From Flavobacterium sp. LPB0248 (GTDB lineage Bacteria; Bacteroidota; Bacteroidia; Flavobacteriales; Flavobacteriaceae): a stretch of 64,000 bases of DNA. The notes beneath the pieces are model-generated. The model did not search any database and had not been told where the DNA came from. It was given only the letters and a program-made list of their open reading frames with translations. The DNA lies in contig NZ_CP058246.1 of NCBI RefSeq assembly GCF_013388355.1, forward strand, positions 3,720,001 to 3,784,000, read 5' to 3'. Below are positions 1 to 64,000 of this stretch, one piece after another. A program made the translations under genes and the position numbers. The stretch's first letter is position 1; the number at the start of each line of letters is the position of its first letter.

Positions 1-895
1 ATAAATATTGTAATAATTCTTCTTTTAGTTCTTCCAGAGAATCAAAATCAGTTTCTCTAAGCAGATCATCTTCGAGAGTTCTCCAGAAACGTTCAACTTT
101 ACCGTTTGTCTGTGGTCTGTAAGGTTTTGTATGTCTATGGACAATTCCTAATTCTATAAGCATTCTCTCAAAAGGATGGTTGTATTTCTGCTGGCTGGTT
201 TTGATTCCAAATTCAGGGCCATTGTCAGATAAAATCTCTTCAAATTTTATCTCATAATGATCACTTAAGATGTTTAAGCATTTTAATGCAGCAAACATAA
301 CTGTTAAACTGGTAATGTCTGGAACTAATTCAGCCCAGGCAATCCGGCTGTAATCATCAATTACACACACTAAATAGAGCTTTTTGTTTTCTCCCCGAAT
401 TATGCTTTTACTTAAATAATGACAATCAATATGACCCAGCTGTCCCATTCTTTCCTTGATTATTTTCTGATGATTCTTCTTAATCTTCGGAGTTAACCTG
501 TTTATTTGGTTACGTTTAAGAATATTATAAACCCCTGAATATGAAGGTGTGTTCTTTCCTAATTTTGGCTTTAAGATACTAACAATTTCATATTTGTTGT
601 TTCCTTTTTCTCTTAATTCTATTACTTTTTGTTCTATAAAAGGCACAGGACGTCTTGTCTTGTATTTTGGACCACGTTTTTGAGGCAGTAAATCTAAAGA
701 CTTACCGCTCTGCTTATAGCGGTTATAATACTTTAAGAAACTTTTTCTGCAGGTGTCATTTGCCTTATAAAAATCCATCGCCTTTTTATGCACTGGATGA
801 GTTTTACTTTTTACCTGCTCATATTCTCTTATCAAAAATCGATACTTCTCTAAATAGTTTCTTTCTAATGTTGAATCCTGACTGTTATTTCTCAT
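1..895 (-). CDS. IS transposase (DDE integrase-core, IS481/IS3-like), partial
   Basis: An open frame runs from ATG at 895 off the left edge without a stop, giving 298 residues. It has an N-terminal helix-turn-helix-like part and then a retroviral-integrase (rve) catalytic core. The catalytic triad is readable as D157 in GHIDCH, D224 in LSDNGPEF and E268 in NGKVERFW. The family cuts and joins DNA to move an insertion sequence. The phrases QTNGKVERFWRTL and VIDDYSR are typical of IS481/IS3-type enzymes. The far end of the element and its terminal repeats lie outside the window, so intactness cannot be judged. The gene sits just downstream of bluB-cobT. Family identity is secure; the exact IS family is inferred. 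Confidence 0.85.
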   Translation of the reverse strand, partial: MRNNSQDSTLERNYLEKYRFLIREYEQVKSKTHPVHKKAMDFYKANDTCRKSFLKYYNRYKQSGKSLDLLPQKRGPKYKTRRPVPFIEQKVIELREKGNNKYEIVSILKPKLGKNTPSYSGVYNILKRNQINRLTPKIKKNHQKIIKERMGQLGHIDCHYLSKSIIRGENKKLYLVCVIDDYSRIAWAELVPDITSLTVMFAALKCLNILSDHYEIKFEEILSDNGPEFGIKTSQQKYNHPFERMLIELGIVHRHTKPYRPQTNGKVERFWRTLEDDLLRETDFDSLEELKEELLQYL

Positions 896-948
896 CGCAA
901 CAAAATTTATTAAAGTTAAATTTTGTTACCGAAATATCTAACCTTTAC

Positions 949-1076
949 AATTTCGACAAAGGAGAAATCTTCGTTGGATATTCTACAAAGATTGGATTTT
1001 CATTGTGGAGCTACTTGCGAAGATTTACTTCGTCTATTCGCTATCGCTCGAGTCTCCTTCGTCGAAATGACAAAAA
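949..1076. repeat. REP-like intergenic palindrome, copy 1
   Basis: The outer arms are imperfectly inverted: TTTCGACAAAGGAGA on the left, TCTCCTTCGTCGAAA on the right, with only one difference. The inner part contains CTATCGCTCGAGTC. The same blocks, inverted, recur at 28201-28330, so this is a dispersed element rather than chance. It lies between the IS transposase start and the 3' end of bluB-cobT. No coding frame is convincing. Confidence 0.75.
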
Positions 1077-1123
1077 TGAGAATAAATCACTATGTAACAT
1101 AATTGTTTTTTAGAAATACAAAA

Positions 1124-2803
1124 CTATTTCTTACTTATCCCTGCACTTTCAAAACTAGCCATTTCATTCAAAAAAACTTCAGCCGATTTTAAAATAGGGA
1201 AAGCTACAGCGCAGCCAGTTCCTTCTCCCAAACGCAAATCTAAATTTAATATTGGTTTTGCATCTAAATAATTTAGCAATTCTGAATGTGCTTTTTCAGC
1301 AGAACAATGGCAAAAAATAGCATTTTGTTTGATGTTCGGATTTATTTTGGAAGCAATTAAATAGGCCACAGTACAAATGAAACCATCAACGAGAATTAGC
1401 ATTTTATGATCAAAAGCAGCCAGCATTCCGCCAGCCATTTGAAGAATCTCAAAACCGCCAAAATAGGAGAGTTGTGTCATTAATTCGGTTTGACCGGAAT
1501 AATTATCTAATGCTTTTTTAAGTAAATTTTGCTTTAAAAGCAGTTTTTCGTTTTCAACTCCAGTTCCTTTTCCGATACATTCTTCAATTGGAAAACCCGT
1601 TAAAAGACTCATTAAAACAGAAGCTGTCGAGGTGTTTCCAATTCCCATTTCGCCAAAACCAATACAATTTGAACCAGATTTTGCAATATTTTCAACAATC
1701 GATTTTCCTTTCTCAAAACACAAATGAACTTCAGATTCGCTCATTGCAGGAACGTGAAGAAATGACTGTGTTCCTTTGGCAATTTTAGCATCGATTAAAT
1801 TGGCATTGGTTGGAAAATCATAATTGACACCCGAATCTACAATTGATAATTCGATATTATTCTGATTGCAAAAAACGTTTATTGCTGCGCCGCCATCTAG
1901 AAAATTATTGACCATCTGTCGCGTAACATCTTGTGGATAATCACTTACGCCATGATTTGCAATTCCGTGATCGGCTGCAAAAACTACGATATTAGGTTTT
2001 TCGATTTTCGGATTTAAAGTTTCAAAAACCGTTGCCATTTGAAAAGCTAATGCTTCTAAAGTTCCCAGAGAACCAACCGGTTTTGTTTTCGAATCTATTT
2101 TGTCTTGTAAAAGACTATAGAAATCGGATTTATCTTGAATTTTGTTTTCTGATTGTAAATCGAAAGAAGAAACATTTATTGACTTAATTTCGTTGATTTC
2201 AGTACAGATTGGAGCTTCCGATTTTTGTTTCCAATGCAATTGCTGCAGCATTGGCTGATTATTATAATTGGTTGCTGGTTTCCCGATGCAGAAATAGCCA
2301 AGCGGTTCTATATTTTCGGGTAAATCGAGAATTTTTTTAAACTGATAATAATTTAGAATCGAAACCCAGCCCATTCCGTAGCCTTGTTCTGTAAGCGAAA
2401 GCCAGATATTCTGTGCCGCACAAACCGAACTGAATTTTACGGCTTCGTTGCTGCCAATTGTTCCAATCGTAAACTGATTAAGAACAGAACGATCATAAGC
2501 AATAACAAGTCCGATTGGAGCTTCTTCAATTGCTTCGAGTTTTAGCGATTTGTAAAGTTCTTTCTGCTCAAGATTATCGGTAAGTTCTTCAGCCTTTTTG
2601 TTGTAATCTAAAAAGAGGTTTTTAATTGAGCTTTTAACTTCATGCGATTTAATGAGATAATATCTAGTAGCATCCGTTAGTCCTACAGAAGGTGCCCAAT
2701 GTCCCGCCTGTAAAGCTTTCTGGATCACTTCATCGGGAACTTCATCGGCTGTAAAATGTCGTGTGTCGCGGCGTGATTTTAATATATCGTCTAAATTACT
2801 CAT
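1124..2803 (-). CDS. BluB-CobT fusion: DMB synthase / nicotinate-nucleotide:DMB phosphoribosyltransferase
   Basis: One 559-residue chain carries two B12 lower-ligand enzymes. Residues ~1-205 are a nitroreductase-fold BluB (SRRDTRHF at 10-17), which makes 5,6-dimethylbenzimidazole from reduced FMN. After a variable linker at ~205-230, residues ~230-550 are CobT, which transfers phosphoribose to that base. CobT hallmarks are KPVGSLG at 241-247, GEMGIGNTS at 384-392 and GEGTG at 526-530 containing the catalytic Glu527. The two enzymes are usually separate proteins; the fusion would pass the base directly to its user. Start: an ATG ten codons upstream lies in a TTGGAATTT-word repeat, so the ATG before SNLDD was chosen. 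It lies downstream of cobU. Confidence 0.93.
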   Translation of the reverse strand: MSNLDDILKSRRDTRHFTADEVPDEVIQKALQAGHWAPSVGLTDATRYYLIKSHEVKSSIKNLFLDYNKKAEELTDNLEQKELYKSLKLEAIEEAPIGLVIAYDRSVLNQFTIGTIGSNEAVKFSSVCAAQNIWLSLTEQGYGMGWVSILNYYQFKKILDLPENIEPLGYFCIGKPATNYNNQPMLQQLHWKQKSEAPICTEINEIKSINVSSFDLQSENKIQDKSDFYSLLQDKIDSKTKPVGSLGTLEALAFQMATVFETLNPKIEKPNIVVFAADHGIANHGVSDYPQDVTRQMVNNFLDGGAAINVFCNQNNIELSIVDSGVNYDFPTNANLIDAKIAKGTQSFLHVPAMSESEVHLCFEKGKSIVENIAKSGSNCIGFGEMGIGNTSTASVLMSLLTGFPIEECIGKGTGVENEKLLLKQNLLKKALDNYSGQTELMTQLSYFGGFEILQMAGGMLAAFDHKMLILVDGFICTVAYLIASKINPNIKQNAIFCHCSAEKAHSELLNYLDAKPILNLDLRLGEGTGCAVAFPILKSAEVFLNEMASFESAGISKK

Positions 2804-2952
2804 TTCTTTAAATTCCAATTTTTTAAATTCCAAATTCCAAATCAGAAAATGGAAAGATTCTAGTAAAGGTAAAGCATAGCTTTGGAATTTGGAGTTTAAA
2901 ACTTAGAATTTCGTCTCAATTTATTGGAATTTGGAATTTTCTGTATTGGAAT
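2804..2952. repeat. Degenerate AATTCCAA/TTGGAATT word-repeat spacer
   Basis: The gap between cobU and bluB-cobT is built from repeated words. AATTCCAA occurs on the left side and TTGGAATT several times on the right side, so the two halves can pair into a long A+T-rich hairpin. A -7-like TACCTTTA on the minus strand (2862-2869) lies between the halves and could start bluB-cobT transcription. Confidence 0.6.
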
Positions 2953-3462
2953 TTATCCTTTTATTTTAACCGGAATTCCAGAAACCATCAGCACAACTTC
3001 GTTGGCATTTGCAGCAAGAAATTGATTCATCCAACCTTGAAGCTCAACAAATTTTCTTCCGATATGCGTTTCTGCATGAACACCCATACCGATTTCATTT
3101 GTTACAATAATGATATTAGCATTTTCGTGCTTTGCAATAGCAAGAAATTCTCTTTTAGCTTCTTCCAAGCTCAAAGCCACATCATTTTTAGTATCTATAA
3201 AAAAATTAGTTAGCCAAAGAGTAACGCAATCAATCAAAGCCGTTTTACCAGAAAAATCAATTTCACTTAAATATTTCTCTTTTTCAATATTTGTCCAATG
3301 TTCATCTCTTTCCTGCTGATGGCGATCAATTCGATTTTGAAAATCAGCATCCCATTTTCGTGCAGTTGCTACATATATAGGAGAGTTGGAAAGTTCTAAA
3401 GCAAGTTTCTGTGCATAACCGCTTTTTCCCGAACGTTCACCGCCAGTTACCAAGTAAATCAT
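2953..3462 (-). CDS. cobU: Adenosylcobinamide kinase / adenosylcobinamide-phosphate guanylyltransferase
   Basis: CobU phosphorylates adenosylcobinamide and then attaches GMP, giving AdoCbi-GDP, the partner of the CobT product in B12 assembly. The 169-residue length fits the family. The P-loop GGERSGKS is at residues 7-14, and the guanylylated histidine is probably H48 in RIDRHQQER. A second nucleotide-binding strand reads IIVTNEIGMGVH, also typical. It lies upstream of bluB-cobT on the same strand. The last salvage steps (CobS, CobC) are not in the window. Confidence 0.94.
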   Translation of the reverse strand: MIYLVTGGERSGKSGYAQKLALELSNSPIYVATARKWDADFQNRIDRHQQERDEHWTNIEKEKYLSEIDFSGKTALIDCVTLWLTNFFIDTKNDVALSLEEAKREFLAIAKHENANIIIVTNEIGMGVHAETHIGRKFVELQGWMNQFLAANANEVVLMVSGIPVKIKG

Positions 3463-3474
3463 TATGTATAATGG

Positions 3475-3501
3475 TTAATTATTAATTGTTAGTTGTTAAT
3501 T
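3475..3501. repeat. Left arm of 27-bp inverted repeat around four-helix-bundle gene
   Basis: This 27-bp A+T-rich sequence, beginning TTAATTATTAATT, matches the reverse complement of 3870-3896 at 24 of 27 positions. It supplies the last codons and the stop of the four-helix-bundle gene. Low complexity makes chance similarity possible. Confidence 0.45.
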
Positions 3502-3862
3502 TTTTTACTTCTGATTGTTTTTTGGAAGTTTTAAGGATGCTAGTTATTAATTTTAGTATTGTAATAGCATCATTATAAATGTTTTTAAATTCTTTTTCGT
3601 TGAGATAATCAGTGGCTTTTAATAATTCTAGCCAATAGACAGTTTCATTAGCTTCTTTTTGAGCAATTGCAAACTTATGAATAAAATCGCTTTTACTCTC
3701 AGCATGTTCAGCTTCTCGAATCATTGCGCCAACACTAGTGCCAGATCTTAAAAGTTGCTTCGCAAGAATAAACTCTTTTTTATCATTATTTAAATATTGA
3801 TATAGTTTGACGATTCTTATAGCAAAATCAAAACTTTTATCTCGAACAATATTATTTTTCAT
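3482..3862 (-). CDS. Four helix bundle protein (S23/23S-IVS family)
   Basis: A 126-residue helical protein matches the four-helix-bundle (TIGR02436) family first noticed inside rRNA intervening sequences. Features are the SFDFAIRIVKLYQYL start, the central LLRSGTSVGAMIREAEHAES and the later YWLELLKATDYL. No catalytic residues are known for the family, and the function is uncertain. It interrupts an otherwise B12-related run between cobU and the cysteine-rich gene, and is flanked by near-identical inverted A+T-rich repeats. That arrangement suggests a self-contained inserted cassette. Confidence 0.85.
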   Translation of the reverse strand: MKNNIVRDKSFDFAIRIVKLYQYLNNDKKEFILAKQLLRSGTSVGAMIREAEHAESKSDFIHKFAIAQKEANETVYWLELLKATDYLNEKEFKNIYNDAITILKLITSILKTSKKQSEVKKLTTNN

Positions 3863-3869
3863 AATTTAC

Positions 3870-3896
3870 AATTAACAATTTATAATTAATAATTAA
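3870..3896. repeat. Right arm of 27-bp inverted repeat around four-helix-bundle gene
   Basis: This is the inverted partner of 3475-3501 (24 of 27 matches), ending in TTAATAATTAA. It starts 8 bases upstream of the four-helix-bundle ATG and includes the stop codon of the following cysteine-rich gene. Confidence 0.45.
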
Positions 3897-4255
3897 TACG
3901 GGCAATGTCGGCAGTTATTCCCGCAGCAGGTTCCTCTTTTTAGATGAAACCAGGTTTTAAAAACATAATTGCCATTTTCGATATAATAATCAATTCCCTC
4001 AATTAAATTATCAGTTTTAGGTAATAGCATAGCTTTATTGTTAAGCGCTTTTTTTGGAGTTAAGGTTTCGATATAAGCATCAATTTTATCTTCGCAGGCT
4101 TCTTTAAAGCATACAGGACAAAGGCAGTCGCCTCCGTCTGAAAGATTGAAAATAGGTGGGTAATCATTACACCAGCACTTATTTTCAGGTGAAGTGTCAC
4201 CGCACGAAAAAGCGGTCTCACAACTGGAGCAGATTTTTGTTTTTGGCACACTCAT
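3893..4255 (-). CDS. Cysteine-rich CWC / DUF5522 protein
   Basis: This 120-residue protein has two cysteine clusters. Residues ~9-54 form a Cys-rich CWC domain (CSSC, CWCND, CLCPVC). Residues ~85-120 match DUF5522, ending FHLKRGTCCGNNCRHCPY. Thirteen cysteines suggest zinc or Fe-S binding, but no function is established. The ATG before SVPKTK was chosen over one 28 codons upstream, because that N-terminal extension lies in the shared promoter region and looks non-coding. It is divergent from btuF and heads the minus-strand run to cobU and bluB-cobT. Confidence 0.8.
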   Translation of the reverse strand: MSVPKTKICSSCETAFSCGDTSPENKCWCNDYPPIFNLSDGGDCLCPVCFKEACEDKIDAYIETLTPKKALNNKAMLLPKTDNLIEGIDYYIENGNYVFKTWFHLKRGTCCGNNCRHCPY

Positions 4256-4289
4256 CAAATAAAAGGCTATTTGTTTAAATTTGTACGAA

Positions 4290-4328
4290 TAAAGGTAAAC
4301 AAAAAAAATAGAAATTGATTTACCTTTG
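4290..4328. promoter_or_regulatory. Divergent -7-type promoter elements for btuF and the CWC gene
   Basis: TACCTTTG (4321-4328) matches the Bacteroidota -7 consensus TAnnTTTG about 20 bases before the btuF ATG. TACCTTTA on the minus strand (4290-4297) sits upstream of the CWC gene. No TTG -33 element is at the expected spacing. No cobalamin-riboswitch-like structure fits in this short spacer. Confidence 0.4.
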
Positions 4329-4349
4329 TTGCCATACAAAACATAAAAT

Positions 4350-5492
4350 ATGAAATATTTTTTCCATAAATTACCAGTCGTTTTTTTACTTCTTTTAGTA
4401 ATTAGCTGTAAAAAAAATGAAACGCAAACTACTGTAAAATCTGATGTTTCAGCAGAAAGTATTGAATATGCTTCTGGTCTTTCGATTGTAAAAAAAGATG
4501 GTTATTCGATTGTAAATGTGATTAATCCGTGGCCAAATGCTAAGGAGAAATTTACTTACATTTTAGAAGAAAAAGACGTACAAATTCCAGACAGTTTAAA
4601 AAAATATCCAGCTATAAAAGTTCCATTAGAAAGTGTTGTGGTAACTTCAACAACAAATATTCCTTTTTTAGAAATGCTGGAAGTTGAGAATAAATTGGTC
4701 GGATTTCCGCATACGGATTATATTTCTTCTGAAAAAACACGAGCATTAATTGATAAAGGTTCTGTGAAAAACGTTGGACAAAATGAAAAATTGAACATCG
4801 AACAATTAATAGAATTGTCACCAGATTTGATCGTTACTTTTGGTGTCGATAATAATAATCCGATGTTGGATAATTTGAAAAAAAGCGGTTTGAAAGTGCT
4901 TATTCAAGGCGATTGGATGGAACAGTCTCCGCTAGGAAAAGCAGAATGGATTAAACTTTACGGCGCTTTATTTGGAAAAGAAGAAAAAGCAAAAGAACTT
5001 TTTGATAAAATCGTAGAAAGCTACAATCAGGCAAAAAAACTGGTTGAAGAGAAACCTGCAACTTCAAAAGTGTTGTATGGTTCTATGTATGAAGATGTTT
5101 GGTACGTTGCCAAAGGAAACAGCTGGGTAGCGCAGTTTATGAAAGATGCAAAAGCTAATTATTTATGGGCCGATTTGAAAGGAACTGGAAGTGAAGGCTT
5201 GTCGTTTGAGAAAGTTTTAGATAAAGCGAAAACGGCTAATATCTGGATTGCTTCAGGATCTTTTAAGAGTTTAGATGAATTACAAAAAGCAAATCCGCAT
5301 TACTCAGAATTTGATGCTTTCAAAAACAAAAGTGTATACAATTTTGAAGGAAAGATGGGTGCAACAGGAGGAACGGTTTACTATGAATTGGCACCAAGCC
5401 GTCCCGATTTAGTTTTAAAAGATTATATCAAGATATTTCATCCCGATTTATTGACAGGTTACGAATTTACTTTTGCATCAAAACTGAATTAA
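4350..5492 (+). CDS. btuF: Cobalamin ABC transporter substrate-binding lipoprotein (BtuF-like)
   Basis: A 380-residue lipoprotein: a hydrophobic signal ends in the lipobox VISC, with Cys20 as the lipidation site. The body is a periplasmic-binding-protein fold of the BtuF/FepB type, with an N-lobe around TNIPFLEMLEVENKLVGFP, an inter-lobe IEQLIELSPDLIVTFG, and a C-lobe. Its substrate is inferred as cobalamin or cobinamide from the adjacent cobU and bluB-cobT genes; iron-siderophore is the alternative. The stop is followed after one base by the permease start. Confidence 0.85.
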   Translation: MKYFFHKLPVVFLLLLVISCKKNETQTTVKSDVSAESIEYASGLSIVKKDGYSIVNVINPWPNAKEKFTYILEEKDVQIPDSLKKYPAIKVPLESVVVTSTTNIPFLEMLEVENKLVGFPHTDYISSEKTRALIDKGSVKNVGQNEKLNIEQLIELSPDLIVTFGVDNNNPMLDNLKKSGLKVLIQGDWMEQSPLGKAEWIKLYGALFGKEEKAKELFDKIVESYNQAKKLVEEKPATSKVLYGSMYEDVWYVAKGNSWVAQFMKDAKANYLWADLKGTGSEGLSFEKVLDKAKTANIWIASGSFKSLDELQKANPHYSEFDAFKNKSVYNFEGKMGATGGTVYYELAPSRPDLVLKDYIKIFHPDLLTGYEFTFASKLN

Positions 5493-5493
5493 A

Positions 5494-6519
5494 TTGGCGA
5501 ATAAAAAAAGAAATACCATTTTATTTGTCGTATTGACTTTTGGACTTTTACTAATGTTTTTTGCAAGCATTAGTTTAGGATCAGTTACAATTCCGCTAAA
5601 AGATGTTTTTGCAAGTTTAACTGGAGGTCAAGCAACAAAATCAACTTGGGAATATATTATCATTAATTATCGTCTTCCAAAAGCCATTACGGCAGTTTTG
5701 GTTGGAACGGGACTCTCAATGAGCGGACTTTTAATGCAGACTTTATTTCGAAATCCGCTTGCAGGACCTTATGTTTTAGGCTTAAGTTCTGGAGCGAGTC
5801 TTGGAGTTGCTTTTGTGATTTTAGGAGCAGGATTTCTGCCTTCTTTTTTAAGTGTAATTGCTTTGTCTTCTTACGGAATTGTTTTGGCATCTACTTTAGG
5901 AAGTACATTGGTTTTATTTTTGGTTTTAGTCGTTTCGCAACGATTGCGCGATACAATGGCTATTTTAATTGTGGGGTTAATGTTCGGAAGTTTTACCACC
6001 GCAATCGTTAGTGTCCTAACATATTTTAGTACGGCAGAACAGCTTCAGAAATTTACTTTTTGGTCTATGGGAAATCTTGGAAATCTCTCTTGGACAACTA
6101 TTGTAATTTTAACTGTCTGTGTTGGAATCGGATTGCTTTTAAGTGCCAAAAGTATTAAACCATTAAACGCTTTGCTTCTTGGAGAAAATTATGCGAAAAG
6201 TATGGGATTGAATTTTAAACGGGCTCGATTAATAATCATATTTGCAACCAGCATATTATCAGGAGCGATTACAGCATTCGCGGGACCAATTGCTTTTGTC
6301 GGTTTAGCAGTGCCTCATATTGCAAAATTGACTTTTCAGACCAGTAATCATACTATTTTGTTTTGGAGTACTTTATTTTTTGGTTCCATAATAATGTTAT
6401 TTTGTGATATTGTATCACAAATGCCAGGTTTTGATGTCACGCTTCCAATAAATGCCGTTACGTCTATAATTGGTGCGCCGGTTGTTATTTGGCTCTTAGT
6501 TCGAAAAAGAAATTTTTAA
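5494..6519 (+). CDS. btuC: FecCD/BtuC-family ABC transporter permease
   Basis: A 341-residue inner-membrane permease with about ten hydrophobic segments. Family motifs are NYRLPKAITAVLVGTGLSMSG, LFRNPLAGPYVLGLSSGASLG and the late GPIAFVGLAVPHIAKL coupling helix. It would carry B12 across the inner membrane with BtuF and BtuD. The start is TTG, one base after the btuF stop (TAA-A-TTG). No ATG lies upstream in frame, and the next ATG would cut the first membrane segment, so TTG with translational coupling is preferred. Confidence 0.88.
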   Translation: MANKKRNTILFVVLTFGLLLMFFASISLGSVTIPLKDVFASLTGGQATKSTWEYIIINYRLPKAITAVLVGTGLSMSGLLMQTLFRNPLAGPYVLGLSSGASLGVAFVILGAGFLPSFLSVIALSSYGIVLASTLGSTLVLFLVLVVSQRLRDTMAILIVGLMFGSFTTAIVSVLTYFSTAEQLQKFTFWSMGNLGNLSWTTIVILTVCVGIGLLLSAKSIKPLNALLLGENYAKSMGLNFKRARLIIIFATSILSGAITAFAGPIAFVGLAVPHIAKLTFQTSNHTILFWSTLFFGSIIMLFCDIVSQMPGFDVTLPINAVTSIIGAPVVIWLLVRKRNF

Positions 6520-6526
6520 AGATTAT

Positions 6527-6617
6527 TTAGCCACAGATTAAAAGAATTAAAAGGATTTTTGCCCATCTAAAGAAAAACTTAGAACCTCAGCATCTTAGTA
6601 ACTTAGAACCTCAAAAA
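6527..6617. repeat. Word-repeat spacer between btuC and btuD
   Basis: The gap holds two kinds of repeated word: GCCACAGATTAAAAG/ATTAAAAGG, also seen near 27090, and CTTAGAACCTCAGCATCTTAG, also seen in modified form near 39085. It is not coding and lies inside an apparent operon. Confidence 0.55.
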
Positions 6618-6618
6618 A

Positions 6619-7395
6619 ATGAAAAACATCTTAACAACTGCGAATCTAAATATTGGATATAAATCCAAGAAAGGAGTTACGACTATTGCTGAGAACCTAA
6701 ATCTTAATCTTGAAGCAGGTAAATTAATTACTTTAATCGGAGCAAACGGAATTGGAAAGTCAACTTTATTACGAACGATTACAGGAATTCAGAAACCTTT
6801 ATCTGGGAAAGTATATTTGAATGAAAGAAATATTTCAGACTATCAACCTTTAGAACTGGCACAAAATCTAAGTTTGGTTTTGACCGAAAAATTGCCACCT
6901 AGTAATCTTTCCGTTTTTGAATTGGTGGCTTTAGGTCGCCAACCTTATACCAATTGGGTCGATAAATTGTCTGACGAAGATGTTCTAAAAGTTCAAGAAG
7001 CAATGACTTTGACGCAAATCGAGCATTTAGCTTCAAAAAAACATTTTCAAATTAGTGATGGGCAATTGCAGAAAGTTTTAATTGCAAGAGCTTTGGCGCA
7101 AGATACGCCATTAATTATTCTAGACGAACCTACAACACATCTTGATTTACTGCATAAAGTTTCTTTGTTTAAATTATTAAAGAAGCTAACTCAGGAAACT
7201 CAAAAATGTATCTTGTTTTCAACGCATGATATCGATCTGGCTATTCAGTTAAGTGATGAAATGATTATGATGACGCCAGAAAGTATAGTGCAAGATCAGC
7301 CTTGTAATTTAATTTCAAACGGAAGCTTCAGCAATTTATTCAAAGATGAGCATATCATTTTTGATGCTGAAAAAGGGAAGTTTATTGTGAGTTAG
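6619..7395 (+). CDS. btuD: ABC transporter ATP-binding protein (BtuD-like)
   Basis: A 258-residue ATPase of the FecE/BtuD type that powers the BtuC permease. Walker A is GANGIGKST (41-49), Walker B is LIILDEP, and the switch histidine follows in FSTHDIDLA. The signature motif reads ISDGQ rather than LSGGQ, a conservative but unusual change at a nucleotide-contacting loop. It is separated from btuC by a word-repeat spacer. The last 14 bases overlap the convergent membrane-protein gene. Confidence 0.88.
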   Translation: MKNILTTANLNIGYKSKKGVTTIAENLNLNLEAGKLITLIGANGIGKSTLLRTITGIQKPLSGKVYLNERNISDYQPLELAQNLSLVLTEKLPPSNLSVFELVALGRQPYTNWVDKLSDEDVLKVQEAMTLTQIEHLASKKHFQISDGQLQKVLIARALAQDTPLIILDEPTTHLDLLHKVSLFKLLKKLTQETQKCILFSTHDIDLAIQLSDEMIMMTPESIVQDQPCNLISNGSFSNLFKDEHIIFDAEKGKFIVS

Positions 7396-7969
7396 TTTTT
7401 ATTATTTTCCAATCATCTATTTTTTGAGTAATCATCATGAAAATTCTAACAGAAATCAGAAAGATTGAAAGTTTGATTAATAGCTCAAGAAACAAATTTG
7501 AAGAATAATAATATGCAGACATAGTCCAGGAACTTGGCAAGTAGTCTCTATGGAAAGAGGTAATAATGATTACTATTTTTTCAATTGATATAATAAAGAA
7601 AAAGCTGAAAATTAGCTTTAAAAGAGTTCTTTTTTGGATCGATTTAATTCTAAGAAGTTGGCTCATAGAAAACCAAAGTAATGGTTGAAGCCAAAATCCA
7701 AACCAATATTTACCAAACATTCTGTTAAATAAATAATTTTTACTTTCCTGATTTGAAATGTTTAATTCAATAATTATTGCTAGGAGAAAGACAATTAAAT
7801 AAACAATTCCAGTAAATGAAATGAAACGATTTGACTGATTATTAATTTTTTGGAGAATTGGATTTTTAATAAATGTTGAAAGAAGTAAGCAAATGATAGT
7901 AATTATTCCATAAGTAGAAAAAAAGTCTACTAATATAAATTCCAAGCTAAACAATAATCTTTCAGTCAT
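7382..7969 (-). CDS. Hypothetical integral membrane protein
   Basis: A 195-residue protein with about five hydrophobic segments (roughly residues 15-34, 48-66, 88-106, 117-137 and 158-180) and few charged residues outside the loops. No domain was recognised. It converges on btuD, overlapping by 14 bases. The residue composition looks like a real membrane protein, and the frame is long and uninterrupted, but no role can be inferred from neighbours. Confidence 0.65.
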   Translation of the reverse strand: MTERLLFSLEFILVDFFSTYGIITIICLLLSTFIKNPILQKINNQSNRFISFTGIVYLIVFLLAIIIELNISNQESKNYLFNRMFGKYWFGFWLQPLLWFSMSQLLRIKSIQKRTLLKLIFSFFFIISIEKIVIIITSFHRDYLPSSWTMSAYYYSSNLFLELLIKLSIFLISVRIFMMITQKIDDWKIIKTNSQ

Positions 7970-8003
7970 ATACTTTATTATTCTCGGTTAAACAGTTACA
8001 CAA

Positions 8004-8462
8004 TTAACCCTTTTTTAACCCAATCTGTCTCTTCGCTTCACCAACTACAAAAGCAACCGAATTGGCTATATTAAAACTGCGAATAAGCGGAGACATTGGA
8101 ATCGTTAAATGATTTTCGAATCTTACCATAAATGCTGCACTCAAACCAACGCTTTCTTTTCCGAAAACCAGCCAGTCACCATCTTGAAATTCGTTTTCTA
8201 AATAGGATTTATCAGAATGCGAACTCATTAAAAAAACACGAGAATGATCTGGAATCTGAGCAATCCATTCTTCTACATTTTGATATTCTGTTACATCAAG
8301 ATGAACCCAATAATCCAATCCAGAACGTTTTAGATTTTTGTCATTAATCACAAATCCGAAAGGATGAATTAAATGAAGTCGGCTTTCTGTACCTACGCAC
8401 AATCTTCCTATATTTCCGGTATTATTCGGTATTTCTGGTTCTACAAGAACAACGTTTAACAT
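8004..8462 (-). CDS. trmL: tRNA (cytidine(34)-2'-O)-methyltransferase
   Basis: A 152-residue SPOUT-fold methyltransferase that methylates the 2'-O of the wobble base in certain tRNA-Leu species, using S-adenosylmethionine. Motifs are the start LVEPEIPNNTGNIGRL, the central LVFGKESVGL and the knot-forming LTIPMSPLIRSFNIANSVA. The length fits the short YibK/TrmL type without an extra RNA-binding domain. It is preceded by a word-repeat spacer and follows the RluE-like gene on the same strand. Confidence 0.93.
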   Translation of the reverse strand: MLNVVLVEPEIPNNTGNIGRLCVGTESRLHLIHPFGFVINDKNLKRSGLDYWVHLDVTEYQNVEEWIAQIPDHSRVFLMSSHSDKSYLENEFQDGDWLVFGKESVGLSAAFMVRFENHLTIPMSPLIRSFNIANSVAFVVGEAKRQIGLKKG

Positions 8463-8465
8463 CTT

Positions 8466-8536
8466 TTTTTAGTTATGAATTATGAGTTATGAGTTTTGAA
8501 ATTATCTAATTGTCACATTATCTAATTATCTAATTG
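8466..8536. repeat. Word-repeat spacer (ATTATGAGTT / ATTATCTAATT words)
   Basis: TATGAATTATGAGTTATGAG is followed by three copies of ATTATCTAATT or TATCTAATT. The last word forms the final codons and stop of the RluE-like gene, so the repeat reaches into coding sequence. Confidence 0.5.
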
Positions 8537-9094
8537 AAAATCGGAAACTTCCAAAACTTCACCCGCTTTTAAGTTTTGCAAATATACATTTCCTATTCGA
8601 ACGCGAACAAGACGCAGCGTTGGAAAACCAACTGCAGCAGTCATTTTTCTAACTTGACGAAATTTTCCTTCTCTTACTGTGATGGATGCCCAAGAAGTAG
8701 GACCATGACGTTCGTCTCTTATTTTTTTGGCTCTTGGACCAAAATCAGGAATTTCAGTTACAATGAAAGCTTTGCAGGGTTTTGTTCTGTATTTTCCACC
8801 GTCAAGTCCGATTTCTACACCTTTTTGCAATTGTTCTATCGCTTCGGGAGTAATTAATCCGTCAACCTGAACGTAATATTCTTTGTCGACTTTTTTGCTT
8901 CGTACAAGTTCACTCATATTTCCGTCAGTTGTCAGTAAGAGCAAACCTTCAGAATCTTCGTCCAATCTTCCAATTGCCATTGTTCCTTCTGGGAAATCGT
9001 ACAATTCGCCCAAAAGCTTTTTTTTTCTTTTTAATTCATAAATAAATTGGCTTAAATAGCCGTAAGGTTTAAAAAGAATGAAGTGTTGGTGCAT
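8522..9094 (-). CDS. rluE: 23S rRNA pseudouridine synthase, RluE/RsuA type
   Basis: A 190-residue pseudouridine synthase that isomerises a uridine in ribosomal RNA. The catalytic aspartate is in GRLDEDSEGLLLLT (about D44), followed by the family motifs KEYYVQVDG and EGKFRQVRKM. No S4 domain precedes the catalytic core and the length is short, pointing to the RluE branch rather than RsuA/RluB/RluF. The exact target base is inferred only. It lies upstream of trmL. Confidence 0.88.
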   Translation of the reverse strand: MHQHFILFKPYGYLSQFIYELKRKKKLLGELYDFPEGTMAIGRLDEDSEGLLLLTTDGNMSELVRSKKVDKEYYVQVDGLITPEAIEQLQKGVEIGLDGGKYRTKPCKAFIVTEIPDFGPRAKKIRDERHGPTSWASITVREGKFRQVRKMTAAVGFPTLRLVRVRIGNVYLQNLKAGEVLEVSDFQLDN

Positions 9095-9137
9095 TTTTAA
9101 TTTTTTGCAAAGATAGTCTCTTTCTTAGAACTAAATC

Positions 9138-9347
9138 TTATAACTGTTTTTCAGATTTCATTTTTTTCAGCCATTGGTACACAAACCAAATTACGGTTAT
9201 AGCAAAAATGACAATTAAAACAGGATAATAGTTTTCTAAAAATTCATGAAAATAACTTCCGATTAAAATATAAATAGAAGCCATACATAATTTGATTGGG
9301 ATAAATTCGGCATTAGACCAGCTAGTTTTGATTTTGAAGAAGTTCAT
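9138..9347 (-). CDS. Small hypothetical membrane protein
   Basis: Starting at the ATG before NFFKIK gives 69 residues with two hydrophobic helices (about 17-34 and 41-60) and a basic C-terminal tail KKMKSEKQL. An ATG 20 codons upstream is possible but adds a stretch that looks like leader sequence. No family recognised. Confidence 0.55.
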   Translation of the reverse strand: MNFFKIKTSWSNAEFIPIKLCMASIYILIGSYFHEFLENYYPVLIVIFAITVIWFVYQWLKKMKSEKQL

Positions 9348-9493
9348 AATAATTAAGGTTGTTAAGTTGCTTTGAATAAAGGTAATAAATAAAAAAACAG
9401 ATGGCAATTATAAAAGAAAAGCAATATCAAGTCATAATTTTTTCGCTCTTAGAATTCGTAATATTATAAATTCAATGTAAAAAGAATAATGTC

Positions 9494-9868
9494 ATGGAAA
9501 CAAATAATTTAGGAACAAAAAAGATAAACGGGACGCAGAAAAATATTGATGAATCTAAAGGTAAAAACGTCTCGCATGATGAAGAATTAAAAGATGCCAA
9601 ACTGAATAAAGAATTGGTAACCGATGCAGACGGCGATAAAAAGATTGTAGAACGCGCTCGAAATGAAAATGAGGATATTAATAAAGCGCTTCATCAAGTA
9701 AGTCCAAATAACCCAAATGCAAATCGCGGCGTAGAAACAGAGGAGGAGGCAAAGAAAACAGTGGAAAATAAAGATCGTAATTCTGATATAACGCCAAATC
9801 GATATCCAAACTCACATCCTGATAATCATAAAGATCGTGGGAATATGAAACTAGACGAAGACGAATAA
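9494..9868 (+). CDS. Hydrophilic, probably disordered protein
   Basis: This 124-residue chain is almost free of hydrophobic residues and rich in Asn, Asp, Glu and Lys. It has no cysteine, signal peptide or membrane segment. It ends KLDEDE. The composition predicts an unfolded, very soluble protein, as in stress- or desiccation-related small proteins, but no family is recognised. It stands alone upstream of the SDR gene. Coding status is supported by the uninterrupted frame and biased composition. Confidence 0.6.
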   Translation: METNNLGTKKINGTQKNIDESKGKNVSHDEELKDAKLNKELVTDADGDKKIVERARNENEDINKALHQVSPNNPNANRGVETEEEAKKTVENKDRNSDITPNRYPNSHPDNHKDRGNMKLDEDE

Positions 9869-10022
9869 GGCAATACAAAATTTTAAGTAAAATAGAGTCA
9901 ATTTAATGTCAAATAACATAAGATTAGCGGTTCGCGTTAATGTTATTGTAAACTCCTTTTAAAGCTTCTGTATCGGTTGATATCTTCGTAAATTAGAGGA
10001 ATCAATTTAAAACATATACAAA

Positions 10023-10775
10023 ATGGCACTTTTAGAAAATAAAGTAGCTTTTGTATCTGGCGGAGGATCTGGAATCGGACGCGCAGTTGCAAAAGCGTAC
10101 GCTCGAGAAGGAGCAAAAGTAGTAGTAGCTGATATAAATGTAGAACACGGTGAAGAAACCGTAAAGATGATAAAGGAAAAAGGTGGTGAAGCTTTTTTTA
10201 TAAAAGGAGATTCGTCTAGTGCAGCCGACAATAAACACATGGTTGAGGTGACAGTTTCAAAATACGGTCGATTAGACATTGCTTGTAATAATGCAGGAAT
10301 GGGTGGACCGGCAAAACCAACTGGCGAATATGAGCCAGAAGCTTGGGATAAAGTTATTGCCTTAAACTTAAGTGGCGTTTTTTATGCCTGCCGTTACCAA
10401 TTGGAGCAAATGGAGAAAAATGGTGGTGGAAGCATCGTAAATATTGCTTCAATCCACGGACAAGTTGCCGCGCCAAATAGTGTTGCGTATACAGCAAGTA
10501 AACATGGTGTTGTTGGTTTGACAAAAAATATTGCAGTAGAATATGCGCAAAAAAATATTCGTTGTAATGCTGTTGGACCAGGTTATATTGAAACAGCACT
10601 TTTAAAAGATAATTTAAATAAGGAAATGATGCAGGCCGTTGCAGCAAAATCTGCAATGAATCGTTTAGGAACAGCAGAAGAAGTTGCCGAGTTGGTAGTT
10701 TTTCTAAATTCTGATAAATCATCATTTACTACAGGAAGTTATATTATTGCCGATGGTGGTTATACCGCGGTTTAA
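10023..10775 (+). CDS. SDR family NAD(P)-dependent oxidoreductase
   Basis: A 250-residue classical short-chain dehydrogenase with a Rossmann fold. Visible motifs are the cofactor loop GGGSGIGR at ~13-20, the structural NNAG, and the catalytic Ser/Tyr/Lys set in IVNIASIHG and YTASKHG. The C-terminal NAVGPGYIET is also typical. The acidic VADIN after strand 2 favours NAD over NADP. The substrate cannot be told; annotation tools often call such genes glucose 1-dehydrogenase. A -7-like TATCTTCG lies at 9981-9988. It is followed by a strong terminator. Confidence 0.9.
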   Translation: MALLENKVAFVSGGGSGIGRAVAKAYAREGAKVVVADINVEHGEETVKMIKEKGGEAFFIKGDSSSAADNKHMVEVTVSKYGRLDIACNNAGMGGPAKPTGEYEPEAWDKVIALNLSGVFYACRYQLEQMEKNGGGSIVNIASIHGQVAAPNSVAYTASKHGVVGLTKNIAVEYAQKNIRCNAVGPGYIETALLKDNLNKEMMQAVAAKSAMNRLGTAEEVAELVVFLNSDKSSFTTGSYIIADGGYTAV

Positions 10776-10810
10776 TATTTGTTAGAGAATACTATTTTGA
10801 ATTAGTGAAA

Positions 10811-10841
10811 AGCAGTAAGCGAAAGTTTACTGCTTTTTTTT
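10811..10841 (+). terminator. Rho-independent terminator after SDR gene
   Basis: AGCAGTAA pairs with TTACTGCT across an 8-base loop and runs into T8. It is 35 bases after the SDR stop. Confidence 0.8.
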
Positions 10842-11029
10842 GTATAAAAATCCTAGTATTTGTAGGAATTACGGAGTTTTTTTAATGCTGTTTGGATAGA
10901 TGTCTGTTTGAATTATGTGTGAAGAAATATTCTTTTTATTGGTTTTATTTTATTATATTTAATGTAATGTTAAGTTTTGATGAATAATGTGTATAAAATA
11001 TCAAACATTAAGTTTATAGTTTTATAATA

Positions 11030-11058
11030 TTGGCTTAACTTTAAAGAAGATAAATTTG
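11030..11058 (+). promoter_or_regulatory. Promoter of the secreted nuclease gene
   Basis: TTG at 11030-11032, an 18-base spacer, then TAAATTTG at 11051-11058 match the Bacteroidota -33/-7 consensus. The ATG follows 27 bases later. The rest of the ~310-base gap (10776-11085) holds the SDR terminator and A+T-rich sequence with no other gene seen. Confidence 0.6.
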
Positions 11059-11085
11059 AACTCTAAAAACTCTATTCTTTAACGT

Positions 11086-14000
11086 ATGAAAAAACTCTAC
11101 TTTTCGCGCCATGTTTTGGCTCTTTTATGTTTTTTTTGCCTTTTTTCTGGTAATCTTTTTGCTCAGATTACGATAAGAACTTCACTTCCTATAAGAGAAG
11201 AATTTAATGATTTAAATGGTGGTACTTCTGTAGTATATCCAATTGGCTTTCAAGGATGGACCGCAGGAAATACAAATGGTTCTGGTGTTACAGATTATGT
11301 TACATCTGGTGTAATTATAGCAGATAAGCCTTTAACGGCTGGAGGAAAAGCGAATTCAGGCACAGGAAATGTTTACAATTATGATGGAAAAATTGGTTTT
11401 CTAAATTCTGGAAGTAATGATTATGCAATTGGTCTTGCTTTTTCAACAGAACAAAAAGCAAGTATTGAAATTCAATATGATGCTTTAGTTATTCGTAATC
11501 CATACGGTACAGTAAGTGGTTCAACTACAAGTTCTCGTATAAATGAATTTGCTTTACAATACCGAGTTGGTACTACGGCAGATTTTGTAACGCTGTCTGA
11601 TACTTATTTTCGCAATAATACCACGCCACGCATGGATGAAACTACGTTACCACAAAGTAGTCATATAACAGTAATGTTACCTGCGGAATGTAATAATCAA
11701 CCTGTAGTTCAAGTACGATGGATTTCAAAACAGATTTCTGGAGGAGGTTCTCGTCCAGCTTTTGCCATTGATAATATTGATGTAAAAGTTTTTAGTGATC
11801 TAGATGCGCCAATTAATGTTACAGGCTATCCAAAGGTTACTAATATCTTAGCTGATAGTTTTGACTTTATTAGTAAAATAAATGAGAAAGGAAAAACATA
11901 TTATGTGTTATTGCCTAATGGTAGTGCAACGCCAACAATTGCACAGATAAAGGCAGGACAGAATGCGGAAGGAACTTCAGCCTTACAATCTGGTTTTTTA
12001 GATATTACAGATCCTACTCAAGAATATGTAAAGAGCTTTGCCGGATTGAACTTAAATACCACGTACTCTGTTTTTTCTGTTTCAGAAGATTTTTATAATA
12101 ATATACAAATTGCAGTAAGTAAATTAGATGCAACTACTGCTATTGCGCCAGTTTTATCGACGACAATAGCATCTTTAGATTTAGGAGCATCAGAAGCAAA
12201 TTATGATTCAAAAGTTTTAAGTTATCAAGTTGGAGCAACAGATTTAACACAAGATGTTGTCTTAACTGCATCAGCAAACTTTACAATATCTAAAGATAAT
12301 GCCACGTTTGGATCTTCTATTACTTTTGCATTAGCCGATTTTGCATCAAATGCAACACCAACAGTTTATGTAAAATTCAATCCAACTTCAGTTGGAAGTT
12401 TTACAGGTTCAATAACTCATGAAACAACAGGAGGTACAACAAAAATAGTTAGCCTGTCTGGAAGCGGAACAAATCCATATATACAAGGTTTTAATGATCC
12501 AAATGTTTTAACAAATAGCGGATGGTCGCAATACAATGAGGCGGGACCTTTGAATAAATGGTCACACACTATTCTGTCACGTAATGTTAATTCTGGAACT
12601 GGTGCGGTTTTAATAAACGGATTTTCAGAAAATGGAGCAAGCAAAGATTGGCTGATTTCTCCGAGATTACGTTTAGATGGTTTTACACAAATTCCGTTAT
12701 TATCTTTTTACTCTCGCCAATATTATGATGGGCCAGCTTTAAAATTAATGGTTTCAACCAATTATGATGGAGTTAGCGACCCAAATACTGCAACATGGAC
12801 ACCGATAAACGGAAGATTTCCACAAGATACAGGAAGTTATGTGAAATCTGAATATATAAATTTATCAGCTTATAAAACAGATCATACTTATTTGGCTTGG
12901 GTTTACGAAACTACTTCTGGCGGACTTGATAATGCTGCGGAATGGTCTTTTGATGATTTTGCTATTATTGATGAATCAAAATATGTGGATTCTAACCCGC
13001 GTTTAGATTTTGCAGATGTAAGTCCAAATTCGGTTTCTGCTAGTCAAACTTTTGTTTTTGCAGCGGCAGGCTATGGAGATATCACTATTGAAGCTCCGAC
13101 ATCATACCAATTATCATTAGATAATATTTCATTTTCATCAAGCATTATTATTGCTGCATCAGATGCATTAACTGGAAAAACAGTTTATGCAAGATTTGCT
13201 CCAACTACAAAAGAACCAACAATTTCTGGTGTGTTGAACATTACAGGAACATCGCTAAGTAAACAAATTGGTTCATTTACAGGAACTTCTATATTAAAAG
13301 CAGATACTTATGATGTAGTGTCTTATAATTTAGAATTTTTTGGTTCTGATGCTAGAGATAGAACAGGTAAAGAATTTGGCCCAACAAATGATGCGTTACA
13401 AATTGAAAACGTAGCCAAAGTAATGAACAAATTAAATGCAGACGTTTATGTAGTTCAGGAAGTTTCTGATGAACCAGCACTAGATGCTTTAATTCAAAAA
13501 ATTAGCATTAACGGAAAAACATTTGATAAGACAATCTCAACTTCTTGGTCTTACTCATTTAAACCTTTAGATCCTTATTTTCCACCTCAAAAATTGGTAG
13601 TAATTTATAATACACAAACGACTACTGTAAAAAACACAAAAGTATTATTTAAAGATTTATACGATCAAATTCTAGCTCATACTGTAGTTTTGCCAAGTTA
13701 TCCAGGAACAGATACTCCAGAACTTAACGATGATAGTTTTTTCTCTTCAGGACGTCTTCCTTATTTGGTTCAAGTTGAAGCTAATATTGGCGGAATTAAA
13801 AAAGAAATTAACTTAATTGATCTTCATGCGCGTGCAAACAGCGGAACTGATATATCAAAATACAATCAGCGTAAATATGATATTGATTACCTGAAAGATG
13901 CATTAGATGCTGAATATCCAGATGCGAATTTAATTCTTCTTGGAGATTTTAATGATGACGTAAAAGCTTGGGTTGGAAATGCAAGTACAGCTTCGTCTTA

Positions 14001-14538
14001 TAAGAAATTTGTAGACGACACTACTAATTATAATGCTCTAACATGGGATATTAGTCAGGCTGGAGCTTATAGTTTTTTAAGTTCACAAGGATTTTTGGAT
14101 CATATCTTAATTTCTAATGAATTGAATGATGATTATATCACTAATTCAATTGCAGTTTACGATCCAAGAAATGATATTGCAAATTATATCACAACAACAT
14201 CAGATCACGGACCAGTAATTGCTCGTTTCCAATTAAAACAAGACGTACTTTCTACGCCAGATTTTGGAGCGAAAAATAAATATTTCGTAAAAGCTTATCC
14301 AAACCCTGCGACAGATGTTTTGAGTTTTGATATCAAAACAGCAACGCAAGGAAGAGATCTAAAAATCAGATTGTATGATTTTAATGGTCGTGCAATTGGA
14401 AATCCAATCAATGTTAAAAATGAATCTGAAGTTAGTACAGCAGTTGTTGCTGTTGGGAATCTAGTTTCTGGAGTTTATTTCTACACGGTTACAGAAAATA
14501 ATAAAGTGATTTTTAAAGATAAAATCATCAAGAAATAA
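11086..14538 (+). CDS. Secreted endonuclease/exonuclease/phosphatase-family protein with T9SS sorting domain
   Basis: A 1150-residue secreted protein. A signal peptide (~1-26, ending LFAQ) is followed by an N-terminal beta-rich module and a short domain ending in VYVKFNPTSVGSFTG. A choice-of-anchor-J-like module spans ~466-630 (WLISPRLRL, WSFDDFAI). The endonuclease/exonuclease/phosphatase domain at ~742-1048 has NLEFF, VVQEVSD, LLGDFND and SDHGPVIARF, giving the expected Glu/Asp/Asn/His metal-phosphoesterase residues. The tail at ~1071-1150 (YPNPATD...LVSGVYFYT) is a type A T9SS sorting domain. It is likely exported to the surface to degrade DNA or another phosphodiester. It has its own promoter and terminator. 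Confidence 0.9.
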   Translation: MKKLYFSRHVLALLCFFCLFSGNLFAQITIRTSLPIREEFNDLNGGTSVVYPIGFQGWTAGNTNGSGVTDYVTSGVIIADKPLTAGGKANSGTGNVYNYDGKIGFLNSGSNDYAIGLAFSTEQKASIEIQYDALVIRNPYGTVSGSTTSSRINEFALQYRVGTTADFVTLSDTYFRNNTTPRMDETTLPQSSHITVMLPAECNNQPVVQVRWISKQISGGGSRPAFAIDNIDVKVFSDLDAPINVTGYPKVTNILADSFDFISKINEKGKTYYVLLPNGSATPTIAQIKAGQNAEGTSALQSGFLDITDPTQEYVKSFAGLNLNTTYSVFSVSEDFYNNIQIAVSKLDATTAIAPVLSTTIASLDLGASEANYDSKVLSYQVGATDLTQDVVLTASANFTISKDNATFGSSITFALADFASNATPTVYVKFNPTSVGSFTGSITHETTGGTTKIVSLSGSGTNPYIQGFNDPNVLTNSGWSQYNEAGPLNKWSHTILSRNVNSGTGAVLINGFSENGASKDWLISPRLRLDGFTQIPLLSFYSRQYYDGPALKLMVSTNYDGVSDPNTATWTPINGRFPQDTGSYVKSEYINLSAYKTDHTYLAWVYETTSGGLDNAAEWSFDDFAIIDESKYVDSNPRLDFADVSPNSVSASQTFVFAAAGYGDITIEAPTSYQLSLDNISFSSSIIIAASDALTGKTVYARFAPTTKEPTISGVLNITGTSLSKQIGSFTGTSILKADTYDVVSYNLEFFGSDARDRTGKEFGPTNDALQIENVAKVMNKLNADVYVVQEVSDEPALDALIQKISINGKTFDKTISTSWSYSFKPLDPYFPPQKLVVIYNTQTTTVKNTKVLFKDLYDQILAHTVVLPSYPGTDTPELNDDSFFSSGRLPYLVQVEANIGGIKKEINLIDLHARANSGTDISKYNQRKYDIDYLKDALDAEYPDANLILLGDFNDDVKAWVGNASTASSYKKFVDDTTNYNALTWDISQAGAYSFLSSQGFLDHILISNELNDDYITNSIAVYDPRNDIANYITTTSDHGPVIARFQLKQDVLSTPDFGAKNKYFVKAYPNPATDVLSFDIKTATQGRDLKIRLYDFNGRAIGNPINVKNESEVSTAVVAVGNLVSGVYFYTVTENNKVIFKDKIIKK

Positions 14539-14555
14539 AATAGATTATAAAACAG

Positions 14556-14588
14556 AAAAGGCAGTCATTTTAAGACTGCCTTTTTTTA
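14556..14588 (+). terminator. Terminator after the secreted nuclease gene
   Basis: AAAAGGCAGTC pairs with GACTGCCTTTT and is followed by T residues. It also overlaps the 3' end of the convergent mepB-like gene and may work both ways. Confidence 0.8.
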
Positions 14589-15095
14589 TATAAATAGTTT
14601 TTTCAATTCTTCTAAATCAATATTACTTTGATCTGAAAAGCTGAAAAAATAATCCAATTGCCATTTTTGTGTTTTCTGAGCCTGTTTACTTGTAGTTTCA
14701 TCCCAAGGCGGATAAACTCTTGTGGCTCTAATTCCCTCTTTACTTTGAGTAGAAAAAATGCCTTTTTCTAATAATGTCTTTTTAGGAAAAATAAACTGTC
14801 CCCAATTTTGGTCTTTTCGAACAGTTACAATTACAAAATCGATAGCGTCAGAATAATCAAAAGGTTCAATCGTTCCCGTTTGATTTCGTTTCCATAAAGT
14901 AACAAATTGTCCCGTTTTGGTTGGGGTAATTTTGGCTTCTCGATAACAAATGTTTTTATTGTTTATCTGAAATCGATAGGCACTATATTCTTCACTTTCG
15001 CTTTCCTTTTCTAAAGAAGTCATCTGCAAATCTGCTTTATCAAAAATGCTTTCTTTGCTCAACACTAAATCAGATGAGCCAATGGTAAAATTCAT
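14586..15095 (-). CDS. MepB family protein
   Basis: A 169-residue soluble protein matching the MepB family, named from the staphylococcal mep locus. The conserved core reads YSAYRFQIN, REAKITPTKTGQFVTLWKR and WGQFIFPKKTLLEKGI, and near the C-terminus YPPWDETTSKQA. The biochemical role of MepB is not firmly known; despite the mep locus it is not itself a transporter. It has no signal peptide. It is convergent with the nuclease gene and follows the sigma/barrel pair on the same strand. Confidence 0.88.
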   Translation of the reverse strand: MNFTIGSSDLVLSKESIFDKADLQMTSLEKESESEEYSAYRFQINNKNICYREAKITPTKTGQFVTLWKRNQTGTIEPFDYSDAIDFVIVTVRKDQNWGQFIFPKKTLLEKGIFSTQSKEGIRATRVYPPWDETTSKQAQKTQKWQLDYFFSFSDQSNIDLEELKKLFI

Positions 15096-15139
15096 AAAAA
15101 TCTATTTTAAGATAGTTTGAAAATTACTATAAATTTACT

Positions 15140-16804
15140 TTAGAAATTAACATTCAGTCCAAAATTTAATCCCCATTGGAACTGGTTGAAAGACTGACTG
15201 TTTAATGGATTGATGTAATAATTTACCGCAGGTTCAACAAAAACATTAGTCTTTTTGTAGACACGATATTGAACCGTACTGCTCAAAGTCGAACCATAAA
15301 CATAGTCATTGGCATTTATATTCTCTCCAATGGAGTGTCCATCTAAAGCCACGTTGTTAGAAATTAATTTACCTACAAAACCTCCTGTATTTAAGTTAAT
15401 GCTGGCTTTATTTTTATTAAAAACAGAATACGAAACCTCAAGCGGCATTTCTACATATCTTAAATTCTGATCCAATTTACCAGTTTGCACGTTTTCATTT
15501 TTCAAAGCTTCTTTTGTGCTATTTGAAATAAAAAGATAACCTTGGCTTGACGGGTCTGCTGAAACAACGGGACTGTTATTACTATCGGCATTTAGAGTGC
15601 CAGGATTAAAAAAAGCATTGCTTTTGGCGCTTAAATATGATACATTGGCAACACTCTGTCCTAATTCACTAATTTTTAGCCCAGAACCTACGGCCCATTT
15701 TTTATTGATGCTATATTTTGTTTTTACTCCATAAGAATTAGACTGCTTAGAATCATTCACGTTACCTAAAGTTTTTTCGTTTCTAGTGTTTTCAGAACTC
15801 GCTACACCTGCAAAAACGGCAACTGCCCATTTTTCTTGTTTATTAAGCAATTTGTCTTTTTTCTCTTTTTCTTCTTTTTCCTTTTCTGGAGCTAAAATTC
15901 CTTTTTCTAAATTCTGAAGTTCAGCAAGTTGCATAGAGTCTGTTTTGCTCAAACCGTTAGTGATTTTCAGATCGTCTTTTATGATGACTGCTTTATCAGT
16001 TCGTTTATTCTCAGTTTTACCTAAAACGGCATTGTTTGAGTTAGATGCGTTACTTTGTGTAAAAGGGTTATTATTTACAGCATATCCCTGATTGGTGAAA
16101 GCTATATTTTTACTGTTTTTAGGAGTAAGCTGTTCTTCAAAAATAGAATTTGAAAGCTGTTTTTTTGCTGTCGAATTAAATTTACTTTGTTTTCCAAAAG
16201 CAATTCTTTCTTCGGAAATACCTTTATTTGAAGATCTTGTATTATTTTCTAAAATAGATTTTTTAGAAGATTTTACAATTGATTTTTCTTCTGATGAACC
16301 AGAGTTTTGATAAGCAACAGATTGGTTCGCCGTATTTGCTGGAACCACAACATTAGATTTAGAATCTCTTTTACTGGTTTTGTTCTCAGAGTTTATTTCC
16401 GCTACAGAAGTTTCTTGAACTTGAATTTGCGACTCACTATTGAACTGATTCTTTGGAGAATTTTCATTTAATGAATCTATTGCTTTGCCAGTATTTTTAT
16501 TTCGATTTAAATCTTTTCCAGTATGAATGTTATTTGTTTTTTTGTCAATAACAACGCTGTTTGTATTGTTTTCTAAATTGCCGTTGTTGAGGTTTGTGTT
16601 TTCAGAAGAAGCAGTAAAATGTAAAATTGAAGGCAGAAGCAACCCTAATAATAAGCATGCAGCAGCCGACCACCAAAGAACAACTCTCTTCTTCTTTTTA
16701 GGTTTATCTAATTTTTCTTCAATCTGACTCCATAATTCTGGAGGCGGAACACTCGAAAAGTCTTCCATTGATGAAAAAATATCTTCTATTTTTTGCTTCT
16801 TCAT
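15140..16804 (-). CDS. Anti-sigma-like transmembrane protein with C-terminal outer-membrane barrel
   Basis: A 554-residue protein with an unusual layout. A short cytoplasmic N-terminus (~1-40, with PPPELWSQIEEKLD) precedes one membrane helix (~41-63). A long low-complexity Asn/Ser/Lys linker follows (~64-320), then a barrel-like C-terminal region (~323-554) with alternating beta strands ending GLNFGLNVNF. The start overlaps the ECF sigma stop by 4 bases, so the two are translationally coupled. The arrangement suggests the N-terminus holds the sigma factor while the barrel sits in the outer membrane. The domain roles are inferred; the pairing is seen. Confidence 0.75.
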   Translation of the reverse strand: MKKQKIEDIFSSMEDFSSVPPPELWSQIEEKLDKPKKKKRVVLWWSAAACLLLGLLLPSILHFTASSENTNLNNGNLENNTNSVVIDKKTNNIHTGKDLNRNKNTGKAIDSLNENSPKNQFNSESQIQVQETSVAEINSENKTSKRDSKSNVVVPANTANQSVAYQNSGSSEEKSIVKSSKKSILENNTRSSNKGISEERIAFGKQSKFNSTAKKQLSNSIFEEQLTPKNSKNIAFTNQGYAVNNNPFTQSNASNSNNAVLGKTENKRTDKAVIIKDDLKITNGLSKTDSMQLAELQNLEKGILAPEKEKEEKEKKDKLLNKQEKWAVAVFAGVASSENTRNEKTLGNVNDSKQSNSYGVKTKYSINKKWAVGSGLKISELGQSVANVSYLSAKSNAFFNPGTLNADSNNSPVVSADPSSQGYLFISNSTKEALKNENVQTGKLDQNLRYVEMPLEVSYSVFNKNKASINLNTGGFVGKLISNNVALDGHSIGENINANDYVYGSTLSSTVQYRVYKKTNVFVEPAVNYYINPLNSQSFNQFQWGLNFGLNVNF

Positions 16805-17364
16805 GCTATCTTAAAATTTTTTATGCTCAAAATTCGCTTTTGTAATATATGTTTGGCGCGATTTAAATTTGATTTTGATGTTCCTTCGGAGATTTTCAAT
16901 AGTTCGGCGATTTCTCGGTGTTTCATTTTCTCAAATACATACAAGTTAAAAACCGTTCGATATTGATCTGGTAAATCCCTAATATACTCCAGAAGCTTTT
17001 CCTGTTCGATCGGAATAGCTTCCAGTTCCTCTTCTTCAATAAAATCTGTATCGGGATCAAAAACATCTAAAAAGAAACTCTCCTTTTTCTTTTTGTTTAA
17101 GGTTTCAATGAGTTTGTTTATAAAGATTCGTTTTAACCATCCCTCAAAACTTCCTTCAAATTTATATTGGCTTATTTTCTGAAAGGCAATTACAAATGCT
17201 TCCTGAAAAACGTCTTTTGCATCATCTTCGTTTTTCATATATTTCAAACAAATACCATATAAAACAGGAGAGAACAACTGATAGATTTTCAGTTGTCCCT
17301 CTCTGTCATTTTTCATGCACAGTTTGATATATTTTTCTAACTCGTCTTTCAAGAAATGGTTCAA
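16801..17364 (-). CDS. ECF-type RNA polymerase sigma factor
   Basis: A 187-residue sigma-70 family protein of extracytoplasmic-function type. Region 2 spans ~28-95 (YGICLKYMKNEDDAKDVFQEAF, then FEGWLKRIFINKL). Region 4 spans ~130-182 (LPDQYRTVFNLYVFEKMKH and the helix-turn-helix IAELLKISEGTSKSNLNRAK). It would direct RNA polymerase to a small envelope-related regulon. The stop overlaps the anti-sigma/barrel gene (ATGA), indicating coupled synthesis of regulator and keeper. Confidence 0.93.
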   Translation of the reverse strand: MNHFLKDELEKYIKLCMKNDREGQLKIYQLFSPVLYGICLKYMKNEDDAKDVFQEAFVIAFQKISQYKFEGSFEGWLKRIFINKLIETLNKKKKESFFLDVFDPDTDFIEEEELEAIPIEQEKLLEYIRDLPDQYRTVFNLYVFEKMKHREIAELLKISEGTSKSNLNRAKHILQKRILSIKNFKIA

Positions 17365-17403
17365 ATTTGATTTTGCAAAAATAGTTTTAAATAGCTTACA
17401 AAA

Positions 17404-17802
17404 CTATCTTTTAAAAATAGTTCGAGTACCGTCTTGACTGTTGCTTACAATTGTTAGGTTTTGATTGTCAAGGTTTTCTATTATGTAGGTTTTGCCTTCA
17501 AAGGTAATTAGATCATGTTCTGACTGATCAAAATATCCTTTTCCTTTTTCTATCTGATAAGCACTATTTCTAATCTCTACATTGTTTTTATAAGTAATAA
17601 CCCTTCCGTCTTGGGTGAAAATAATTTTCTTAGTAAATCCGATTGTTTTTGGGGTAGCTACATAAGGATTATTGGAACCCCCAATAGATTTTTCCCAAGT
17701 CCAAGTATTTATAATTGATCCTGCAGCTTCTGTAGAAGTATTAACAGAAATCATTGATGTAAAAAGAAAGCAAATAATAAAAGATAAAAAGAGTTTCTTC
17801 AT
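17404..17802 (-). CDS. Secreted lipocalin-like hypothetical protein
   Basis: A 132-residue protein with a clear signal peptide (~1-27, cleavage near EAAG). The mature part is a small beta-rich domain with repeated short strands (KIIFTQDGRVITYKNN, ITFEGKTYIIENL) resembling bacterial lipocalin-like domains. No catalytic residues. It sits 12 bases after the PrcB-like lipoprotein and is probably co-transcribed with it. Confidence 0.65.
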   Translation of the reverse strand: MKKLFLSFIICFLFTSMISVNTSTEAAGSIINTWTWEKSIGGSNNPYVATPKTIGFTKKIIFTQDGRVITYKNNVEIRNSAYQIEKGKGYFDQSEHDLITFEGKTYIIENLDNQNLTIVSNSQDGTRTIFKR

Positions 17803-17814
17803 GATAGAATTGAA

Positions 17815-18690
17815 TTATTTTAAACTTGTAATTTTTTCTTGAATTGTTTTTTTGAAAAGTTTTACCTCTGAACTTTGATCTTCAGTATCGTTATTGTCGA
17901 TATAAACTTTAGTGGTACTTGCACCTTGACGAAGCTCAAAATAAATTCCGCCTTGATCTGCAGCATCTGGAGAACCATACGTTTTTGTTTGTCCTTTTAA
18001 AGCTAAAATTTCAGCAGGAACGCTTTTTAATAATGAAGTATATTCGCCTCTCTTAATTGTTGGAGTATATCTATATTGTCCAAAATCATATTGATTAGCA
18101 CCAACGTTTAAGAATTTTAAAGTATTAAAATCGTTAATCTGATAGAATTTTTGGCAGTCAGAACTTAAACATTGGTTATTGAAACTTCCAATAATCATCG
18201 CGTCTGCAATTTCTATTGTTTTGTTAAAAATCATTCCTTTTGATGTTTTCGGAATCAAAACAAAATCATAAGGATAAGTAGGAGCTTGAGTTACGTTTTC
18301 ACCTTCAGCAGGAGCTTTTTCGTAGTAATTAACAACGATCTCGCAATTGTTTTCTACAATCGAAGTAATTTTGATGGCATATCCGCTTGTAGGTTTAGCG
18401 CCTGCAAAAATTCCAACTAGATATTCTTTTGTAAAATCAATATTAGGGTCACTTGCAACTGGACAGTTGTTATCATGTTTCGTAAAAAACTCTTCCATTT
18501 TTTCTTGAGATACAATAACAACAGCAGCAGGATTATTAGGCATTGATTTTACATTATAATTACATGCGAACGGAAAGCCAGTAAAATTTACAACTGTATT
18601 AGCTCCACAATCTACATATTTATTTCCGTCATTGAGAGAACAAGCACTGAATCCAAAGGCTACAAACAAGCCAAGCATTAATTTTTTCAT
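17815..18690 (-). CDS. Lipoprotein with PrcB C-terminal-like domain
   Basis: About 291 residues. The signal ends in the lipobox FSAC, so the protein is membrane anchored. The middle resembles the PrcB C-terminal domain (YLVGIFAGAKPTSGYAIKI then YDFVLIPKTS), named from a treponemal protease complex. The function here is unknown. A second part rich in Tyr/Gly follows (~190-290). The ATG before KKLM is preferred over one two codons earlier because it gives a standard signal peptide. Upstream of the lipocalin-like gene. Confidence 0.75.
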   Translation of the reverse strand: MKKLMLGLFVAFGFSACSLNDGNKYVDCGANTVVNFTGFPFACNYNVKSMPNNPAAVVIVSQEKMEEFFTKHDNNCPVASDPNIDFTKEYLVGIFAGAKPTSGYAIKITSIVENNCEIVVNYYEKAPAEGENVTQAPTYPYDFVLIPKTSKGMIFNKTIEIADAMIIGSFNNQCLSSDCQKFYQINDFNTLKFLNVGANQYDFGQYRYTPTIKRGEYTSLLKSVPAEILALKGQTKTYGSPDAADQGGIYFELRQGASTTKVYIDNNDTEDQSSEVKLFKKTIQEKITSLK

Positions 18691-18877
18691 AATCATTTTA
18701 ATAGGTTTATATCTTAGTAGATTATGGTTTTGAAAAAAGGTTGCGTTGAGGTTGAACTTTTTTCAAAAAAAATAAAATGTTGGTTTAGTTGGATTTGAAA
18801 ATGAATTAGTGAAATTTCTATTTTAAAAACTAAGCACTACGTATTATTGCGTACTTTTACGTAAAATTAACTTAGTT

Positions 18878-20251
18878 ATGTCTGATTATTTACCGTTTTT
18901 ACTGGGCTTTGTTGTTGCACTTTTTATTGGAATCTACGTAGGGAGAATGCTTTCTGCGTCAAAATTTAATTCTGAAAAGGCTATTTCTGAAGAAAGATTG
19001 AATGCTTTAAATGGGCAATTGCAAATGTTGAAAGAGCAATTTGAAAACGAAAAAAATAATTTTCAGAAACAATTACAGTTGAGTATTTCCGAGAAAGAAA
19101 ATATAAGGACCGAGAAAGACAGTCTTGCAATTCAGCTTTCTAAAAAAGAAGTAGATTTCGAAAATTTATGGGAACGCCATAAAGAGCAAAAAAGCGAAAT
19201 CAACGAGCTTCAAGAAAAATTTACTAAAGAATTTGAAAATCTAGCCAACAAAATCCTGGAAGAAAAATCGGCTAAGTTTACCGAACAAAACACAGTGAAC
19301 ATGAAAAATATCCTGACGCCTTTGCAGGATAAAATTCTTGTTTTTGAACAAAAGGTTGAGCAAACTCATAAGGAAAGTATCGATTATCATGCAGCGCTTC
19401 GCCAGCAGATTATTGGTTTGAGCGAAATGAATGCACAAATGAGCAAAGAAACTTTAAATCTTACCAAAGCATTAAAAGGCGACAGTAAAATGCAGGGAAA
19501 TTGGGGAGAATTGGTTTTGGAGCGTGTTCTAGAAAAATCAGGACTTGAAAAAGGAAGAGAATATGAAGTGCAGCAGAGTTTTACAAATAGTGAAGGAAGC
19601 CGTGTTTTGCCAGATGTGGTAATTAATCTTCCCGATGGTAAAAAAATGATTGTCGATTCTAAAGTTTCACTTTCGGCTTACGAAAAATGGGTAAACGAAG
19701 AATCGGAACTTTTAAAAATAGAATTTCTTAAAGAACATGTTCTTTCTATAAAAAGACATGTGGAGCAGTTAGGAAGTAAAAATTACCATGATTTATACCA
19801 AATGGAAAGTCCAGACTTTGTGTTGCTTTTTATTCCTATGGAACCTGCTTTTGCTATTGCTTTAAACGAAGATCCATCTTTATACACCAAAGCTTTTGAC
19901 CGAAATATTGTTATTGTAACACCAAGCACACTTTTGGCTACTTTACGAACTATTGACAGTATGTGGGCCAATCAGAAACAGCAAGAAAATGCTTTAGAGA
20001 TTGCAAGACAAGCAGGAGCTTTATATGATAAATTTGAAGGTTTTGTGTCTGATTTAGTCCGAATTGGAAATAAAATAAAAGATACCAAAACCGAATACGA
20101 AAGCGCCATGAATAAACTGGTTGACGGAAAAGGAAATCTGATTTCGAGCGTAGAAAGATTGAAAAAAATGGGAGCAAAAGCAAAGAAATCGCTTCCAGAC
20201 AATATTATTGCAAGAGCGATTAATTCAGATGAAAATGAATTATTAAACTAA
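18878..20251 (+). CDS. rmuC: DNA recombination protein RmuC
   Basis: A 457-residue RmuC-family protein. An N-terminal membrane helix (~5-24) is followed by a long coiled coil (~35-190) and a nuclease-like C-terminal domain. The conserved core includes KGDSKMQGNWGELVLERVLE, LPDVVINLPDGKKMIVDSKV and YPLAFALN-like FIPMEPAFAIALNED. RmuC limits inversions at short repeats in E. coli, and this genome is rich in such repeats. It stands divergent from the PrcB-like lipoprotein. A -7-like TACTTTTA lies at 18852-18859. Confidence 0.93.
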   Translation: MSDYLPFLLGFVVALFIGIYVGRMLSASKFNSEKAISEERLNALNGQLQMLKEQFENEKNNFQKQLQLSISEKENIRTEKDSLAIQLSKKEVDFENLWERHKEQKSEINELQEKFTKEFENLANKILEEKSAKFTEQNTVNMKNILTPLQDKILVFEQKVEQTHKESIDYHAALRQQIIGLSEMNAQMSKETLNLTKALKGDSKMQGNWGELVLERVLEKSGLEKGREYEVQQSFTNSEGSRVLPDVVINLPDGKKMIVDSKVSLSAYEKWVNEESELLKIEFLKEHVLSIKRHVEQLGSKNYHDLYQMESPDFVLLFIPMEPAFAIALNEDPSLYTKAFDRNIVIVTPSTLLATLRTIDSMWANQKQQENALEIARQAGALYDKFEGFVSDLVRIGNKIKDTKTEYESAMNKLVDGKGNLISSVERLKKMGAKAKKSLPDNIIARAINSDENELLN

Positions 20252-20290
20252 AAACAGAATACAACTAATCATAATTCCAAAAACAAAAAC

Positions 20291-20839
20291 ATGAGTACAG
20301 ATTTTAAGCCCGTTTCATCATCAAAAGTTAGTATATCAGAATTAATGCTTCCTTCGCACACCAATTTTAGTGGAAAAATTCACGGAGGATATATTTTGTT
20401 ATTATTAGATCAGATTGCGTTTGCATCGGCATCAAAATTTAGCGGAAATTATTGCGTAACGGCTTCTGTAGATACGGTAAACTTTTTAAAGCCAATTGAA
20501 GTAGGAGAGTTAGTGACGATGAAAGCTTCTGTAAATTATGTTGGAAGAAGTTCTATGATTGTGGGCATTCGCGTAGAAGCCGAAAACATTCAGACTGGCG
20601 TAATCAAACATTGTAATTCCTCGTATTTTACAATGGTTGCCAAAGATAAAGACGGAAAAAGCGTTCCGGTTCCAGGATTGATTTTATCCAATTTAGAAGA
20701 AGTGCGCCGTTTTAGAAAAGCAATAAAACATATTGAGGTTAGAAAAGAAGTAGAAGAACACGAAAAATTGACCAATATAAATTCGATTGAAGATCTAGCG
20801 AGTTTAGAAAAATATAATGTCCTTCTAGAAATCAGCTAA
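20291..20839 (+). CDS. Acyl-CoA thioesterase (hotdog fold, YciA/BACH-like)
   Basis: A 182-residue hotdog-fold thioesterase that hydrolyses acyl-CoA to free acid and CoA. Motifs are the catalytic-loop sequence MLPSHTNFSGKIHGGYILLLLDQIA and the second-strand VTASVDTVNFLKPIEVGELV. The C-terminal ~40 residues are helical and charged. It follows rmuC by 40 bases and precedes the VOC gene. The chain-length preference cannot be told. Confidence 0.9.
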   Translation: MSTDFKPVSSSKVSISELMLPSHTNFSGKIHGGYILLLLDQIAFASASKFSGNYCVTASVDTVNFLKPIEVGELVTMKASVNYVGRSSMIVGIRVEAENIQTGVIKHCNSSYFTMVAKDKDGKSVPVPGLILSNLEEVRRFRKAIKHIEVRKEVEEHEKLTNINSIEDLASLEKYNVLLEIS

Positions 20840-20881
20840 ATTTTCTTATATTTATTTGATACACATTAAATAGTAGAAATT

Positions 20882-21277
20882 ATGGTCAAGTTTGGATATA
20901 CAATTTTATATGTTGAAAATGTCGAAGAATCTATTGCGTTTTATGAAAATGCTTTTGGGTTCTCGAGAAAATTTATCACGCCAGATGGCGATTATGGCGA
21001 ATTAAGCACAGGAGAAACGACACTTTCATTTGCATCAAAAAAGCTGGCTTCTCAAAGTTTGAAAGACGGTTTTATTGAAAGCAGTTTAGAAAATAAGCCT
21101 TTTGCAATAGAAATTGGTTTCATTACAGATAATGTTCCAGAAGTTTTACAGAAAGCAACTTCTTTTGGTGCCGTTATAGTTTTAGAACCTGTAGAAAAAC
21201 CTTGGGGACAAATTGTAGCTTATGCAAGAGATTTGAATGGATTTTTAATTGAAATTTGCACAGAGGTAAAAGGTTGA
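20882..21277 (+). CDS. VOC family protein (glyoxalase/bleomycin-resistance fold)
   Basis: A 131-residue vicinal-oxygen-chelate protein built from two beta-alpha-beta-beta-beta units (YVENVEESIAFYENAFGF, then IGFITDNVPEVLQKATSFGA). The second half ends WGQIVAYARDLNGFLIEIC with the metal-ligand-type glutamate. VOC proteins range from glyoxalases to antibiotic-binding proteins, and no substrate can be assigned. It precedes a small membrane gene by 10 bases. Confidence 0.88.
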   Translation: MVKFGYTILYVENVEESIAFYENAFGFSRKFITPDGDYGELSTGETTLSFASKKLASQSLKDGFIESSLENKPFAIEIGFITDNVPEVLQKATSFGAVIVLEPVEKPWGQIVAYARDLNGFLIEICTEVKG

Positions 21278-21287
21278 TTTTATTGAA

Positions 21288-21740
21288 ATGAATTATATAC
21301 AACGAAAACCCTATGTTTTATTTTTAGCTATAATAGTCATTCTTTTAAGTTTTGGCTTTTACAGAGGAGATGAAACGCTCGATATTAATATTTCCGACAC
21401 TTATTATGTCATTTCGTGGCAGTTTTTAATGATTCTTATTTCTTCCATCTATGGATTATTAACCTTAATTTATTTTTCATTAATAAAACTCAACTTCAAT
21501 TTAATAAATTGGATGACTGTTTTACATGTTTTGGTAAGTATAATTGGGTTATTTGCAATTTTTACTTTGCCTCAATTGATGAAAGAAAATTTTCCGATTG
21601 ATACCTCTTTTATATTGGATAATGCACGTTTTAATGATAGAATCAGGTATGGAATTGTGATTTCCATTATGATATTATTAAGTGTTCAAATTTTGTTTTT
21701 TGTGAATGTGATCTATTCTTTGGCAAGAGGAAGATCTTAA
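21288..21740 (+). CDS. Hypothetical four-TM protein with an oxidase-like DTYYV motif
   Basis: A 150-residue protein with four predicted membrane helices (~8-25, 42-66, 75-95 and 118-143). A loop before helix 2 reads ISDTYYVISWQF, resembling the DTYYVVAHFHY segment of haem-copper oxidase subunit I, but without the heme histidines. No family recognised. It is tightly spaced after the VOC gene. The oxidase resemblance is a short motif only. Confidence 0.55.
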   Translation: MNYIQRKPYVLFLAIIVILLSFGFYRGDETLDINISDTYYVISWQFLMILISSIYGLLTLIYFSLIKLNFNLINWMTVLHVLVSIIGLFAIFTLPQLMKENFPIDTSFILDNARFNDRIRYGIVISIMILLSVQILFFVNVIYSLARGRS

Positions 21741-21974
21741 TCATTTTGCTTTTCACATAATTCATTTCACAACAAAAAAAAATTCACAAATATTTAGCAT
21801 TAATCTCAGAACTCGGCGTTGAGAAATTTCGTAACTTTAAGTGTAATTATTGGGTTACGGAATTTTTTCACTGAGTATTGCCGTTCTATTTTTCAGATTA
21901 ATTAAAAGCTGAATTTTTTATTTTCTGTTGGTCAGAAGAAATGGAATGACATAATTGTTTAAATGTAGACGATT

Positions 21975-22541
21975 ATGAAAACAACTACCTTACTTTTTTT
22001 ACTTTTTACTGCTTTTTCTGTTATTGCCCAAGACAAATTTTTTACTAATACAGGGACAATTAATTTTGAAGCCTCCGTTCCTATGTTTGAGGAGATTAGA
22101 GCAGTAAATAGACAAGTTGCTATACTTTTAGAACCTAAAACAAGTACTTTTATCTGTACTGTTGTCATCAAAAATTTTCGTTTTAAATTGGATCTCATGC
22201 AAGAGCATTTCAATGAAAATTATATGCAAAGCGATCGTTATCCTAAAGCAGTATTTAAAGGAAAGATTGAAAAGTTTGATTTGAAAGATATTAATGAGGT
22301 TGAAAAGCAATATCAGATAAAGGGAAAATTGAATCTACGAGGCAAATCAAAAGAAATTATTGTGAATGCTTTGATTAAAAGAGTGCCGGAAGGAATTCAG
22401 GTTATTTCAGATTTCCCAATTGAAGTCTCCGATTTTAATATTCAGATTCCAACTCCTATAGCAGCCAAAATTTCAAAAACAGCTAATACAGAACTGACGG
22501 GCATTGTTCGAAGTGAAGATACTATGCTTACTTTAAAATAA
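21975..22541 (+). CDS. YceI family periplasmic protein
   Basis: A 188-residue secreted protein with a signal peptide (~1-18, ending VIAQ) and a lipocalin-like YceI fold thought to bind isoprenoid lipids. Typical features are FMQEHFNENY-like LMQEHFNENYMQSDRYPKAVFKG and the repeat strands GKLNLRGKSKEIIVNALI. The ~230 bases upstream hold only a weak hairpin (TTTCGTAAC / GTTACGGAA, 21827-21868) and no gene. The stop is four bases from the stop of the convergent TIGR01777 gene. Confidence 0.88.
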   Translation: MKTTTLLFLLFTAFSVIAQDKFFTNTGTINFEASVPMFEEIRAVNRQVAILLEPKTSTFICTVVIKNFRFKLDLMQEHFNENYMQSDRYPKAVFKGKIEKFDLKDINEVEKQYQIKGKLNLRGKSKEIIVNALIKRVPEGIQVISDFPIEVSDFNIQIPTPIAAKISKTANTELTGIVRSEDTMLTLK

Positions 22542-22544
22542 AAA

Positions 22545-23456
22545 TTATTTAATACAGCTGATCAGTGTTTTTTCTAAATCAGTAAACTGAAATTCGAAAC
22601 CTGTTTTCTGAATTTTTTCTGAAGAAACACGTTGTCCAGTTAAAACTGCTATGCTCATTTCTCCCAATAAAATCTTTAGTACAAAAGGAGGAACATTAGG
22701 AAGCCAAATAGCATAATCAAACAATTTAGCGAATGTTTTAGAAAATCGGGCATTAGTTGTGTTGTCTGTTACACAAGCGTTGTAGGCGCCTTCTAGTTTT
22801 GTGTCTTCAATACTTTTTAAGTAAATCTGACATAAATCTTCAGCATGAATCCAAGGGAGATATTGTTTACCCGAACCCAATACCGCGCCAAAACCTGATT
22901 TAAAGGTCGGAATCATTTTTTTTATAAAACCTTCTTCTTTTCCAAAAACGATACCAGTTCGAATTTTGACAGTTCGAATGTTTAAAGAATTCATTTTATC
23001 AGCAGCATTTTCCCATTTTTGACAAGTAATGCCTAAAAAGTCATTTGCTGGAGGCGTGTCTTCGGTACAGATTTTATGACTGGTTACAGCACCATAAATA
23101 CCAACAGCCGATGCAGAAACAAATGCGTCTAGTTTTTTATTGTTGTTTTCCAAAACCGAAAAAATCATTTCTATAGGTCTAATTCGGCTTTCAAGAATAG
23201 CTCTTTTTCGTCTTTTGGTCCATCTTTTTTCTACTATTCCTTCACCTGCAAGGTGAATAATGTAATCGGCATTTAGGATAGCATTTTTATCAATGTAATT
23301 TTTTTTGATATCCCATTTGTAATAAGTGACTCTTGGTGTATTTTCTCTATCAGATCGGCTCAAAACAGACACAGAAAATCCGGCTTCGATGAGAACATCT
23401 GTTAAATGTTTTCCAATGAAACCGCTTCCGCCTGTTAATAGAACATTTTGAGCCAT
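22545..23456 (-). CDS. TIGR01777 family epimerase (YfcH/SDR39U1-like)
   Basis: A 303-residue extended-SDR protein. It starts with the Rossmann loop GGSGFIGKHL (~8-17). The mid-region motifs are IIHLAGEGI, RIRTGIVFG-like IRTVKIRTGIVFG, and LPWIHAEDL. The C-terminal DUF1731-like part reads PPFVLKILLGEMS and GQRVSSEKI. Substrate unknown; the E. coli relative is YfcH. Divergent from the TetR gene across a short palindromic promoter region. Confidence 0.9.
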   Translation of the reverse strand: MAQNVLLTGGSGFIGKHLTDVLIEAGFSVSVLSRSDRENTPRVTYYKWDIKKNYIDKNAILNADYIIHLAGEGIVEKRWTKRRKRAILESRIRPIEMIFSVLENNNKKLDAFVSASAVGIYGAVTSHKICTEDTPPANDFLGITCQKWENAADKMNSLNIRTVKIRTGIVFGKEEGFIKKMIPTFKSGFGAVLGSGKQYLPWIHAEDLCQIYLKSIEDTKLEGAYNACVTDNTTNARFSKTFAKLFDYAIWLPNVPPFVLKILLGEMSIAVLTGQRVSSEKIQKTGFEFQFTDLEKTLISCIK

Positions 23457-23501
23457 AATAGTTTATAATATATTTAACAGTATATAGTGTTTAAGGATTA
23501 G

Positions 23502-23530
23502 TAAAGGTACTTAAACAATGTTTACCTTTA
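23502..23530. promoter_or_regulatory. Inverted repeat between divergent genes; promoter or TetR operator candidate
   Basis: TAAAGGTA (23502-23509) and TACCTTTA (23523-23530) are perfect inverted 8-mers, 13 bases apart. Each is also a TAnnTTTR -7-like element facing its own gene. The site could be back-to-back promoters, an operator for the adjacent TetR protein, or both. The same TACCTTTA word occurs at other promoters in the window, which favours the promoter reading. Confidence 0.4.
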
Positions 23531-23554
23531 TGGCAAATTCTAAATTTTAATAAA

Positions 23555-24214
23555 ATGGCGACTAAAAAAAAGGTAATTACCAAAGATGATATCGTTTCAA
23601 AATATATGGAAGAGGTTTTAGAAAAAGGTCAAAAACCAAAATCGGTTTATCATTTTGCCAAAGAAAATGATTTTACAGAAGCCGAATTTTATGCTTTTTT
23701 TGGAACATTAGAAGGTTTAGAAAAAGAAATATTCCGACTGTTTTTTGAAAACACAGTTAATCTTCTTCATAAGAATGAGGAATATCAGGGATATGACATG
23801 AAGAATAAAATGCTGAGTTTTTATTTTACTTTTTTTGAAATCCTGACTGCCAACAGAAGCTATGTTTTGCAATCGCTTAAGATTGATAAAAATCCGATTA
23901 AAAATTTAGTTCAGTTAACTACGCTTCGAAATAGTTTTAAAGAATATGTTGCTGAAATCCTGACAGACGATTACAGATTGGAACAGGAAAGATTTCAAAA
24001 ATTTCAAGAAAAAGCCATTCAGGAATCTTCTTGGGTGCAATTAATGATGACAATCAAATTTTGGATGGAAGACGAATCTCCGGCTTTCGAAAAGACAGAT
24101 ATTTTTATTGAAAAATCTGTTAATGCTTCATTCGAATTAATGAATGTTGCGCCAATGAATCATTTGATTGATTTCGGGAAATTTTTGTTTAAAGAAAAAG
24201 TATACAGCAGATAA
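23555..24214 (+). CDS. TetR-like transcriptional regulator
   Basis: A 219-residue helical protein. The N-terminus (~10-60) is a TetR-type HTH (SKYMEEVLEKGQKPKSVYHF and FTEAEFYAFFGTLEGLEKEI), and an all-helical ligand domain follows. Its last base is shared with the ABC1 kinase start (TAATG), so the two are co-translated. This gene order is common in flavobacteria. It likely controls its own operon and possibly the divergent epimerase. The ligand is unknown. Confidence 0.82.
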   Translation: MATKKKVITKDDIVSKYMEEVLEKGQKPKSVYHFAKENDFTEAEFYAFFGTLEGLEKEIFRLFFENTVNLLHKNEEYQGYDMKNKMLSFYFTFFEILTANRSYVLQSLKIDKNPIKNLVQLTTLRNSFKEYVAEILTDDYRLEQERFQKFQEKAIQESSWVQLMMTIKFWMEDESPAFEKTDIFIEKSVNASFELMNVAPMNHLIDFGKFLFKEKVYSR

Positions 24215-25518
24215 TGAAAACAATCGATTATATTCCAACCTCAAAAATAGAAAGAGCGGGAAAATTGGTTCAAACGGGTGCTAAAATCGGTGTAAACTAT
24301 GTAAAACATTATGCCGAAAAAATGGTTAATCCAGATTTGAGCCGTGACAAACTAAACGAGAACAACGCCGAAGATATTTATGATGGACTAAAAAGCTTAA
24401 AAGGAAGTGCGCTTAAAGTCGCTCAAATGCTAAGCATGGATAAAAACTTTCTTCCGCAGGCTTATGTAGAAAAGTTTTCGTTATCGCAATTTTCTGTTCC
24501 GCCACTTTCTGCACCTTTGGTTTTAAAAACATTCAAAAGCAATTTTGGAAAAACGCCTTATGAAATTTTTGACGAATTCAATCCGAATTCGGTAAACGCA
24601 GCAAGTATTGGCCAAGTGCATTTGGCAAAAAAAGGCGACAAAAAACTGGCTGTTAAAATTCAATATCCAGGTGTTGCCAATAGCATTTCTTCTGATTTGG
24701 CTTTGGTGAAACCAATTGCAATTAGAATGTTTAATCTGCAGGGAAAAGATTCTGATAAATATTTCAAAGAAGTCGAAGACAAACTGATTGAAGAAACTAA
24801 CTATTTGTTAGAATTACAACAAAGCCAAGAAGTTGTTAAGGCTTGCAGTAAGATTGAAAACATCACTTTTCCGAATTACTATCCAGAGTTTTCATCAGAG
24901 AAAATCATTACGATGGATTGGATGACTGGAATTCATCTTTCGGAGTTCACAGCAAAAAACACCGACCAAGAAGCAGGCGATAAACTAGGTCAGGCGCTTT
25001 GGGATTTTTATATGTATCAAATTCATGTTTTAAGAAAAGTGCATGCAGATCCGCATCCAGGGAATTTTTTGGTTGATGATCAAAACCAGTTAATCGCTTT
25101 AGATTTTGGCTGTATGAAACAAATTCCAGATGATTTCTACACTCCGTATTTTGAGTTGATTAATAAAAATGTCATTACAGACGAGAAGCTTTTCAATCAG
25201 AAATTATTCGAATTGGAGATTCTTCGTCCAGACGATACGCCTGCAGAAATAGAATATTTCACCGAAATGTTTCATGATTTGCTATCTCTCTTTACAAGAC
25301 CTTTTCAAAACGAAACTTTCGATTTTGCCGATGAAGAATTCTTTAACGCAATTGCCCAATTAGGAAAACGCTTTTCGGAAGATACAAATCTCAAAAAAAT
25401 GAACGGAAATCGTGGCTCTAAGCACTTTATTTATATGAATCGTACTTTCTTTGGTTTGTATAATTTAATGTTCGATTTGAAAGCGAAAATTGTGGTTGAG
25501 AATTATTTGAAATACTAA
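24214..25518 (+). CDS. ABC1/UbiB-family atypical kinase
   Basis: A 434-residue protein kinase-like (ADCK/UbiB) protein. The Ala-rich nucleotide loop is NAASIGQVHLA, the invariant lysine follows in KLAVKIQYPG, and the catalytic region has VHADPHPGNFLV and LIALDFGCM. The family KxGQ motif reads KVAQ here. UbiB-type proteins support quinone synthesis or lipid homeostasis through ATPase activity. It is translationally coupled to the TetR-like gene and ends at a strong terminator and repeats. Confidence 0.9.
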   Translation: MKTIDYIPTSKIERAGKLVQTGAKIGVNYVKHYAEKMVNPDLSRDKLNENNAEDIYDGLKSLKGSALKVAQMLSMDKNFLPQAYVEKFSLSQFSVPPLSAPLVLKTFKSNFGKTPYEIFDEFNPNSVNAASIGQVHLAKKGDKKLAVKIQYPGVANSISSDLALVKPIAIRMFNLQGKDSDKYFKEVEDKLIEETNYLLELQQSQEVVKACSKIENITFPNYYPEFSSEKIITMDWMTGIHLSEFTAKNTDQEAGDKLGQALWDFYMYQIHVLRKVHADPHPGNFLVDDQNQLIALDFGCMKQIPDDFYTPYFELINKNVITDEKLFNQKLFELEILRPDDTPAEIEYFTEMFHDLLSLFTRPFQNETFDFADEEFFNAIAQLGKRFSEDTNLKKMNGNRGSKHFIYMNRTFFGLYNLMFDLKAKIVVENYLKY

Positions 25519-25532
25519 TTAATTAGTTTCTT

Positions 25533-25558
25533 TTTGTTTCAGGTTTCAGGTTTCAAGT
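25533..25558. repeat. GTTTCAGGTTTCAGG word repeat, left half
   Basis: Tandem TTTCAGG words that are the reverse complement of the CCTGAAA words at 25739-25770. Together they bracket a terminator and a palindrome between two convergent genes. Confidence 0.5.
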
Positions 25559-25580
25559 TGGCTGAACTTTACATATAGAG

Positions 25581-25620
25581 CTTTGTCAAAGTTTAAAACT
25601 TTGACAAAGTTTTTTTTTTG
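25581..25620 (+). terminator. Terminator after the ABC1 kinase
   Basis: CTTTGTCAAAGTTT pairs with AAACTTTGACAAAG in an almost perfect hairpin and is followed by T10. Confidence 0.8.
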
Positions 25621-25625
25621 TTTAG

Positions 25626-25729
25626 TTTGTCATCCTGAGGAACGAAGGATCACACTCGCAAATCGACAAAGGTTAGCGACATTCTGCGCGGAGTTTCTAG
25701 TGTGATCCTTCGTTCCTCAGGATGACAAA
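25626..25729. repeat. REP-like palindrome with perfect 31-bp arms
   Basis: A 31-bp arm beginning TTTGTCATCCTGAGG at 25626-25656 is exactly inverted at 25699-25729, with a 42-base centre. It sits between the convergent ABC1 kinase and photolyase genes. The word GTCATCCTGAG also appears inverted at 28313-28327 in another intergenic element, so it belongs to a dispersed family. Confidence 0.85.
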
Positions 25730-25738
25730 AATGAGTAT

Positions 25739-25770
25739 AAACCTGAAACCTGAAACCTGAAACTTGAAAC
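25739..25770. repeat. CCTGAAA word repeat, right half
   Basis: Three AACCTGAAA-type words followed by ACTTGAAAC, inverted relative to 25533-25558. The two halves can pair around the palindrome. Confidence 0.5.
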
Positions 25771-25777
25771 AAAAACT

Positions 25778-27073
25778 TTATTTCAAAATCCCAGCCTTGT
25801 AAGTCGCAATCGCACGATCTCTTGCAAAAGCATGATCAACCATAGGCTCATTATAACCAAAATCAAATTCAGGAATCCATTTGCGGATATATTCTCCTTT
25901 TGGGTCAAATTTTTGCTGCTGAATTTCGGGATTAAAAACTCTGAAATAAGGCGCAGCATCACAACCCGTTCCTGCCGCCCATTGCCAGTTTCCTACATTT
26001 GAAGCTAATTCGAAATCTAGAAGTTTTTCTGCGAAATAAGCTTCGCCCCATTGCCAGTTAATGAGTAAATGTTTGCATAAAAAACTCGCTACCACCATAC
26101 GCACGCGATTATGCATATAACCCGTTTCATTCAGCTGACGCATTCCAGCATCAACCATTGGATATCCTGTAGTTCCAGAACACCAGCGTTTGAAATCTTC
26201 TTCATTATTGCGCCATTGGATTCCGTCATAATTGGATTTGAAGTTATGATTGACACAATTCGGGAAACTAAAGAGAATCTGAATAAAGAATTCTCTCCAG
26301 ATTAATTCGCTTAAAAAAGTTTGATTTTTTCGGTTTGCCCAGTTTACTAATTTTCTAATGCTAACAGTACCAAAACGTAAATGTGGTGAAAGATAAGAAG
26401 TGCTGTCCAAAGCTGGAAAATCTCTCGTTTCTTTGTAATTGGCTATTTGTGTTAAGTTATGTGGTTTTACTTTTATGGAACTTCTGTCAAAACCAATTTC
26501 TTTTAAATCAGGAAAGTTAAATTGGTTTTTTGCAAAATTAGATTGAAAAGGCTTGATATCATATTCAGGAGCAGAACCCGAAAAATGGTATTTCTCTAGC
26601 CATTTGTTTTTATAAGGCGTGTAAACGGTATATGGAAGTCCGTCTGCTTTTGTGATCTCTTTTTCTTCGAAAATTACATGATCTTTAAAAGAAAAAGATT
26701 TAATATGGTTTTCTTTTAATAACGCAGTTATGATTGTATCACGCTTGATGGCAAACGGTTCATAATCTTTATTAAAGAAAACGCTTTGAATATCAAATTC
26801 TTCAATTAACGATTTCCAAACATCTGTAGTTTTTCCTTTTTTGATTAAGATGGAAGAATCTAGTTTGTTTAATTCTGCGTTTGTTTTTTGAAGTGAATCA
26901 TAAATGAAAGTTACTCTAGCATCATTTTTTGGAAGATGTTCCAGAATATCATCGTCGAAAATAAAAAGAGGAACAACAGGGAAATCTGATTGCAAGGCAT
27001 GAAATAGTCCTGTGTTATCTTCTAAACGCAAATCGCGTCTAAACCAGAATAAAGTAACTTTTTGTTTTGTCAT
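25778..27073 (-). CDS. phr: Deoxyribodipyrimidine photolyase (cryptochrome/photolyase family, class I CPD)
   Basis: A 431-residue FAD photolyase that repairs UV pyrimidine dimers using blue light. The N-terminal antenna domain starts FWFRRDLRLEDN. The C-terminal FAD domain has TSYLSPHLRFG, WREFFIQ, YPMVDAGMRQL, MHNRVRMVVASFL and NWQWAAGTGCDA, the core of class I CPD photolyases. It is the last gene of the carotenoid run. Co-control with the CarH-like regulator is inferred from position. Confidence 0.93.
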   Translation of the reverse strand: MTKQKVTLFWFRRDLRLEDNTGLFHALQSDFPVVPLFIFDDDILEHLPKNDARVTFIYDSLQKTNAELNKLDSSILIKKGKTTDVWKSLIEEFDIQSVFFNKDYEPFAIKRDTIITALLKENHIKSFSFKDHVIFEEKEITKADGLPYTVYTPYKNKWLEKYHFSGSAPEYDIKPFQSNFAKNQFNFPDLKEIGFDRSSIKVKPHNLTQIANYKETRDFPALDSTSYLSPHLRFGTVSIRKLVNWANRKNQTFLSELIWREFFIQILFSFPNCVNHNFKSNYDGIQWRNNEEDFKRWCSGTTGYPMVDAGMRQLNETGYMHNRVRMVVASFLCKHLLINWQWGEAYFAEKLLDFELASNVGNWQWAAGTGCDAAPYFRVFNPEIQQQKFDPKGEYIRKWIPEFDFGYNEPMVDHAFARDRAIATYKAGILK

Positions 27074-27089
27074 TTTTGAGGATATTTTT

Positions 27090-27138
27090 TTGCCACAGAT
27101 TAAAGGATTAAAAAGATTCTAATCTGTGAAATCTATGG
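27090..27138. repeat. GCCACAGATTA word-repeat hairpin
   Basis: CACAGATTA and TAATCTGTG are perfect 9-bp arms around ATTAAAAAG words. The same GCCACAGATTAAA word occurs between btuC and btuD at ~6530. Confidence 0.55.
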
Positions 27139-27139
27139 C

Positions 27140-27613
27140 TTATTTTTTAGAATTAAACAATTCTTCAATTTTATTAAATCTATAGTCGAAAATACTTTTC
27201 AGTTTATTTTTTACGACTAAAAGATTCATGATTCTGCCTAGAATTCCAAATGGGAGAGCGTAATGAACAACGTCTGTCATTTTGGTTCCTCCATCTGGTG
27301 TTGGTTCAAAGAAATGTTTGTGATGCCATAGTTTATAAGGCCCGAATTGCTGAATGTCTACAAAATATTCGTTTTCTTGACAAGCTGTAATTTCGGTAAC
27401 CCAAGAAATTTTGATTCCGAAAAGCTGTTTTAAAGTGTAGGTAATAATTTGTCCGTGATACATACGCTTTCCGTCGTAATCCTGAATTTGGAAATTCATA
27501 TTATCGAGTGTAATAGTTTGAAGGTTTTTTGGACTTGAGAAAAAATCCCAGCACTCTTCTACGCTAGCATTGATATGTTGTACGGTTACTATTTTGTATA
27601 ATTTCATAATCAA
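27140..27613 (-). CDS. SRPBCC-family ligand-binding protein
   Basis: A 157-residue START/Bet v1-type (SRPBCC) protein with a large hydrophobic pocket. It begins with VQHINASVEECWDFFSSPKNL, has a central WVTEITACQENEYFVD, and then the cavity strand KLWHHKHFFEP. Such proteins are common in carotenoid clusters, but their ligand is unproven. It lies between crtZ and the photolyase. A start two codons later (MKLYK) is equally possible. Confidence 0.85.
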   Translation of the reverse strand: MIMKLYKIVTVQHINASVEECWDFFSSPKNLQTITLDNMNFQIQDYDGKRMYHGQIITYTLKQLFGIKISWVTEITACQENEYFVDIQQFGPYKLWHHKHFFEPTPDGGTKMTDVVHYALPFGILGRIMNLLVVKNKLKSIFDYRFNKIEELFNSKK

Positions 27614-27641
27614 ATTGTTCTTGAAAAATGCTCAAATGATG

Positions 27642-28082
27642 CTACATTTTATAATATTTAAATGGCACGAACAACATTCCGAAACATTCTCCTTTTTCTT
27701 TTTGTAAATGTTTGTGGTGTATTTTATGAGCTTTTCTAAGTCCGATGAGGTATTTGTTTTTGGTGTTTTTAAACCATTTAAATCGCTGATGAATTAAAAC
27801 ATCGTGAATTAAAAAATAACAAGCGCCATAGAGTGTAATGCCACATGCAATAAAAAACAGATAATTAAATCCGCCCTCGACGCCAAAGTAGAATAAAATA
27901 ATACTCGGAGTGGCAAAAATGACGAAGAAAATATCGTTGCGTTCAAAAGCGTTTTCGTATTTCGGCTTATGATGATCGGCATGAAAATACCACATAAAAC
28001 CATGCATAACATATTTATGCGTTAGCCATGTCACACATTCCATAAATAGAAAAACGCCTAAAAAGATTAGAAAAGAAATCAT
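27642..28082 (-). CDS. crtZ: Beta-carotene 3-hydroxylase
   Basis: A 146-residue di-iron membrane hydroxylase adding 3- and 3'-hydroxyls to beta-carotene to make zeaxanthin. All four histidine clusters are present: HKYVMH, HADHH, HDVLIHQRF and HKIHH. About four hydrophobic segments fit an inner-membrane protein. The cyclase CrtY that would make its substrate is not in the window. Separated from crtB by a REP-like element. Confidence 0.92.
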   Translation of the reverse strand: MISFLIFLGVFLFMECVTWLTHKYVMHGFMWYFHADHHKPKYENAFERNDIFFVIFATPSIILFYFGVEGGFNYLFFIACGITLYGACYFLIHDVLIHQRFKWFKNTKNKYLIGLRKAHKIHHKHLQKEKGECFGMLFVPFKYYKM

Positions 28083-28200
28083 TTTGTAATGTTGATGTTT
28101 TAAAATTATCGTTTTATTGTTTTTGAGTTTAGCTTTAGATTATAAAAGATTGACTCAAAAAGATTCACTATTTGGTTTTAAGTCTGCGATTCTTTCAATC

Positions 28201-28330
28201 TTGTCATTTCGACGAAGAAGACTCGAGCGATAGCGAACTGGCGAAGCAAATCTTCGTAAGTAGCTCCTCAACAGTATGCCAATCTTTGTAGAGTTTCTTG
28301 CGCTCCTTCGACTTCGCTCAGGATGACAAA
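28201..28330. repeat. REP-like intergenic element, copy 2 (hybrid)
   Basis: The left part (TGTCATTTCGACGAAG, then ACTCGAGCGATAGCGAA and AAATCTTCG) matches the reverse complement of 949-1076. The right part (CGACTTCGCTCAGGATGACA) resembles the 25626-25729 arm. It seems to be a mosaic of two element types between crtB and crtZ. Confidence 0.75.
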
Positions 28331-28340
28331 CTATATGATT

Positions 28341-29180
28341 TTATACCAACTTCAATTTATAAGTTACAAAAGATTGCGCCAAAAGCCCAGCTTTTGTATA
28401 ATTAGAAACTCGAATCCGAGCATTTCCAATTTCGTAATATGGTGTGTTTTTTAACTTTTTTAATAGTTTTTTATAATAAACATAAGCGGTATAAACTCCA
28501 AATTTGGCTTCGATAGGCAACTTTACAATTCCTTGATAGGCAATTCTAAAATCTTCTTCAATTTCTTTTATAATCTGGTTTTTTGAATCTTCATTAAAGT
28601 TATTCAAGTTTATGCCTGGGAAATAAGAACGGTTTAAGATCGTGTTATCGTCTTTCAAATCCCTAAGAAAATTTACTTTCTGAAAAGCCGACCCTAAACG
28701 CATGGCTTCGTATTTCAGTTGTTCGTATTTGTGCTCTTTTCCAGTTACAAAAACTTTTAGGCACATTAAACCCACAACATCGGCAGAACCATAAATGTAA
28801 TCGATGTACTCGGTTTGTGTTTGGTAATTCGATTTTATGAGATCCATTTTCATGCTTTTTAAAAATGCCTGAACCAAATCGTCTGTAATATTATATTCTT
28901 TGACAGTTTGTTGGAAAGAATTCAAAATAGGATTTAAGCTAATGCCTAATTCCATAGCTTTATAATATTCTTTTTCAAAATCTTCAATCAAGTATTCTTT
29001 TTCGTAGCCGTGAAATGAATCTACAATTTCATCGGCAAAACGTACAAATCCGTAAATACTGTAAATAGCATCACGAATACTTGGCGAAAGCATTTTTACA
29101 GCAAGAGAAAATGAAGTGCTGTAATTTTTGGTAACCAATTTGCTGCATTTGAAAGAAACGGCGTCGAATAGTGATTTCAT
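28341..29180 (-). CDS. crtB: Phytoene synthase
   Basis: A 279-residue squalene/phytoene synthase that joins two geranylgeranyl diphosphates into phytoene. Both Asp-rich motifs are present: FADEIVDS (~45-52) and FLRDLKDD. The N-terminal KNYSTSFSLA is typical. It starts three bases after the crtI stop, so they are co-translated. Confidence 0.94.
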   Translation of the reverse strand: MKSLFDAVSFKCSKLVTKNYSTSFSLAVKMLSPSIRDAIYSIYGFVRFADEIVDSFHGYEKEYLIEDFEKEYYKAMELGISLNPILNSFQQTVKEYNITDDLVQAFLKSMKMDLIKSNYQTQTEYIDYIYGSADVVGLMCLKVFVTGKEHKYEQLKYEAMRLGSAFQKVNFLRDLKDDNTILNRSYFPGINLNNFNEDSKNQIIKEIEEDFRIAYQGIVKLPIEAKFGVYTAYVYYKKLLKKLKNTPYYEIGNARIRVSNYTKAGLLAQSFVTYKLKLV

Positions 29181-29182
29181 TT

Positions 29183-30649
29183 TTAAGATCTAAAAGATTT
29201 TTGAATTAATTCAGCTGCTAGTTTTCCTGAAATTAAAGCAGGCGGAACACCTGGACCAGGAACGGTTAATTGTCCTGTAAAATATAGATTTCTGACTTTT
29301 TTGCTTTTTAATTTTGGTCTCAAAAAAGCCGTTTGCAATAAAGTATTGGCCATTCCGTAAGCATTTCCTTTGTAGGCATTATAATCGGCAACAAAGTCGT
29401 TTTTACAGAATGATCTCTTAAAGATAATGTTATTTTTAATTTTTTGCTGGGTAAGTTCTTCAAAACGAGAAATGATTTTTTCAAAATATTCTTCTCTCAG
29501 TTCTTCCGTATCTTCGATTCCAGGTGCAAGCGGAATCAAGAAAAATCCAGATTCCATTCCGTCTGGCGCCGCAGTTTTATCTGTTTTAGATGGAAAGTTA
29601 GCGTAGAACAACGGGGCTTCTGGCCACTTCGGTTGATCATAAATAGCTGCTGCGTGCTGATTGAAATCGACATCAAAAAACAAAGCATGATGCGAAATGT
29701 TTTCTATTTTTTTATTAAAACCAATAAAAAATAGGAGAGAAGAAGGTGCAAAAACCCTGTTTTCCCAATATTTTTCAGAATACATTCTGTGTTCGCTGTC
29801 AAGTAAAGTCTCAGAATGCTGATAATCGGCACCACTTAAAACAATATCTGCTTTTAAAGTCTCGCCATTAATTACGATTCCGGTTGCAGTTTTATTCTCA
29901 ACAATAATTTTTTCTATTGGTGAATTGGTTTTAATCGTCACGCCAAGTTCCAAAGCCAGTTTTTCGATTCCCCGAATAACATCAAACATTCCCGTTTTTG
30001 GATGCCAAGTTCCGAGACCGAAATCGGCATAATTCATAAAATTATAGAATGAAGGGGTTTTTTTCGGTTTTGCTCCGAGAAATAAAACGGGAAACTCCAA
30101 AATCTGGATCAGTCTTTCGTTTTTGAAATTTTTGCGAATATCAGCACTTACATTCTTGAAAAATTGATCAAGCTTTAATGCAGTTTCTTTAGTGATTAAC
30201 TCGAGAGGAGAAATTCCAGGACGATAAACTAAATTTTTAATCGCGATATCATAATTGCTTTTGGCTTGGTTAATAAAGTTTTGCAGTTTTTGACCGCTTC
30301 CTTTTTCTATGGTTTCAAAAGTGCATTTTATTTCTTCTAAATTGTCGTAGATACTGATAAAATCATTGATCCCAAAATAAACCCTATAAGCAGGATTTAA
30401 TTTTATCAGTTCATAATAATCAGAAGGTTTTTTATTGAAATCCTGAAAAAAGCGTTCAAACACATCTGGCATCCAATACCAGCTTGGTCCCATATCAAAA
30501 GTAAAACCATCTTCTTTAAATTGTCTTGCGCGCCCGCCAATTGTATTGTTTTTTTCGTAAACAGTAACCGTGTTTCCTTGTTGAGCAAGGTAACATGCGG
30601 CTGCTAAAGAAGAGAAGCCTGAGCCTATTATTTGGATAGTTTTCTTCAT
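29183..30649 (-). CDS. crtI: Phytoene desaturase (CrtI type)
   Basis: A 488-residue FAD-dependent desaturase converting phytoene to lycopene. The N-terminal dinucleotide-binding motif is GSGFSSLAAA followed by YEKNNTIGGRAR. The C-terminal signature is YFTGQLTVPGPGVPPALISG. Together with CrtB it makes lycopene. It follows the MerR-type regulator gene with 39 bases between, probably as one transcript. Confidence 0.94.
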   Translation of the reverse strand: MKKTIQIIGSGFSSLAAACYLAQQGNTVTVYEKNNTIGGRARQFKEDGFTFDMGPSWYWMPDVFERFFQDFNKKPSDYYELIKLNPAYRVYFGINDFISIYDNLEEIKCTFETIEKGSGQKLQNFINQAKSNYDIAIKNLVYRPGISPLELITKETALKLDQFFKNVSADIRKNFKNERLIQILEFPVLFLGAKPKKTPSFYNFMNYADFGLGTWHPKTGMFDVIRGIEKLALELGVTIKTNSPIEKIIVENKTATGIVINGETLKADIVLSGADYQHSETLLDSEHRMYSEKYWENRVFAPSSLLFFIGFNKKIENISHHALFFDVDFNQHAAAIYDQPKWPEAPLFYANFPSKTDKTAAPDGMESGFFLIPLAPGIEDTEELREEYFEKIISRFEELTQQKIKNNIIFKRSFCKNDFVADYNAYKGNAYGMANTLLQTAFLRPKLKSKKVRNLYFTGQLTVPGPGVPPALISGKLAAELIQKSFRS

Positions 30650-30688
30650 TTGTTTAACAAATATAAGAAAAACTTAAACAAAAATAAA

Positions 30689-31588
30689 TTAAAGCATGTT
30701 AATAGTTTCTTCCATAGAATCGAAAATGCGGATTCTGTCGCTAAGGACTTTTTGGTCAATGTGTTCGACCATTTTACCCATAAGCCAGATCTCGTTGTTT
30801 TCCTGCAATAATTTCTGTCCCATCGATTTAACATATTGATTGATTACGCTTCTGTCTGGCTGAACAGTCATAAAAGAAATAAACGTAATATTCTCAAAGT
30901 GTTTGGTTAAATCCTGAAGGTTTTCAATCGGCATGCTTTCTCCAAGATAAATGGTTTTGTAACCTTTATCAAGGATTTCATATTGCAAGTACAATAATCC
31001 GATCTGGTGAATTTCGTTTAACGGAAGTGATAAAACAAAAATGCGGTCGGTTTTGATTGGTTTTCTAATCTGAAGGCTTTCGGTGTAAATTAAGATTTTC
31101 TGCTTTATTAAATGACTCATAAAATGTTCATTAGCAGGGGTAATAGTTTCAGATTGCCACAATAATCCAAGCTCTTTTAAAAGAGGCAGAAAATGTTCTT
31201 TAAAAACTTCTTTAAATGTTTTTTCAGTAATAAGCCAATCGAATGTGTTAAAGAATAACTCCTGATCAAAGTTCATCATCGCCATCTTAAAAGAGGTGAT
31301 AGCGTAGTTTTGAGAGTTTTTCTTTGAGATTATTTCGCGTACCAGTTGTGGTATCTTTTCTTCAGGATATGTTGCGATTTTAGAAATCTTGTAGCCGTAC
31401 TCGTGCAGTAACGTAATATTTAAAAGTTTCTGCAGATTATGAAGGTTGTAAAATCTAATATTAGTATCGGTTCGCATTGGTTCAAGGATGTTGTATCTCT
31501 TTTCCCAGATGCGTATGGTATGCGCTTTTATTCCAGATAAGTTCTCAAGATCTTTAATACTGAAAACAGTTTTAATATTGTTTATCAT
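30689..31588 (-). CDS. MerR-family regulator with B12-binding domain (CarH/LitR-like)
   Basis: A 299-residue regulator. The N-terminal MerR HTH (~8-75, FSIKDLENLSGIKAHTIRIWEKRYN) binds DNA. A helical light-sensing-type domain follows (~95-180), then a Rossmann B12-binding domain (~185-295). The W-x9-EH motif is intact (W, nine residues, EH in LLWQSETITPANEH). The E-x-H-x-x-G base-on motif is intact as EIHQIG. CarH-type proteins hold adenosylcobalamin and repress carotenoid genes until light breaks the cofactor. It heads the crtI-crtB-crtZ-SRPBCC-photolyase run. Confidence 0.88.
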   Translation of the reverse strand: MINNIKTVFSIKDLENLSGIKAHTIRIWEKRYNILEPMRTDTNIRFYNLHNLQKLLNITLLHEYGYKISKIATYPEEKIPQLVREIISKKNSQNYAITSFKMAMMNFDQELFFNTFDWLITEKTFKEVFKEHFLPLLKELGLLWQSETITPANEHFMSHLIKQKILIYTESLQIRKPIKTDRIFVLSLPLNEIHQIGLLYLQYEILDKGYKTIYLGESMPIENLQDLTKHFENITFISFMTVQPDRSVINQYVKSMGQKLLQENNEIWLMGKMVEHIDQKVLSDRIRIFDSMEETINML

Positions 31589-31606
31589 TTTTCGCGATTA
31601 AGTCAA

Positions 31607-31614
31607 CAAATGTA
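31607..31614 (-). promoter_or_regulatory. -7 element upstream of the CarH-like regulator
   Basis: TACATTTG on the minus strand matches TAnnTTTG 18 bases before the ATG. There is no TTG at the usual distance, which would fit a regulated promoter. Confidence 0.45.
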
Positions 31615-31747
31615 AAATAAAATCTTAGATTCGACCTTAAAACTACATTAAAAAGATAGAGGATTAGAGGTTTACGTATTTAAAATATATTTTTTACCTA
31701 AAATCAGGTATATAATTTTTAAGAAATATATTACTTTGATAAAAAAG

Positions 31748-31783
31748 AACGGTCTGCATATTTTTGATATGCAGACCGTTTTT
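31748..31783 (-). terminator. Terminator after the TPR gene
   Basis: AACGGTCTGCATAT pairs with ATATGCAGACCGTT over a short loop and is flanked by T/A tracts on both sides, so it may act in both directions. Confidence 0.75.
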
Positions 31784-31798
31784 AATTTTTTGGTGTTG

Positions 31799-32299
31799 TT
31801 ATTTACAAAAAGTGGCTTTGTTTTTTATAGCACTCTGACTTCCAAGCTCAATTGCTTTGCTGAAATCTTTGCAAGAGTTTTTCTTATCGCCAATTTTGTT
31901 GTAAGCCAAACCTCTTAGGTTGTAGGCAACGTAATCTTTCGGGTTTAAACCTAAAGAAGCTGTACAGTCGTCAATTGTGCCTTGATAGTCTTGTAATTTG
32001 TAATTCACATTGGCTCTACCTGTAAAAGCGTCGGCATTCATGTTGTCAAGTTCGATCGTTTTGCTAAAGTCGGCTTGAGCTCCTTTTAAGTCGTTTAGTT
32101 TGAATTTTGCGACACCGCGATTCTGGTAAGCTTCGACAAATTTAGAATTCATGCTAATGGCTTTCGTGTAATCGGCAATTGCGCCTTTGGTGTTGCCAGC
32201 TTCAGCTTTTTTTATAGCTTTGTCAAAATAGCCAGTTGCAGATTGTGCCCAGATAGAGCAAGACATCATGATAAGTGATGCTAATAGTAGGTTTTTCAT
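31799..32299 (-). CDS. Secreted tetratricopeptide-repeat protein
   Basis: A 166-residue protein with a signal peptide (~1-19, ending IWAQ) and about four TPR units (AIADYTKAISMNSKFVEAYQ, AQADFSKTIELDN, TIDDCTASLGLNPKDYVAYN, CKDFSKAIEL). TPR domains mediate protein-protein contacts, probably in the periplasm. It has its own terminator. Confidence 0.85.
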   Translation of the reverse strand: MKNLLLASLIMMSCSIWAQSATGYFDKAIKKAEAGNTKGAIADYTKAISMNSKFVEAYQNRGVAKFKLNDLKGAQADFSKTIELDNMNADAFTGRANVNYKLQDYQGTIDDCTASLGLNPKDYVAYNLRGLAYNKIGDKKNSCKDFSKAIELGSQSAIKNKATFCK

Positions 32300-32434
32300 A
32301 AAACTAATTTGGGATTAGTGATTTAATTATTTCCCCACGAATTTATGAAAGTTTTTATTTTGTAAGAGATTTTCTTTTTTAAATATTGGTTAGGAAAAAA
32401 ATGTGCTTTGAGATTTTGAGCATTAAACCGTGTT

Positions 32435-33151
32435 TTAGCGATTGTATTTTCTAGTGGTTACTTTGTTTTCATGATTCTCAATTTCTATAAAAACATATTT
32501 TTTAGTGGCTTTTTTTATTTTTACAACCTGATTTAGTTCGCTAACCATGCAGTCAATTACTTTTGATTGATTTAGATTTTCTATGAAATTGTCTTTCTTC
32601 TTTTCTATATCATAGAGCATCAAAGAATCGTAGCCTTTTGCATATAAAAGAAGCTCTGGATTCTTAAAACTGTCTACAATAAATCCTGATTTTATTGTTT
32701 TGCCATTTTGTTTTTCAATTAGTTTAAAATCATGTGGATTTCCGCTTCCAAATGAATTTACAAAAGCGAAATATTTATTGTAGTCTGCGCCAATATATCC
32801 TAGATTTTTATGAGGCGCTCCATATCCCATAATGTTTAATGTGTCGATAGTTTTGTCTCCTCTTTTTAAATTTAAACACATTTCAATGGGGCTGTTTTTG
32901 TCTTCCTGAAAATATTTAAATTCTAAGCTGTATCCATTGCTTAATTTGGTTTCGTAATCATAAGGATTGTATTTATTAAGGTATTCAATAGTTGTTGTGT
33001 CTCTTTCTGGCGTTGCCTTTTTCTTGTCTGGTTGAGAATTGTTTTTGGCAGTAATGATATTAGTTGCTTTTTTTTCGTTGCTTTTTATCTTTTCTTGGCA
33101 GGAGAAAAAAAGAAGGAGAAATATAGAAAATAGTAATGCTTTGGTTTTCAT
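32435..33151 (-). CDS. Hypothetical lipoprotein
   Basis: A 238-residue protein with a signal peptide and lipobox FFSC (Cys18). A Lys/Asn-rich linker follows (~20-50). The rest is beta-rich without a recognisable family. It stands alone between the TPR gene and tRNA-Lys. Confidence 0.65.
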   Translation of the reverse strand: MKTKALLFSIFLLLFFSCQEKIKSNEKKATNIITAKNNSQPDKKKATPERDTTTIEYLNKYNPYDYETKLSNGYSLEFKYFQEDKNSPIEMCLNLKRGDKTIDTLNIMGYGAPHKNLGYIGADYNKYFAFVNSFGSGNPHDFKLIEKQNGKTIKSGFIVDSFKNPELLLYAKGYDSLMLYDIEKKKDNFIENLNQSKVIDCMVSELNQVVKIKKATKKYVFIEIENHENKVTTRKYNR

Positions 33152-33243
33152 AGGCGCTTAATTAATTGCAATTAAGCTAATGTAGTTTATTTTATCATTG
33201 ATTATATAGATATAAATTCTAATAGGAATAATTCTAAAACAAA

Positions 33244-33276
33244 AAAGGCCAAGTAAAATAATTACTTGACCTTTTG
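33244..33276 (-). terminator. Terminator after tRNA-Lys copy 1
   Basis: AAGGTCAAGTAA pairs with TTACTTGGCCTT and is followed by T6 on the minus strand. Its sequence resembles the terminator after copy 2. Confidence 0.75.
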
Positions 33277-33349
33277 TGACCCGACTGGGGCTCGAACCCA
33301 GGACCCCATCATTAAAAGTGATGTGCTCTACCGACTGAGCTATCGAGTC
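33277..33349 (-). tRNA. tRNA-Lys(TTT), copy 1
   Basis: 73 nt fold into a cloverleaf. The acceptor GACTCGA pairs with TCGGGTC, and the anticodon loop CTTTTAA gives TTT. CCA is not encoded. Identical to the two copies at 34697 and 34810. Confidence 0.97.
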
Positions 33350-33370
33350 TTCATTTCTTCAATGAGGGTG

Positions 33371-33400
33371 CAAATATAAGGACTTATTTTAGCTTAACAA
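33371..33400 (-). promoter_or_regulatory. tRNA-Lys copy 1 promoter
   Basis: TTG, 19 bases, then TATATTTG on the minus strand, followed by CACCC at the likely start. The core TATATTTGCACCC is shared with the copy 3 promoter and resembles the rRNA promoters. Confidence 0.75.
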
Positions 33401-33699
33401 GCCTTTTTTTAATGAATTTTTGAATAAAATTTAATTGTTGTTGTAAGTGTTTGTTTTGTAGTGAAATATGTTTTTATATTTTATGAAGACTTCAATACTA
33501 AAAAAGAAAAGTTTTAGAAAGATTTGGGTTTTTTTAATTTGTTGGATATTTTTTAAACTCACTGATTAAGCGGAAGGAAATTATTTTACCTCAAAAATAG
33601 TTTTATATTAGCTGTATAAACTGTGTTATTTTTCTTTTCGAAATAGAGAAGAATTGAAGGTTATGTAAGTAATGTGAATTTTATAATATTAGTCATCGA
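33401..33699. other. A+T-rich intergenic region
   Basis: No clear gene. A 28-residue frame at 33483-33569 (plus; MKTSILKKKSFRKIWVFL at its start) has one hydrophobic stretch but weak support. Confidence 0.4.
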
Positions 33700-34458
33700 A
33701 TGAATAGATTCTTAATGCCTCTAATTTTTGTAGTAAGTTTGGTTAGTTGTCAAAACTCAAAAAAAGAAATATATGTTGCGCTCGAAATATTTGATAATTC
33801 TTTAGATTCATTAATTGTTGGGAAAGTTTATGATGAACCCAAAATTTTGATTTTTCAGGGGGATACTTTGTGTGGTAATCCTAAAGAGATTAATGAAACT
33901 TGTTATCAAATTGTTGGATCTGATTCTATAAAAGTAGATGCCAATTGCCATATTTATAAGTTTAAAAATAATCAATTAGTAATCAATTCAAGTGAAAACT
34001 TTCTTGGAGAAAAATTTGTGCAAAAGTTTATTTATTTTAAAGATAAGATTGATAATAGATTGGTTGATGATTTAAGGAAAGTTAAATCGGATACAGTTTA
34101 CTTCGGTTGTCTTAAGAAATATGATGAAATGGGGAATGTTGTAAAAAAAGTAACTAACAGTACTTGGAGAGAGATTCAAAAAGGTGGAACAGTAGTCATT
34201 AATGAAAATCGCATTCTGGAAGTTTCCAATTATAATAGCAATAATAAAGTAACTATATGGCGAAAAGAATACTTCAATAAACAATATAATGTAGGTAGCT
34301 TAAAGAATGCAGATGTAGAAAGAATTGCTTCAAGTAAGTCTAATGGCTTGGATGAAGCTAATTATTCATATAAAAAGGATAAGCATGGAAATTGGGTAGT
34401 TAAAAAAAGTGATAGAAAAGAAAATCCAGATGTATATTATAGAGAAATAATCTATTAA
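33700..34458 (+). CDS. Hypothetical lipoprotein between duplicated tRNA-Lys genes
   Basis: A 252-residue protein with a signal peptide and lipobox LVSC (Cys17). The C-terminal half contains YDEMGNVVKK and YKKDKHGNWVVKK, short segments like those in RHS/YD-type or antitoxin-like repeats; no family is assigned. It lies between tRNA-Lys copy 1 and the tRNA-Leu/Lys group, so it sits in a segment bounded by identical direct repeats. It could be acquired cargo; this is inference. Confidence 0.65.
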   Translation: MNRFLMPLIFVVSLVSCQNSKKEIYVALEIFDNSLDSLIVGKVYDEPKILIFQGDTLCGNPKEINETCYQIVGSDSIKVDANCHIYKFKNNQLVINSSENFLGEKFVQKFIYFKDKIDNRLVDDLRKVKSDTVYFGCLKKYDEMGNVVKKVTNSTWREIQKGGTVVINENRILEVSNYNSNNKVTIWRKEYFNKQYNVGSLKNADVERIASSKSNGLDEANYSYKKDKHGNWVVKKSDRKENPDVYYREIIY

Positions 34459-34526
34459 AGCGTTTATAATTATTTAAATTTTTAATCAGGCTTTAATAGA
34501 AATTAATTCAATAAGAATGAAGTAAA

Positions 34527-34565
34527 ATAAAAAAGCCTATTTTATCACAAAATAGGCTTTTTTAT
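34527..34565. terminator. Bidirectional terminator
   Basis: AAAAAGCCTATTTT pairs with AAAATAGGCTTTTT with T runs on both ends. It can serve the lipoprotein gene (plus) and tRNA-Leu (minus). Confidence 0.8.
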
Positions 34566-34570
34566 TTTAG

Positions 34571-34653
34571 TGACCATGGAGGGATTTGAACCCTCACGCC
34601 CTTACGAGCACCACCCCCTCAAGATGGCGAGTCTACCGTTTCTCCACATGGCC
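34571..34653 (-). tRNA. tRNA-Leu(GAG)
   Basis: 83 nt with the long variable arm of class II tRNAs. The acceptor GGCCATG pairs with CATGGTC. The anticodon stem CCATC pairs with GGTGG around loop TTGAGGG, giving GAG. CCA not encoded. Confidence 0.95.
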
Positions 34654-34661
34654 TAAAAAGA

Positions 34662-34696
34662 AAAAAGGTCGAGTAAAATAAATTACCCGACCTTTG
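34662..34696 (-). terminator. Terminator after tRNA-Lys copy 2
   Basis: AAAGGTCGGGTAA pairs with TTACTCGACCTTT and is followed by T residues on the minus strand; similar to the one at 33244-33276. Confidence 0.75.
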
Positions 34697-34769
34697 TGAC
34701 CCGACTGGGGCTCGAACCCAGGACCCCATCATTAAAAGTGATGTGCTCTACCGACTGAGCTATCGAGTC
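34697..34769 (-). tRNA. tRNA-Lys(TTT), copy 2
   Basis: Identical in all 73 nt to copies 1 and 3. It lies 40 bases after copy 3 and is probably processed from the same transcript. Confidence 0.97.
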
Positions 34770-34809
34770 ATTGCTTTCAAGAAATTTAATTTGTTAATCA
34801 CAAAATTTG

Positions 34810-34882
34810 TGACCCGACTGGGGCTCGAACCCAGGACCCCATCATTAAAAGTGATGTGCTCTACCGACTGAGCTATCGAGTC
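34810..34882 (-). tRNA. tRNA-Lys(TTT), copy 3
   Basis: 73 nt, identical to copies 1 and 2, and the promoter-proximal member of the tandem pair. Confidence 0.97.
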
Positions 34883-34905
34883 ATTTAATTTCTTGAATGC
34901 GGGTG

Positions 34906-34937
34906 CAAATATAAGGAGTTTTTTTTGAAGTTTCCAA
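34906..34937 (-). promoter_or_regulatory. Promoter of the tandem tRNA-Lys pair
   Basis: TTG, 21 bases, then TATATTTG on the minus strand, followed by CACCC. It matches the copy 1 promoter in the -7 and start region. Confidence 0.75.
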
Positions 34938-35008
34938 GCTATTTTATCATAAATTTGTCTTTTTTTTGGAAAAATCTCCAATTGCTTAGTTTATAAGGTT
35001 TTATTAAT

Positions 35009-35527
35009 ATGAAAAAAATTGTACTGTTAGGTTACATGGGTTGCGGAAAGTCAACAATTGCCCAAAATTTGTCAAAAATTACAAATATTCCGTTCTTAGA
35101 TTTGGATAAATGTATCGAGGAAAGAGCAAATTTATCCATAAATGAGATTTTTGAAAAGCATGGAGAAGTGTATTTTCGAAAATTAGAGCACGAAATGTTT
35201 GTAGAATTACTGCAATCTTCTGAAAATAATATTATCGGATTAGGTGGAGGAACTCCATGTTATGCCAATAATCATGAATTATTAAAAGGAGATGATGTTG
35301 TATCTGTATATTTAAAAGCATCTATTGATACTTTATATAATAGATTGGTGCATAATAAAAGCAAACGTCCTTTGATTGCCAATATGGATGAGGAGGAAAT
35401 GAAAGAGTTTATTGCGAAACATTTATTCGACAGAAGTTATTATTACAATCAGGCAAAACATAAAGTTTCGGTAGATGATAAATCTGTCGAAGAAACGGTT
35501 CAGGATATTTTAGAAATCTTAGCTTAA
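35009..35527 (+). CDS. aroK: Shikimate kinase
   Basis: A 172-residue kinase phosphorylating shikimate at O3 with ATP in aromatic amino-acid synthesis. P-loop GYMGCGKST (~8-16), shikimate-binding DLDKCIEERA and GGGTPCY, and the lid RPL segment NKSKRPLIAN. The last nine bases overlap the convergent phosphoribosyltransferase gene. Confidence 0.95.
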   Translation: MKKIVLLGYMGCGKSTIAQNLSKITNIPFLDLDKCIEERANLSINEIFEKHGEVYFRKLEHEMFVELLQSSENNIIGLGGGTPCYANNHELLKGDDVVSVYLKASIDTLYNRLVHNKSKRPLIANMDEEEMKEFIAKHLFDRSYYYNQAKHKVSVDDKSVEETVQDILEILA

Positions 35528-36019
35528 AAAAGCATAATCGCCATTTTCTGAATTGAAAACTACTTGAACATGCTCTAATAAAGAAGTTGAAAGTGAAATT
35601 CCTTTAAAATCTGCCTTTACAGGATATTTTTTGTGATTTCGGTCAACAAGTACTGCTGTTTTGAATTTTTTAAGTGGAACGTCTAAGAAATGACGAACAG
35701 CATATATTAATGTAGTGCCCGAGTTTAAGACATCATCAACCAGAACAAGTCCTTTGTTTTTGTATTCTTCAGGAGTTAATGAAGTGCGTATCGCTTCTTG
35801 CGGATTTTGTTTGTTTATTTTGACTTCGCAGATAGAAACTTTTAAAGTAGATATACTGCTAAGTGCCGAAGCTACTTTTTCGGCAAAAACAAATCCGTTA
35901 GAAGCAATTCCGGCAATAACAACTTCATCTTCGTCTACAAAAGTCTCGTAAATTTGGTAAGCGATACGTTTTATTTTATGTTCGATTTCCTGATGGGTTA
36001 GAATAATATTGTTACTCAT
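35519..36019 (-). CDS. Phosphoribosyltransferase (PyrR-like)
   Basis: A type I PRTase of 166 residues. The PRPP-binding motif is LVLVDDVLNSGTTL (~103-116). The order and length resemble PyrR/hypoxanthine-type enzymes; whether it salvages a base or regulates pyrimidine genes cannot be told. The ATG before SNNIIL was chosen over one 24 codons upstream, whose extension looks like leader sequence. Confidence 0.85.
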   Translation of the reverse strand: MSNNIILTHQEIEHKIKRIAYQIYETFVDEDEVVIAGIASNGFVFAEKVASALSSISTLKVSICEVKINKQNPQEAIRTSLTPEEYKNKGLVLVDDVLNSGTTLIYAVRHFLDVPLKKFKTAVLVDRNHKKYPVKADFKGISLSTSLLEHVQVVFNSENGDYAFLS

Positions 36020-36187
36020 GGTGTATTTTTTTGCTAAGATAATTAATTTAAAATCTAATCCCGAAACCTCAAAATAAATTGCAAATTCCAATTGTTGAGG
36101 GAAGTTTGTTTTTATTTTAACTGTTTTGAAATTTGATTGCTTTTTTGGAATTTGGGATTAAAAAAAGTGAAATTTTAAAAAAGGGAT

Positions 36188-36583
36188 TTATTCAGTTTCC
36201 TCTTCTTCGTCATCGTAAATTTCGTCTCCGTAATCATCAATGTCTCTTCGGTCTTTTTTAGTTGGACGTCCGGTACCGCTTCTTCTATAATGTTCTTTAG
36301 ATAGTTTTAATAGCTCTAAATGTGCATAAGCTTCTGGCGGAGTTTCATTTTTTCGGTAAATATCAACCAACTTTGCTCCAACACGACTTTGCGGAATATC
36401 TAAAACCGTTATAATTTGCGTAATCTGATCTTTTCTAAAAGTAATTCGGTCCGTAGGAAAAACTTCTTTTGATGGTTTTGCAATCTGCCCATTTACAGTG
36501 ATCTGATTCTTTTTGCAAGCTTCAGTAACCATGTTTCTGGTCTTGTAATAACGAACGCACCACAAGTATTTATCTATTCTCAT
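36188..36583 (-). CDS. hslR: S4-domain RNA-binding protein (HslR-like)
   Basis: A 131-residue protein. The S4 RNA-binding domain is at the start (MRIDKYLWCVRYYKTR...ACKKNQITVNGQIAKPSKEV), and the tail is very acidic (YDDEEEETE). HslR relatives rescue stalled 50S subunits with peptidyl-tRNA. The ATG before RIDKYL fits the family start, so a 15-codon longer frame was rejected. Confidence 0.88.
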   Translation of the reverse strand: MRIDKYLWCVRYYKTRNMVTEACKKNQITVNGQIAKPSKEVFPTDRITFRKDQITQIITVLDIPQSRVGAKLVDIYRKNETPPEAYAHLELLKLSKEHYRRSGTGRPTKKDRRDIDDYGDEIYDDEEEETE

Positions 36584-36662
36584 AATTTTTCTAAAATCCA
36601 AGTTAAATTCTTTACAAAAATAAATCAATATTGTATCTTGCGCACCTAAAAAAATGATAATA

Positions 36663-37895
36663 ATGAATAAATTTAAATATTATTTTGTTTTGTTACTTGT
36701 TGGCCTTGCCATCGTTTCTTGTAATAAAAAGGATGATGATGAAGTAGTAGTTGTTCCTTTGAAAGATTATCAAGAACAATTTAATATTGATAATGCTAAC
36801 ATTGAAGAGTATTTAAAAACAAATTATATTACTGTGACAGAAAATATGGATGTAACAATTTCGGCCATAACCGATCCTGCTACACAACCATCTATAATGT
36901 CCTATTTAAATAGTTCTACTTTTCCAAAATTGCTTTTAAGAAATATTGATTTGCATGGCATAACTTATAAAATGTATTATCTGGTTTTAAGAGAAGGTAC
37001 TGGTGTTGCTCCAATGAATACCGATGGCGTTTTAACTGCGTACAGAGGGGAATATTTGAAACGTGTTGACGCGACAGCTACAGAACCAGAACATTTAACG
37101 ACTACATTGTTTGATCAGATTGTATATCCACAAGATATTTTGGATTTATATGGTGTTATAATGGGGTGGAGTGAGATTTATCCTCAGTTTAAAACGGGAA
37201 CCACAACTTATAATGGTGATGGGACTCCTAATTATCAAGATTTTGGAGCAGGTGTTTTATTTGTGCCTTCTGGGCTAGGATACTATGCTTCACCTCCAGC
37301 TTCAAGCATTATTCCAATTTATTCGCCTTTGATCTTTAGTTTTAAACTTTATGATATCAAAAGATTGGATCATGAGAATAATGGTTATTCTAATGGTGTT
37401 TTGATAACAAATCCAGATGGTGTGTTCGATTATCAGGAAGATATAAATGGAGATGGGTATGTTAGAGATTATAGAAATACAACTTTATATCCAAATGCTC
37501 CTGTTAATCCAGATGATACTGACGGGGATGGAATTCCAGATTTTTTAGATCAAGATGATGATGGGGATGGATATCTTACAAGAATTGAAATTACAAAACC
37601 TAGCGATCAGGTGGGTTGGGGAACACTAGATGGAAATCCATTTAATTTTGGATTGAGATTGTATTATCCTTGGGATCCAATGACCGATAATCCTGCTACC
37701 CCAAATGTTGATGAAACTGAACCGAGAGGAATTCCAAGAAGGCCAACAGGAGATCTTACTTATCCTGATAATGATCCTGCTCATCCAAATCCAGAATCAA
37801 TAACAAACCCTCGTAAGTTTGTTCCTGAAGATTATACAGCTCCAGGACGATTAAGAATTCATTTAGATAAAAGTTATCCTTATCAAAAGAAATAA
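36663..37895 (+). CDS. Lipoprotein with FKBP-like domain and calcium-binding repeats
   Basis: About 410 residues. Lipobox IVSC after a signal peptide. The middle (~85-240) is an FKBP-type peptidyl-prolyl isomerase-like domain (YYLVLREGTG...VTAYRGEYL-like LTAYRGEYL, later VLFVPSGLGYYA). Residues ~285-305 carry thrombospondin type 3 calcium motifs (DTDGDGIPDFLDQDDDGDGY). It is probably a periplasmic or surface folding factor. ATG before NKFKYY preferred; one three codons earlier is possible. Confidence 0.82.
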   Translation: MNKFKYYFVLLLVGLAIVSCNKKDDDEVVVVPLKDYQEQFNIDNANIEEYLKTNYITVTENMDVTISAITDPATQPSIMSYLNSSTFPKLLLRNIDLHGITYKMYYLVLREGTGVAPMNTDGVLTAYRGEYLKRVDATATEPEHLTTTLFDQIVYPQDILDLYGVIMGWSEIYPQFKTGTTTYNGDGTPNYQDFGAGVLFVPSGLGYYASPPASSIIPIYSPLIFSFKLYDIKRLDHENNGYSNGVLITNPDGVFDYQEDINGDGYVRDYRNTTLYPNAPVNPDDTDGDGIPDFLDQDDDGDGYLTRIEITKPSDQVGWGTLDGNPFNFGLRLYYPWDPMTDNPATPNVDETEPRGIPRRPTGDLTYPDNDPAHPNPESITNPRKFVPEDYTAPGRLRIHLDKSYPYQKK

Positions 37896-37914
37896 AAAAA
37901 GAATTTAAAATATA

Positions 37915-37952
37915 TAAAGCCTCGGAATTTTCATTTCGAGGCTTTTATTTTT
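37915..37952 (+). terminator. Terminator after the FKBP lipoprotein
   Basis: AAAGCCTCG pairs with CGAGGCTTT; the AATTTTCATT centre is partly paired. It is followed by a T-rich tract. Confidence 0.75.
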
Positions 37953-38064
37953 GAAAAAAGAAATAACTTCTAAAAGGGGATTAGAATTGAATCTGTATTG
38001 TAGTTATTTATCCTTAGAACTGGGAAAAAATGGCTCTTCTATTTTCAAAAAGAATAAAGCAAAT

Positions 38065-38099
38065 AAAAAACCTCGAAATGTGAATTCCGAGGTTTTTTA
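38065..38099 (-). terminator. Terminator after the transketolase C-terminal gene
   Basis: AAAAAACCTCG pairs with CGAGGTTTTTT. The stem core is nearly the same as the 37915 terminator, including the GAATT/AAATG loop words. Confidence 0.75.
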
Positions 38100-38120
38100 T
38101 AAAGTAAGAAAGTTTAAGAA

Positions 38121-39074
38121 TTACTTTCTTTTGATTACTCTTTCTACAGCTTCAACAATCGCTTGGTTGTTTAATTTGTATTTTTCCATTAATTGCTCTG
38201 GAGTTCCAGATTCTCCAAAACTATCTTTTACTGCTACAAATTCTTGTGGAGTTGGATTGTTTAATGCTAATACTCCAGAAACACTTTCTCCAAGACCTCC
38301 TAGGTAGTTGTGCTCTTCTGCAGTAACTACACATCTTGTTTTAGCAACCGATTTAAGAATTGCTTCTTCGTCAAGAGGTTTGATGGTATGGATGTTGATT
38401 ACTTCCGCAGAAATTCCTTTTTCTTCTAATTTTTCAGCAGCAATAAGAGCTTCCCAAACTAAGTGTCCTGTTGCGATAATAGTAACATCTGTTCCTTCGT
38501 TTAATAAAATTGCTTTTCCAATTACGAATGGCTCGTCTGCAGGAGTAAAGTTAGCTACTACTGGACGTCCGAAACGTAAGTAAGCAGGACCATGGTGGTC
38601 TGCTAGTGCAATAGTTGCAGCTTTAGTCTGGTTGTAATCGCATGTGTTGATTACTGTCATTCCTGGTAACATTTTCATTAAACCAATATCTTCTAAGATT
38701 TGGTGAGTTGCACCGTCTTCTCCTAAAGTTAAACCAGCGTGAGAAGCACAGATTTTTACGTTTTTATCTGAATAAGCAACAGACTGACGAATTTGATCGT
38801 AAACTCTTCCTGTAGAGAAGTTAGCGAAAGTTCCTGTAAAAGGAATTTTTCCTCCAATTGTTAAACCTGCAGCAATTCCAATCATGTTAGCCTCAGCAAT
38901 TCCGATTTGGAAAAAACGCTCTGGGTGATTTTTCTTGAAATCATCAAATTTTAATGATCCAATTAAGTCAGCACATAATGCTACAACATTTTCGTTTTTT
39001 TGACCTAGTTCAGTCATTCCCGCTCCAAAACCAGAACGAGTATCTTTACTTCCTGTATTTTCGTATTTTTTCAT
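38121..39074 (-). CDS. Transketolase, C-terminal subunit
   Basis: A 317-residue half-transketolase with the pyrimidine-binding and C-terminal domains (DSFGES near the end and GATHQILEDIGLMKMLPGM, HHGPAYLRFGRP). It pairs with the N-terminal subunit encoded just upstream. Together they move two-carbon units between sugar phosphates in the pentose phosphate pathway. Split transketolase is usual in this phylum. Confidence 0.93.
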   Translation of the reverse strand: MKKYENTGSKDTRSGFGAGMTELGQKNENVVALCADLIGSLKFDDFKKNHPERFFQIGIAEANMIGIAAGLTIGGKIPFTGTFANFSTGRVYDQIRQSVAYSDKNVKICASHAGLTLGEDGATHQILEDIGLMKMLPGMTVINTCDYNQTKAATIALADHHGPAYLRFGRPVVANFTPADEPFVIGKAILLNEGTDVTIIATGHLVWEALIAAEKLEEKGISAEVINIHTIKPLDEEAILKSVAKTRCVVTAEEHNYLGGLGESVSGVLALNNPTPQEFVAVKDSFGESGTPEQLMEKYKLNNQAIVEAVERVIKRK

Positions 39075-39082
39075 TTTATTTC

Positions 39083-39150
39083 TTTTGAGGTACTAAGCTT
39101 CTAAGTGACTAAGTTTCTAAGCTGAAAACTGTCTACTGAGACTGAGTACT
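39083..39150. repeat. CTAAG word-repeat spacer between transketolase halves
   Basis: Repeated TTCTAAG/GACTAAG words followed by ACTGAGACTGAG. It is inside a two-gene operon. Similar CTTAG words lie between btuC and btuD. Confidence 0.5.
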
Positions 39151-39152
39151 TT

Positions 39153-40001
39153 TTAATAGTCTGCTAAAGTTGAAACGTTTTGAGCTAAAGCACTTGCTAA
39201 TTGATCATTATTTGGTGCTTTACCGTGCCAAGCATGAGTATGCATCATAAAATCTACACCATTACCCATTTCTGTGTGTAATAAAATGCAAACTGGTTTT
39301 CCTTTTCCTGTTCTTGATTTAGCATCAGTTAAACCAGCGATAATAGCATCGATACTATTTCCTTCTTTAATTTCTAAAACATCCCAGTCAAAAGCTTCAA
39401 ATTTAGCGCGGATACTTCCCATTGGCAGAACTTCATCTGTTGTTCCATCAATTTGTTTTCCATTAAGGTCGATCGTTGCAATAATGTTGTCTACTTTTTT
39501 AGCAGAAGCATACATGATAGCTTCCCAGTTTTGACCTTCTTGTAACTCACCATCTCCGTGTAAACTATATACGATGTGATTGTCTTTGTTTAATTTTTTA
39601 GCTTGAGCTGCTCCCAAAGCTACAGATAAACCTTGTCCTAATGAACCAGACGCAATGCGAACTCCAGGTAAACCTTCGTGAGTTGTTGGGTGTCCTTGTA
39701 AACGAGAATCTAATAATCTGAATGTAGCTAATTCTGAAACTGGAAAGTAACCACTGCGTGCTAGAACGCTATAAAAGACAGGAGAAATGTGTCCGTTTGA
39801 AAGGAAAAATAAATCTTCTCCAATTCCGTCCATATCAAAACCTTCTTTGCGGTCCATTATGTTTTGATATAATGTTACCAAAAATTCAGTACAACCTAAT
39901 GAACCACCTGGGTGTCCAGAGTTTACAGCATGTACCATTCTAAGAATATCTCTTCTTACTTGGATCGTTAAATCGCTTAATTGTTGTGTGTTAGGCTTCA
40001 T
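39153..40001 (-). CDS. Transketolase, N-terminal subunit
   Basis: A 282-residue half with the thiamine-diphosphate PP domain. Motifs include HAVNSGHPGGSLG and the ThDP-binding GDGELQEGQNWEAIMYA ending in a conserved Asn. It heads the operon; its partner is the next gene. A strong promoter lies upstream. Confidence 0.93.
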   Translation of the reverse strand: MKPNTQQLSDLTIQVRRDILRMVHAVNSGHPGGSLGCTEFLVTLYQNIMDRKEGFDMDGIGEDLFFLSNGHISPVFYSVLARSGYFPVSELATFRLLDSRLQGHPTTHEGLPGVRIASGSLGQGLSVALGAAQAKKLNKDNHIVYSLHGDGELQEGQNWEAIMYASAKKVDNIIATIDLNGKQIDGTTDEVLPMGSIRAKFEAFDWDVLEIKEGNSIDAIIAGLTDAKSRTGKGKPVCILLHTEMGNGVDFMMHTHAWHGKAPNNDQLASALAQNVSTLADY

Positions 40002-40026
40002 TTTATATGTAAAAGTTAAACTGGAG

Positions 40027-40057
40027 CAAAAGTAATCGTTATTTTGCGGGGAGACAA
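40027..40057 (-). promoter_or_regulatory. Transketolase operon promoter
   Basis: TTG (40055-40057), a 20-base spacer and TACTTTTG (40027-40034) on the minus strand, 25 bases before the ATG. It matches the phylum consensus closely. Confidence 0.75.
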
Positions 40058-40187
40058 ATGATTTTTTGCTTTAGTTTTATAGCAATTGTTAAATTTTACT
40101 ATTTTTTTTACATTATAAAGAAAAATATAACGGGTGTTTTGCTTTTTAATCTTGTATAAATGTGGTTTTTACAATTTATGTTAAAGC

Positions 40188-40218
40188 GTAAAAAAAGCCT
40201 TGTGAAACACAAGACTTT
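40188..40218 (-). terminator. Terminator after the acidic protein gene
   Basis: AAGTCTTGTG pairs with CACAAGGCTT over a three-base loop, followed by T7 on the minus strand. Confidence 0.75.
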
Positions 40219-40248
40219 AGATATATGTTATATGATAAATAGTGGTTT

Positions 40249-40548
40249 TTATTCAGTATCGCCTTCGCTATAATAATTGTTTTCTTCGTCTTCTGAGCCT
40301 ATTTCTTCTTGTTGGTCGTCTAGTTCGGCACCAGGAATATCCAAATCATTTCCAAGTTTGTCACTGTTTTGTTTCCATTCATTGTCATTTTGAGTAATGG
40401 TTTGGTCAGTTGAAATGCTTTCTGGATCTACATCTTCTGATTTGTCTTCACGATTGTAAATGTCTTCATTTGCTGGATAATTTAGGTTTTCCAGATTTCT
40501 TTCGATCTCATTTTCTTTTGCTGTGTTTTTATCTTCTGAATTTATCAT
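40249..40548 (-). CDS. Small acidic hypothetical protein
   Basis: A 99-residue, strongly acidic and Asn/Asp-rich chain with no hydrophobic core, cysteine or signal peptide, so likely disordered. It ends YYSEGDTE. A similar composition is seen at 9494-9868. It has its own terminator. Function unknown. Confidence 0.6.
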   Translation of the reverse strand: MINSEDKNTAKENEIERNLENLNYPANEDIYNREDKSEDVDPESISTDQTITQNDNEWKQNSDKLGNDLDIPGAELDDQQEEIGSEDEENNYYSEGDTE

Positions 40549-40690
40549 AACGCCAATATTTAATATTATTAAACAGATACTTTATCTATCATAAAGTTAT
40601 GAAATCTATGGTTTCAATAGTTATATTTTTAAAATCAGTATGTTATAATATTTGCATAAAATAAATTATCTCATCTTCTAATTTGAAAAA

Positions 40691-41551
40691 TTATCTAATA
40701 GCAGCAATCTCTCGCCACGTGACTAATTGAATATTATTCTCTTTTAGTTTTGCTTTGCATTGATCACTTGTAAAAAAATCGAAATCTATTTGGCGCCATT
40801 CTGAACCAAAATTTGGATGATTTATGGTAATATCTTGCATTTCAAAATCATCAAACGCAGGATGAAGCAGGAAAACATTTAATCCAGAAATGGTACTGTC
40901 TAAAACTTTTTCATAAGATTTTTGAAGTTCTCCTTTTTCAAAGTCATTATAATATCCAATTAAAAGTTTGTCGGCCAAAAGTGTATCATCAAAATTATAT
41001 TTTTCATCAGATAAAGAAACAGATTCTACAAAGTCTTTATTGATGAAAACAGGTAAATTGTATGTTTTTCCTAACCCTTTATAGATTTCTAAAATTTCAG
41101 GACTAACGCCAACACTGCACATGTGCGAGTCGAGATGCGTAGGCTGAATGCCAAATTGCAGAGCTTTTTCGATTTGAGCAGTAAGTTCTTTTTTAATTTC
41201 AGATGGTTTTGCGCTGTTTTTGAAGTCTTGTCTGGTTTTATAAAAATAACCATTTTGGTCGACTAGACTTGAAACTTCAGAAATGGGAAGAATTGGACCA
41301 AACTTATAATTTTCCCACTCGCAAGTCAGAGTTAAATGAATTCCGCAGTCATATTTCGGATTGTTTTTAGCAAAAGTTGCCATTTCAAAAAACCACGGAC
41401 AAGGAACCATTATGCTGTACGAATTTACAGATCCGTTTTGAAGTGCTTTTATAGTTGCCTGATTTTCGGAATGCGATAATCCAGCATCGTCAGCGTGAAT
41501 GATTAACAATTTGCTATTTTCACGATATCCGAGTTTTTGCGCTAAGTTCAT
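40691..41551 (-). CDS. YdjC/ChbG-family carbohydrate deacetylase
   Basis: A 286-residue protein of the YdjC family, metal-dependent deacetylases that remove acetyl groups from chito-oligosaccharides or similar sugars. Metal-ligand motifs are [11 protein letters not shown] (Asp/His), [13 protein letters not shown] and PTHLDSHM. The ATG before NLAQKL is preferred over one 20 codons earlier. Substrate not determined. Confidence 0.85.
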
Positions 41552-41743
41552 TTGTTTTTTTGTTGTGAATATGCTGTGCGACGACTTCAGCTTCGTGCAA
41601 TCTAACAGCACCGCATTTCATTTTTTAATAGATTTTATTCAAATTTAAAAATTTTTGAAGTTTAGGTTTTATGTTGTTTTTGAATTAACTCAATTTTATA
41701 ATTGACAAATTTTCTAATTAATTAAATTTCCCTGAAATTAGCT

Positions 41744-41751
41744 TATCTTTG
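41744..41751 (+). promoter_or_regulatory. -7 element of tgt
   Basis: TATCTTTG followed by C matches TAnnTTTG, 20 bases before the tgt ATG. No TTG at the usual distance. Confidence 0.5.
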
Positions 41752-41771
41752 CCGACTGAAAAAAGAAACAA

Positions 41772-42902
41772 ATGAAGTTCGATTTATTACAAAAAGATCC
41801 GCAGTCTAAAGCAAGAGCGGGAAGTATAACTACTGATCACGGCGTAATTGAAACGCCTATTTTTATGCCAGTTGGAACAGTTGCATCTGTAAAAGGTGTG
41901 CATCAGCGTGAGCTTAAAGAAGAAATAAATCCGGATATTATTCTAGGAAATACATACCATTTATATTTACGTCCACAGACCGAAATTTTGGAAAAAGCTG
42001 GAGGATTGCATAAATTCATGAACTGGGATCGCAATATTTTGACTGATTCTGGAGGATATCAAGTGTATTCTCTTTCTTCAAATAGAAAAATTAAAGAAGA
42101 AGGAGTAAAGTTTAAATCGCATATTGATGGTTCTTACCACTTTTTTACACCAGAAAATGTAATGGAAATTCAGCGTACAATTGGTGCCGATATTATTATG
42201 GCATTTGATGAGTGTACGCCTTATCCTTGCGATTACCGTTACGCGCAGCGTTCGATGCACATGACGCACCGTTGGTTGGATAGATGTATCAACCATTTAG
42301 AAAAAGTGCCTTATAAATATGGTTACGAACAAACGTTTTTTCCTATTGTTCAAGGAAGTACTTATAAAGATCTTAGACGCCAGTCGGCTGAATATATTGC
42401 CAATGCAGGACAGCAAGGAAATGCAATTGGCGGACTTTCTGTAGGTGAACCAGCTGAAGAAATGTATGCAATGACTGAAGTAGTTTGCGAAATTCTTCCA
42501 GAAGATAAACCTCGTTATTTAATGGGTGTTGGAACTCCAATTAATATTTTAGAAAATATTGCGTTAGGAATTGATATGTTCGACTGTGTTATGCCAACTC
42601 GTAATGCAAGAAACGGTATGTTGTTTACAGCAAACGGAACTATCAATATCAAGAACAAAAAGTGGGAAGCTGATTTTTCTCCAATCGATGAAATGGGACA
42701 CACTTTTGTTGATACAGAATATACAAAAGCATATTTACGCCACTTGTTTGCAGCCAACGAATATTTAGGAAAGCAAATTGCTACCATTCATAATCTTGGT
42801 TTCTATATGTGGTTGGTTCGTGAAGCTAGAAAACATATCTTAGCAGGCGATTTTAGACCATGGAAAGAAATGATGGTTAAAAATATGAGTCAAAGACTTT
42901 AA
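41772..42902 (+). CDS. tgt: tRNA-guanine transglycosylase
   Basis: A 376-residue Tgt that swaps guanine-34 for a queuosine precursor in tRNAs with GUN anticodons. The general-acid Asp92 lies in LTDSGGYQ and the nucleophile region is DMFDCVMPTRNARNG (268-282). The zinc site is atypical. Where E. coli has CDCYTC, this protein reads GHTFVD (309-314), so all three cysteine ligands are missing although His340 remains (TIHNL). It may fold without zinc. It is followed by LptG and EamA genes. Confidence 0.95.
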   Translation: MKFDLLQKDPQSKARAGSITTDHGVIETPIFMPVGTVASVKGVHQRELKEEINPDIILGNTYHLYLRPQTEILEKAGGLHKFMNWDRNILTDSGGYQVYSLSSNRKIKEEGVKFKSHIDGSYHFFTPENVMEIQRTIGADIIMAFDECTPYPCDYRYAQRSMHMTHRWLDRCINHLEKVPYKYGYEQTFFPIVQGSTYKDLRRQSAEYIANAGQQGNAIGGLSVGEPAEEMYAMTEVVCEILPEDKPRYLMGVGTPINILENIALGIDMFDCVMPTRNARNGMLFTANGTINIKNKKWEADFSPIDEMGHTFVDTEYTKAYLRHLFAANEYLGKQIATIHNLGFYMWLVREARKHILAGDFRPWKEMMVKNMSQRL

Positions 42903-42904
42903 TT

Positions 42905-42962
42905 AAAAGTTTCAAGTTTAAAGTTTCAGGTTTCACGTTCTCTGCAGAACTTGAAACTTTAG
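42905..42962. repeat. GTTTCAAG word-repeat hairpin
   Basis: AAAGTTTCAAGTT-type words at the left and AACTTGAAACTTT at the right form 12-13-bp inverted arms around TTTCAGGTTTCACG. It belongs to the same word family as 25533, 25739 and 59482. Confidence 0.55.
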
Positions 42963-42982
42963 ACAAAACAAACAAAAAATAT

Positions 42983-44071
42983 ATGCTGACAATAATTGAT
43001 AAGTATATTTTAAAAAGATATTTAGCCACTTTTTCGGTAATGATCTTGTTATTTATTCCAATCGGAATTGTAATTGACGTTTCAGAAAAGGTAAATAAAA
43101 TGCTGGAGAACAAGATTCCGTTTTTGGATATTGCACTCTATTATTACAACTTTACTATCTATTTTGCAAATTCTCTTTTTCCGATATTTTTGTTTTTATC
43201 GGTGATTTGGTTTACTTCAAAATTGGCAAATAATACAGAGATTATTGCAATTTTAAGTTCAGGAATTTCTTTTACCCGATTTCTTCGACCTTATATTATA
43301 GGTGCTTCAATAGTTTCACTTTTTGTGCTTTTAATGGGCTTTTATATTGTTCCCGCAGCAAGTGAAGGATTTAATAATTTTAGATACACTTATTTAAAAG
43401 GAAACGGAAAAGTTGAGATGCTTGGTAACAACACTAATGTTTACAGACAGTTAAATGATCATGATTTTATTTTTGTAAACAGTTTTAACGAAGAATCTAA
43501 AACGGCTTTTAATTTTACTTTAGAGCATTTTGAAAAAGAAAAAATGACCTATAAAATCTCAGCAAGCCGAATTAAATGGGATCCTAAAAAGAAAACATAC
43601 ATTTTGTATGATTATACTAAAAGAACTGTTGGGGAATTAAATGATATTATCGAAAAAAGCCCTGAGAAACAGGTTAAGTTTAAATTTGAACTTGCCGATT
43701 TAACACCAGTTGTTTATATAGCCGAAACACTTTCATTAGGAAAACTGATTGACTTTATTGATAAAGAAAAGAAAAGAGGTTCAGGAAACATTAATACTTA
43801 TTTAGTGGTGCTCTATAAAAAATATAGTGTGCCAGTTTCAGCCTTTATTTTAACAATTATTGCCGTTGCAGTTTCGTCTATGAAACGTCGCGGAGGAATG
43901 GGAACCAATTTGGCGATTGGAATTGCCATTGCATTCTCATTTGTATTCTTTGACAAAATCTTTGGTACACTAGCCGAAAAATCTACATTCTCACCTTTAT
44001 TAGCTGTTTGGTTCCCGAATATTGTTTTCGGAATCTTAGCAGTTTACCTATTACGTAATGCGAAACGATAA
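42983..44071 (+). CDS. lptG: LptG/LptF-family permease
   Basis: A 362-residue YjgP/YjgQ-family protein. It has three membrane helices near each end, with a periplasmic jellyroll between (~130-270). These permeases with LptB draw lipopolysaccharide from the inner membrane to the export bridge. Bacteroidota often carry such single permease genes. It overlaps the EamA gene by 14 bases. Confidence 0.9.
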   Translation: MLTIIDKYILKRYLATFSVMILLFIPIGIVIDVSEKVNKMLENKIPFLDIALYYYNFTIYFANSLFPIFLFLSVIWFTSKLANNTEIIAILSSGISFTRFLRPYIIGASIVSLFVLLMGFYIVPAASEGFNNFRYTYLKGNGKVEMLGNNTNVYRQLNDHDFIFVNSFNEESKTAFNFTLEHFEKEKMTYKISASRIKWDPKKKTYILYDYTKRTVGELNDIIEKSPEKQVKFKFELADLTPVVYIAETLSLGKLIDFIDKEKKRGSGNINTYLVVLYKKYSVPVSAFILTIIAVAVSSMKRRGGMGTNLAIGIAIAFSFVFFDKIFGTLAEKSTFSPLLAVWFPNIVFGILAVYLLRNAKR

Positions 44072-44948
44072 TTTAAAAAGTTATTTAAATCTTCACTTAA
44101 TTGTTTTTATCTGGGGTTTTACAGCCATTTTAGGCGCTTTAATAACCATTGATGCCGATAATTTGGTTTGGTACAGAATGCTGATTGCCATGATTTTTCT
44201 TGGCGGATTTATTGCCTTTAAAAAACAGTCTTTTCAAGTTCCAATAAAAGAATTTTTCAAATTGATTTTTGTTGGATTGCTGATTGCGCTTCATTGGATT
44301 TTCTTTTTTAAAGCAATTCACGTTTCCAACGTTTCAATTACACTTTCTATATTTTCTTTGGGAGCCTTTTTTGCATCATTACTAGAGCCATTATTTTACG
44401 GAAGAAAAGTGCTTTGGTACGAAGTTCTTTTTGGACTTGTAATTATAGCTGGTTTAGGATTGATTCTTCAGGTAGAAATAAAATACCTTACTGGAGTTTA
44501 CTATGCCTTGGCGGCCATTATTTTAGGAGTATTATTTACTTTGATGAATGGGAAATTAATTTCAGATCACGAACCTTCAGTTATAACATTTTATGAATTT
44601 GGTGCAGGAGTTTTCTTTATCACGATTTATTTTTTATTTCAAGGAAAATTTACGGCAGATTTCTTCCAAATGTCTTTAAACAACTGGGTTTTATTATTGA
44701 TTTTAGCTTCAATTTGTACGGCTTATGCCTTTACCGCTTCAGTGAAAGTAATGCAGCGATTGACGCCTTATACCGTAATGCTAACCACTAATTTAGAGCC
44801 AGTTTATGGGATAGTTTTGGCTTATTTTATCTTAGGCGGAAAAGAAAAAATGAGTGTCGAATTTTATGTTGGAGCTGTTATTATTATCATAACAGTTATT
44901 CTAAATGGTGTTTTCAAACATTATCAGAATAAGAAAGAAAACTTGTAA
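44058..44948 (+). CDS. EamA/DMT-superfamily transporter
   Basis: A 296-residue transporter with ten membrane helices in two EamA repeats (first ending near 135, second starting near 145). The second has LTTNLEPVYGIVLAYFILGGKE, typical of this fold. Substrate unknown, commonly metabolites or amino acids. It overlaps lptG by 14 bases. Confidence 0.9.
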   Translation: MRNDNLKSYLNLHLIVFIWGFTAILGALITIDADNLVWYRMLIAMIFLGGFIAFKKQSFQVPIKEFFKLIFVGLLIALHWIFFFKAIHVSNVSITLSIFSLGAFFASLLEPLFYGRKVLWYEVLFGLVIIAGLGLILQVEIKYLTGVYYALAAIILGVLFTLMNGKLISDHEPSVITFYEFGAGVFFITIYFLFQGKFTADFFQMSLNNWVLLLILASICTAYAFTASVKVMQRLTPYTVMLTTNLEPVYGIVLAYFILGGKEKMSVEFYVGAVIIIITVILNGVFKHYQNKKENL

Positions 44949-45020
44949 TAGTTTCCTTATTATTAAAATGCATTTTTATACTTTAAATAACAATTAACTT
45001 CGCCAATGATATAATATTTT

Positions 45021-45028
45021 TATATTTG
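45021..45028 (+). promoter_or_regulatory. -7 element of accA
   Basis: TATATTTG followed by CG, 32 bases before the ATG. It matches TAnnTTTG; no TTG at the usual spacing. Confidence 0.5.
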
Positions 45029-45060
45029 CGGTTCGATTTACAAACAAAATTCAAAAATCC

Positions 45061-46014
45061 ATGGAATATTTAGATTTTGAGCTTCCAATTAAAGAACTTG
45101 AAGAACAGTTAGAAAAGTGCGTTATTATTGGAAAAGAATCTGACGTTGATGTGACGCCAACGTGCAAGGAAATCAACAAGAAATTAGTAGAGACTAAAAA
45201 AGAAATATATAAAAATCTTACGGCTTGGCAGAGAGTACAATTGTCAAGACACCCAAATAGACCTTATACTTTAGACTACATTAGAGCAATCTGTGGAGAC
45301 ACTTTCTTAGAACTTCATGGAGACAGAGGTTTTAAAGATGATAAAGCAATGGTTGGTGGACTTGGTAAAATAAACGGACAGTCGTTTATGATTATCGGTC
45401 AGCAAAAAGGTTTTAATACAAAAACACGTCAATACCGTAATTTTGGTATGGCAAATCCAGAAGGATACCGTAAAGCTTTACGTTTGATGAAAATGGCTGA
45501 GAAATTTGGAGTTCCAGTTCTAACTTTAGTAGATACTCCGGGTGCATATCCAGGACTTGAAGCAGAGGAAAGAGGACAAGGAGAAGCTATTGCTAGAAAT
45601 ATCTTCGAAATGGTTCGTTTACAAGTGCCAATCATTACTGTTATTATTGGTGAAGGTGCTTCTGGTGGAGCTTTAGGAATTGGTGTTGGAGACCGCGTTT
45701 ATATGTTAGAGAATACTTGGTATTCTGTAATTTCTCCAGAATCTTGCTCTTCTATTTTATGGAAAAGCTGGGAGTACAAAGAGCGTGCAGCAGAAGCTTT
45801 AAAACTGACTTCTTCTGACATGAAAAAACAAAAATTAGTTGATGACGTAATTCCAGAACCACTAGGAGGAGCGCACTACGATCGTGAAACCACTTTCAAA
45901 ACGGTTGCAGAATACATCACTAAAGGATATAATGAATTGAAAGACTTATCAACAGCTGACTTAATTGCCCAAAGAATGGACAAATACAGTAATATGGGCG
46001 AGTATAAAGAGTAA
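45061..46014 (+). CDS. accA: Acetyl-CoA carboxylase carboxyltransferase subunit alpha
   Basis: A 317-residue AccA that, with AccD, moves the carboxyl group from biotin to acetyl-CoA to make malonyl-CoA for fatty-acid synthesis. Typical are RPYTLDYI, the oxyanion-type [15 protein letters not shown] and [10 protein letters not shown]-like [12 protein letters not shown]. The partner genes are not adjacent. Own terminator follows. Confidence 0.96.
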
Positions 46015-46030
46015 ATTCATAAAAAGAGAC

Positions 46031-46069
46031 TTAAAATCCGAAGCCTTACAGTTTCGGATTTTTTTTTGG
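46031..46069 (+). terminator. Terminator after accA
   Basis: AAAATCCGAA pairs with TTTCGGATTTT and is followed by a long T tract. Confidence 0.8.
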
Positions 46070-46154
46070 TTATGAACAAATCAAGATTATTTATAAACAA
46101 TTATTAGTTATAACTCGATAGCAGAATTTTTTTAAATTTTGCTACTTTCGCTAT

Positions 46155-47699
46155 ATGGAAAATTTCAAAAACTTAAACCCTGTTAAGGTCGACAAAACCA
46201 CGATTATCAACTTAGAAAAAGGAAAGTTGCCGCCGCAAGCTCTTGATTTGGAGGAGGCTGTGCTGGGTGCGATGATGATTGATAAAAAAGGGGTAGATGA
46301 TGTAATTGATATTTTGCAGGCCGAAGCTTTTTACAAAGACGCACACAAACATATTTTTGAAGCGATTTTACAACTTTTTACCGAAACGCAGCCAATTGAT
46401 ATCTTAACGGTTTCGACTCAGTTAAAGAAAAACGGAAAGTTAGATTTGGCAGGTGGAGATTTTTATTTAATTCAGCTTACGCAAAAAATTGCTTCTTCGG
46501 CGCATATCGAATTTCACTCGCGTATCATTCTTCAAAAATTTATTCAAAGAAGTTTGATTAGAATTTCTTCAGAAATTATTGAAGCATCATATGATGAAAG
46601 TGCAGACGTTTTTGATTTATTGGATCAAGCGGAATCTAAATTATACGAAGTTACACAAGGAAATATCAAGCGTAGTTCTGAAACTGCACAAAGTTTAGTT
46701 TTACAAGCTAAAAAGAAAATTGAAGAGATTTCTAAAAAAGAGGGATTAAGTGGTGTAGAAACTGGTTTTCATAATCTGGATAAATTAACGTCTGGATGGC
46801 AGCCGAGTGATTTGATTATTATTGCGGCCAGACCGGCGATGGGAAAGACGGCATTTGTACTTTCTATGGCTAGAAATATTGCTATTCAATATGGGCATGG
46901 AGTAGCCTTATTCTCTCTGGAGATGGCATCTGTTCAGTTAATTACCAGGCTTATTTCTTCTGAAACAGGATTGTCATCAGAAAAATTGCGTACAGGAAAA
47001 CTAGAGGCTCATGAATGGACCATGTTGAGTACTAAAGTTAAAGATTTAGAAAAAGCACCTTTATTTATTGATGATACACCTTCACTTTCGATTTTCGATT
47101 TAAGGGCAAAATGCCGTCGTTTAGCATCACAACATGGTATTAAAATCATCATTATTGATTATTTGCAGTTGATGACCGCAGGAGGAAATGCTAAAGGAGG
47201 AGGAAATCGTGAGCAGGAAATTTCTACCATTTCCCGAAACTTAAAAGCTTTGGCAAAAGAGCTTAACGTTCCTGTTATTGCACTTTCTCAGTTGTCACGT
47301 GCTGTAGAAACGCGTGGTTCTAGTAAACGTCCTTTACTATCGGATCTTCGTGAATCTGGAGCGATTGAGCAGGATGCTGATATCGTTTCGTTTTTATATC
47401 GACCAGAATATTACAAAATTGAGGAATGGGATGATGAAGAGGCTTCACCAACTGCTGGTCAGGCTGAAATTATGATTGCAAAACACCGTAATGGTGGTAT
47501 TGAAAATATTCGTTTGAAGTTCTTAGGACACTTAGGAAAGTTTGATAATCTTGATGAATTTTCGGGTAGCTATGATGATTTGCCATCAAAAATGAATCAC
47601 GATGATAATCCGTTTATTACTAATAATCTGCCCTCAGCCAACGAAGCCTTTGGAAGTAACTTAAATGATGACGACGATGACAGTGATGTTCCGTTTTAA
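46155..47699 (+). CDS. dnaB: Replicative DNA helicase
   Basis: A 514-residue DnaB. The N-terminal domain (~25-130) binds primase, and the RecA-like ATPase follows. Walker A is AARPAMGKTAF (~226-236), the Walker B region is IIIIDYLQLM, and QLSRAVETRG is the sensor segment. The C-terminus is a long acidic tail ending DDDDDSDVPF, resembling the tip of single-strand-binding protein. No intein. Confidence 0.96.
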   Translation: MENFKNLNPVKVDKTTIINLEKGKLPPQALDLEEAVLGAMMIDKKGVDDVIDILQAEAFYKDAHKHIFEAILQLFTETQPIDILTVSTQLKKNGKLDLAGGDFYLIQLTQKIASSAHIEFHSRIILQKFIQRSLIRISSEIIEASYDESADVFDLLDQAESKLYEVTQGNIKRSSETAQSLVLQAKKKIEEISKKEGLSGVETGFHNLDKLTSGWQPSDLIIIAARPAMGKTAFVLSMARNIAIQYGHGVALFSLEMASVQLITRLISSETGLSSEKLRTGKLEAHEWTMLSTKVKDLEKAPLFIDDTPSLSIFDLRAKCRRLASQHGIKIIIIDYLQLMTAGGNAKGGGNREQEISTISRNLKALAKELNVPVIALSQLSRAVETRGSSKRPLLSDLRESGAIEQDADIVSFLYRPEYYKIEEWDDEEASPTAGQAEIMIAKHRNGGIENIRLKFLGHLGKFDNLDEFSGSYDDLPSKMNHDDNPFITNNLPSANEAFGSNLNDDDDDSDVPF

Positions 47700-47706
47700 T
47701 AAAAAT

Positions 47707-47737
47707 AAAAAGCCTTAATTTTTAAGGCTTTTTTTAT
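47707..47737 (+). terminator. Terminator after dnaB
   Basis: AAAAAGCCTTAA pairs with TTAAGGCTTTTT with a three-base loop and T tract. Confidence 0.85.
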
Positions 47738-47835
47738 GTTTTTAGGTTAATTTTCTAATAAAAATCAGTAGTTTAGCTAAACCAATTATAAACTATTAAT
47801 TTTTTTAAATTATTAACCAATAACAAATTTAAATT

Positions 47836-48183
47836 ATGAATGAAGAAACCTTTCCAGGACCTATCCAGATTCCTGTAACAACTGCAAACGAGTGGGAGCA
47901 GAGATATATCGACGATAGTGCAGTCGAAGACTCTAAGAAAAAAGTAAAAGCTTTCTTAATCCCAAAAGAAAGTTTGAAAAAAGTGCTTGATCTTAATACA
48001 GAAGCTGTTTGGGCTTATTTGGGAATAAATGATCAAAAAGAAAAGACATTACTTTTCGTAGGGGCTAATTATGATCCGGCAACTAAAAAATGGATTAATG
48101 TTTACGGTATAGGAGAAGGAGATGGAGAAGTAGGCGGTGGAGATGTAGTTTATGATGGTGCACGCCCTAGCCCACCTTTTTGA
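47836..48183 (+). CDS. Small hypothetical protein upstream of signalling genes
   Basis: A 115-residue soluble protein without signal peptide or membrane segment. It begins MNEETFPGP and has a Gly-rich end (GEGDGEVGGGDVVYDG). No family known. It lies 24 bases before the 7-TM gene and may be co-transcribed with the kinase and regulator. Function not inferred. Confidence 0.6.
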   Translation: MNEETFPGPIQIPVTTANEWEQRYIDDSAVEDSKKKVKAFLIPKESLKKVLDLNTEAVWAYLGINDQKEKTLLFVGANYDPATKKWINVYGIGEGDGEVGGGDVVYDGARPSPPF

Positions 48184-48207
48184 TTTTTAAACTAAATTTT
48201 TCCAAAA

Positions 48208-48852
48208 ATGGCTGATTTTTTAATATATTCAAGTTATTTGATTTTATTGATTAATCTTATACTATATACATTTAGCTTTTTCCGAAAGGAAAAAGCTAAT
48301 GTTTTTTTTGTTTCGTATTTGGCTTTTTCTACAGTCCTTCAGTTTTCAATGGAACTGGTGTATCATTTGGGTATGAATAATTTATTTCTTGTTAATATTT
48401 TTTTTATAGGACAAATGATTATACTGGGACTTTTTTACAATTCGCTATTTTATAATAAAGCTCAAAAAATATTTGTTAAAGCCTCATTAATAATTGCTTT
48501 ATTGATTTTATTAATACAATTTGTGACAGATTCTAGTCAGTTTTTAAAATTTAATTTATTCGGAATCACTTTAACTTCCTTGCTGATTGTTGTTTTTGCA
48601 CTTGTGCATTTTTATAATATGCTGACAGAGAACAAAAAATACTATTATATAAGTATGGGGATAGTTTTTTACCTATTAGCTAGTACAGTATTATTTTTGA
48701 TTGGTAATCTTTCTACAGGATTAAGTGCTGATTTAAAATATCTAAGCTGGCAATTAAATGCTTTTCTGCTTATTATTTATTATCTGGTTTTCTTGTTTGA
48801 ATGGATAAAGAGCTTTTATAAAGTAAGTTTTTTAAAAGAACAATCTAAATAA
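48208..48852 (+). CDS. Seven-TM hypothetical membrane protein of a two-component operon
   Basis: A 214-residue protein with seven predicted hydrophobic segments and very short loops, ending in a basic cytoplasmic tail (FKEQSK-like LKEQSK). The kinase starts one base after its stop, so they are tightly coupled. A 7-TM protein translated with a kinase that has only one helix suggests a separate sensing or anchoring subunit; this is inferred. Confidence 0.7.
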   Translation: MADFLIYSSYLILLINLILYTFSFFRKEKANVFFVSYLAFSTVLQFSMELVYHLGMNNLFLVNIFFIGQMIILGLFYNSLFYNKAQKIFVKASLIIALLILLIQFVTDSSQFLKFNLFGITLTSLLIVVFALVHFYNMLTENKKYYYISMGIVFYLLASTVLFLIGNLSTGLSADLKYLSWQLNAFLLIIYYLVFLFEWIKSFYKVSFLKEQSK

Positions 48853-48853
48853 T

Positions 48854-49645
48854 ATGAATGCAAGTCATATTTCTGAGAAAGAGCTCGTAGCCATAATATT
48901 ATATATCTCTTTGTTTTTTATAATTGTTGCAGTCGCACTAATTATATTCTTTTATTTTTCTAGAAAAAAAATCATCCAAAAGGAACTAGAAAAGATAGAT
49001 TTAATACTTCGATACCAAAAAGAACAATTGCATGCTATTATTGTAACTCAAGAAGAAGAACGCAAAAGAATTGCACAAGATCTTCATGATGATATTAGCT
49101 CAAAATTGAACATTGTTTCTTTAAATAGTCATTTACTTACGGCTCCAAACCTCACAGAAGCAGAAACTGCAGAAATTACAGAAAATATAATTGCTCTGAC
49201 AACAAAGGCATTGGATAATTCTAGAAAAATTGCGCATAATTTACTGCCTCCAGTTTTTGAAAAATTTGGTCTAAGTGCGGGTATTGAAGAGTTGTGCGGA
49301 GAATTTGAAAGCAGTAAATCTGTCAAAACGCATTATGAAAATAAAATTGATTTTGACGAGAAAGAGATAGATCGACATTTACATGTTTTTAGAATTCTTC
49401 AGGAACTTATGAATAATTCTATCCGTCATGGAAAAGCATCTGAGATATGGATTTCATTTGCTAATATAGATGGAATAAATACTTGTGATTATAAGGATAA
49501 CGGTGTTGGGTTTGATAGCTCAAATGATGAAAATCAAAAAGGCTTAGGAATGAAAAATATCGACAGTCGAATATCATTTTTGCAAGGAACAATAGAAATT
49601 AGTTCTGAAATTAATAATGGTATTGTTGTAAATTTTACTTTTTAG
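48854..49645 (+). CDS. Sensor histidine kinase (NarX/HisKA_3 type)
   Basis: A 263-residue kinase: one membrane helix (~13-35), H-box ERKRIAQDLHDDISSKL with the phospho-histidine in LHDD (~77), and an ATPase domain with N-box ELMNNSIRHGKA and G-boxes DNGVGF and GLGMKNI. It has almost no periplasmic sensor, so sensing may come from the preceding 7-TM protein. The target is probably the NarL-type regulator at 49761. Confidence 0.92.
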   Translation: MNASHISEKELVAIILYISLFFIIVAVALIIFFYFSRKKIIQKELEKIDLILRYQKEQLHAIIVTQEEERKRIAQDLHDDISSKLNIVSLNSHLLTAPNLTEAETAEITENIIALTTKALDNSRKIAHNLLPPVFEKFGLSAGIEELCGEFESSKSVKTHYENKIDFDEKEIDRHLHVFRILQELMNNSIRHGKASEIWISFANIDGINTCDYKDNGVGFDSSNDENQKGLGMKNIDSRISFLQGTIEISSEINNGIVVNFTF

Positions 49646-49760
49646 GTAGAATTATGTGTTTTATTAAGGTTTTTAGTCGATAAAATGGAGCATTTAGACT
49701 TTATCTAAATCATATTTTGTAATTTCGACAAACCAAATTAAACGACCAAAAACAAATAAG

Positions 49761-50426
49761 ATGAATTCTGCTATTAAAATTGCTCTAGTTGATGATGAAA
49801 TTCTGTTTCGAAAAGGAATTTCTTTTTTATTGCAGAGAGAAGAAAATATAGATATTCTCTTTGAAGCCGAAAACGGAGATGAGCTTATTTCACAACTGAA
49901 TGAAAGAGAAATAAAACCTGATATAATAGTGATGGACTTAAAGATGCCAGTCTTAAATGGAGTCGAAGCCACTAGAATTATAAGAAAAACGTTTCCCGAG
50001 ATTAAGATTATTGCATTAACCAGTTACGATACCAAATCGTTTATTGCAAATATGATTCAAGTTGGAGCAGTAGCTTACTTAATTAAAAATACTACTCCAA
50101 AAGATTTAATTCATACGATCAACGAAGTAGCAAAAAAAGGATTCTACTACAACGAAAATGTTTTAAAGACAATTCAAGAAACCATTGTTTCTCCTAAAAA
50201 TACAAGAGGCGGTTTAGAAACTAATTTTCTTTCGCCACGTGAAATAGAAATTCTGCAATTAATTTGTCAGCAGAAAACTACCGCAGAAATTGCAGAACAT
50301 CTTTTTTTAAGCCCAAGAACCATTGAGGGACATAGGAATAATTTATTGCTTAAAACAGAATCGCGAAATATTGCTGGTTTAGTTGTTTACGCGATTCAAA
50401 ATGAATTAGCAGTCTTAACGATTTAA
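49761..50426 (+). CDS. NarL/FixJ-family response regulator
   Basis: A 221-residue regulator. The receiver domain (~4-125) has DDE at the acidic pocket and phospho-acceptor Asp in IIVMDLKMP (~58). The LuxR-type HTH (~155-215) reads LSPREIEILQLICQQKTTAEIA. Partner of the upstream kinase. Confidence 0.93.
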   Translation: MNSAIKIALVDDEILFRKGISFLLQREENIDILFEAENGDELISQLNEREIKPDIIVMDLKMPVLNGVEATRIIRKTFPEIKIIALTSYDTKSFIANMIQVGAVAYLIKNTTPKDLIHTINEVAKKGFYYNENVLKTIQETIVSPKNTRGGLETNFLSPREIEILQLICQQKTTAEIAEHLFLSPRTIEGHRNNLLLKTESRNIAGLVVYAIQNELAVLTI

Positions 50427-50430
50427 AAAA

Positions 50431-50556
50431 TTATGCTGTCAAAAACTGTATTGACAATACATAATATAATATAATTGTGACTACAAGAACACATAATCCT
50501 ATTTTCTGAATTACATTTAAACCCTTTTGTTGGTTATTACTGTCATTAAATTTCAT
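50431..50556 (-). CDS. 41-residue putative membrane microprotein
   Basis: A short frame reads from ATG at 50556 to TAA at 50431. It has a polar N-terminus (MKFNDSNNQQKG), one hydrophobic helix (~18-38) and a short end. A TACATTTG -7 element lies 44 bases upstream on the minus strand (50600-50607). It fills the ~345-base gap between a response regulator and the next gene. Coding is plausible but unproven. Confidence 0.45.
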   Translation of the reverse strand: MKFNDSNNQQKGLNVIQKIGLCVLVVTIILYYVLSIQFLTA

Positions 50557-50771
50557 AATGGTTGTTTTTACAGCGATTAGCTTTATAAACCTGGGATAGC
50601 AAATGTAGATAGAATATTTTATCAGAGTATAGGTGTTTTTACCTGTTTTTATAGTTGTAGGAAGTCATTTTTTTCAAGATAATTTATTTTAACATTCTAT
50701 TATGCTAGAAATGGCTGTAAGCATTCTGTTTTTGTGGCAGCCTTTTATATCTTTACTAAAATAATTTTCTG

Positions 50772-52031
50772 ATGAATAAGAGTTTACTCTACTTTTTTAT
50801 ACTATTAGTTACATTTAGTTCAAGAGCTTCGTTTATCTTACTTCCGATGGACGAAACAACACAGCAAAATCATTTAAAAGCATACGGAATTACTTATTGG
50901 TGCTTAAGTCGGGATTATAAAGCGAGTTGGCTTTTAAATTACCGTGGAGGGTCTTTTTTACTTCCTGATGCTGACGAGATTAGAAAAGAATGTAAAATAC
51001 GAGGAGTGAGCTTTGAGATAATCTCAGATAGTGAACAAGGTTCTATTTTAAATGAAATATCGAGTCCTTCTCAAAATATGGAATCGGTGATTTTAGAAAA
51101 GGCACCAAAAATTGCAGTTTATACTCCAAAAGGAAAACAACCTTGGGATGATGCGGTGACTTTGGTTTTGACTTATGCAGAGATTCCTTTTACTCCAATT
51201 TATGACGAAGAAGTTTTAAGTGATCAATTATTAATGTATGATTGGTTACATCTGCATCACGAAGATTTTACGGGACAATACGGAAAATTCTATGCTGCCT
51301 ACAAAAACACACCCTGGTATATTGATCAAAAAAAAGATGCTGAAGCCTTAGCTGCAAAATTAGGATATGCAAAAGTGTCTCAAGAGAAAGGAGCAGTTGC
51401 AAAAAAAATTAGAGATTTTGTAATTGGAGGAGGCTTTATGTTTGCTATGTGTTCTGCTACAGATAGTTTTGATATTGCTCTTGCTGCCGATGGAGTAGAT
51501 ATTTGCGAAGCTATGTTTGACGGAGATCCAAGTGAATCTAATTATCAGTCAAAATTAAACTATAATAATTCTTTTGCCTTCAAGAACTTTACTTTAGAGC
51601 GAAGACCTGAGGTTTATGAATTTTCAGATATCGATATGACCACAAAAAGGAGAATAGTGATGGAGAAAGATTATTTTACTCTAATGGAATTTTCTGCAAA
51701 ATGGGACCCGATTCCGAGTATGTTATGCCAAAACCATACACAATTGGTAAAAGGATTCATGGGACAGACCACTTCATTTGATACTTCACTAATAAAATCG
51801 AATATCTTGATTATGGGAACCTGTGAATTAAATGGTGAATCAAGATATATTCATGGAGAAAAAGGTAAAGGAATGTTTACTTTTTTTGGCGGACATGATC
51901 CAGAAGATTTTCAGCACCAGGTCGGAGATCCTCCAACAGTTTTAGATTTACACCCTAATTCGCCAGGATATAGGTTGATTTTAAATAATGTTTTGTTTCC
52001 TGCTGCTAGAAAAAAGAAGCTTAAAACTTAA
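50772..52031 (+). CDS. Exported AsnB-annotated family protein with glutamine-amidotransferase-like fold
   Basis: A 419-residue protein with a signal peptide (~1-19). It is a flavobacterial family usually labelled asparagine synthetase B. However, I see no AsnB N-terminal nucleophile Cys2 and no ATP-PPi loop. Residues ~215-240 (GGGFMFAMCSATDSFDIA) resemble a class I amidotransferase nucleophile elbow. A role in synthesis of asparagine is unlikely for an exported protein. Function unknown. Confidence 0.7.
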   Translation: MNKSLLYFFILLVTFSSRASFILLPMDETTQQNHLKAYGITYWCLSRDYKASWLLNYRGGSFLLPDADEIRKECKIRGVSFEIISDSEQGSILNEISSPSQNMESVILEKAPKIAVYTPKGKQPWDDAVTLVLTYAEIPFTPIYDEEVLSDQLLMYDWLHLHHEDFTGQYGKFYAAYKNTPWYIDQKKDAEALAAKLGYAKVSQEKGAVAKKIRDFVIGGGFMFAMCSATDSFDIALAADGVDICEAMFDGDPSESNYQSKLNYNNSFAFKNFTLERRPEVYEFSDIDMTTKRRIVMEKDYFTLMEFSAKWDPIPSMLCQNHTQLVKGFMGQTTSFDTSLIKSNILIMGTCELNGESRYIHGEKGKGMFTFFGGHDPEDFQHQVGDPPTVLDLHPNSPGYRLILNNVLFPAARKKKLKT

Positions 52032-52032
52032 A

Positions 52033-52836
52033 TTAGTTTAAAGAAAATTCAAACCAGATCGGAATATGATCGGATACTTTTCTTGCATTCTGCAGTGAAT
52101 CAAAATCTTCGTAAAATTTAATAATTCCAGAATTGCTGACTTTTAAGTTAGTTGTTTTGTAGAATATATTATCAAATTCAGATGCTAGGCAGATACCATT
52201 TTTACATTTATGTTTAAGAGTTGTCTTCTGATTTTTTAATACAGACGCGTACCCCATTTTTTTTAACGGATTGAAAACAGTGTGTTTTTCGGGACAGTTA
52301 AAATCGCCTAAGAAAACAAGATTAAAATCGGGATATTGGTTTGGTAAGAATTTGAAATATTTGATTTCTGTTTCGGGTTGCTTTTTTTGTGTTATTGCAT
52401 GAAAATTGACTAGGGTTATGGTCTTTTTATTAATTTCAAACGTAGCAAAATAGGGTTCCCGATCAATTTCTACACTAAATTTTTTCTCCAGCCAAGGCCT
52501 ATTTTTTAATTTAGCTTTATGAGTTTTCCAAATAAATGCATAGCGTTCTGTTTTATAACTACTGCTAGAGGTTGGATCACTTATTCTGTAATCCCAATTA
52601 TTTCCTTTTTGATTAAGTAATGATGCAAGTTTTGCAACACTTTGAGCGCCTCCATTTCCGGCTACCACTTCTTGAATTGCAACAATATCATAGCTGGATA
52701 TTGTTTTGGCAATATAATTTAAATGGATATCAGATTTAGATTTACCAAAGTTCTCTATATTCCAAGATAAAACTTTGGTTTGCGAAAAAGATAAAAATGT
52801 AAAGAATATTAATAGGAGGCTGAGATTTCTTTTCAT
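52033..52836 (-). CDS. Secreted endonuclease/exonuclease/phosphatase-family protein
   Basis: A 267-residue secreted phosphodiesterase-fold protein with signal peptide (~1-19, ending SFSQ). Catalytic motifs: LSWNIENFG, VAIQEVV, LVNFHA, LVFLGDFNCP and SDHIPIWFEF. The start before KRNLSL gives a clean signal peptide. It converges on the preceding gene with a one-base gap. A smaller relative of the catalytic domain at 11086-14538. Confidence 0.9.
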   Translation of the reverse strand: MKRNLSLLLIFFTFLSFSQTKVLSWNIENFGKSKSDIHLNYIAKTISSYDIVAIQEVVAGNGGAQSVAKLASLLNQKGNNWDYRISDPTSSSSYKTERYAFIWKTHKAKLKNRPWLEKKFSVEIDREPYFATFEINKKTITLVNFHAITQKKQPETEIKYFKFLPNQYPDFNLVFLGDFNCPEKHTVFNPLKKMGYASVLKNQKTTLKHKCKNGICLASEFDNIFYKTTNLKVSNSGIIKFYEDFDSLQNARKVSDHIPIWFEFSLN

Positions 52837-52904
52837 ACGAAAATGTAATGGAATAAAATATAAATCTTCTCTTCCAGCAATAATCAAGCCTTTCTTAAAA
52901 TTAA

Positions 52905-53072
52905 TTAATGTTTTTTATAGCGGTTTTTTAAGGCCGTTCCGATAATTATAATTTGCAATACTAATAATGCTGGAATAAATATTATTTTCCAGTCAATTTC
53001 TAGCCAGCCTGTTTTTTCAGAAACAAACGCAAAACTAATGGATAAAAATAGGCAAAGTAACATTGTTTTCAT
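52905..53072 (-). CDS. Small membrane protein
   Basis: 55 residues with a signal-like first helix and a second hydrophobic helix (~29-47) ending in NRYKKH. An ATG 22 codons upstream is also possible; a TAAATTTG -7 element at 53159-53166 would suit either. No family known. Confidence 0.5.
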   Translation of the reverse strand: MKTMLLCLFLSISFAFVSEKTGWLEIDWKIIFIPALLVLQIIIIGTALKNRYKKH

Positions 53073-53216
53073 GATAATTTTATTTTGTGTAGTATTAATT
53101 TTGGAGAATATAATACTCGCTTTACTTTTCGGTTTCATGGTGGGTTAATAGATTATCACAAATTTAGCGGTATGAAAAATGTAATCCTTACGGAAACCCG
53201 TAAAGGACTGTGAAAA

Positions 53217-53885
53217 TTACACCAAACCGAAATCTTTTGCGATTGCAATCAAATGCACATTGTTATTGGCTTTAAAGTAAATTTTTAGTTTATTTATTCT
53301 TTTTTCGATACTGCTTGTTCCGTTAGGAGTTATCGATAAATCTTTAAACTCTTTAGAAATGCTTTCTAAAATGTATCCTTGTGATAAAAGTTTTAAGATT
53401 GAAATATCATATGATTCAATTTCGATTAACGACTTATCGTTAAAACTAAAAGACAAATCAGAAGAAAGTATTTTTTCTTCATTATTAAATGTACTTTCAA
53501 TTGCATTTCGTAATTCTGAAATACTATTTCTTCCTTTAGAAACATAAGCATTAATACCTAATTCGTTGAAAAGTGTTTTAATTCTATAACTTTTATCTTC
53601 TATAGAAAAAACAATTTTTTTTAGGTTTGGTTGCACTGTATTTATGGCCTCAATAAGTTCATCGCCACTATTTAAGCTTACTTTTCTGTGATCAGATTTA
53701 AATGATAAGTCTGTAATCAATAAATCATAAGGTTCATTATCAGCCAATGCTTTTTTTATTTTAAGCAAGCCTTCGTCGCAATATTTCACATGGTTAATTA
53801 CTGGAACTTGTAACTCTTCAAGTACTTGAACTACTGCAATGCTGATACTATCTAAATCTTCGGCAACTAAAACTTTTTTAAACAT
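53217..53885 (-). CDS. Response regulator of the TPR-kinase system
   Basis: A 222-residue regulator. Receiver domain (~3-125) with AEDLDS acidic pocket, phospho-acceptor Asp in LLITDLSF and conserved Lys in YVSKG. The C-terminal helical region (~155-215) resembles LuxR-type HTH but is diverged. It follows the two TPR kinases within eight bases and is probably their target. Confidence 0.85.
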   Translation of the reverse strand: MFKKVLVAEDLDSISIAVVQVLEELQVPVINHVKYCDEGLLKIKKALADNEPYDLLITDLSFKSDHRKVSLNSGDELIEAINTVQPNLKKIVFSIEDKSYRIKTLFNELGINAYVSKGRNSISELRNAIESTFNNEEKILSSDLSFSFNDKSLIEIESYDISILKLLSQGYILESISKEFKDLSITPNGTSSIEKRINKLKIYFKANNNVHLIAIAKDFGLV

Positions 53886-53893
53886 ATATTGGG

Positions 53894-55681
53894 TTATATT
53901 GGGAATTTGAAATTAATTTTAAAACCTCTTTGCAAGTTGGTGTCAAAATTAAGAGTTCCTTTTATTGTTTTAATACGGTTTTCCACATTTTGTAGTCTTT
54001 TTTCTAAAATATTATTTTCTGATGTAATTTCACTGCTGTTATCAGTATAATAAATTATTAAGTTTTTGTCTATTTCTTTAGCAACAATACTTACTAAACT
54101 TGAACTATTAGATTTTTTCATATTGAATAATAATTCTTGTAAAATTCGGTAGAGTATTATTTTTTTATTCTTGTCAACTTTATTCCAAGAAATTGAGTCT
54201 AAGCCATTAAGGATAATATTTACATCTTGAGTTTTATATTCCGAAATCATTTCCTTCAAGACAGACAAGTATCGATCGTCAATAGGAACTTTGCTGTTTT
54301 CTCGCGATATATTTCGAGTTTTCGAATAGATATTATTTAAATTATTCAACAGTTTTTCTTTATCTTCCTTGTTTTCTACATTGTTATTCTGAACAAATAA
54401 TAATGTTTGATATATATTTGAGTTAAGCTCACTATGCAGTTTCTGAGATATTCTCATTTCACTTTTAAGGATAATGTCGTTCTTTTCTCGTTTGCCTTTA
54501 GTAGTAATATAAAATATTAAAAAAAGTATAATAAATAGGCTTAAAGAAATTACAACATAAGAAATATAACTTCTGTTTTTTTGTCTTTGCAATTGTAACT
54601 CTTTTTCTGCTTTTTGATTTTTGAGTTCAAAGTTTTCGTTTTTATCTTTCTGTGAGGCGTATATTAAATCAGCAAATTGATTTTTTGCCATTTTTCTGCT
54701 TAAAGAGAGGCTATCATTTTTTCTAGTAAAAATTTTCCAGAGTTTTTTTGAATTTTCAGGCTTGTCCATTTCAATTAGTTCGCCTAATCTGTCGATCTCA
54801 TTTCCAACTGATTTTGCTCGTTTTGCAGCATAATATGATTTCTCTGCATAAAATTTTTTTAGTTCTGGATTATAGTATTTTGAGTAATATTTATAATAAC
54901 CAAAATAGTTGGCAATTAGCTCAAAATCATTGTTATATGGAATAGTTAATTCTAAACTTTCGTCAAGGCACTTTAAAGCTTGTTCTTTATGATTTCCAAG
55001 GCCTATGTAGGAAAGAGCTAAATTATACAATATGGCTGAACGTACAATGTTTGTATTTGAAGGTGTGATTTTATCTGCAATTTTGCACTTAGATATTGGC
55101 TCTAATATGTCTTTAGCTTCTTGATATTTTTCTTGTTGAACATAAACAAATGCAATTTCAGATAATATTCGTGCTTTTCTAAATGTGGATATTGCTGTTT
55201 TTAAAGCTTTTCTATGATAGTATAGTGCCTTTTCGTTATTATAAGTATAAGAATAGTTGTAAGCCATAAACGTGTAAGCATTGATGGCATACTTTTTACT
55301 AGATGTTTTTTCTAAATAAGGAAATGCTTTTATAAGTGTTGTTTCTGCTTCGTAAAAATTGCCATATCGTTGCAAGATTTCAACTATGTAGTTTAATGAT
55401 TCAACATATGCATCTGGATAATCTTCTTTTGGCTCACATAGCAATTGCGTTTTGTTAAAGTAGAAATAAGCGCTATCAAATTTTCCATCATTAAAAAAAG
55501 TATGTGCTTTTTCTAATGTTTTTTTTATTTTAATTGTGCGGTCGACTTTTAGGTATTTCTTTTGTTGTTGTTCTGTTCCAGAAAACTGTATGAAAAAAAG
55601 AATTGCTAGAATCAAACTAATGATTAGCAGACAAAAAAGAATGATTTTTTTTTGAAAAAGGGGATGCAGGTTTTTAATCAT
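53894..55681 (-). CDS. TPR sensor kinase homolog with degenerate ATPase domain (pseudokinase)
   Basis: A 595-residue paralog of the next gene. It has an N-terminal membrane anchor, periplasmic TPRs (~45-310), a second membrane helix (~375-395) and a cytoplasmic kinase part. The H-box His remains (QKLHSELNSNIY), but the ATP-binding boxes are damaged: the DNGKG of its partner is DNSSE, GLHN is RLQN, and the N-box KKHSN is KKSNS. It shares one base with the upstream kinase gene (TAATG). Probably a regulatory partner rather than an active kinase. Confidence 0.85.
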   Translation of the reverse strand: MIKNLHPLFQKKIILFCLLIISLILAILFFIQFSGTEQQQKKYLKVDRTIKIKKTLEKAHTFFNDGKFDSAYFYFNKTQLLCEPKEDYPDAYVESLNYIVEILQRYGNFYEAETTLIKAFPYLEKTSSKKYAINAYTFMAYNYSYTYNNEKALYYHRKALKTAISTFRKARILSEIAFVYVQQEKYQEAKDILEPISKCKIADKITPSNTNIVRSAILYNLALSYIGLGNHKEQALKCLDESLELTIPYNNDFELIANYFGYYKYYSKYYNPELKKFYAEKSYYAAKRAKSVGNEIDRLGELIEMDKPENSKKLWKIFTRKNDSLSLSRKMAKNQFADLIYASQKDKNENFELKNQKAEKELQLQRQKNRSYISYVVISLSLFIILFLIFYITTKGKREKNDIILKSEMRISQKLHSELNSNIYQTLLFVQNNNVENKEDKEKLLNNLNNIYSKTRNISRENSKVPIDDRYLSVLKEMISEYKTQDVNIILNGLDSISWNKVDKNKKIILYRILQELLFNMKKSNSSSLVSIVAKEIDKNLIIYYTDNSSEITSENNILEKRLQNVENRIKTIKGTLNFDTNLQRGFKINFKFPI

Positions 55682-57402
55682 TACGCAGGAAATTTAATTA
55701 AAACCTTAAAACCTTTTCCAAAATCTGAATGAATTTCGACCTTGCCTTTTATGGCTAGAATTCGATTCTCAATATTATGCAAGCCATTTTTGTGTACCAT
55801 TTTGTTTGAATCAATTCCTTTGCCGTTGTCAGTATAATTGATTATAATAGTATTGTCTCTTTTCTTAAAAGTTACGGCGACCAAAGTGGCGTTACTATGT
55901 TTTTTCATGTTTACCAACAATTCTTGAATAGTTCTGTAAACAGATACTTTTTTAATTTCATCCAATAGATCCCATGAAATTTCATCTAATCCATTTATTA
56001 GGAGGTTCATTTGAGGCGTATTAAATCCAGAAATCATCTCTTTAAGTGAAATTATAAAATTTTGACTGCTCAAAATCGAATGATTTTCCATCGATACATC
56101 TCTTGTTCGAGAATAAATATCATCTAGCTTTTTCAGTAAATGATTTCGGTTTTCTTCAGCAGAAAGATTCCTATTCTCAACAAAAGCTAGCGTATGATAA
56201 ATATCATTAGCTAATTCGTCATGCAGTTTTTTTGAAATTCGCGTTTCACTTTGATAAGTTGCTTCAAATTTTTGACGATTATTTCGTGCAGTTAAATAGT
56301 AATAAATAAATACGATCAAGGATGATGCAAATATGATTATGATATATGAAATAATATTTTTGCTTTCCTGTTTTTCTAATTGAAGTTCGCTTTTGATTTT
56401 GTGAGCCTTTAGTTTTAAGTTTTCATCTTTTTCTCTTTTAGAATCATATTTCATTTTTGCAAATTGATTTTTTGCTTTTTGTCGGAAGGCATAAATGTGA
56501 CGATTCTCTTTTATGTAAAGAAGAGCCTTTTCTTTTGTCTCTGCAGGAGAAACAGTATTTTCTATAATATATTTTAAAGCTAATAAGCGATCATTGGTAT
56601 TGCCGGACAATGTGTAGTTTTTATAGCTTAATTTGGCATACATCATCGATAAAGCCTTATTGTTGCGATAATATTTGGCAAGATTATAGTATGTTTTGCC
56701 TAAACCATCTTCGTGTTTTGCTTCAGAGTTTATTTGTATGCTCTTTTGAAAAAAAGCCAAAGCTTTCGAATTCTTGAGTTTGAAATAACAAATGCCAATA
56801 TAATCGAGTATTTTGGAATAGTATATTGGTTTTTGCTGTACAATTTTTTCTTTGCTTATTGATAAGAAAATTTGCAATGCTTTATTGTATTTGCCTTGGT
56901 TGAGATAAATAGTGGCAATATTGTTTTTTGCTTCAAGCACATTGATTCTGTCTACTTTCAAAGCAAATGCTTTAGAATAATAGTAAATTGCATTTGGATA
57001 ATCATAAGTGTAATAATAGTTCCTGCCTAAAACACTGTAAATATTCCATTTGTGATTTGGATCTTTAATTTTATTTAAATAAGGAATTACCTCTGTTGCA
57101 GTCTTAGTGCTTCCAATAAAATCTTCGTGGTCTTGTTGGATTTCGGCCATGTAGTACATGCAGTAAACGTAGTTTTTGGCATCTTCGTTTGGATTGCATT
57201 TCGTTCTAGCTCTGTTGTAAAAATAAAATGCGCTATCAAACTTTTTATTCTTGTAAAATGAATCAGCTTCATTAATAATTTTCTCTATTTTGACCGTATT
57301 ATTTGGATTGTCTGCTGTAAAGTTTTTTCTCTTCTGACAGGCAAAAAAAAGTGTAAAAATTAGAATTGTATAAAGTAAAAATGGTATTCCTTTTGGTATC
57401 AT
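55681..57402 (-). CDS. TPR sensor histidine kinase
   Basis: 573 residues from the ATG before IPKG, preferred because it places the signal segment and a lipobox-like FFAC at the start; an ATG 19 codons earlier is possible. TPR repeats (~40-310) lie outside the membrane, followed by a helix (~350-370) and a HisKA_3-type kinase. H-box KKLHDELANDIYH, N-box ELLVNMKKHSNA and G-boxes DNGKG and GLHNIENRI are intact. The first gene of a three-gene signalling operon. Confidence 0.88.
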   Translation of the reverse strand: MIPKGIPFLLYTILIFTLFFACQKRKNFTADNPNNTVKIEKIINEADSFYKNKKFDSAFYFYNRARTKCNPNEDAKNYVYCMYYMAEIQQDHEDFIGSTKTATEVIPYLNKIKDPNHKWNIYSVLGRNYYYTYDYPNAIYYYSKAFALKVDRINVLEAKNNIATIYLNQGKYNKALQIFLSISKEKIVQQKPIYYSKILDYIGICYFKLKNSKALAFFQKSIQINSEAKHEDGLGKTYYNLAKYYRNNKALSMMYAKLSYKNYTLSGNTNDRLLALKYIIENTVSPAETKEKALLYIKENRHIYAFRQKAKNQFAKMKYDSKREKDENLKLKAHKIKSELQLEKQESKNIISYIIIIFASSLIVFIYYYLTARNNRQKFEATYQSETRISKKLHDELANDIYHTLAFVENRNLSAEENRNHLLKKLDDIYSRTRDVSMENHSILSSQNFIISLKEMISGFNTPQMNLLINGLDEISWDLLDEIKKVSVYRTIQELLVNMKKHSNATLVAVTFKKRDNTIIINYTDNGKGIDSNKMVHKNGLHNIENRILAIKGKVEIHSDFGKGFKVLIKFPA

Positions 57403-57507
57403 GCGCCAAAAATAAATAATTCCAGAAACCATGAAAGAGTATAAATACGGTATTTTCAATTATTTTCAATCTTTATTTTTTTTAATTCTGATTATTAAAT
57501 AAATACG

Positions 57508-57533
57508 AAAAGCCCTTTTTGTATAAGGGCTTT
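57508..57533 (-). terminator. Terminator after the AhpD-like gene
   Basis: AAAGCCCTT pairs with AAGGGCTTT over ATACAAA and is followed by T residues on the minus strand. Confidence 0.75.
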
Positions 57534-57569
57534 CAGATGCTAAAAGGTTGTAAATATTCTCTTTATAAA

Positions 57570-58004
57570 TTATGACGCACGCATTCCTGTTGCAATTCCT
57601 ATTCTATTCCAAGCATTAATTGTGATAATCGCTAAAATAATTTCGGCAAGGTATTTTTCGTCAAATAATTTGGCTGCATTTTGATAAACTTCTTCAGAAA
57701 CGTGATTGCTTATTAAAGTAATTTCTTCGGTCAAAGCCAATATTGCTTTTTCTTCTTCAGAGTAAAAATCAGCTTCACGCCAGGCGCTCAATAAATAGAT
57801 GCGTTCTTCTGTAACACCTAATTTTCGAGCATCAGCAGTATGCATGTTGATACAATAAGCACATCCATTTATTTGCGACGCTCTAATTTTGATTAATTCT
57901 TTGTGCACTGGAGATAATGATGTTGATGCAATATATTTTTCTAAACCTAACATGGCTTGATAAGCTTCTGGAGCAACCTGTGGGATAACAATTCTTGATT
58001 TCAT
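57570..58004 (-). CDS. Carboxymuconolactone decarboxylase / AhpD-like protein
   Basis: A 144-residue alkylhydroperoxidase-like protein. The redox motif CAYCINMH gives CxxC plus His. The start before KSRIVI fits the family. It is likely a peroxidase or reductase; substrate unknown. It lies 79 bases after the Crp/Fnr gene, a common pairing. Confidence 0.9.
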   Translation of the reverse strand: MKSRIVIPQVAPEAYQAMLGLEKYIASTSLSPVHKELIKIRASQINGCAYCINMHTADARKLGVTEERIYLLSAWREADFYSEEEKAILALTEEITLISNHVSEEVYQNAAKLFDEKYLAEIILAIITINAWNRIGIATGMRAS

Positions 58005-58083
58005 TTTTATATGTTTTAAAAGTTCATTACAAAGGTCAGTAATCAATAATTTTAAAAACTTGAACTACTTCAAGAAATTCAAA

Positions 58084-58656
58084 TCAGACTTTTCCCGCTC
58101 TTATTTTACTCATAAATTCCGCAGAAAAATCTAAGTAGGAGGCAAGCATGTATTGAGGAACGCGTTGCACAAAATCTGGGAAGTTGTCATTAAAATGATG
58201 ATATCTTTCTTCGGCAGACATTGTGAACAAGAATTTAATTCGCATTTGTGTTGCGCCAAAACTTTTTTGAGTAACGATTCTAAAGTATCTTTCAAGATTT
58301 GGAATTTCAATTAGTAACGACTCCAAAACGTTTTTGTCAATAGCAATAACTTCTGAGTTTTCTACTGCTTGCAAATAAAAGCTTGATGGGATATGATTGT
58401 GGTAACTCAAATAATCAGTAATCCACCAGTTTTCAATTCCAAATTGAAGTGTTTGCTCAGTACCTTTAGAATTGATTATATATTGACGCATACAGCCTTT
58501 TACAATAAAATACATGGTATTGCAGATTTGGCCTTCATGCAGTACATGTTCTTTTTTCTTAATCTGCGAAAGATTAAGACAAGATTCTAATAAATCAATC
58601 TCAGAATGTGCGAGATCAATAAACTTTTGAATATGAAGAATAAGTGCGTTTTGCAT
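58084..58656 (-). CDS. Crp/Fnr-family regulator
   Basis: A 190-residue regulator. The cNMP-binding-like domain (~20-125) is followed by a short C-terminal HTH ending VPQYMLASYLDFSAEFMSKIR. The short HTH is typical for this Bacteroidota subgroup. The ATG before QNALIL fits; an upstream ATG would add an A+T-rich stretch. It probably controls the next gene. Confidence 0.87.
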   Translation of the reverse strand: MQNALILHIQKFIDLAHSEIDLLESCLNLSQIKKKEHVLHEGQICNTMYFIVKGCMRQYIINSKGTEQTLQFGIENWWITDYLSYHNHIPSSFYLQAVENSEVIAIDKNVLESLLIEIPNLERYFRIVTQKSFGATQMRIKFLFTMSAEERYHHFNDNFPDFVQRVPQYMLASYLDFSAEFMSKIRAGKV

Positions 58657-58723
58657 TTTTTTAGTTACTTTAAAGTAAAAGTAATTCATTAATTGGTACT
58701 TAACCAAAACTTGTTGTAAAAAC

Positions 58724-58756
58724 AAAAAAACCATTCGAGTTAACGAATGGTTTCTT
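58724..58756 (-). terminator. Terminator of the thrS-infC-rpmI-rplT operon
   Basis: AAACCATTCG pairs with CGAATGGTTT over TTAACT, followed by T7 on the minus strand. Confidence 0.8.
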
Positions 58757-58797
58757 TTATAATAAGTAAGTAATCTTAAATTGAGTTTATAAAACGT

Positions 58798-59142
58798 TTA
58801 TTTTACTTTATTAAGAATAGCTTTGAAAGCTTCTGGGTGGTTCATAGCTAAATCTGCAAGAACTTTACGGTTCAATTCGATTCCGTTAGCTTTAACTTTC
58901 CCCATGAATTGAGAATAAGACATTCCTTCTAATCTAGCTCCAGCGTTGATACGTTGAATCCATAATGAACGGAAATTTCTTTTGTTTTGTTTTCTATCGC
59001 GGTAAGCGTAGCTCATCGCTTTCTCTACTGCATTCTTAGCAACTGTCCAAACGTTTTTACGTCTTCCAAAGAAACCTTTGGCTTGCTTCATTATTTTTTT
59101 TCTTCTTGCTCTTTTAGCAACTGAATTTACCGATCTTGGCAT
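58798..59142 (-). CDS. rplT: Ribosomal protein bL20
   Basis: A 114-residue basic 50S assembly protein. The start [22 protein letters not shown] and the core [15 protein letters not shown] are typical. In the standard order after rpmI. In other bacteria L20 represses this operon; no such site was looked for here. Confidence 0.97.
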
Positions 59143-59242
59143 AATTTTAATGTGTTTTTGTAGCAGGCGTCCTGAATTAAATCAAAGGAACTTAAAGCCA
59201 TACTCCAAGGTTATATAAATAATTTTTTAACCTAAAGAATTA

Positions 59243-59440
59243 TTAGATAATTCTTAATTGTTGTTTGATGCTTTTCATATCTGTTGAGTGAACTAGCGCT
59301 GAGTGTGTCAAAGCTAATTTACGTTTTTTAGATTTTTTAGTCAAGATGTGACTTTTAAAAGCATGCTTTCTTTTAATTTTTCCAGAGCCAGTAACTTTAA
59401 AACGTTTCTTAGCGCTAGATTTTGTTTTCATTTTAGGCAT
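59243..59440 (-). CDS. rpmI: Ribosomal protein bL35
   Basis: A 65-residue basic protein starting [20 protein letters not shown], the usual bL35 N-terminus. It sits between infC and rplT. Confidence 0.97.
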
Positions 59441-59481
59441 TTTTCCTAGTGTTTTAATTTATTCTTACTTACTTATTTTTT

Positions 59482-59538
59482 TGTTTCAGGTTTAAAGTTT
59501 CAAGTTCTCTGACTGAACACTGAGACTGAAAACGGAAC
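59482..59538. repeat. GTTTCAGG / ACTGAGACTGAAAAC word spacer
   Basis: GTTTCAGGTTTAAAGTTTCAAG followed by CTGAACACTGAGACTGAAAAC. It lies between infC and rpmI in an essential operon and shares words with 42905 and 39130. Confidence 0.5.
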
Positions 59539-59539
59539 A

Positions 59540-60094
59540 CTATTTCTTTTTCTTCGGAGCAATGAACATAATCATTCTCTTTCCTTCCAAAACAGGCATA
59601 GCTTCAACTTTACCATGTTCTTCTAAATCCTGAGCAAGACGTAATAATAGAATCTGACCTTGATCTTTGTAGATGATAGAACGTCCTTTAAAGAATACAA
59701 AAGCCTTTAATTTAGCTCCTTCTTTTAAGAATTTTTCAGCGTTCTTTCTCTTAAATTCATAATCATGCTCATCAGTTTGAGGACCAAATCGAATCTCTTT
59801 TACAACAACCTGAGAAGATTTAGCTTTTAATGCTTTATCTCTTTTCTTTTGTTCGTAAACAAATTTCTTGTAGTCCATGATTTTACAAACCGGTGGTTCA
59901 GCGTTTGGCGAAATTTCAACCAAATCCAGCTCAAGCTGATCAGCTAAACGTAACGCGTCTGCTATTTTAAAAACCCCAGGTTCAATGTTTTCACCTACAA
60001 GACGTACTTCAGGAACACGAATAAGATTGTTTATTCTGTGCGCATCTTTTTTTTCTACTCGAGGTTGAAAACCTCTGTTACTTTTTATTGCTAT
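59540..60094 (-). CDS. infC: Translation initiation factor IF-3, starting at ATA
   Basis: A 184-residue IF-3. The N-terminal domain has [22 protein letters not shown]. The linker follows [22 protein letters not shown], and the C-terminal domain has [18 protein letters not shown]. No ATG exists in frame before residue 58. An in-frame TAG lies three codons before ATA (60092-60094), and the ATA reading gives the conserved start (I/M)[12 protein letters not shown]. Non-AUG starts on infC are known to let IF-3 regulate its own synthesis in E. coli. Confidence 0.93.
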
Positions 60095-60110
60095 GACTTT
60101 CTAATTTAAG

Positions 60111-62057
60111 TTAAACTGTAAATACTTTTAATGTCTTTTTTATTTCTTCGTCTACAATCGAAGCAAATTCTTCGATAGAAACTGTGATATTGCCTTTTCC
60201 TTCTTGTCCGTGACGGCGAATAGAAATTGTACCGTTTTTCTCTTCTTCCTCACCAACGATAAGCATAAATGGAATTTTCTGCATCTCTGCATCTCTAATT
60301 TTCTTACCGATAGTTTCGTTTCGGTTGTCAATTAGGGCGCGAATTTCGTGATTTTCTAGCAAATCTAAAACTTTTTTAGCATAATTTTCGTATTTCTCGC
60401 TCAAAGACAAGATAATAGCCTGCTCAGGCATTAGCCAAAGTGGGAAATTTCCTGCTGTATGCTCTAGTAAAATTGCTATAAAACGTTCCATAGATCCAAA
60501 AGGAGCTCTGTGAATCATAACAGGGCGATGTAATTCATTATCAGCACCTTTGTAAGTCAATTCAAAACGCTCAGGTAAGTTATAATCTACCTGAATTGTT
60601 CCTAATTGCCATTGTCTTCCCAAAGCATCTTTTACCATGAAATCTAGTTTCGGACCATAAAATGCAGCTTCACCATATTCTACAACAGTATTAAGACCTT
60701 TGTCTTTTGCTGCATTGATGATAGCATTTTCGGCTTTCTCCCAATTTTCATCTGTACCAATGTATTTTTCTCTGTCTTCCTGATCTCGTAATGAGATTTG
60801 AGCTGTAAAGTTTTCAAAACCTAATGAACCAAATACATATAATACAAGGTCAATTACTTTTTTGAACTCTTCATCCAATTGTTCTGGAGTACAGAAAATA
60901 TGTGCGTCATCTTGAGTAAATCCTCTAACGCGTGTTAAACCATGTAATTCACCAGATTGCTCGTATCTATAAACAGTTCCAAATTCAGCATAACGCTTAG
61001 GTAAATCCTTATATGACCAAGGTCTTACATTGTAAATCTCACAGTGGTGAGGGCAGTTCATTGGTTTTAATAAAAATTCTTCACCTTCTGCTGGCGTATG
61101 AATTGGTTGGAAACTATCAGCTCCATATTTAGCATAGTGACCAGAAGTTACATAAAGTTCCTTTTGACCAATGTGCGGACTAACAACTTGCTCGTATCCA
61201 GCTTTCTTTTGCGCTTTCTTTAAAAATTGCTCCAAACGATCTCTTAAAGCAGCACCTTTAGGCAGCCATAATGGTAAACCTTGTCCCACTTTTTGAGAGA
61301 AAGCAAACAATTCAAGTTCTTTTCCTAATTTACGGTGATCACGACGTTTTGCTTCTTCAAGAAGTTCAAGATATTCAGTCAAATCTTTTTGTTTAGGGAA
61401 AGAAGTTCCGTAAACACGAGTTAACTGTTTGTTTTTCTCATCACCTCTCCAGTAAGCACCAGCAACGCTCATGATTTTTACGGCTTTGATAATTCCAGTG
61501 TTTGGAATATGTCCACCACGACATAAATCAGTAAAAGTAGCATGGTCGCAAAATGTGATAGTCCCATCTTCAAGATTAGAAATTAATTCAGTCTTGTAAA
61601 CGTTGTCTTTATACATTTCCAATGCTTCCGCTTTAGTTACTGGACGCATTTTAAAATCAAACTTTCCTCTTGCAATTTCAAGAATACGGTCTTCGATCTT
61701 TTTGAAATCAGCTTCAGAAATTTTCTGATCTTCAAAATCTACATCATAATAGAAACCATTAGCAATTGCAGGTCCAAGAGTTAATTTAATTCCTGGGTAC
61801 AATTCCTCAAGAGCTTGAGCCATTACGTGCGAAGTCGAATGCCAGAAAGCTTTTTTACCTTCAGCATCATTCCAAGTATATAGTATAAGATTACCGTCGG
61901 TCGTCAATGGAGTCTCGGTTTCAATAGTTGTACCATTAAAAGATGCAGAAATCACGTTTCTAGCAAAACCTTCGCTAATGTTTTTAGCGACCTCCATTGG
62001 AGTTACGCCTTGAGCGAACTCTCTAATTGACCCATCGGGTAAAGTAATCTTGATCAT
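60111..62057 (-). CDS. thrS: Threonyl-tRNA synthetase
   Basis: A 648-residue class II synthetase. The N-terminal TGS and editing domains (~1-240, with the SAD motif [13 protein letters not shown]) precede the catalytic core (~270-530: [46 protein letters not shown]). The anticodon-binding domain ends it. First gene of the thrS-infC-rpmI-rplT operon; a strong promoter precedes it. Confidence 0.97.
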
Positions 62058-62077
62058 TGTTTATAATTTTGTGAATG

Positions 62078-62108
62078 CAAATATACATGATTACAAAAAT
62101 ACATACAA
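62078..62108 (-). promoter_or_regulatory. thrS operon promoter
   Basis: TTG (62106-62108), a 20-base spacer and TATATTTG (62078-62085) followed by C on the minus strand; 20 bases before the ATG. Confidence 0.75.
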
Positions 62109-62309
62109 TATATATATGTAGAAGATTGCTTTATTATGAGTAAGAGCGTTTTTCCTTTGTAATCCTTCGTTTTTTTAAATCCTATCGGGTTTGCTTTTTG
62201 TACATATATAAGTATAGAAGCTTTGATATAATATATATGAGTCATGACTTGATGGCTGCGATTGTTCTGCTGAGCGCGGCTGAAGCGTTTTTGAATTGTC
62301 ATGTGTCTT

Positions 62310-62397
62310 AATAGGGAGCTGTTTCCCGCTATGCGCTCCAATCTTTTGCTTTTTAAAGAAAAAAGCAAAAGGATTTCCGCTCCTATCGGGGCTAGGG
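62310..62397. repeat. AGCTGTTTCCCGCT hairpin element in the rRNA leader
   Basis: Outer words GAGCTGTTTCCCGC and ATCGGGGCTAGGG, with an inner hairpin ATCTTTTGCTTTTT / AAAAAAGCAAAAGGAT. From memory, elements of this type recur in Flavobacterium genomes; only one copy is in this window. A 134-residue frame across it (62054-62458) is not credible. Confidence 0.6.
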
Positions 62398-62399
62398 CA

Positions 62400-62726
62400 T
62401 CGGTTTTCAGAAGAAATGATGTTTGGTGAAGATGAATCCTAAGCAGAATAGAGCCCAAAAAGGGAAAACTTGGCGCCTTTGCAGCTTTTCGGGATCAGAA
62501 AATGCGTTTTAAGGAAGCCTTAAATGCTGTCTTCTTTCCAAAAAAGAGGGTTAGAGCCTAAAAATCCGATAAAATCTGCAGATGGAAACGTCCTGAAATC
62601 ATGAAAACCGCGGCGCAGTTCAGAAAAAGGCTACGGAAGGGCAAAAAACTTTGAGGTGTAAACCATCCGTTATCAGAGTGTTAAGAAAAAAGGCGAAAAA
62701 AGATGTGAAAAACCCGGTAAAAAAGC
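62400..62726. other. rRNA operon upstream region without a gene
   Basis: Purine-rich sequence between the hairpin element and promoter P1. Short frames here read as low-complexity Lys/Arg and are not supported. Possible UP-element or regulator sites were not recognised. Confidence 0.4.
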
Positions 62727-62756
62727 TTGGAAAAGCGGAAAAAGGTTCTACTTTTG
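62727..62756 (+). promoter_or_regulatory. rRNA promoter P1
   Basis: TTG, 19 bases, then TACTTTTG, followed by CACCCG. It fits the -33/-7 consensus. Confidence 0.8.
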
Positions 62757-62848
62757 CACCCGCAACAGCGAAAGGTGCTCTTCGAAATACTGGCAGGAAG
62801 GAAGGATCTGAAGGAAAGAAATTTTCAGAAAAAAAGATTCGGAAAAGC

Positions 62849-62879
62849 TTGCGAGATTAGAAAATGCTTTTTACATTTG
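62849..62879 (+). promoter_or_regulatory. rRNA promoter P2
   Basis: TTG, 20 bases, then TACATTTG, followed by CACCCCG. About 122 bases after P1. Confidence 0.8.
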
Positions 62880-62973
62880 CACCCCGCAAAACACGGAAAG
62901 TTCATTGAAAGATTGGAAGAGGAATTGAGAGAATGAGGCGAAAAAAAAGCTTCAAATTTTTTTTAAGTTTTTC

Positions 62974-63004
62974 TTGCAGGAAACAAAAAGAAGTTTTAGT
63001 TTTG
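62974..63004 (+). promoter_or_regulatory. rRNA promoter P3
   Basis: TTG, 20 bases, then TAGTTTTG, followed by CACCCG. About 125 bases after P2 and ~165 before 16S, leaving a leader for processing. Confidence 0.8.
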
Positions 63005-63167
63005 CACCCGCTTTGAGAGATAAGCGAAAGACAAAGAAATTACGTTCGTAGACATATTGAATTGACAGCCGTCTCGTTTAAAACGAGACAGAAGAATAAG
63101 AGCAGTAGAATCGTGAGATTCGAAAAAGAACCGATAGGAATAGCATCGAATAATAATATTAAAATAT

Positions 63168-64000
<833 letters not shown>

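Follow-up and report, generated by a model that had tools for sequence, protein, structure and literature searches.

A MerR-type gene heads a run of carotenoid and photolyase genes in the window (the whole stretch of DNA analysed, 64,000 nucleotides), and the question that this locus raises is whether its product is a light sensor that works through vitamin B12 and, if it is, on which promoters it would act. The first-pass annotation had read it as a B12-dependent light regulator; the sensing residues, the CarH fold, the crt/photolyase cluster and the supply of adenosylcobalamin (AdoCbl) all speak for that reading, whereas plain CarH/LitR identity does not stand. In our estimate there is a probability of about three in four that the gene encodes a CarH-like light sensor and repressor based on AdoCbl, belonging to a divergent branch in Flavobacteriia. 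The genes concerned are listed below.

30689-31588, minus strand: carH-like gene (MerR DNA-binding domain, four-helix B12-binding_2 domain and divergent B12 Rossmann domain)
29183-30649, minus strand: crtI-type phytoene desaturase (NF058655 CrtID, 731 bits, cut-off 640)
28341-29180, minus strand: crtB, phytoene synthase (SQS_PSY)
27642-28082, minus strand: crtZ-like His-rich membrane hydroxylase, 146 aa (His motifs)
27140-27613, minus strand: SRPBCC-like protein (Polyketide_cyc2, 22 bits, under the cut-off of 27.4)
25778-27073, minus strand: DNA photolyase (FAD_binding_7 and DNA_photolyase)

The order MerR, crtI, crtB, crtZ, SRPBCC and photolyase, as it had been proposed for this locus, is found on one and the same strand, with the crtZ and SRPBCC calls held at "-like"; the 146-aa protein has no Pfam or NCBIfam match and takes its name from what we assume to be the His motifs of crtZ. 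No LOV domain was found by Pfam in the six scanned cluster proteins. In same-genus relatives with an orthologue, crtI lies 3' of carH on the same strand in 50/51 cases, and the SRPBCC and photolyase genes are also downstream in 26/51 (6.5 kb examined), while among order members outside the genus crtI follows carH in 8/18.

The product of the reading frame at 30689-31588 (-) is a MerR protein of 299 aa, in which Pfam finds MerR_1 (E 1e-13) and B12-binding_2 (E 1.5e-7), while the Rossmann model PF02310 does not appear among its matches at E 0.001. The W-x9-EH and ExHxxG motifs that had been claimed for it are indeed present, with correct coordinates and strand, as W144-x9-E154-H155 and E192-x-H194-x-x-G197, and these residues align with W131, E141, H142, E175, H177 and G180 of Thermus thermophilus HB8 CarH (TtCarH). 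An orthologue search in 100 relatives gave 79 matches at E 1e-3, of which the 69 with E <1e-30, besides the own genome, were taken as orthologues; the query and these 69 (51 same-genus sequences and 18 from order members outside the genus) form the conservation set (n = 70). W144, E154, H155 and E192 are kept in 70/70 of these sequences, H194 in 68/70 and G197 in 66/70, which means that the presence of the motifs is not due to chance. All six sensing residues are also kept in 80/80 named loci, a set that partly overlaps with the genus set and with the 70 sequences. In two orthologues (L091 and L092) the lower-ligand His is lost, with Asn instead, and Wx9EH and the crt neighbourhood are kept. 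The recognition helix reads RIWEKRY, with R26, W28, E29, R31 and Y32 invariant in 28 sequences, and it matches the published CarH motif RxWERRY (PMC9304148) except for one Lys in place of Arg. By protein sequence, the closest named counterparts belong to Flavobacterium anhuiense and F. tyrosinilyticum (98%; entries that closely match the window's source may be absent from that comparison), and the family profile matches 64 of 296 phylum genomes at E 1e-20.

The AlphaFold model of the CarH-like protein (28 sequences) has a mean pLDDT of 88.4, and its top Foldseek matches are TtCarH chains (E 4e-14), which are the closest solved structures. With VIA, the comparison with the TtCarH cobalamin domain gave Z 20.9 and an rmsd of 2.5 Å over 196 residues, and other B12-domain proteins (methionine synthase, AppA, AerR) rank under CarH. 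Against the full-length TtCarH chain the rmsd is 10.5 Å over 267 residues at the same Z, a large value that is expected if the domains are hinged differently.

The domains, the residues, the fold, the gene order and the conserved promoter elements with their constant spacing come straight from the computation. We infer AdoCbl binding, photolysis, the oligomer change, this protein as the binder of the promoter elements and repression as the sign of control, and the working mechanism would be as follows. In the dark, the four-helix bundle (W144, E154, H155) and the Rossmann domain would enclose AdoCbl, H194 serving as the lower ligand, and the AdoCbl-bound protein would form oligomers and settle on TTTGTTnAA half-sites overlapping the -7 box (TAnnTTTG) at the promoters of carH and crtI (PcarH and PcrtI), so blocking RNA polymerase at its own and at the crtI promoter. 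Light (blue/green) would break the Co-C bond, the protein would leave the DNA, and the carotenoid and photolyase genes would be switched on. Light-induced crt transcripts have been reported for Chryseobacterium lacus, in a paper in whose available text the word MerR is absent (PMC7064467).

The promoter elements in question are these:

31600-31614, minus strand: PcarH element TACATTTGTTGACTT, a TAnnTTTG box fused to TGTnnA, 12-26 nt before the carH start
30650-30686, minus strand: PcrtI doublet TATTTTTGTTTAAGTTTTTCTTATATTTGTTAAACAA in the carH-crtI gap, two TTTGTTnAA copies at a step of 21

TAnnTTTG is the -7 box of Bacteroidota promoters, and TGTnnA is the reverse complement of TnnACA, the published CarH half-site. 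Such half-sites are described in 11-bp direct repeats that overlap -35 or -10 (PMC9304148, PMC8156234), and our scan recovers, as a positive control, three tandem TnnACA repeats at the T. thermophilus HB8 carH promoter. The motif TAnnTTTGTnnA stands before carH in 126 of 131 promoters (the counts exclude L082, a fused ORF, and the aligned promoter sets exclude the 5/131 without the motif, namely L084, L116, L164, L171 and L178). In 50/51 genus members it is no more than 60 nt from the carH start, and in 76/80 named loci no more than 70 nt; outside the genus it is found in 4/18 order members; as a control, TnnA follows TAnnTTTG in 41 of 112 instances before other genes. Of 104 non-redundant carH promoters preselected for TAnnTTTGTnnA, 90 contain TTTGTTTA, versus 3 of 231 control promoters. 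A second copy at exactly -22 is seen in 9/43 non-redundant genus carH promoters, with no other offset above 2; among the named loci only 1/66 has this copy at PcarH, and there an offset of -8 is commonest (10/66).

At PcrtI, the second TTTGTTnAA copy of the doublet overlaps TAnnTTTG. The window doublet spans 30650-30682 and scores 41.6 with a matrix trained partly on it, against 5.3 for the runner-up position in the window. Among the 127 loci for which a crtI start was found, 46 carry a strict TGTnnA pair at step 21 and 67 a relaxed doublet at that step, leaving 60 gaps without even the relaxed doublet; in the 87 non-redundant carH-crtI gaps the corresponding counts are 23 (shuffle mean 0.12) and 32 (shuffle mean 0.007). 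Other steps in the strict count over 87 loci are 13 (9 pairs) and 8 (5 pairs). Published CarH operators consist of tandem 11-bp units, two of which make 22, whereas the PcrtI step is 21; the half-site is conserved, with step 22 at some PcarH and 21 at PcrtI, as a candidate CarH operator. A chance promoter resemblance was ruled out by the control promoters, the shuffles and the reversed-pattern controls. The own genome contains a single exact doublet (before crtI) and likewise a single copy of the reversed control, and with one mismatch allowed there are 3 doublets versus 13 for the reversed control. The CarH-like protein may bind the TTTGTTnAA motif; the halves of the PcarH and PcrtI elements could also belong to another regulator.

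Half-site motifs were also observed at two other kinds of gene. In L081 and L136 the motif lies 29 and 15 nt, respectively, before a gene that we take to be lycopene-cyclase-like, and in the order member L086 a presumably sigma-factor-like gene, whose start comes 65 nt after the half-site motif, is found between carH and crtI (~1913-1980), an arrangement in which a sensor-sigma cascade is possible.

Across relatives, a free-gap doublet pattern (steps 11-41, 100 genomes) found 54 doublets, with 42 at step 21, 7 at step 22 and the five others on five different steps, versus ~20 over all steps for the reversed pattern; 27 of the 54 sit at the carH/crtI locus. A scan with the single motif (60 genomes) gave no excess over the reversed motif, and the doublet was used in its place. 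With the looser fixed-step pattern there were 111 genus sites versus ~72 reversed, and since this is only modestly above the control, the non-canonical sites must include many chance ones. When 96 looser-pattern sites were re-read with their flanks (doublets from genomes outside the genus were left out, except G093), 44 were canonical (second copy TTTGTT) and 52 non-canonical. None of the 44 canonical sites lies inside an ORF of more than ~120 aa, versus 12/52 non-canonical ones, and an ORF starts 31-173 nt downstream of 41/44 canonical sites, 34 of these 41 belonging to recurrent families. The TA of TAnnTTTG in the second half is present in 49/63 sites.

The recurrent families that follow canonical and non-canonical sites are folE (10), crtI (8, in the re-read subset only), DUF2911 (7), fasciclin (6), TetR_C_23 (5), msrA (4), an epimerase, DUF2452 and a 101-aa family (3 each) and a bacteriorhodopsin-like family (2), and single cases include SRPBCC, CHRD, SDR and a beta-carotene dioxygenase. 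Recurrent families were checked with Pfam on one or two members each; the SRPBCC single case has no Pfam match and is named by its likeness to the window gene. The family counts are not independent, because some sites are common to the two close genomes G040 and G048. All cases of the epimerase, the 101-aa family, the rhodopsin and the dioxygenase involve non-canonical sites. One such doublet precedes the bacteriorhodopsin-like gene in two close genomes (L273 and L288, with the gene ~94 nt after the site), and another precedes the beta-carotene dioxygenase gene in L208.

By analogy, the doublet-bearing set (folE, msrA, fasciclin, TetR, DUF2911) resembles photo-oxidative regulons: in Rhodobacter, photolyase, folE2, a fasciclin gene and an SDR are under RpoE and msrA is induced by singlet oxygen (PMC7074977), and in Pseudomonas a class II LitR controls phrB and folE (PMC9758184). 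To hypothesize, one B12 light sensor in Flavobacteriia might run a global regulon against light and photo-oxidative stress, via the dual TTTGTTnAA in the -7 box at a fixed 21-bp step, with a non-bis-His photocycle and an altered cobamide-tail pocket. Such a regulon would take in crt, the photolyase cluster, folE, msrA, fasciclin, TetR-family and DUF2911 genes and, in some species, DUF2452, SRPBCC, rhodopsin and a retinal-forming dioxygenase, and we put it forward as a tentative reading, to which we would give somewhat less than even odds. Away from the carH/crtI locus, doublets of the same genus occur in 18/52 CarH-bearing and 2/9 CarH-less genomes (p 0.70), so that they are not tied to the presence of CarH, which counts against the regulon. 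The folE paralogue of the CarH-less G018 has a best score of -17.4 versus a training minimum of 18.5, folE type A in four CarH-bearing genomes likewise has no site near the training scores, and folE type A beside some carH loci has no doublet. Since neither the own housekeeping folE nor the intergenic region at 23457-23554 has a convincing site, the regulon is a claim about relatives.

Beside the photolyase gene, at window positions 22545-25518, an epimerase gene with DUF1731 (-) stands against TetR_C_23 and ABC1/UbiB-type kinase genes (+). The 98-bp divergent intergenic region between the epimerase and TetR_C_23 genes has a weak, degenerate doublet match (score -5.4), and both families bear doublets in relatives.

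The doublet could instead be a promoter read by an alternative (ECF) sigma factor, or a binding site for some other regulator, serving a photo-oxidative regulon in which carH and crtI are mere targets, and we consider this doubtful, though it deserves some weight. The 21-bp step could be accommodated by -35/-10 spacing, an ECF sigma factor might leave a comparable two-part pattern, and in at least one order member (L086) the presumed sigma-factor-like gene with the half-site motif comes after carH. However, the two halves are near-identical (TTTGTTnAA), which one would predict for a direct-repeat operator but not for -35/-10 elements, the second half shares bases with TAnnTTTG, the -7 box, whose TA is kept at the frequency given above, and each half contains the published CarH half-site TGTnnA. 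The likeness of folE, fasciclin, SDR, msrA and photolyase to the Rhodobacter RpoE/singlet-oxygen genes (PMC7074977) would also suit a sigma factor. The presence of sites in CarH-less genomes points to another regulator as well, but in the nine such genomes of the genus there are three canonical sites, none of them (0/3) before a recurrent family, and one non-canonical site before DUF2911 (G043).

To return to the CarH-like light sensor, the protein departs from canonical CarH at several positions. His132 of TtCarH is replaced by Gln145, a position at which 57/70 sequences and 78/80 named loci have Gln, and only one member of each set (1/70, 1/80) has His. The first Gly of the GG motif is Met here (the motif reads MG) and is kept in 1/70 and 0/80, the Ser of the SxT/V motif aligns with Phe (F239) although T241 is kept, and the rest of the B12 motif (x41 SxT/V x22-27 GG) is not matched. 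The dimer salt bridge R176-D201 is absent, with I193/S218 in its place, V138 is P151, and the identity to TtCarH is ~18-22%. The NCBIfam CarH equivalog NF052513 gives 69.3 bits versus a cut-off of 400, which is a strict one, as no match in 14 control genomes reached it either. It has been reported that TtCarH H132A stays mostly tetrameric in light, His132 being needed for full disassembly (PMC10442372), and that position 132 varies, with Arg in CtMerR and Gln in the photocobilin SasPcob (PMC11796333). Membership in canonical CarH is ruled out by the NF052513 score and by the loss of His132, of the first Gly of GG and of the Arg-Asp pair. On sequence grounds the protein is a divergent branch and not canonical CarH, and, because several CarH features fail, we do not file it under that name and keep CarH as the working mechanism ("works like CarH").

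As such a mechanism would need AdoCbl, the following B12 genes of the window are relevant:

1124-2833, minus strand: nitroreductase (BluB-type) fused to CobT (DBI_PRT), B12 salvage
2953-3462, minus strand: CobU, B12 salvage
4350-7395, plus strand: BtuF/BtuC/BtuD-type ABC importer (Peripla_BP_2, FecCD, ABC_tran)

The nitroreductase part at 1124-2833 is, we assume, of the BluB type, and the fusion could let one protein make and activate the lower B12 base. Just left of the window lie genes for CobS, a histidine phosphatase and a TonB receptor, the receptor gene with a cobalamin riboswitch in front of it. A transposase-like gene with rve domains (L102 13922-14896, left of the window) splits cobS from the BluB-CobT gene. 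A PduO-type adenosyltransferase is encoded in the own genome (G000:C1:3864629-3865141), and, given this enzyme and the salvage genes, AdoCbl can probably be made from salvaged corrinoid. The uptake and assembly genes that had been placed ~25 kb away are real, at 1124-7395 and 23-30 kb from carH. PduO is found in 89/100 relatives, methylmalonyl-CoA mutase in 95/100 and PF02572 in 1/100, and since the first two are widespread, the closeness of the B12 locus shows no functional link and was ruled out as evidence of coupling.

The lost residues bring in a second alternative, that the protein derives from CarH but is a plain, B12-independent repressor (as CarA and class II LitR are), released via a partner protein or another photoreceptor, and this we find unlikely. 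The PF02310 result and the loss of GG and Ser of the B12 motif, His132 and the dimer salt bridge would agree with it, as would class II LitR, which has the four-helix domain only and acts without B12 through a LOV partner (PMC9758184). Against this, constraint on Wx9EH and on the ExH of the lower ligand is almost complete (70/70 and 68/70; 80/80), CarA is without the Trp (PMC9304148), and here the Rossmann domain is present and fits TtCarH, and an AdoCbl supply exists. It is very improbable that the protein is a MerR-type activator that turns the crt genes on by promoter distortion, since, although most MerR proteins activate (PMC9478572), the elements overlap -7 and extend past it, only ~13-14 nt separate the first TTG from TAnnTTTG, less than a normal spacer, whereas MerR activators use over-long ones, and characterised CarH proteins repress (PMC8156234, PMC9304148).

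Compared with known systems, the CarH-like repressor has its domain order, fold, six residue equivalents and recognition-helix motif in common with T. thermophilus CarH (class I LitR, PDB 5C8D/5C8E), which is also flanked by crtB and photolyase genes, and TnnACA sequences, here as candidate half-sites, overlap promoters in both; unlike in T. thermophilus, the -7 box here is of the Bacteroidota type. Photocobilins are, to our knowledge, not MerR regulators. CtMerR (Chloracidobacterium) and SasPcob have in common with our protein a matching fold and a cobalamin domain with W/E/H and no His132 (PMC11796333). Class II LitR has no B12 Rossmann domain and has a LOV partner nearby, whereas here a Rossmann domain with ExHxxG is present and modelled. 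The candidate regulon shares photolyase and folE with Pseudomonas class II LitR (PMC9758184), and photolyase, folE2, SDR, fasciclin and msrA with Rhodobacter RpoE/ChrR (PMC7074977), with different sensors, namely the LOV partner and an anti-sigma factor, respectively.

A MerR gene with a vitamin B12-binding domain upstream of zeaxanthin genes was already known in Flavobacteriaceae: it was described in strain GF1, and its authors suggested regulation under photo-oxidative stress (PMC6974559). It is the same kind of gene (our locus L153 bears the GF1 name), and, as far as the available text of that report goes, the residue, promoter and regulon analysis is found only here. In Nonlabens, too, the crt cluster is headed by a MerR gene (PMC11855829). 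MliR of Bizionia was rejected as an orthologue, being described as without an effector domain (PMC9478572), and the papers on Dokdonia PRO95 and on rhodopsins of marine Flavobacteriia (PMC3587595, PMC5932025) were set aside, with no MerR or LitR in their text. In our searches of the open-licence PMC literature we found no operator or regulon for a B12 light sensor of Flavobacteria; what is new here, and what we consider worth following, is that a promoter element with a constant step is conserved and that it reappears in relatives ahead of genes linked to light damage.

Flavobacteria are common in sunlit water and soil, and, if the doublet is the operator of this protein, salvaged B12 would gate genes for pterin and for protein repair in addition to those for pigments, and in some species perhaps those for rhodopsin. 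The Gln in place of His132 offers a natural test of whether CarH-type switching needs bis-His ligation. As a minor observation, a Flavo-1 sRNA (Rfam RF01705) lies at window positions 62318-62397, near the rRNA gene at the right end.
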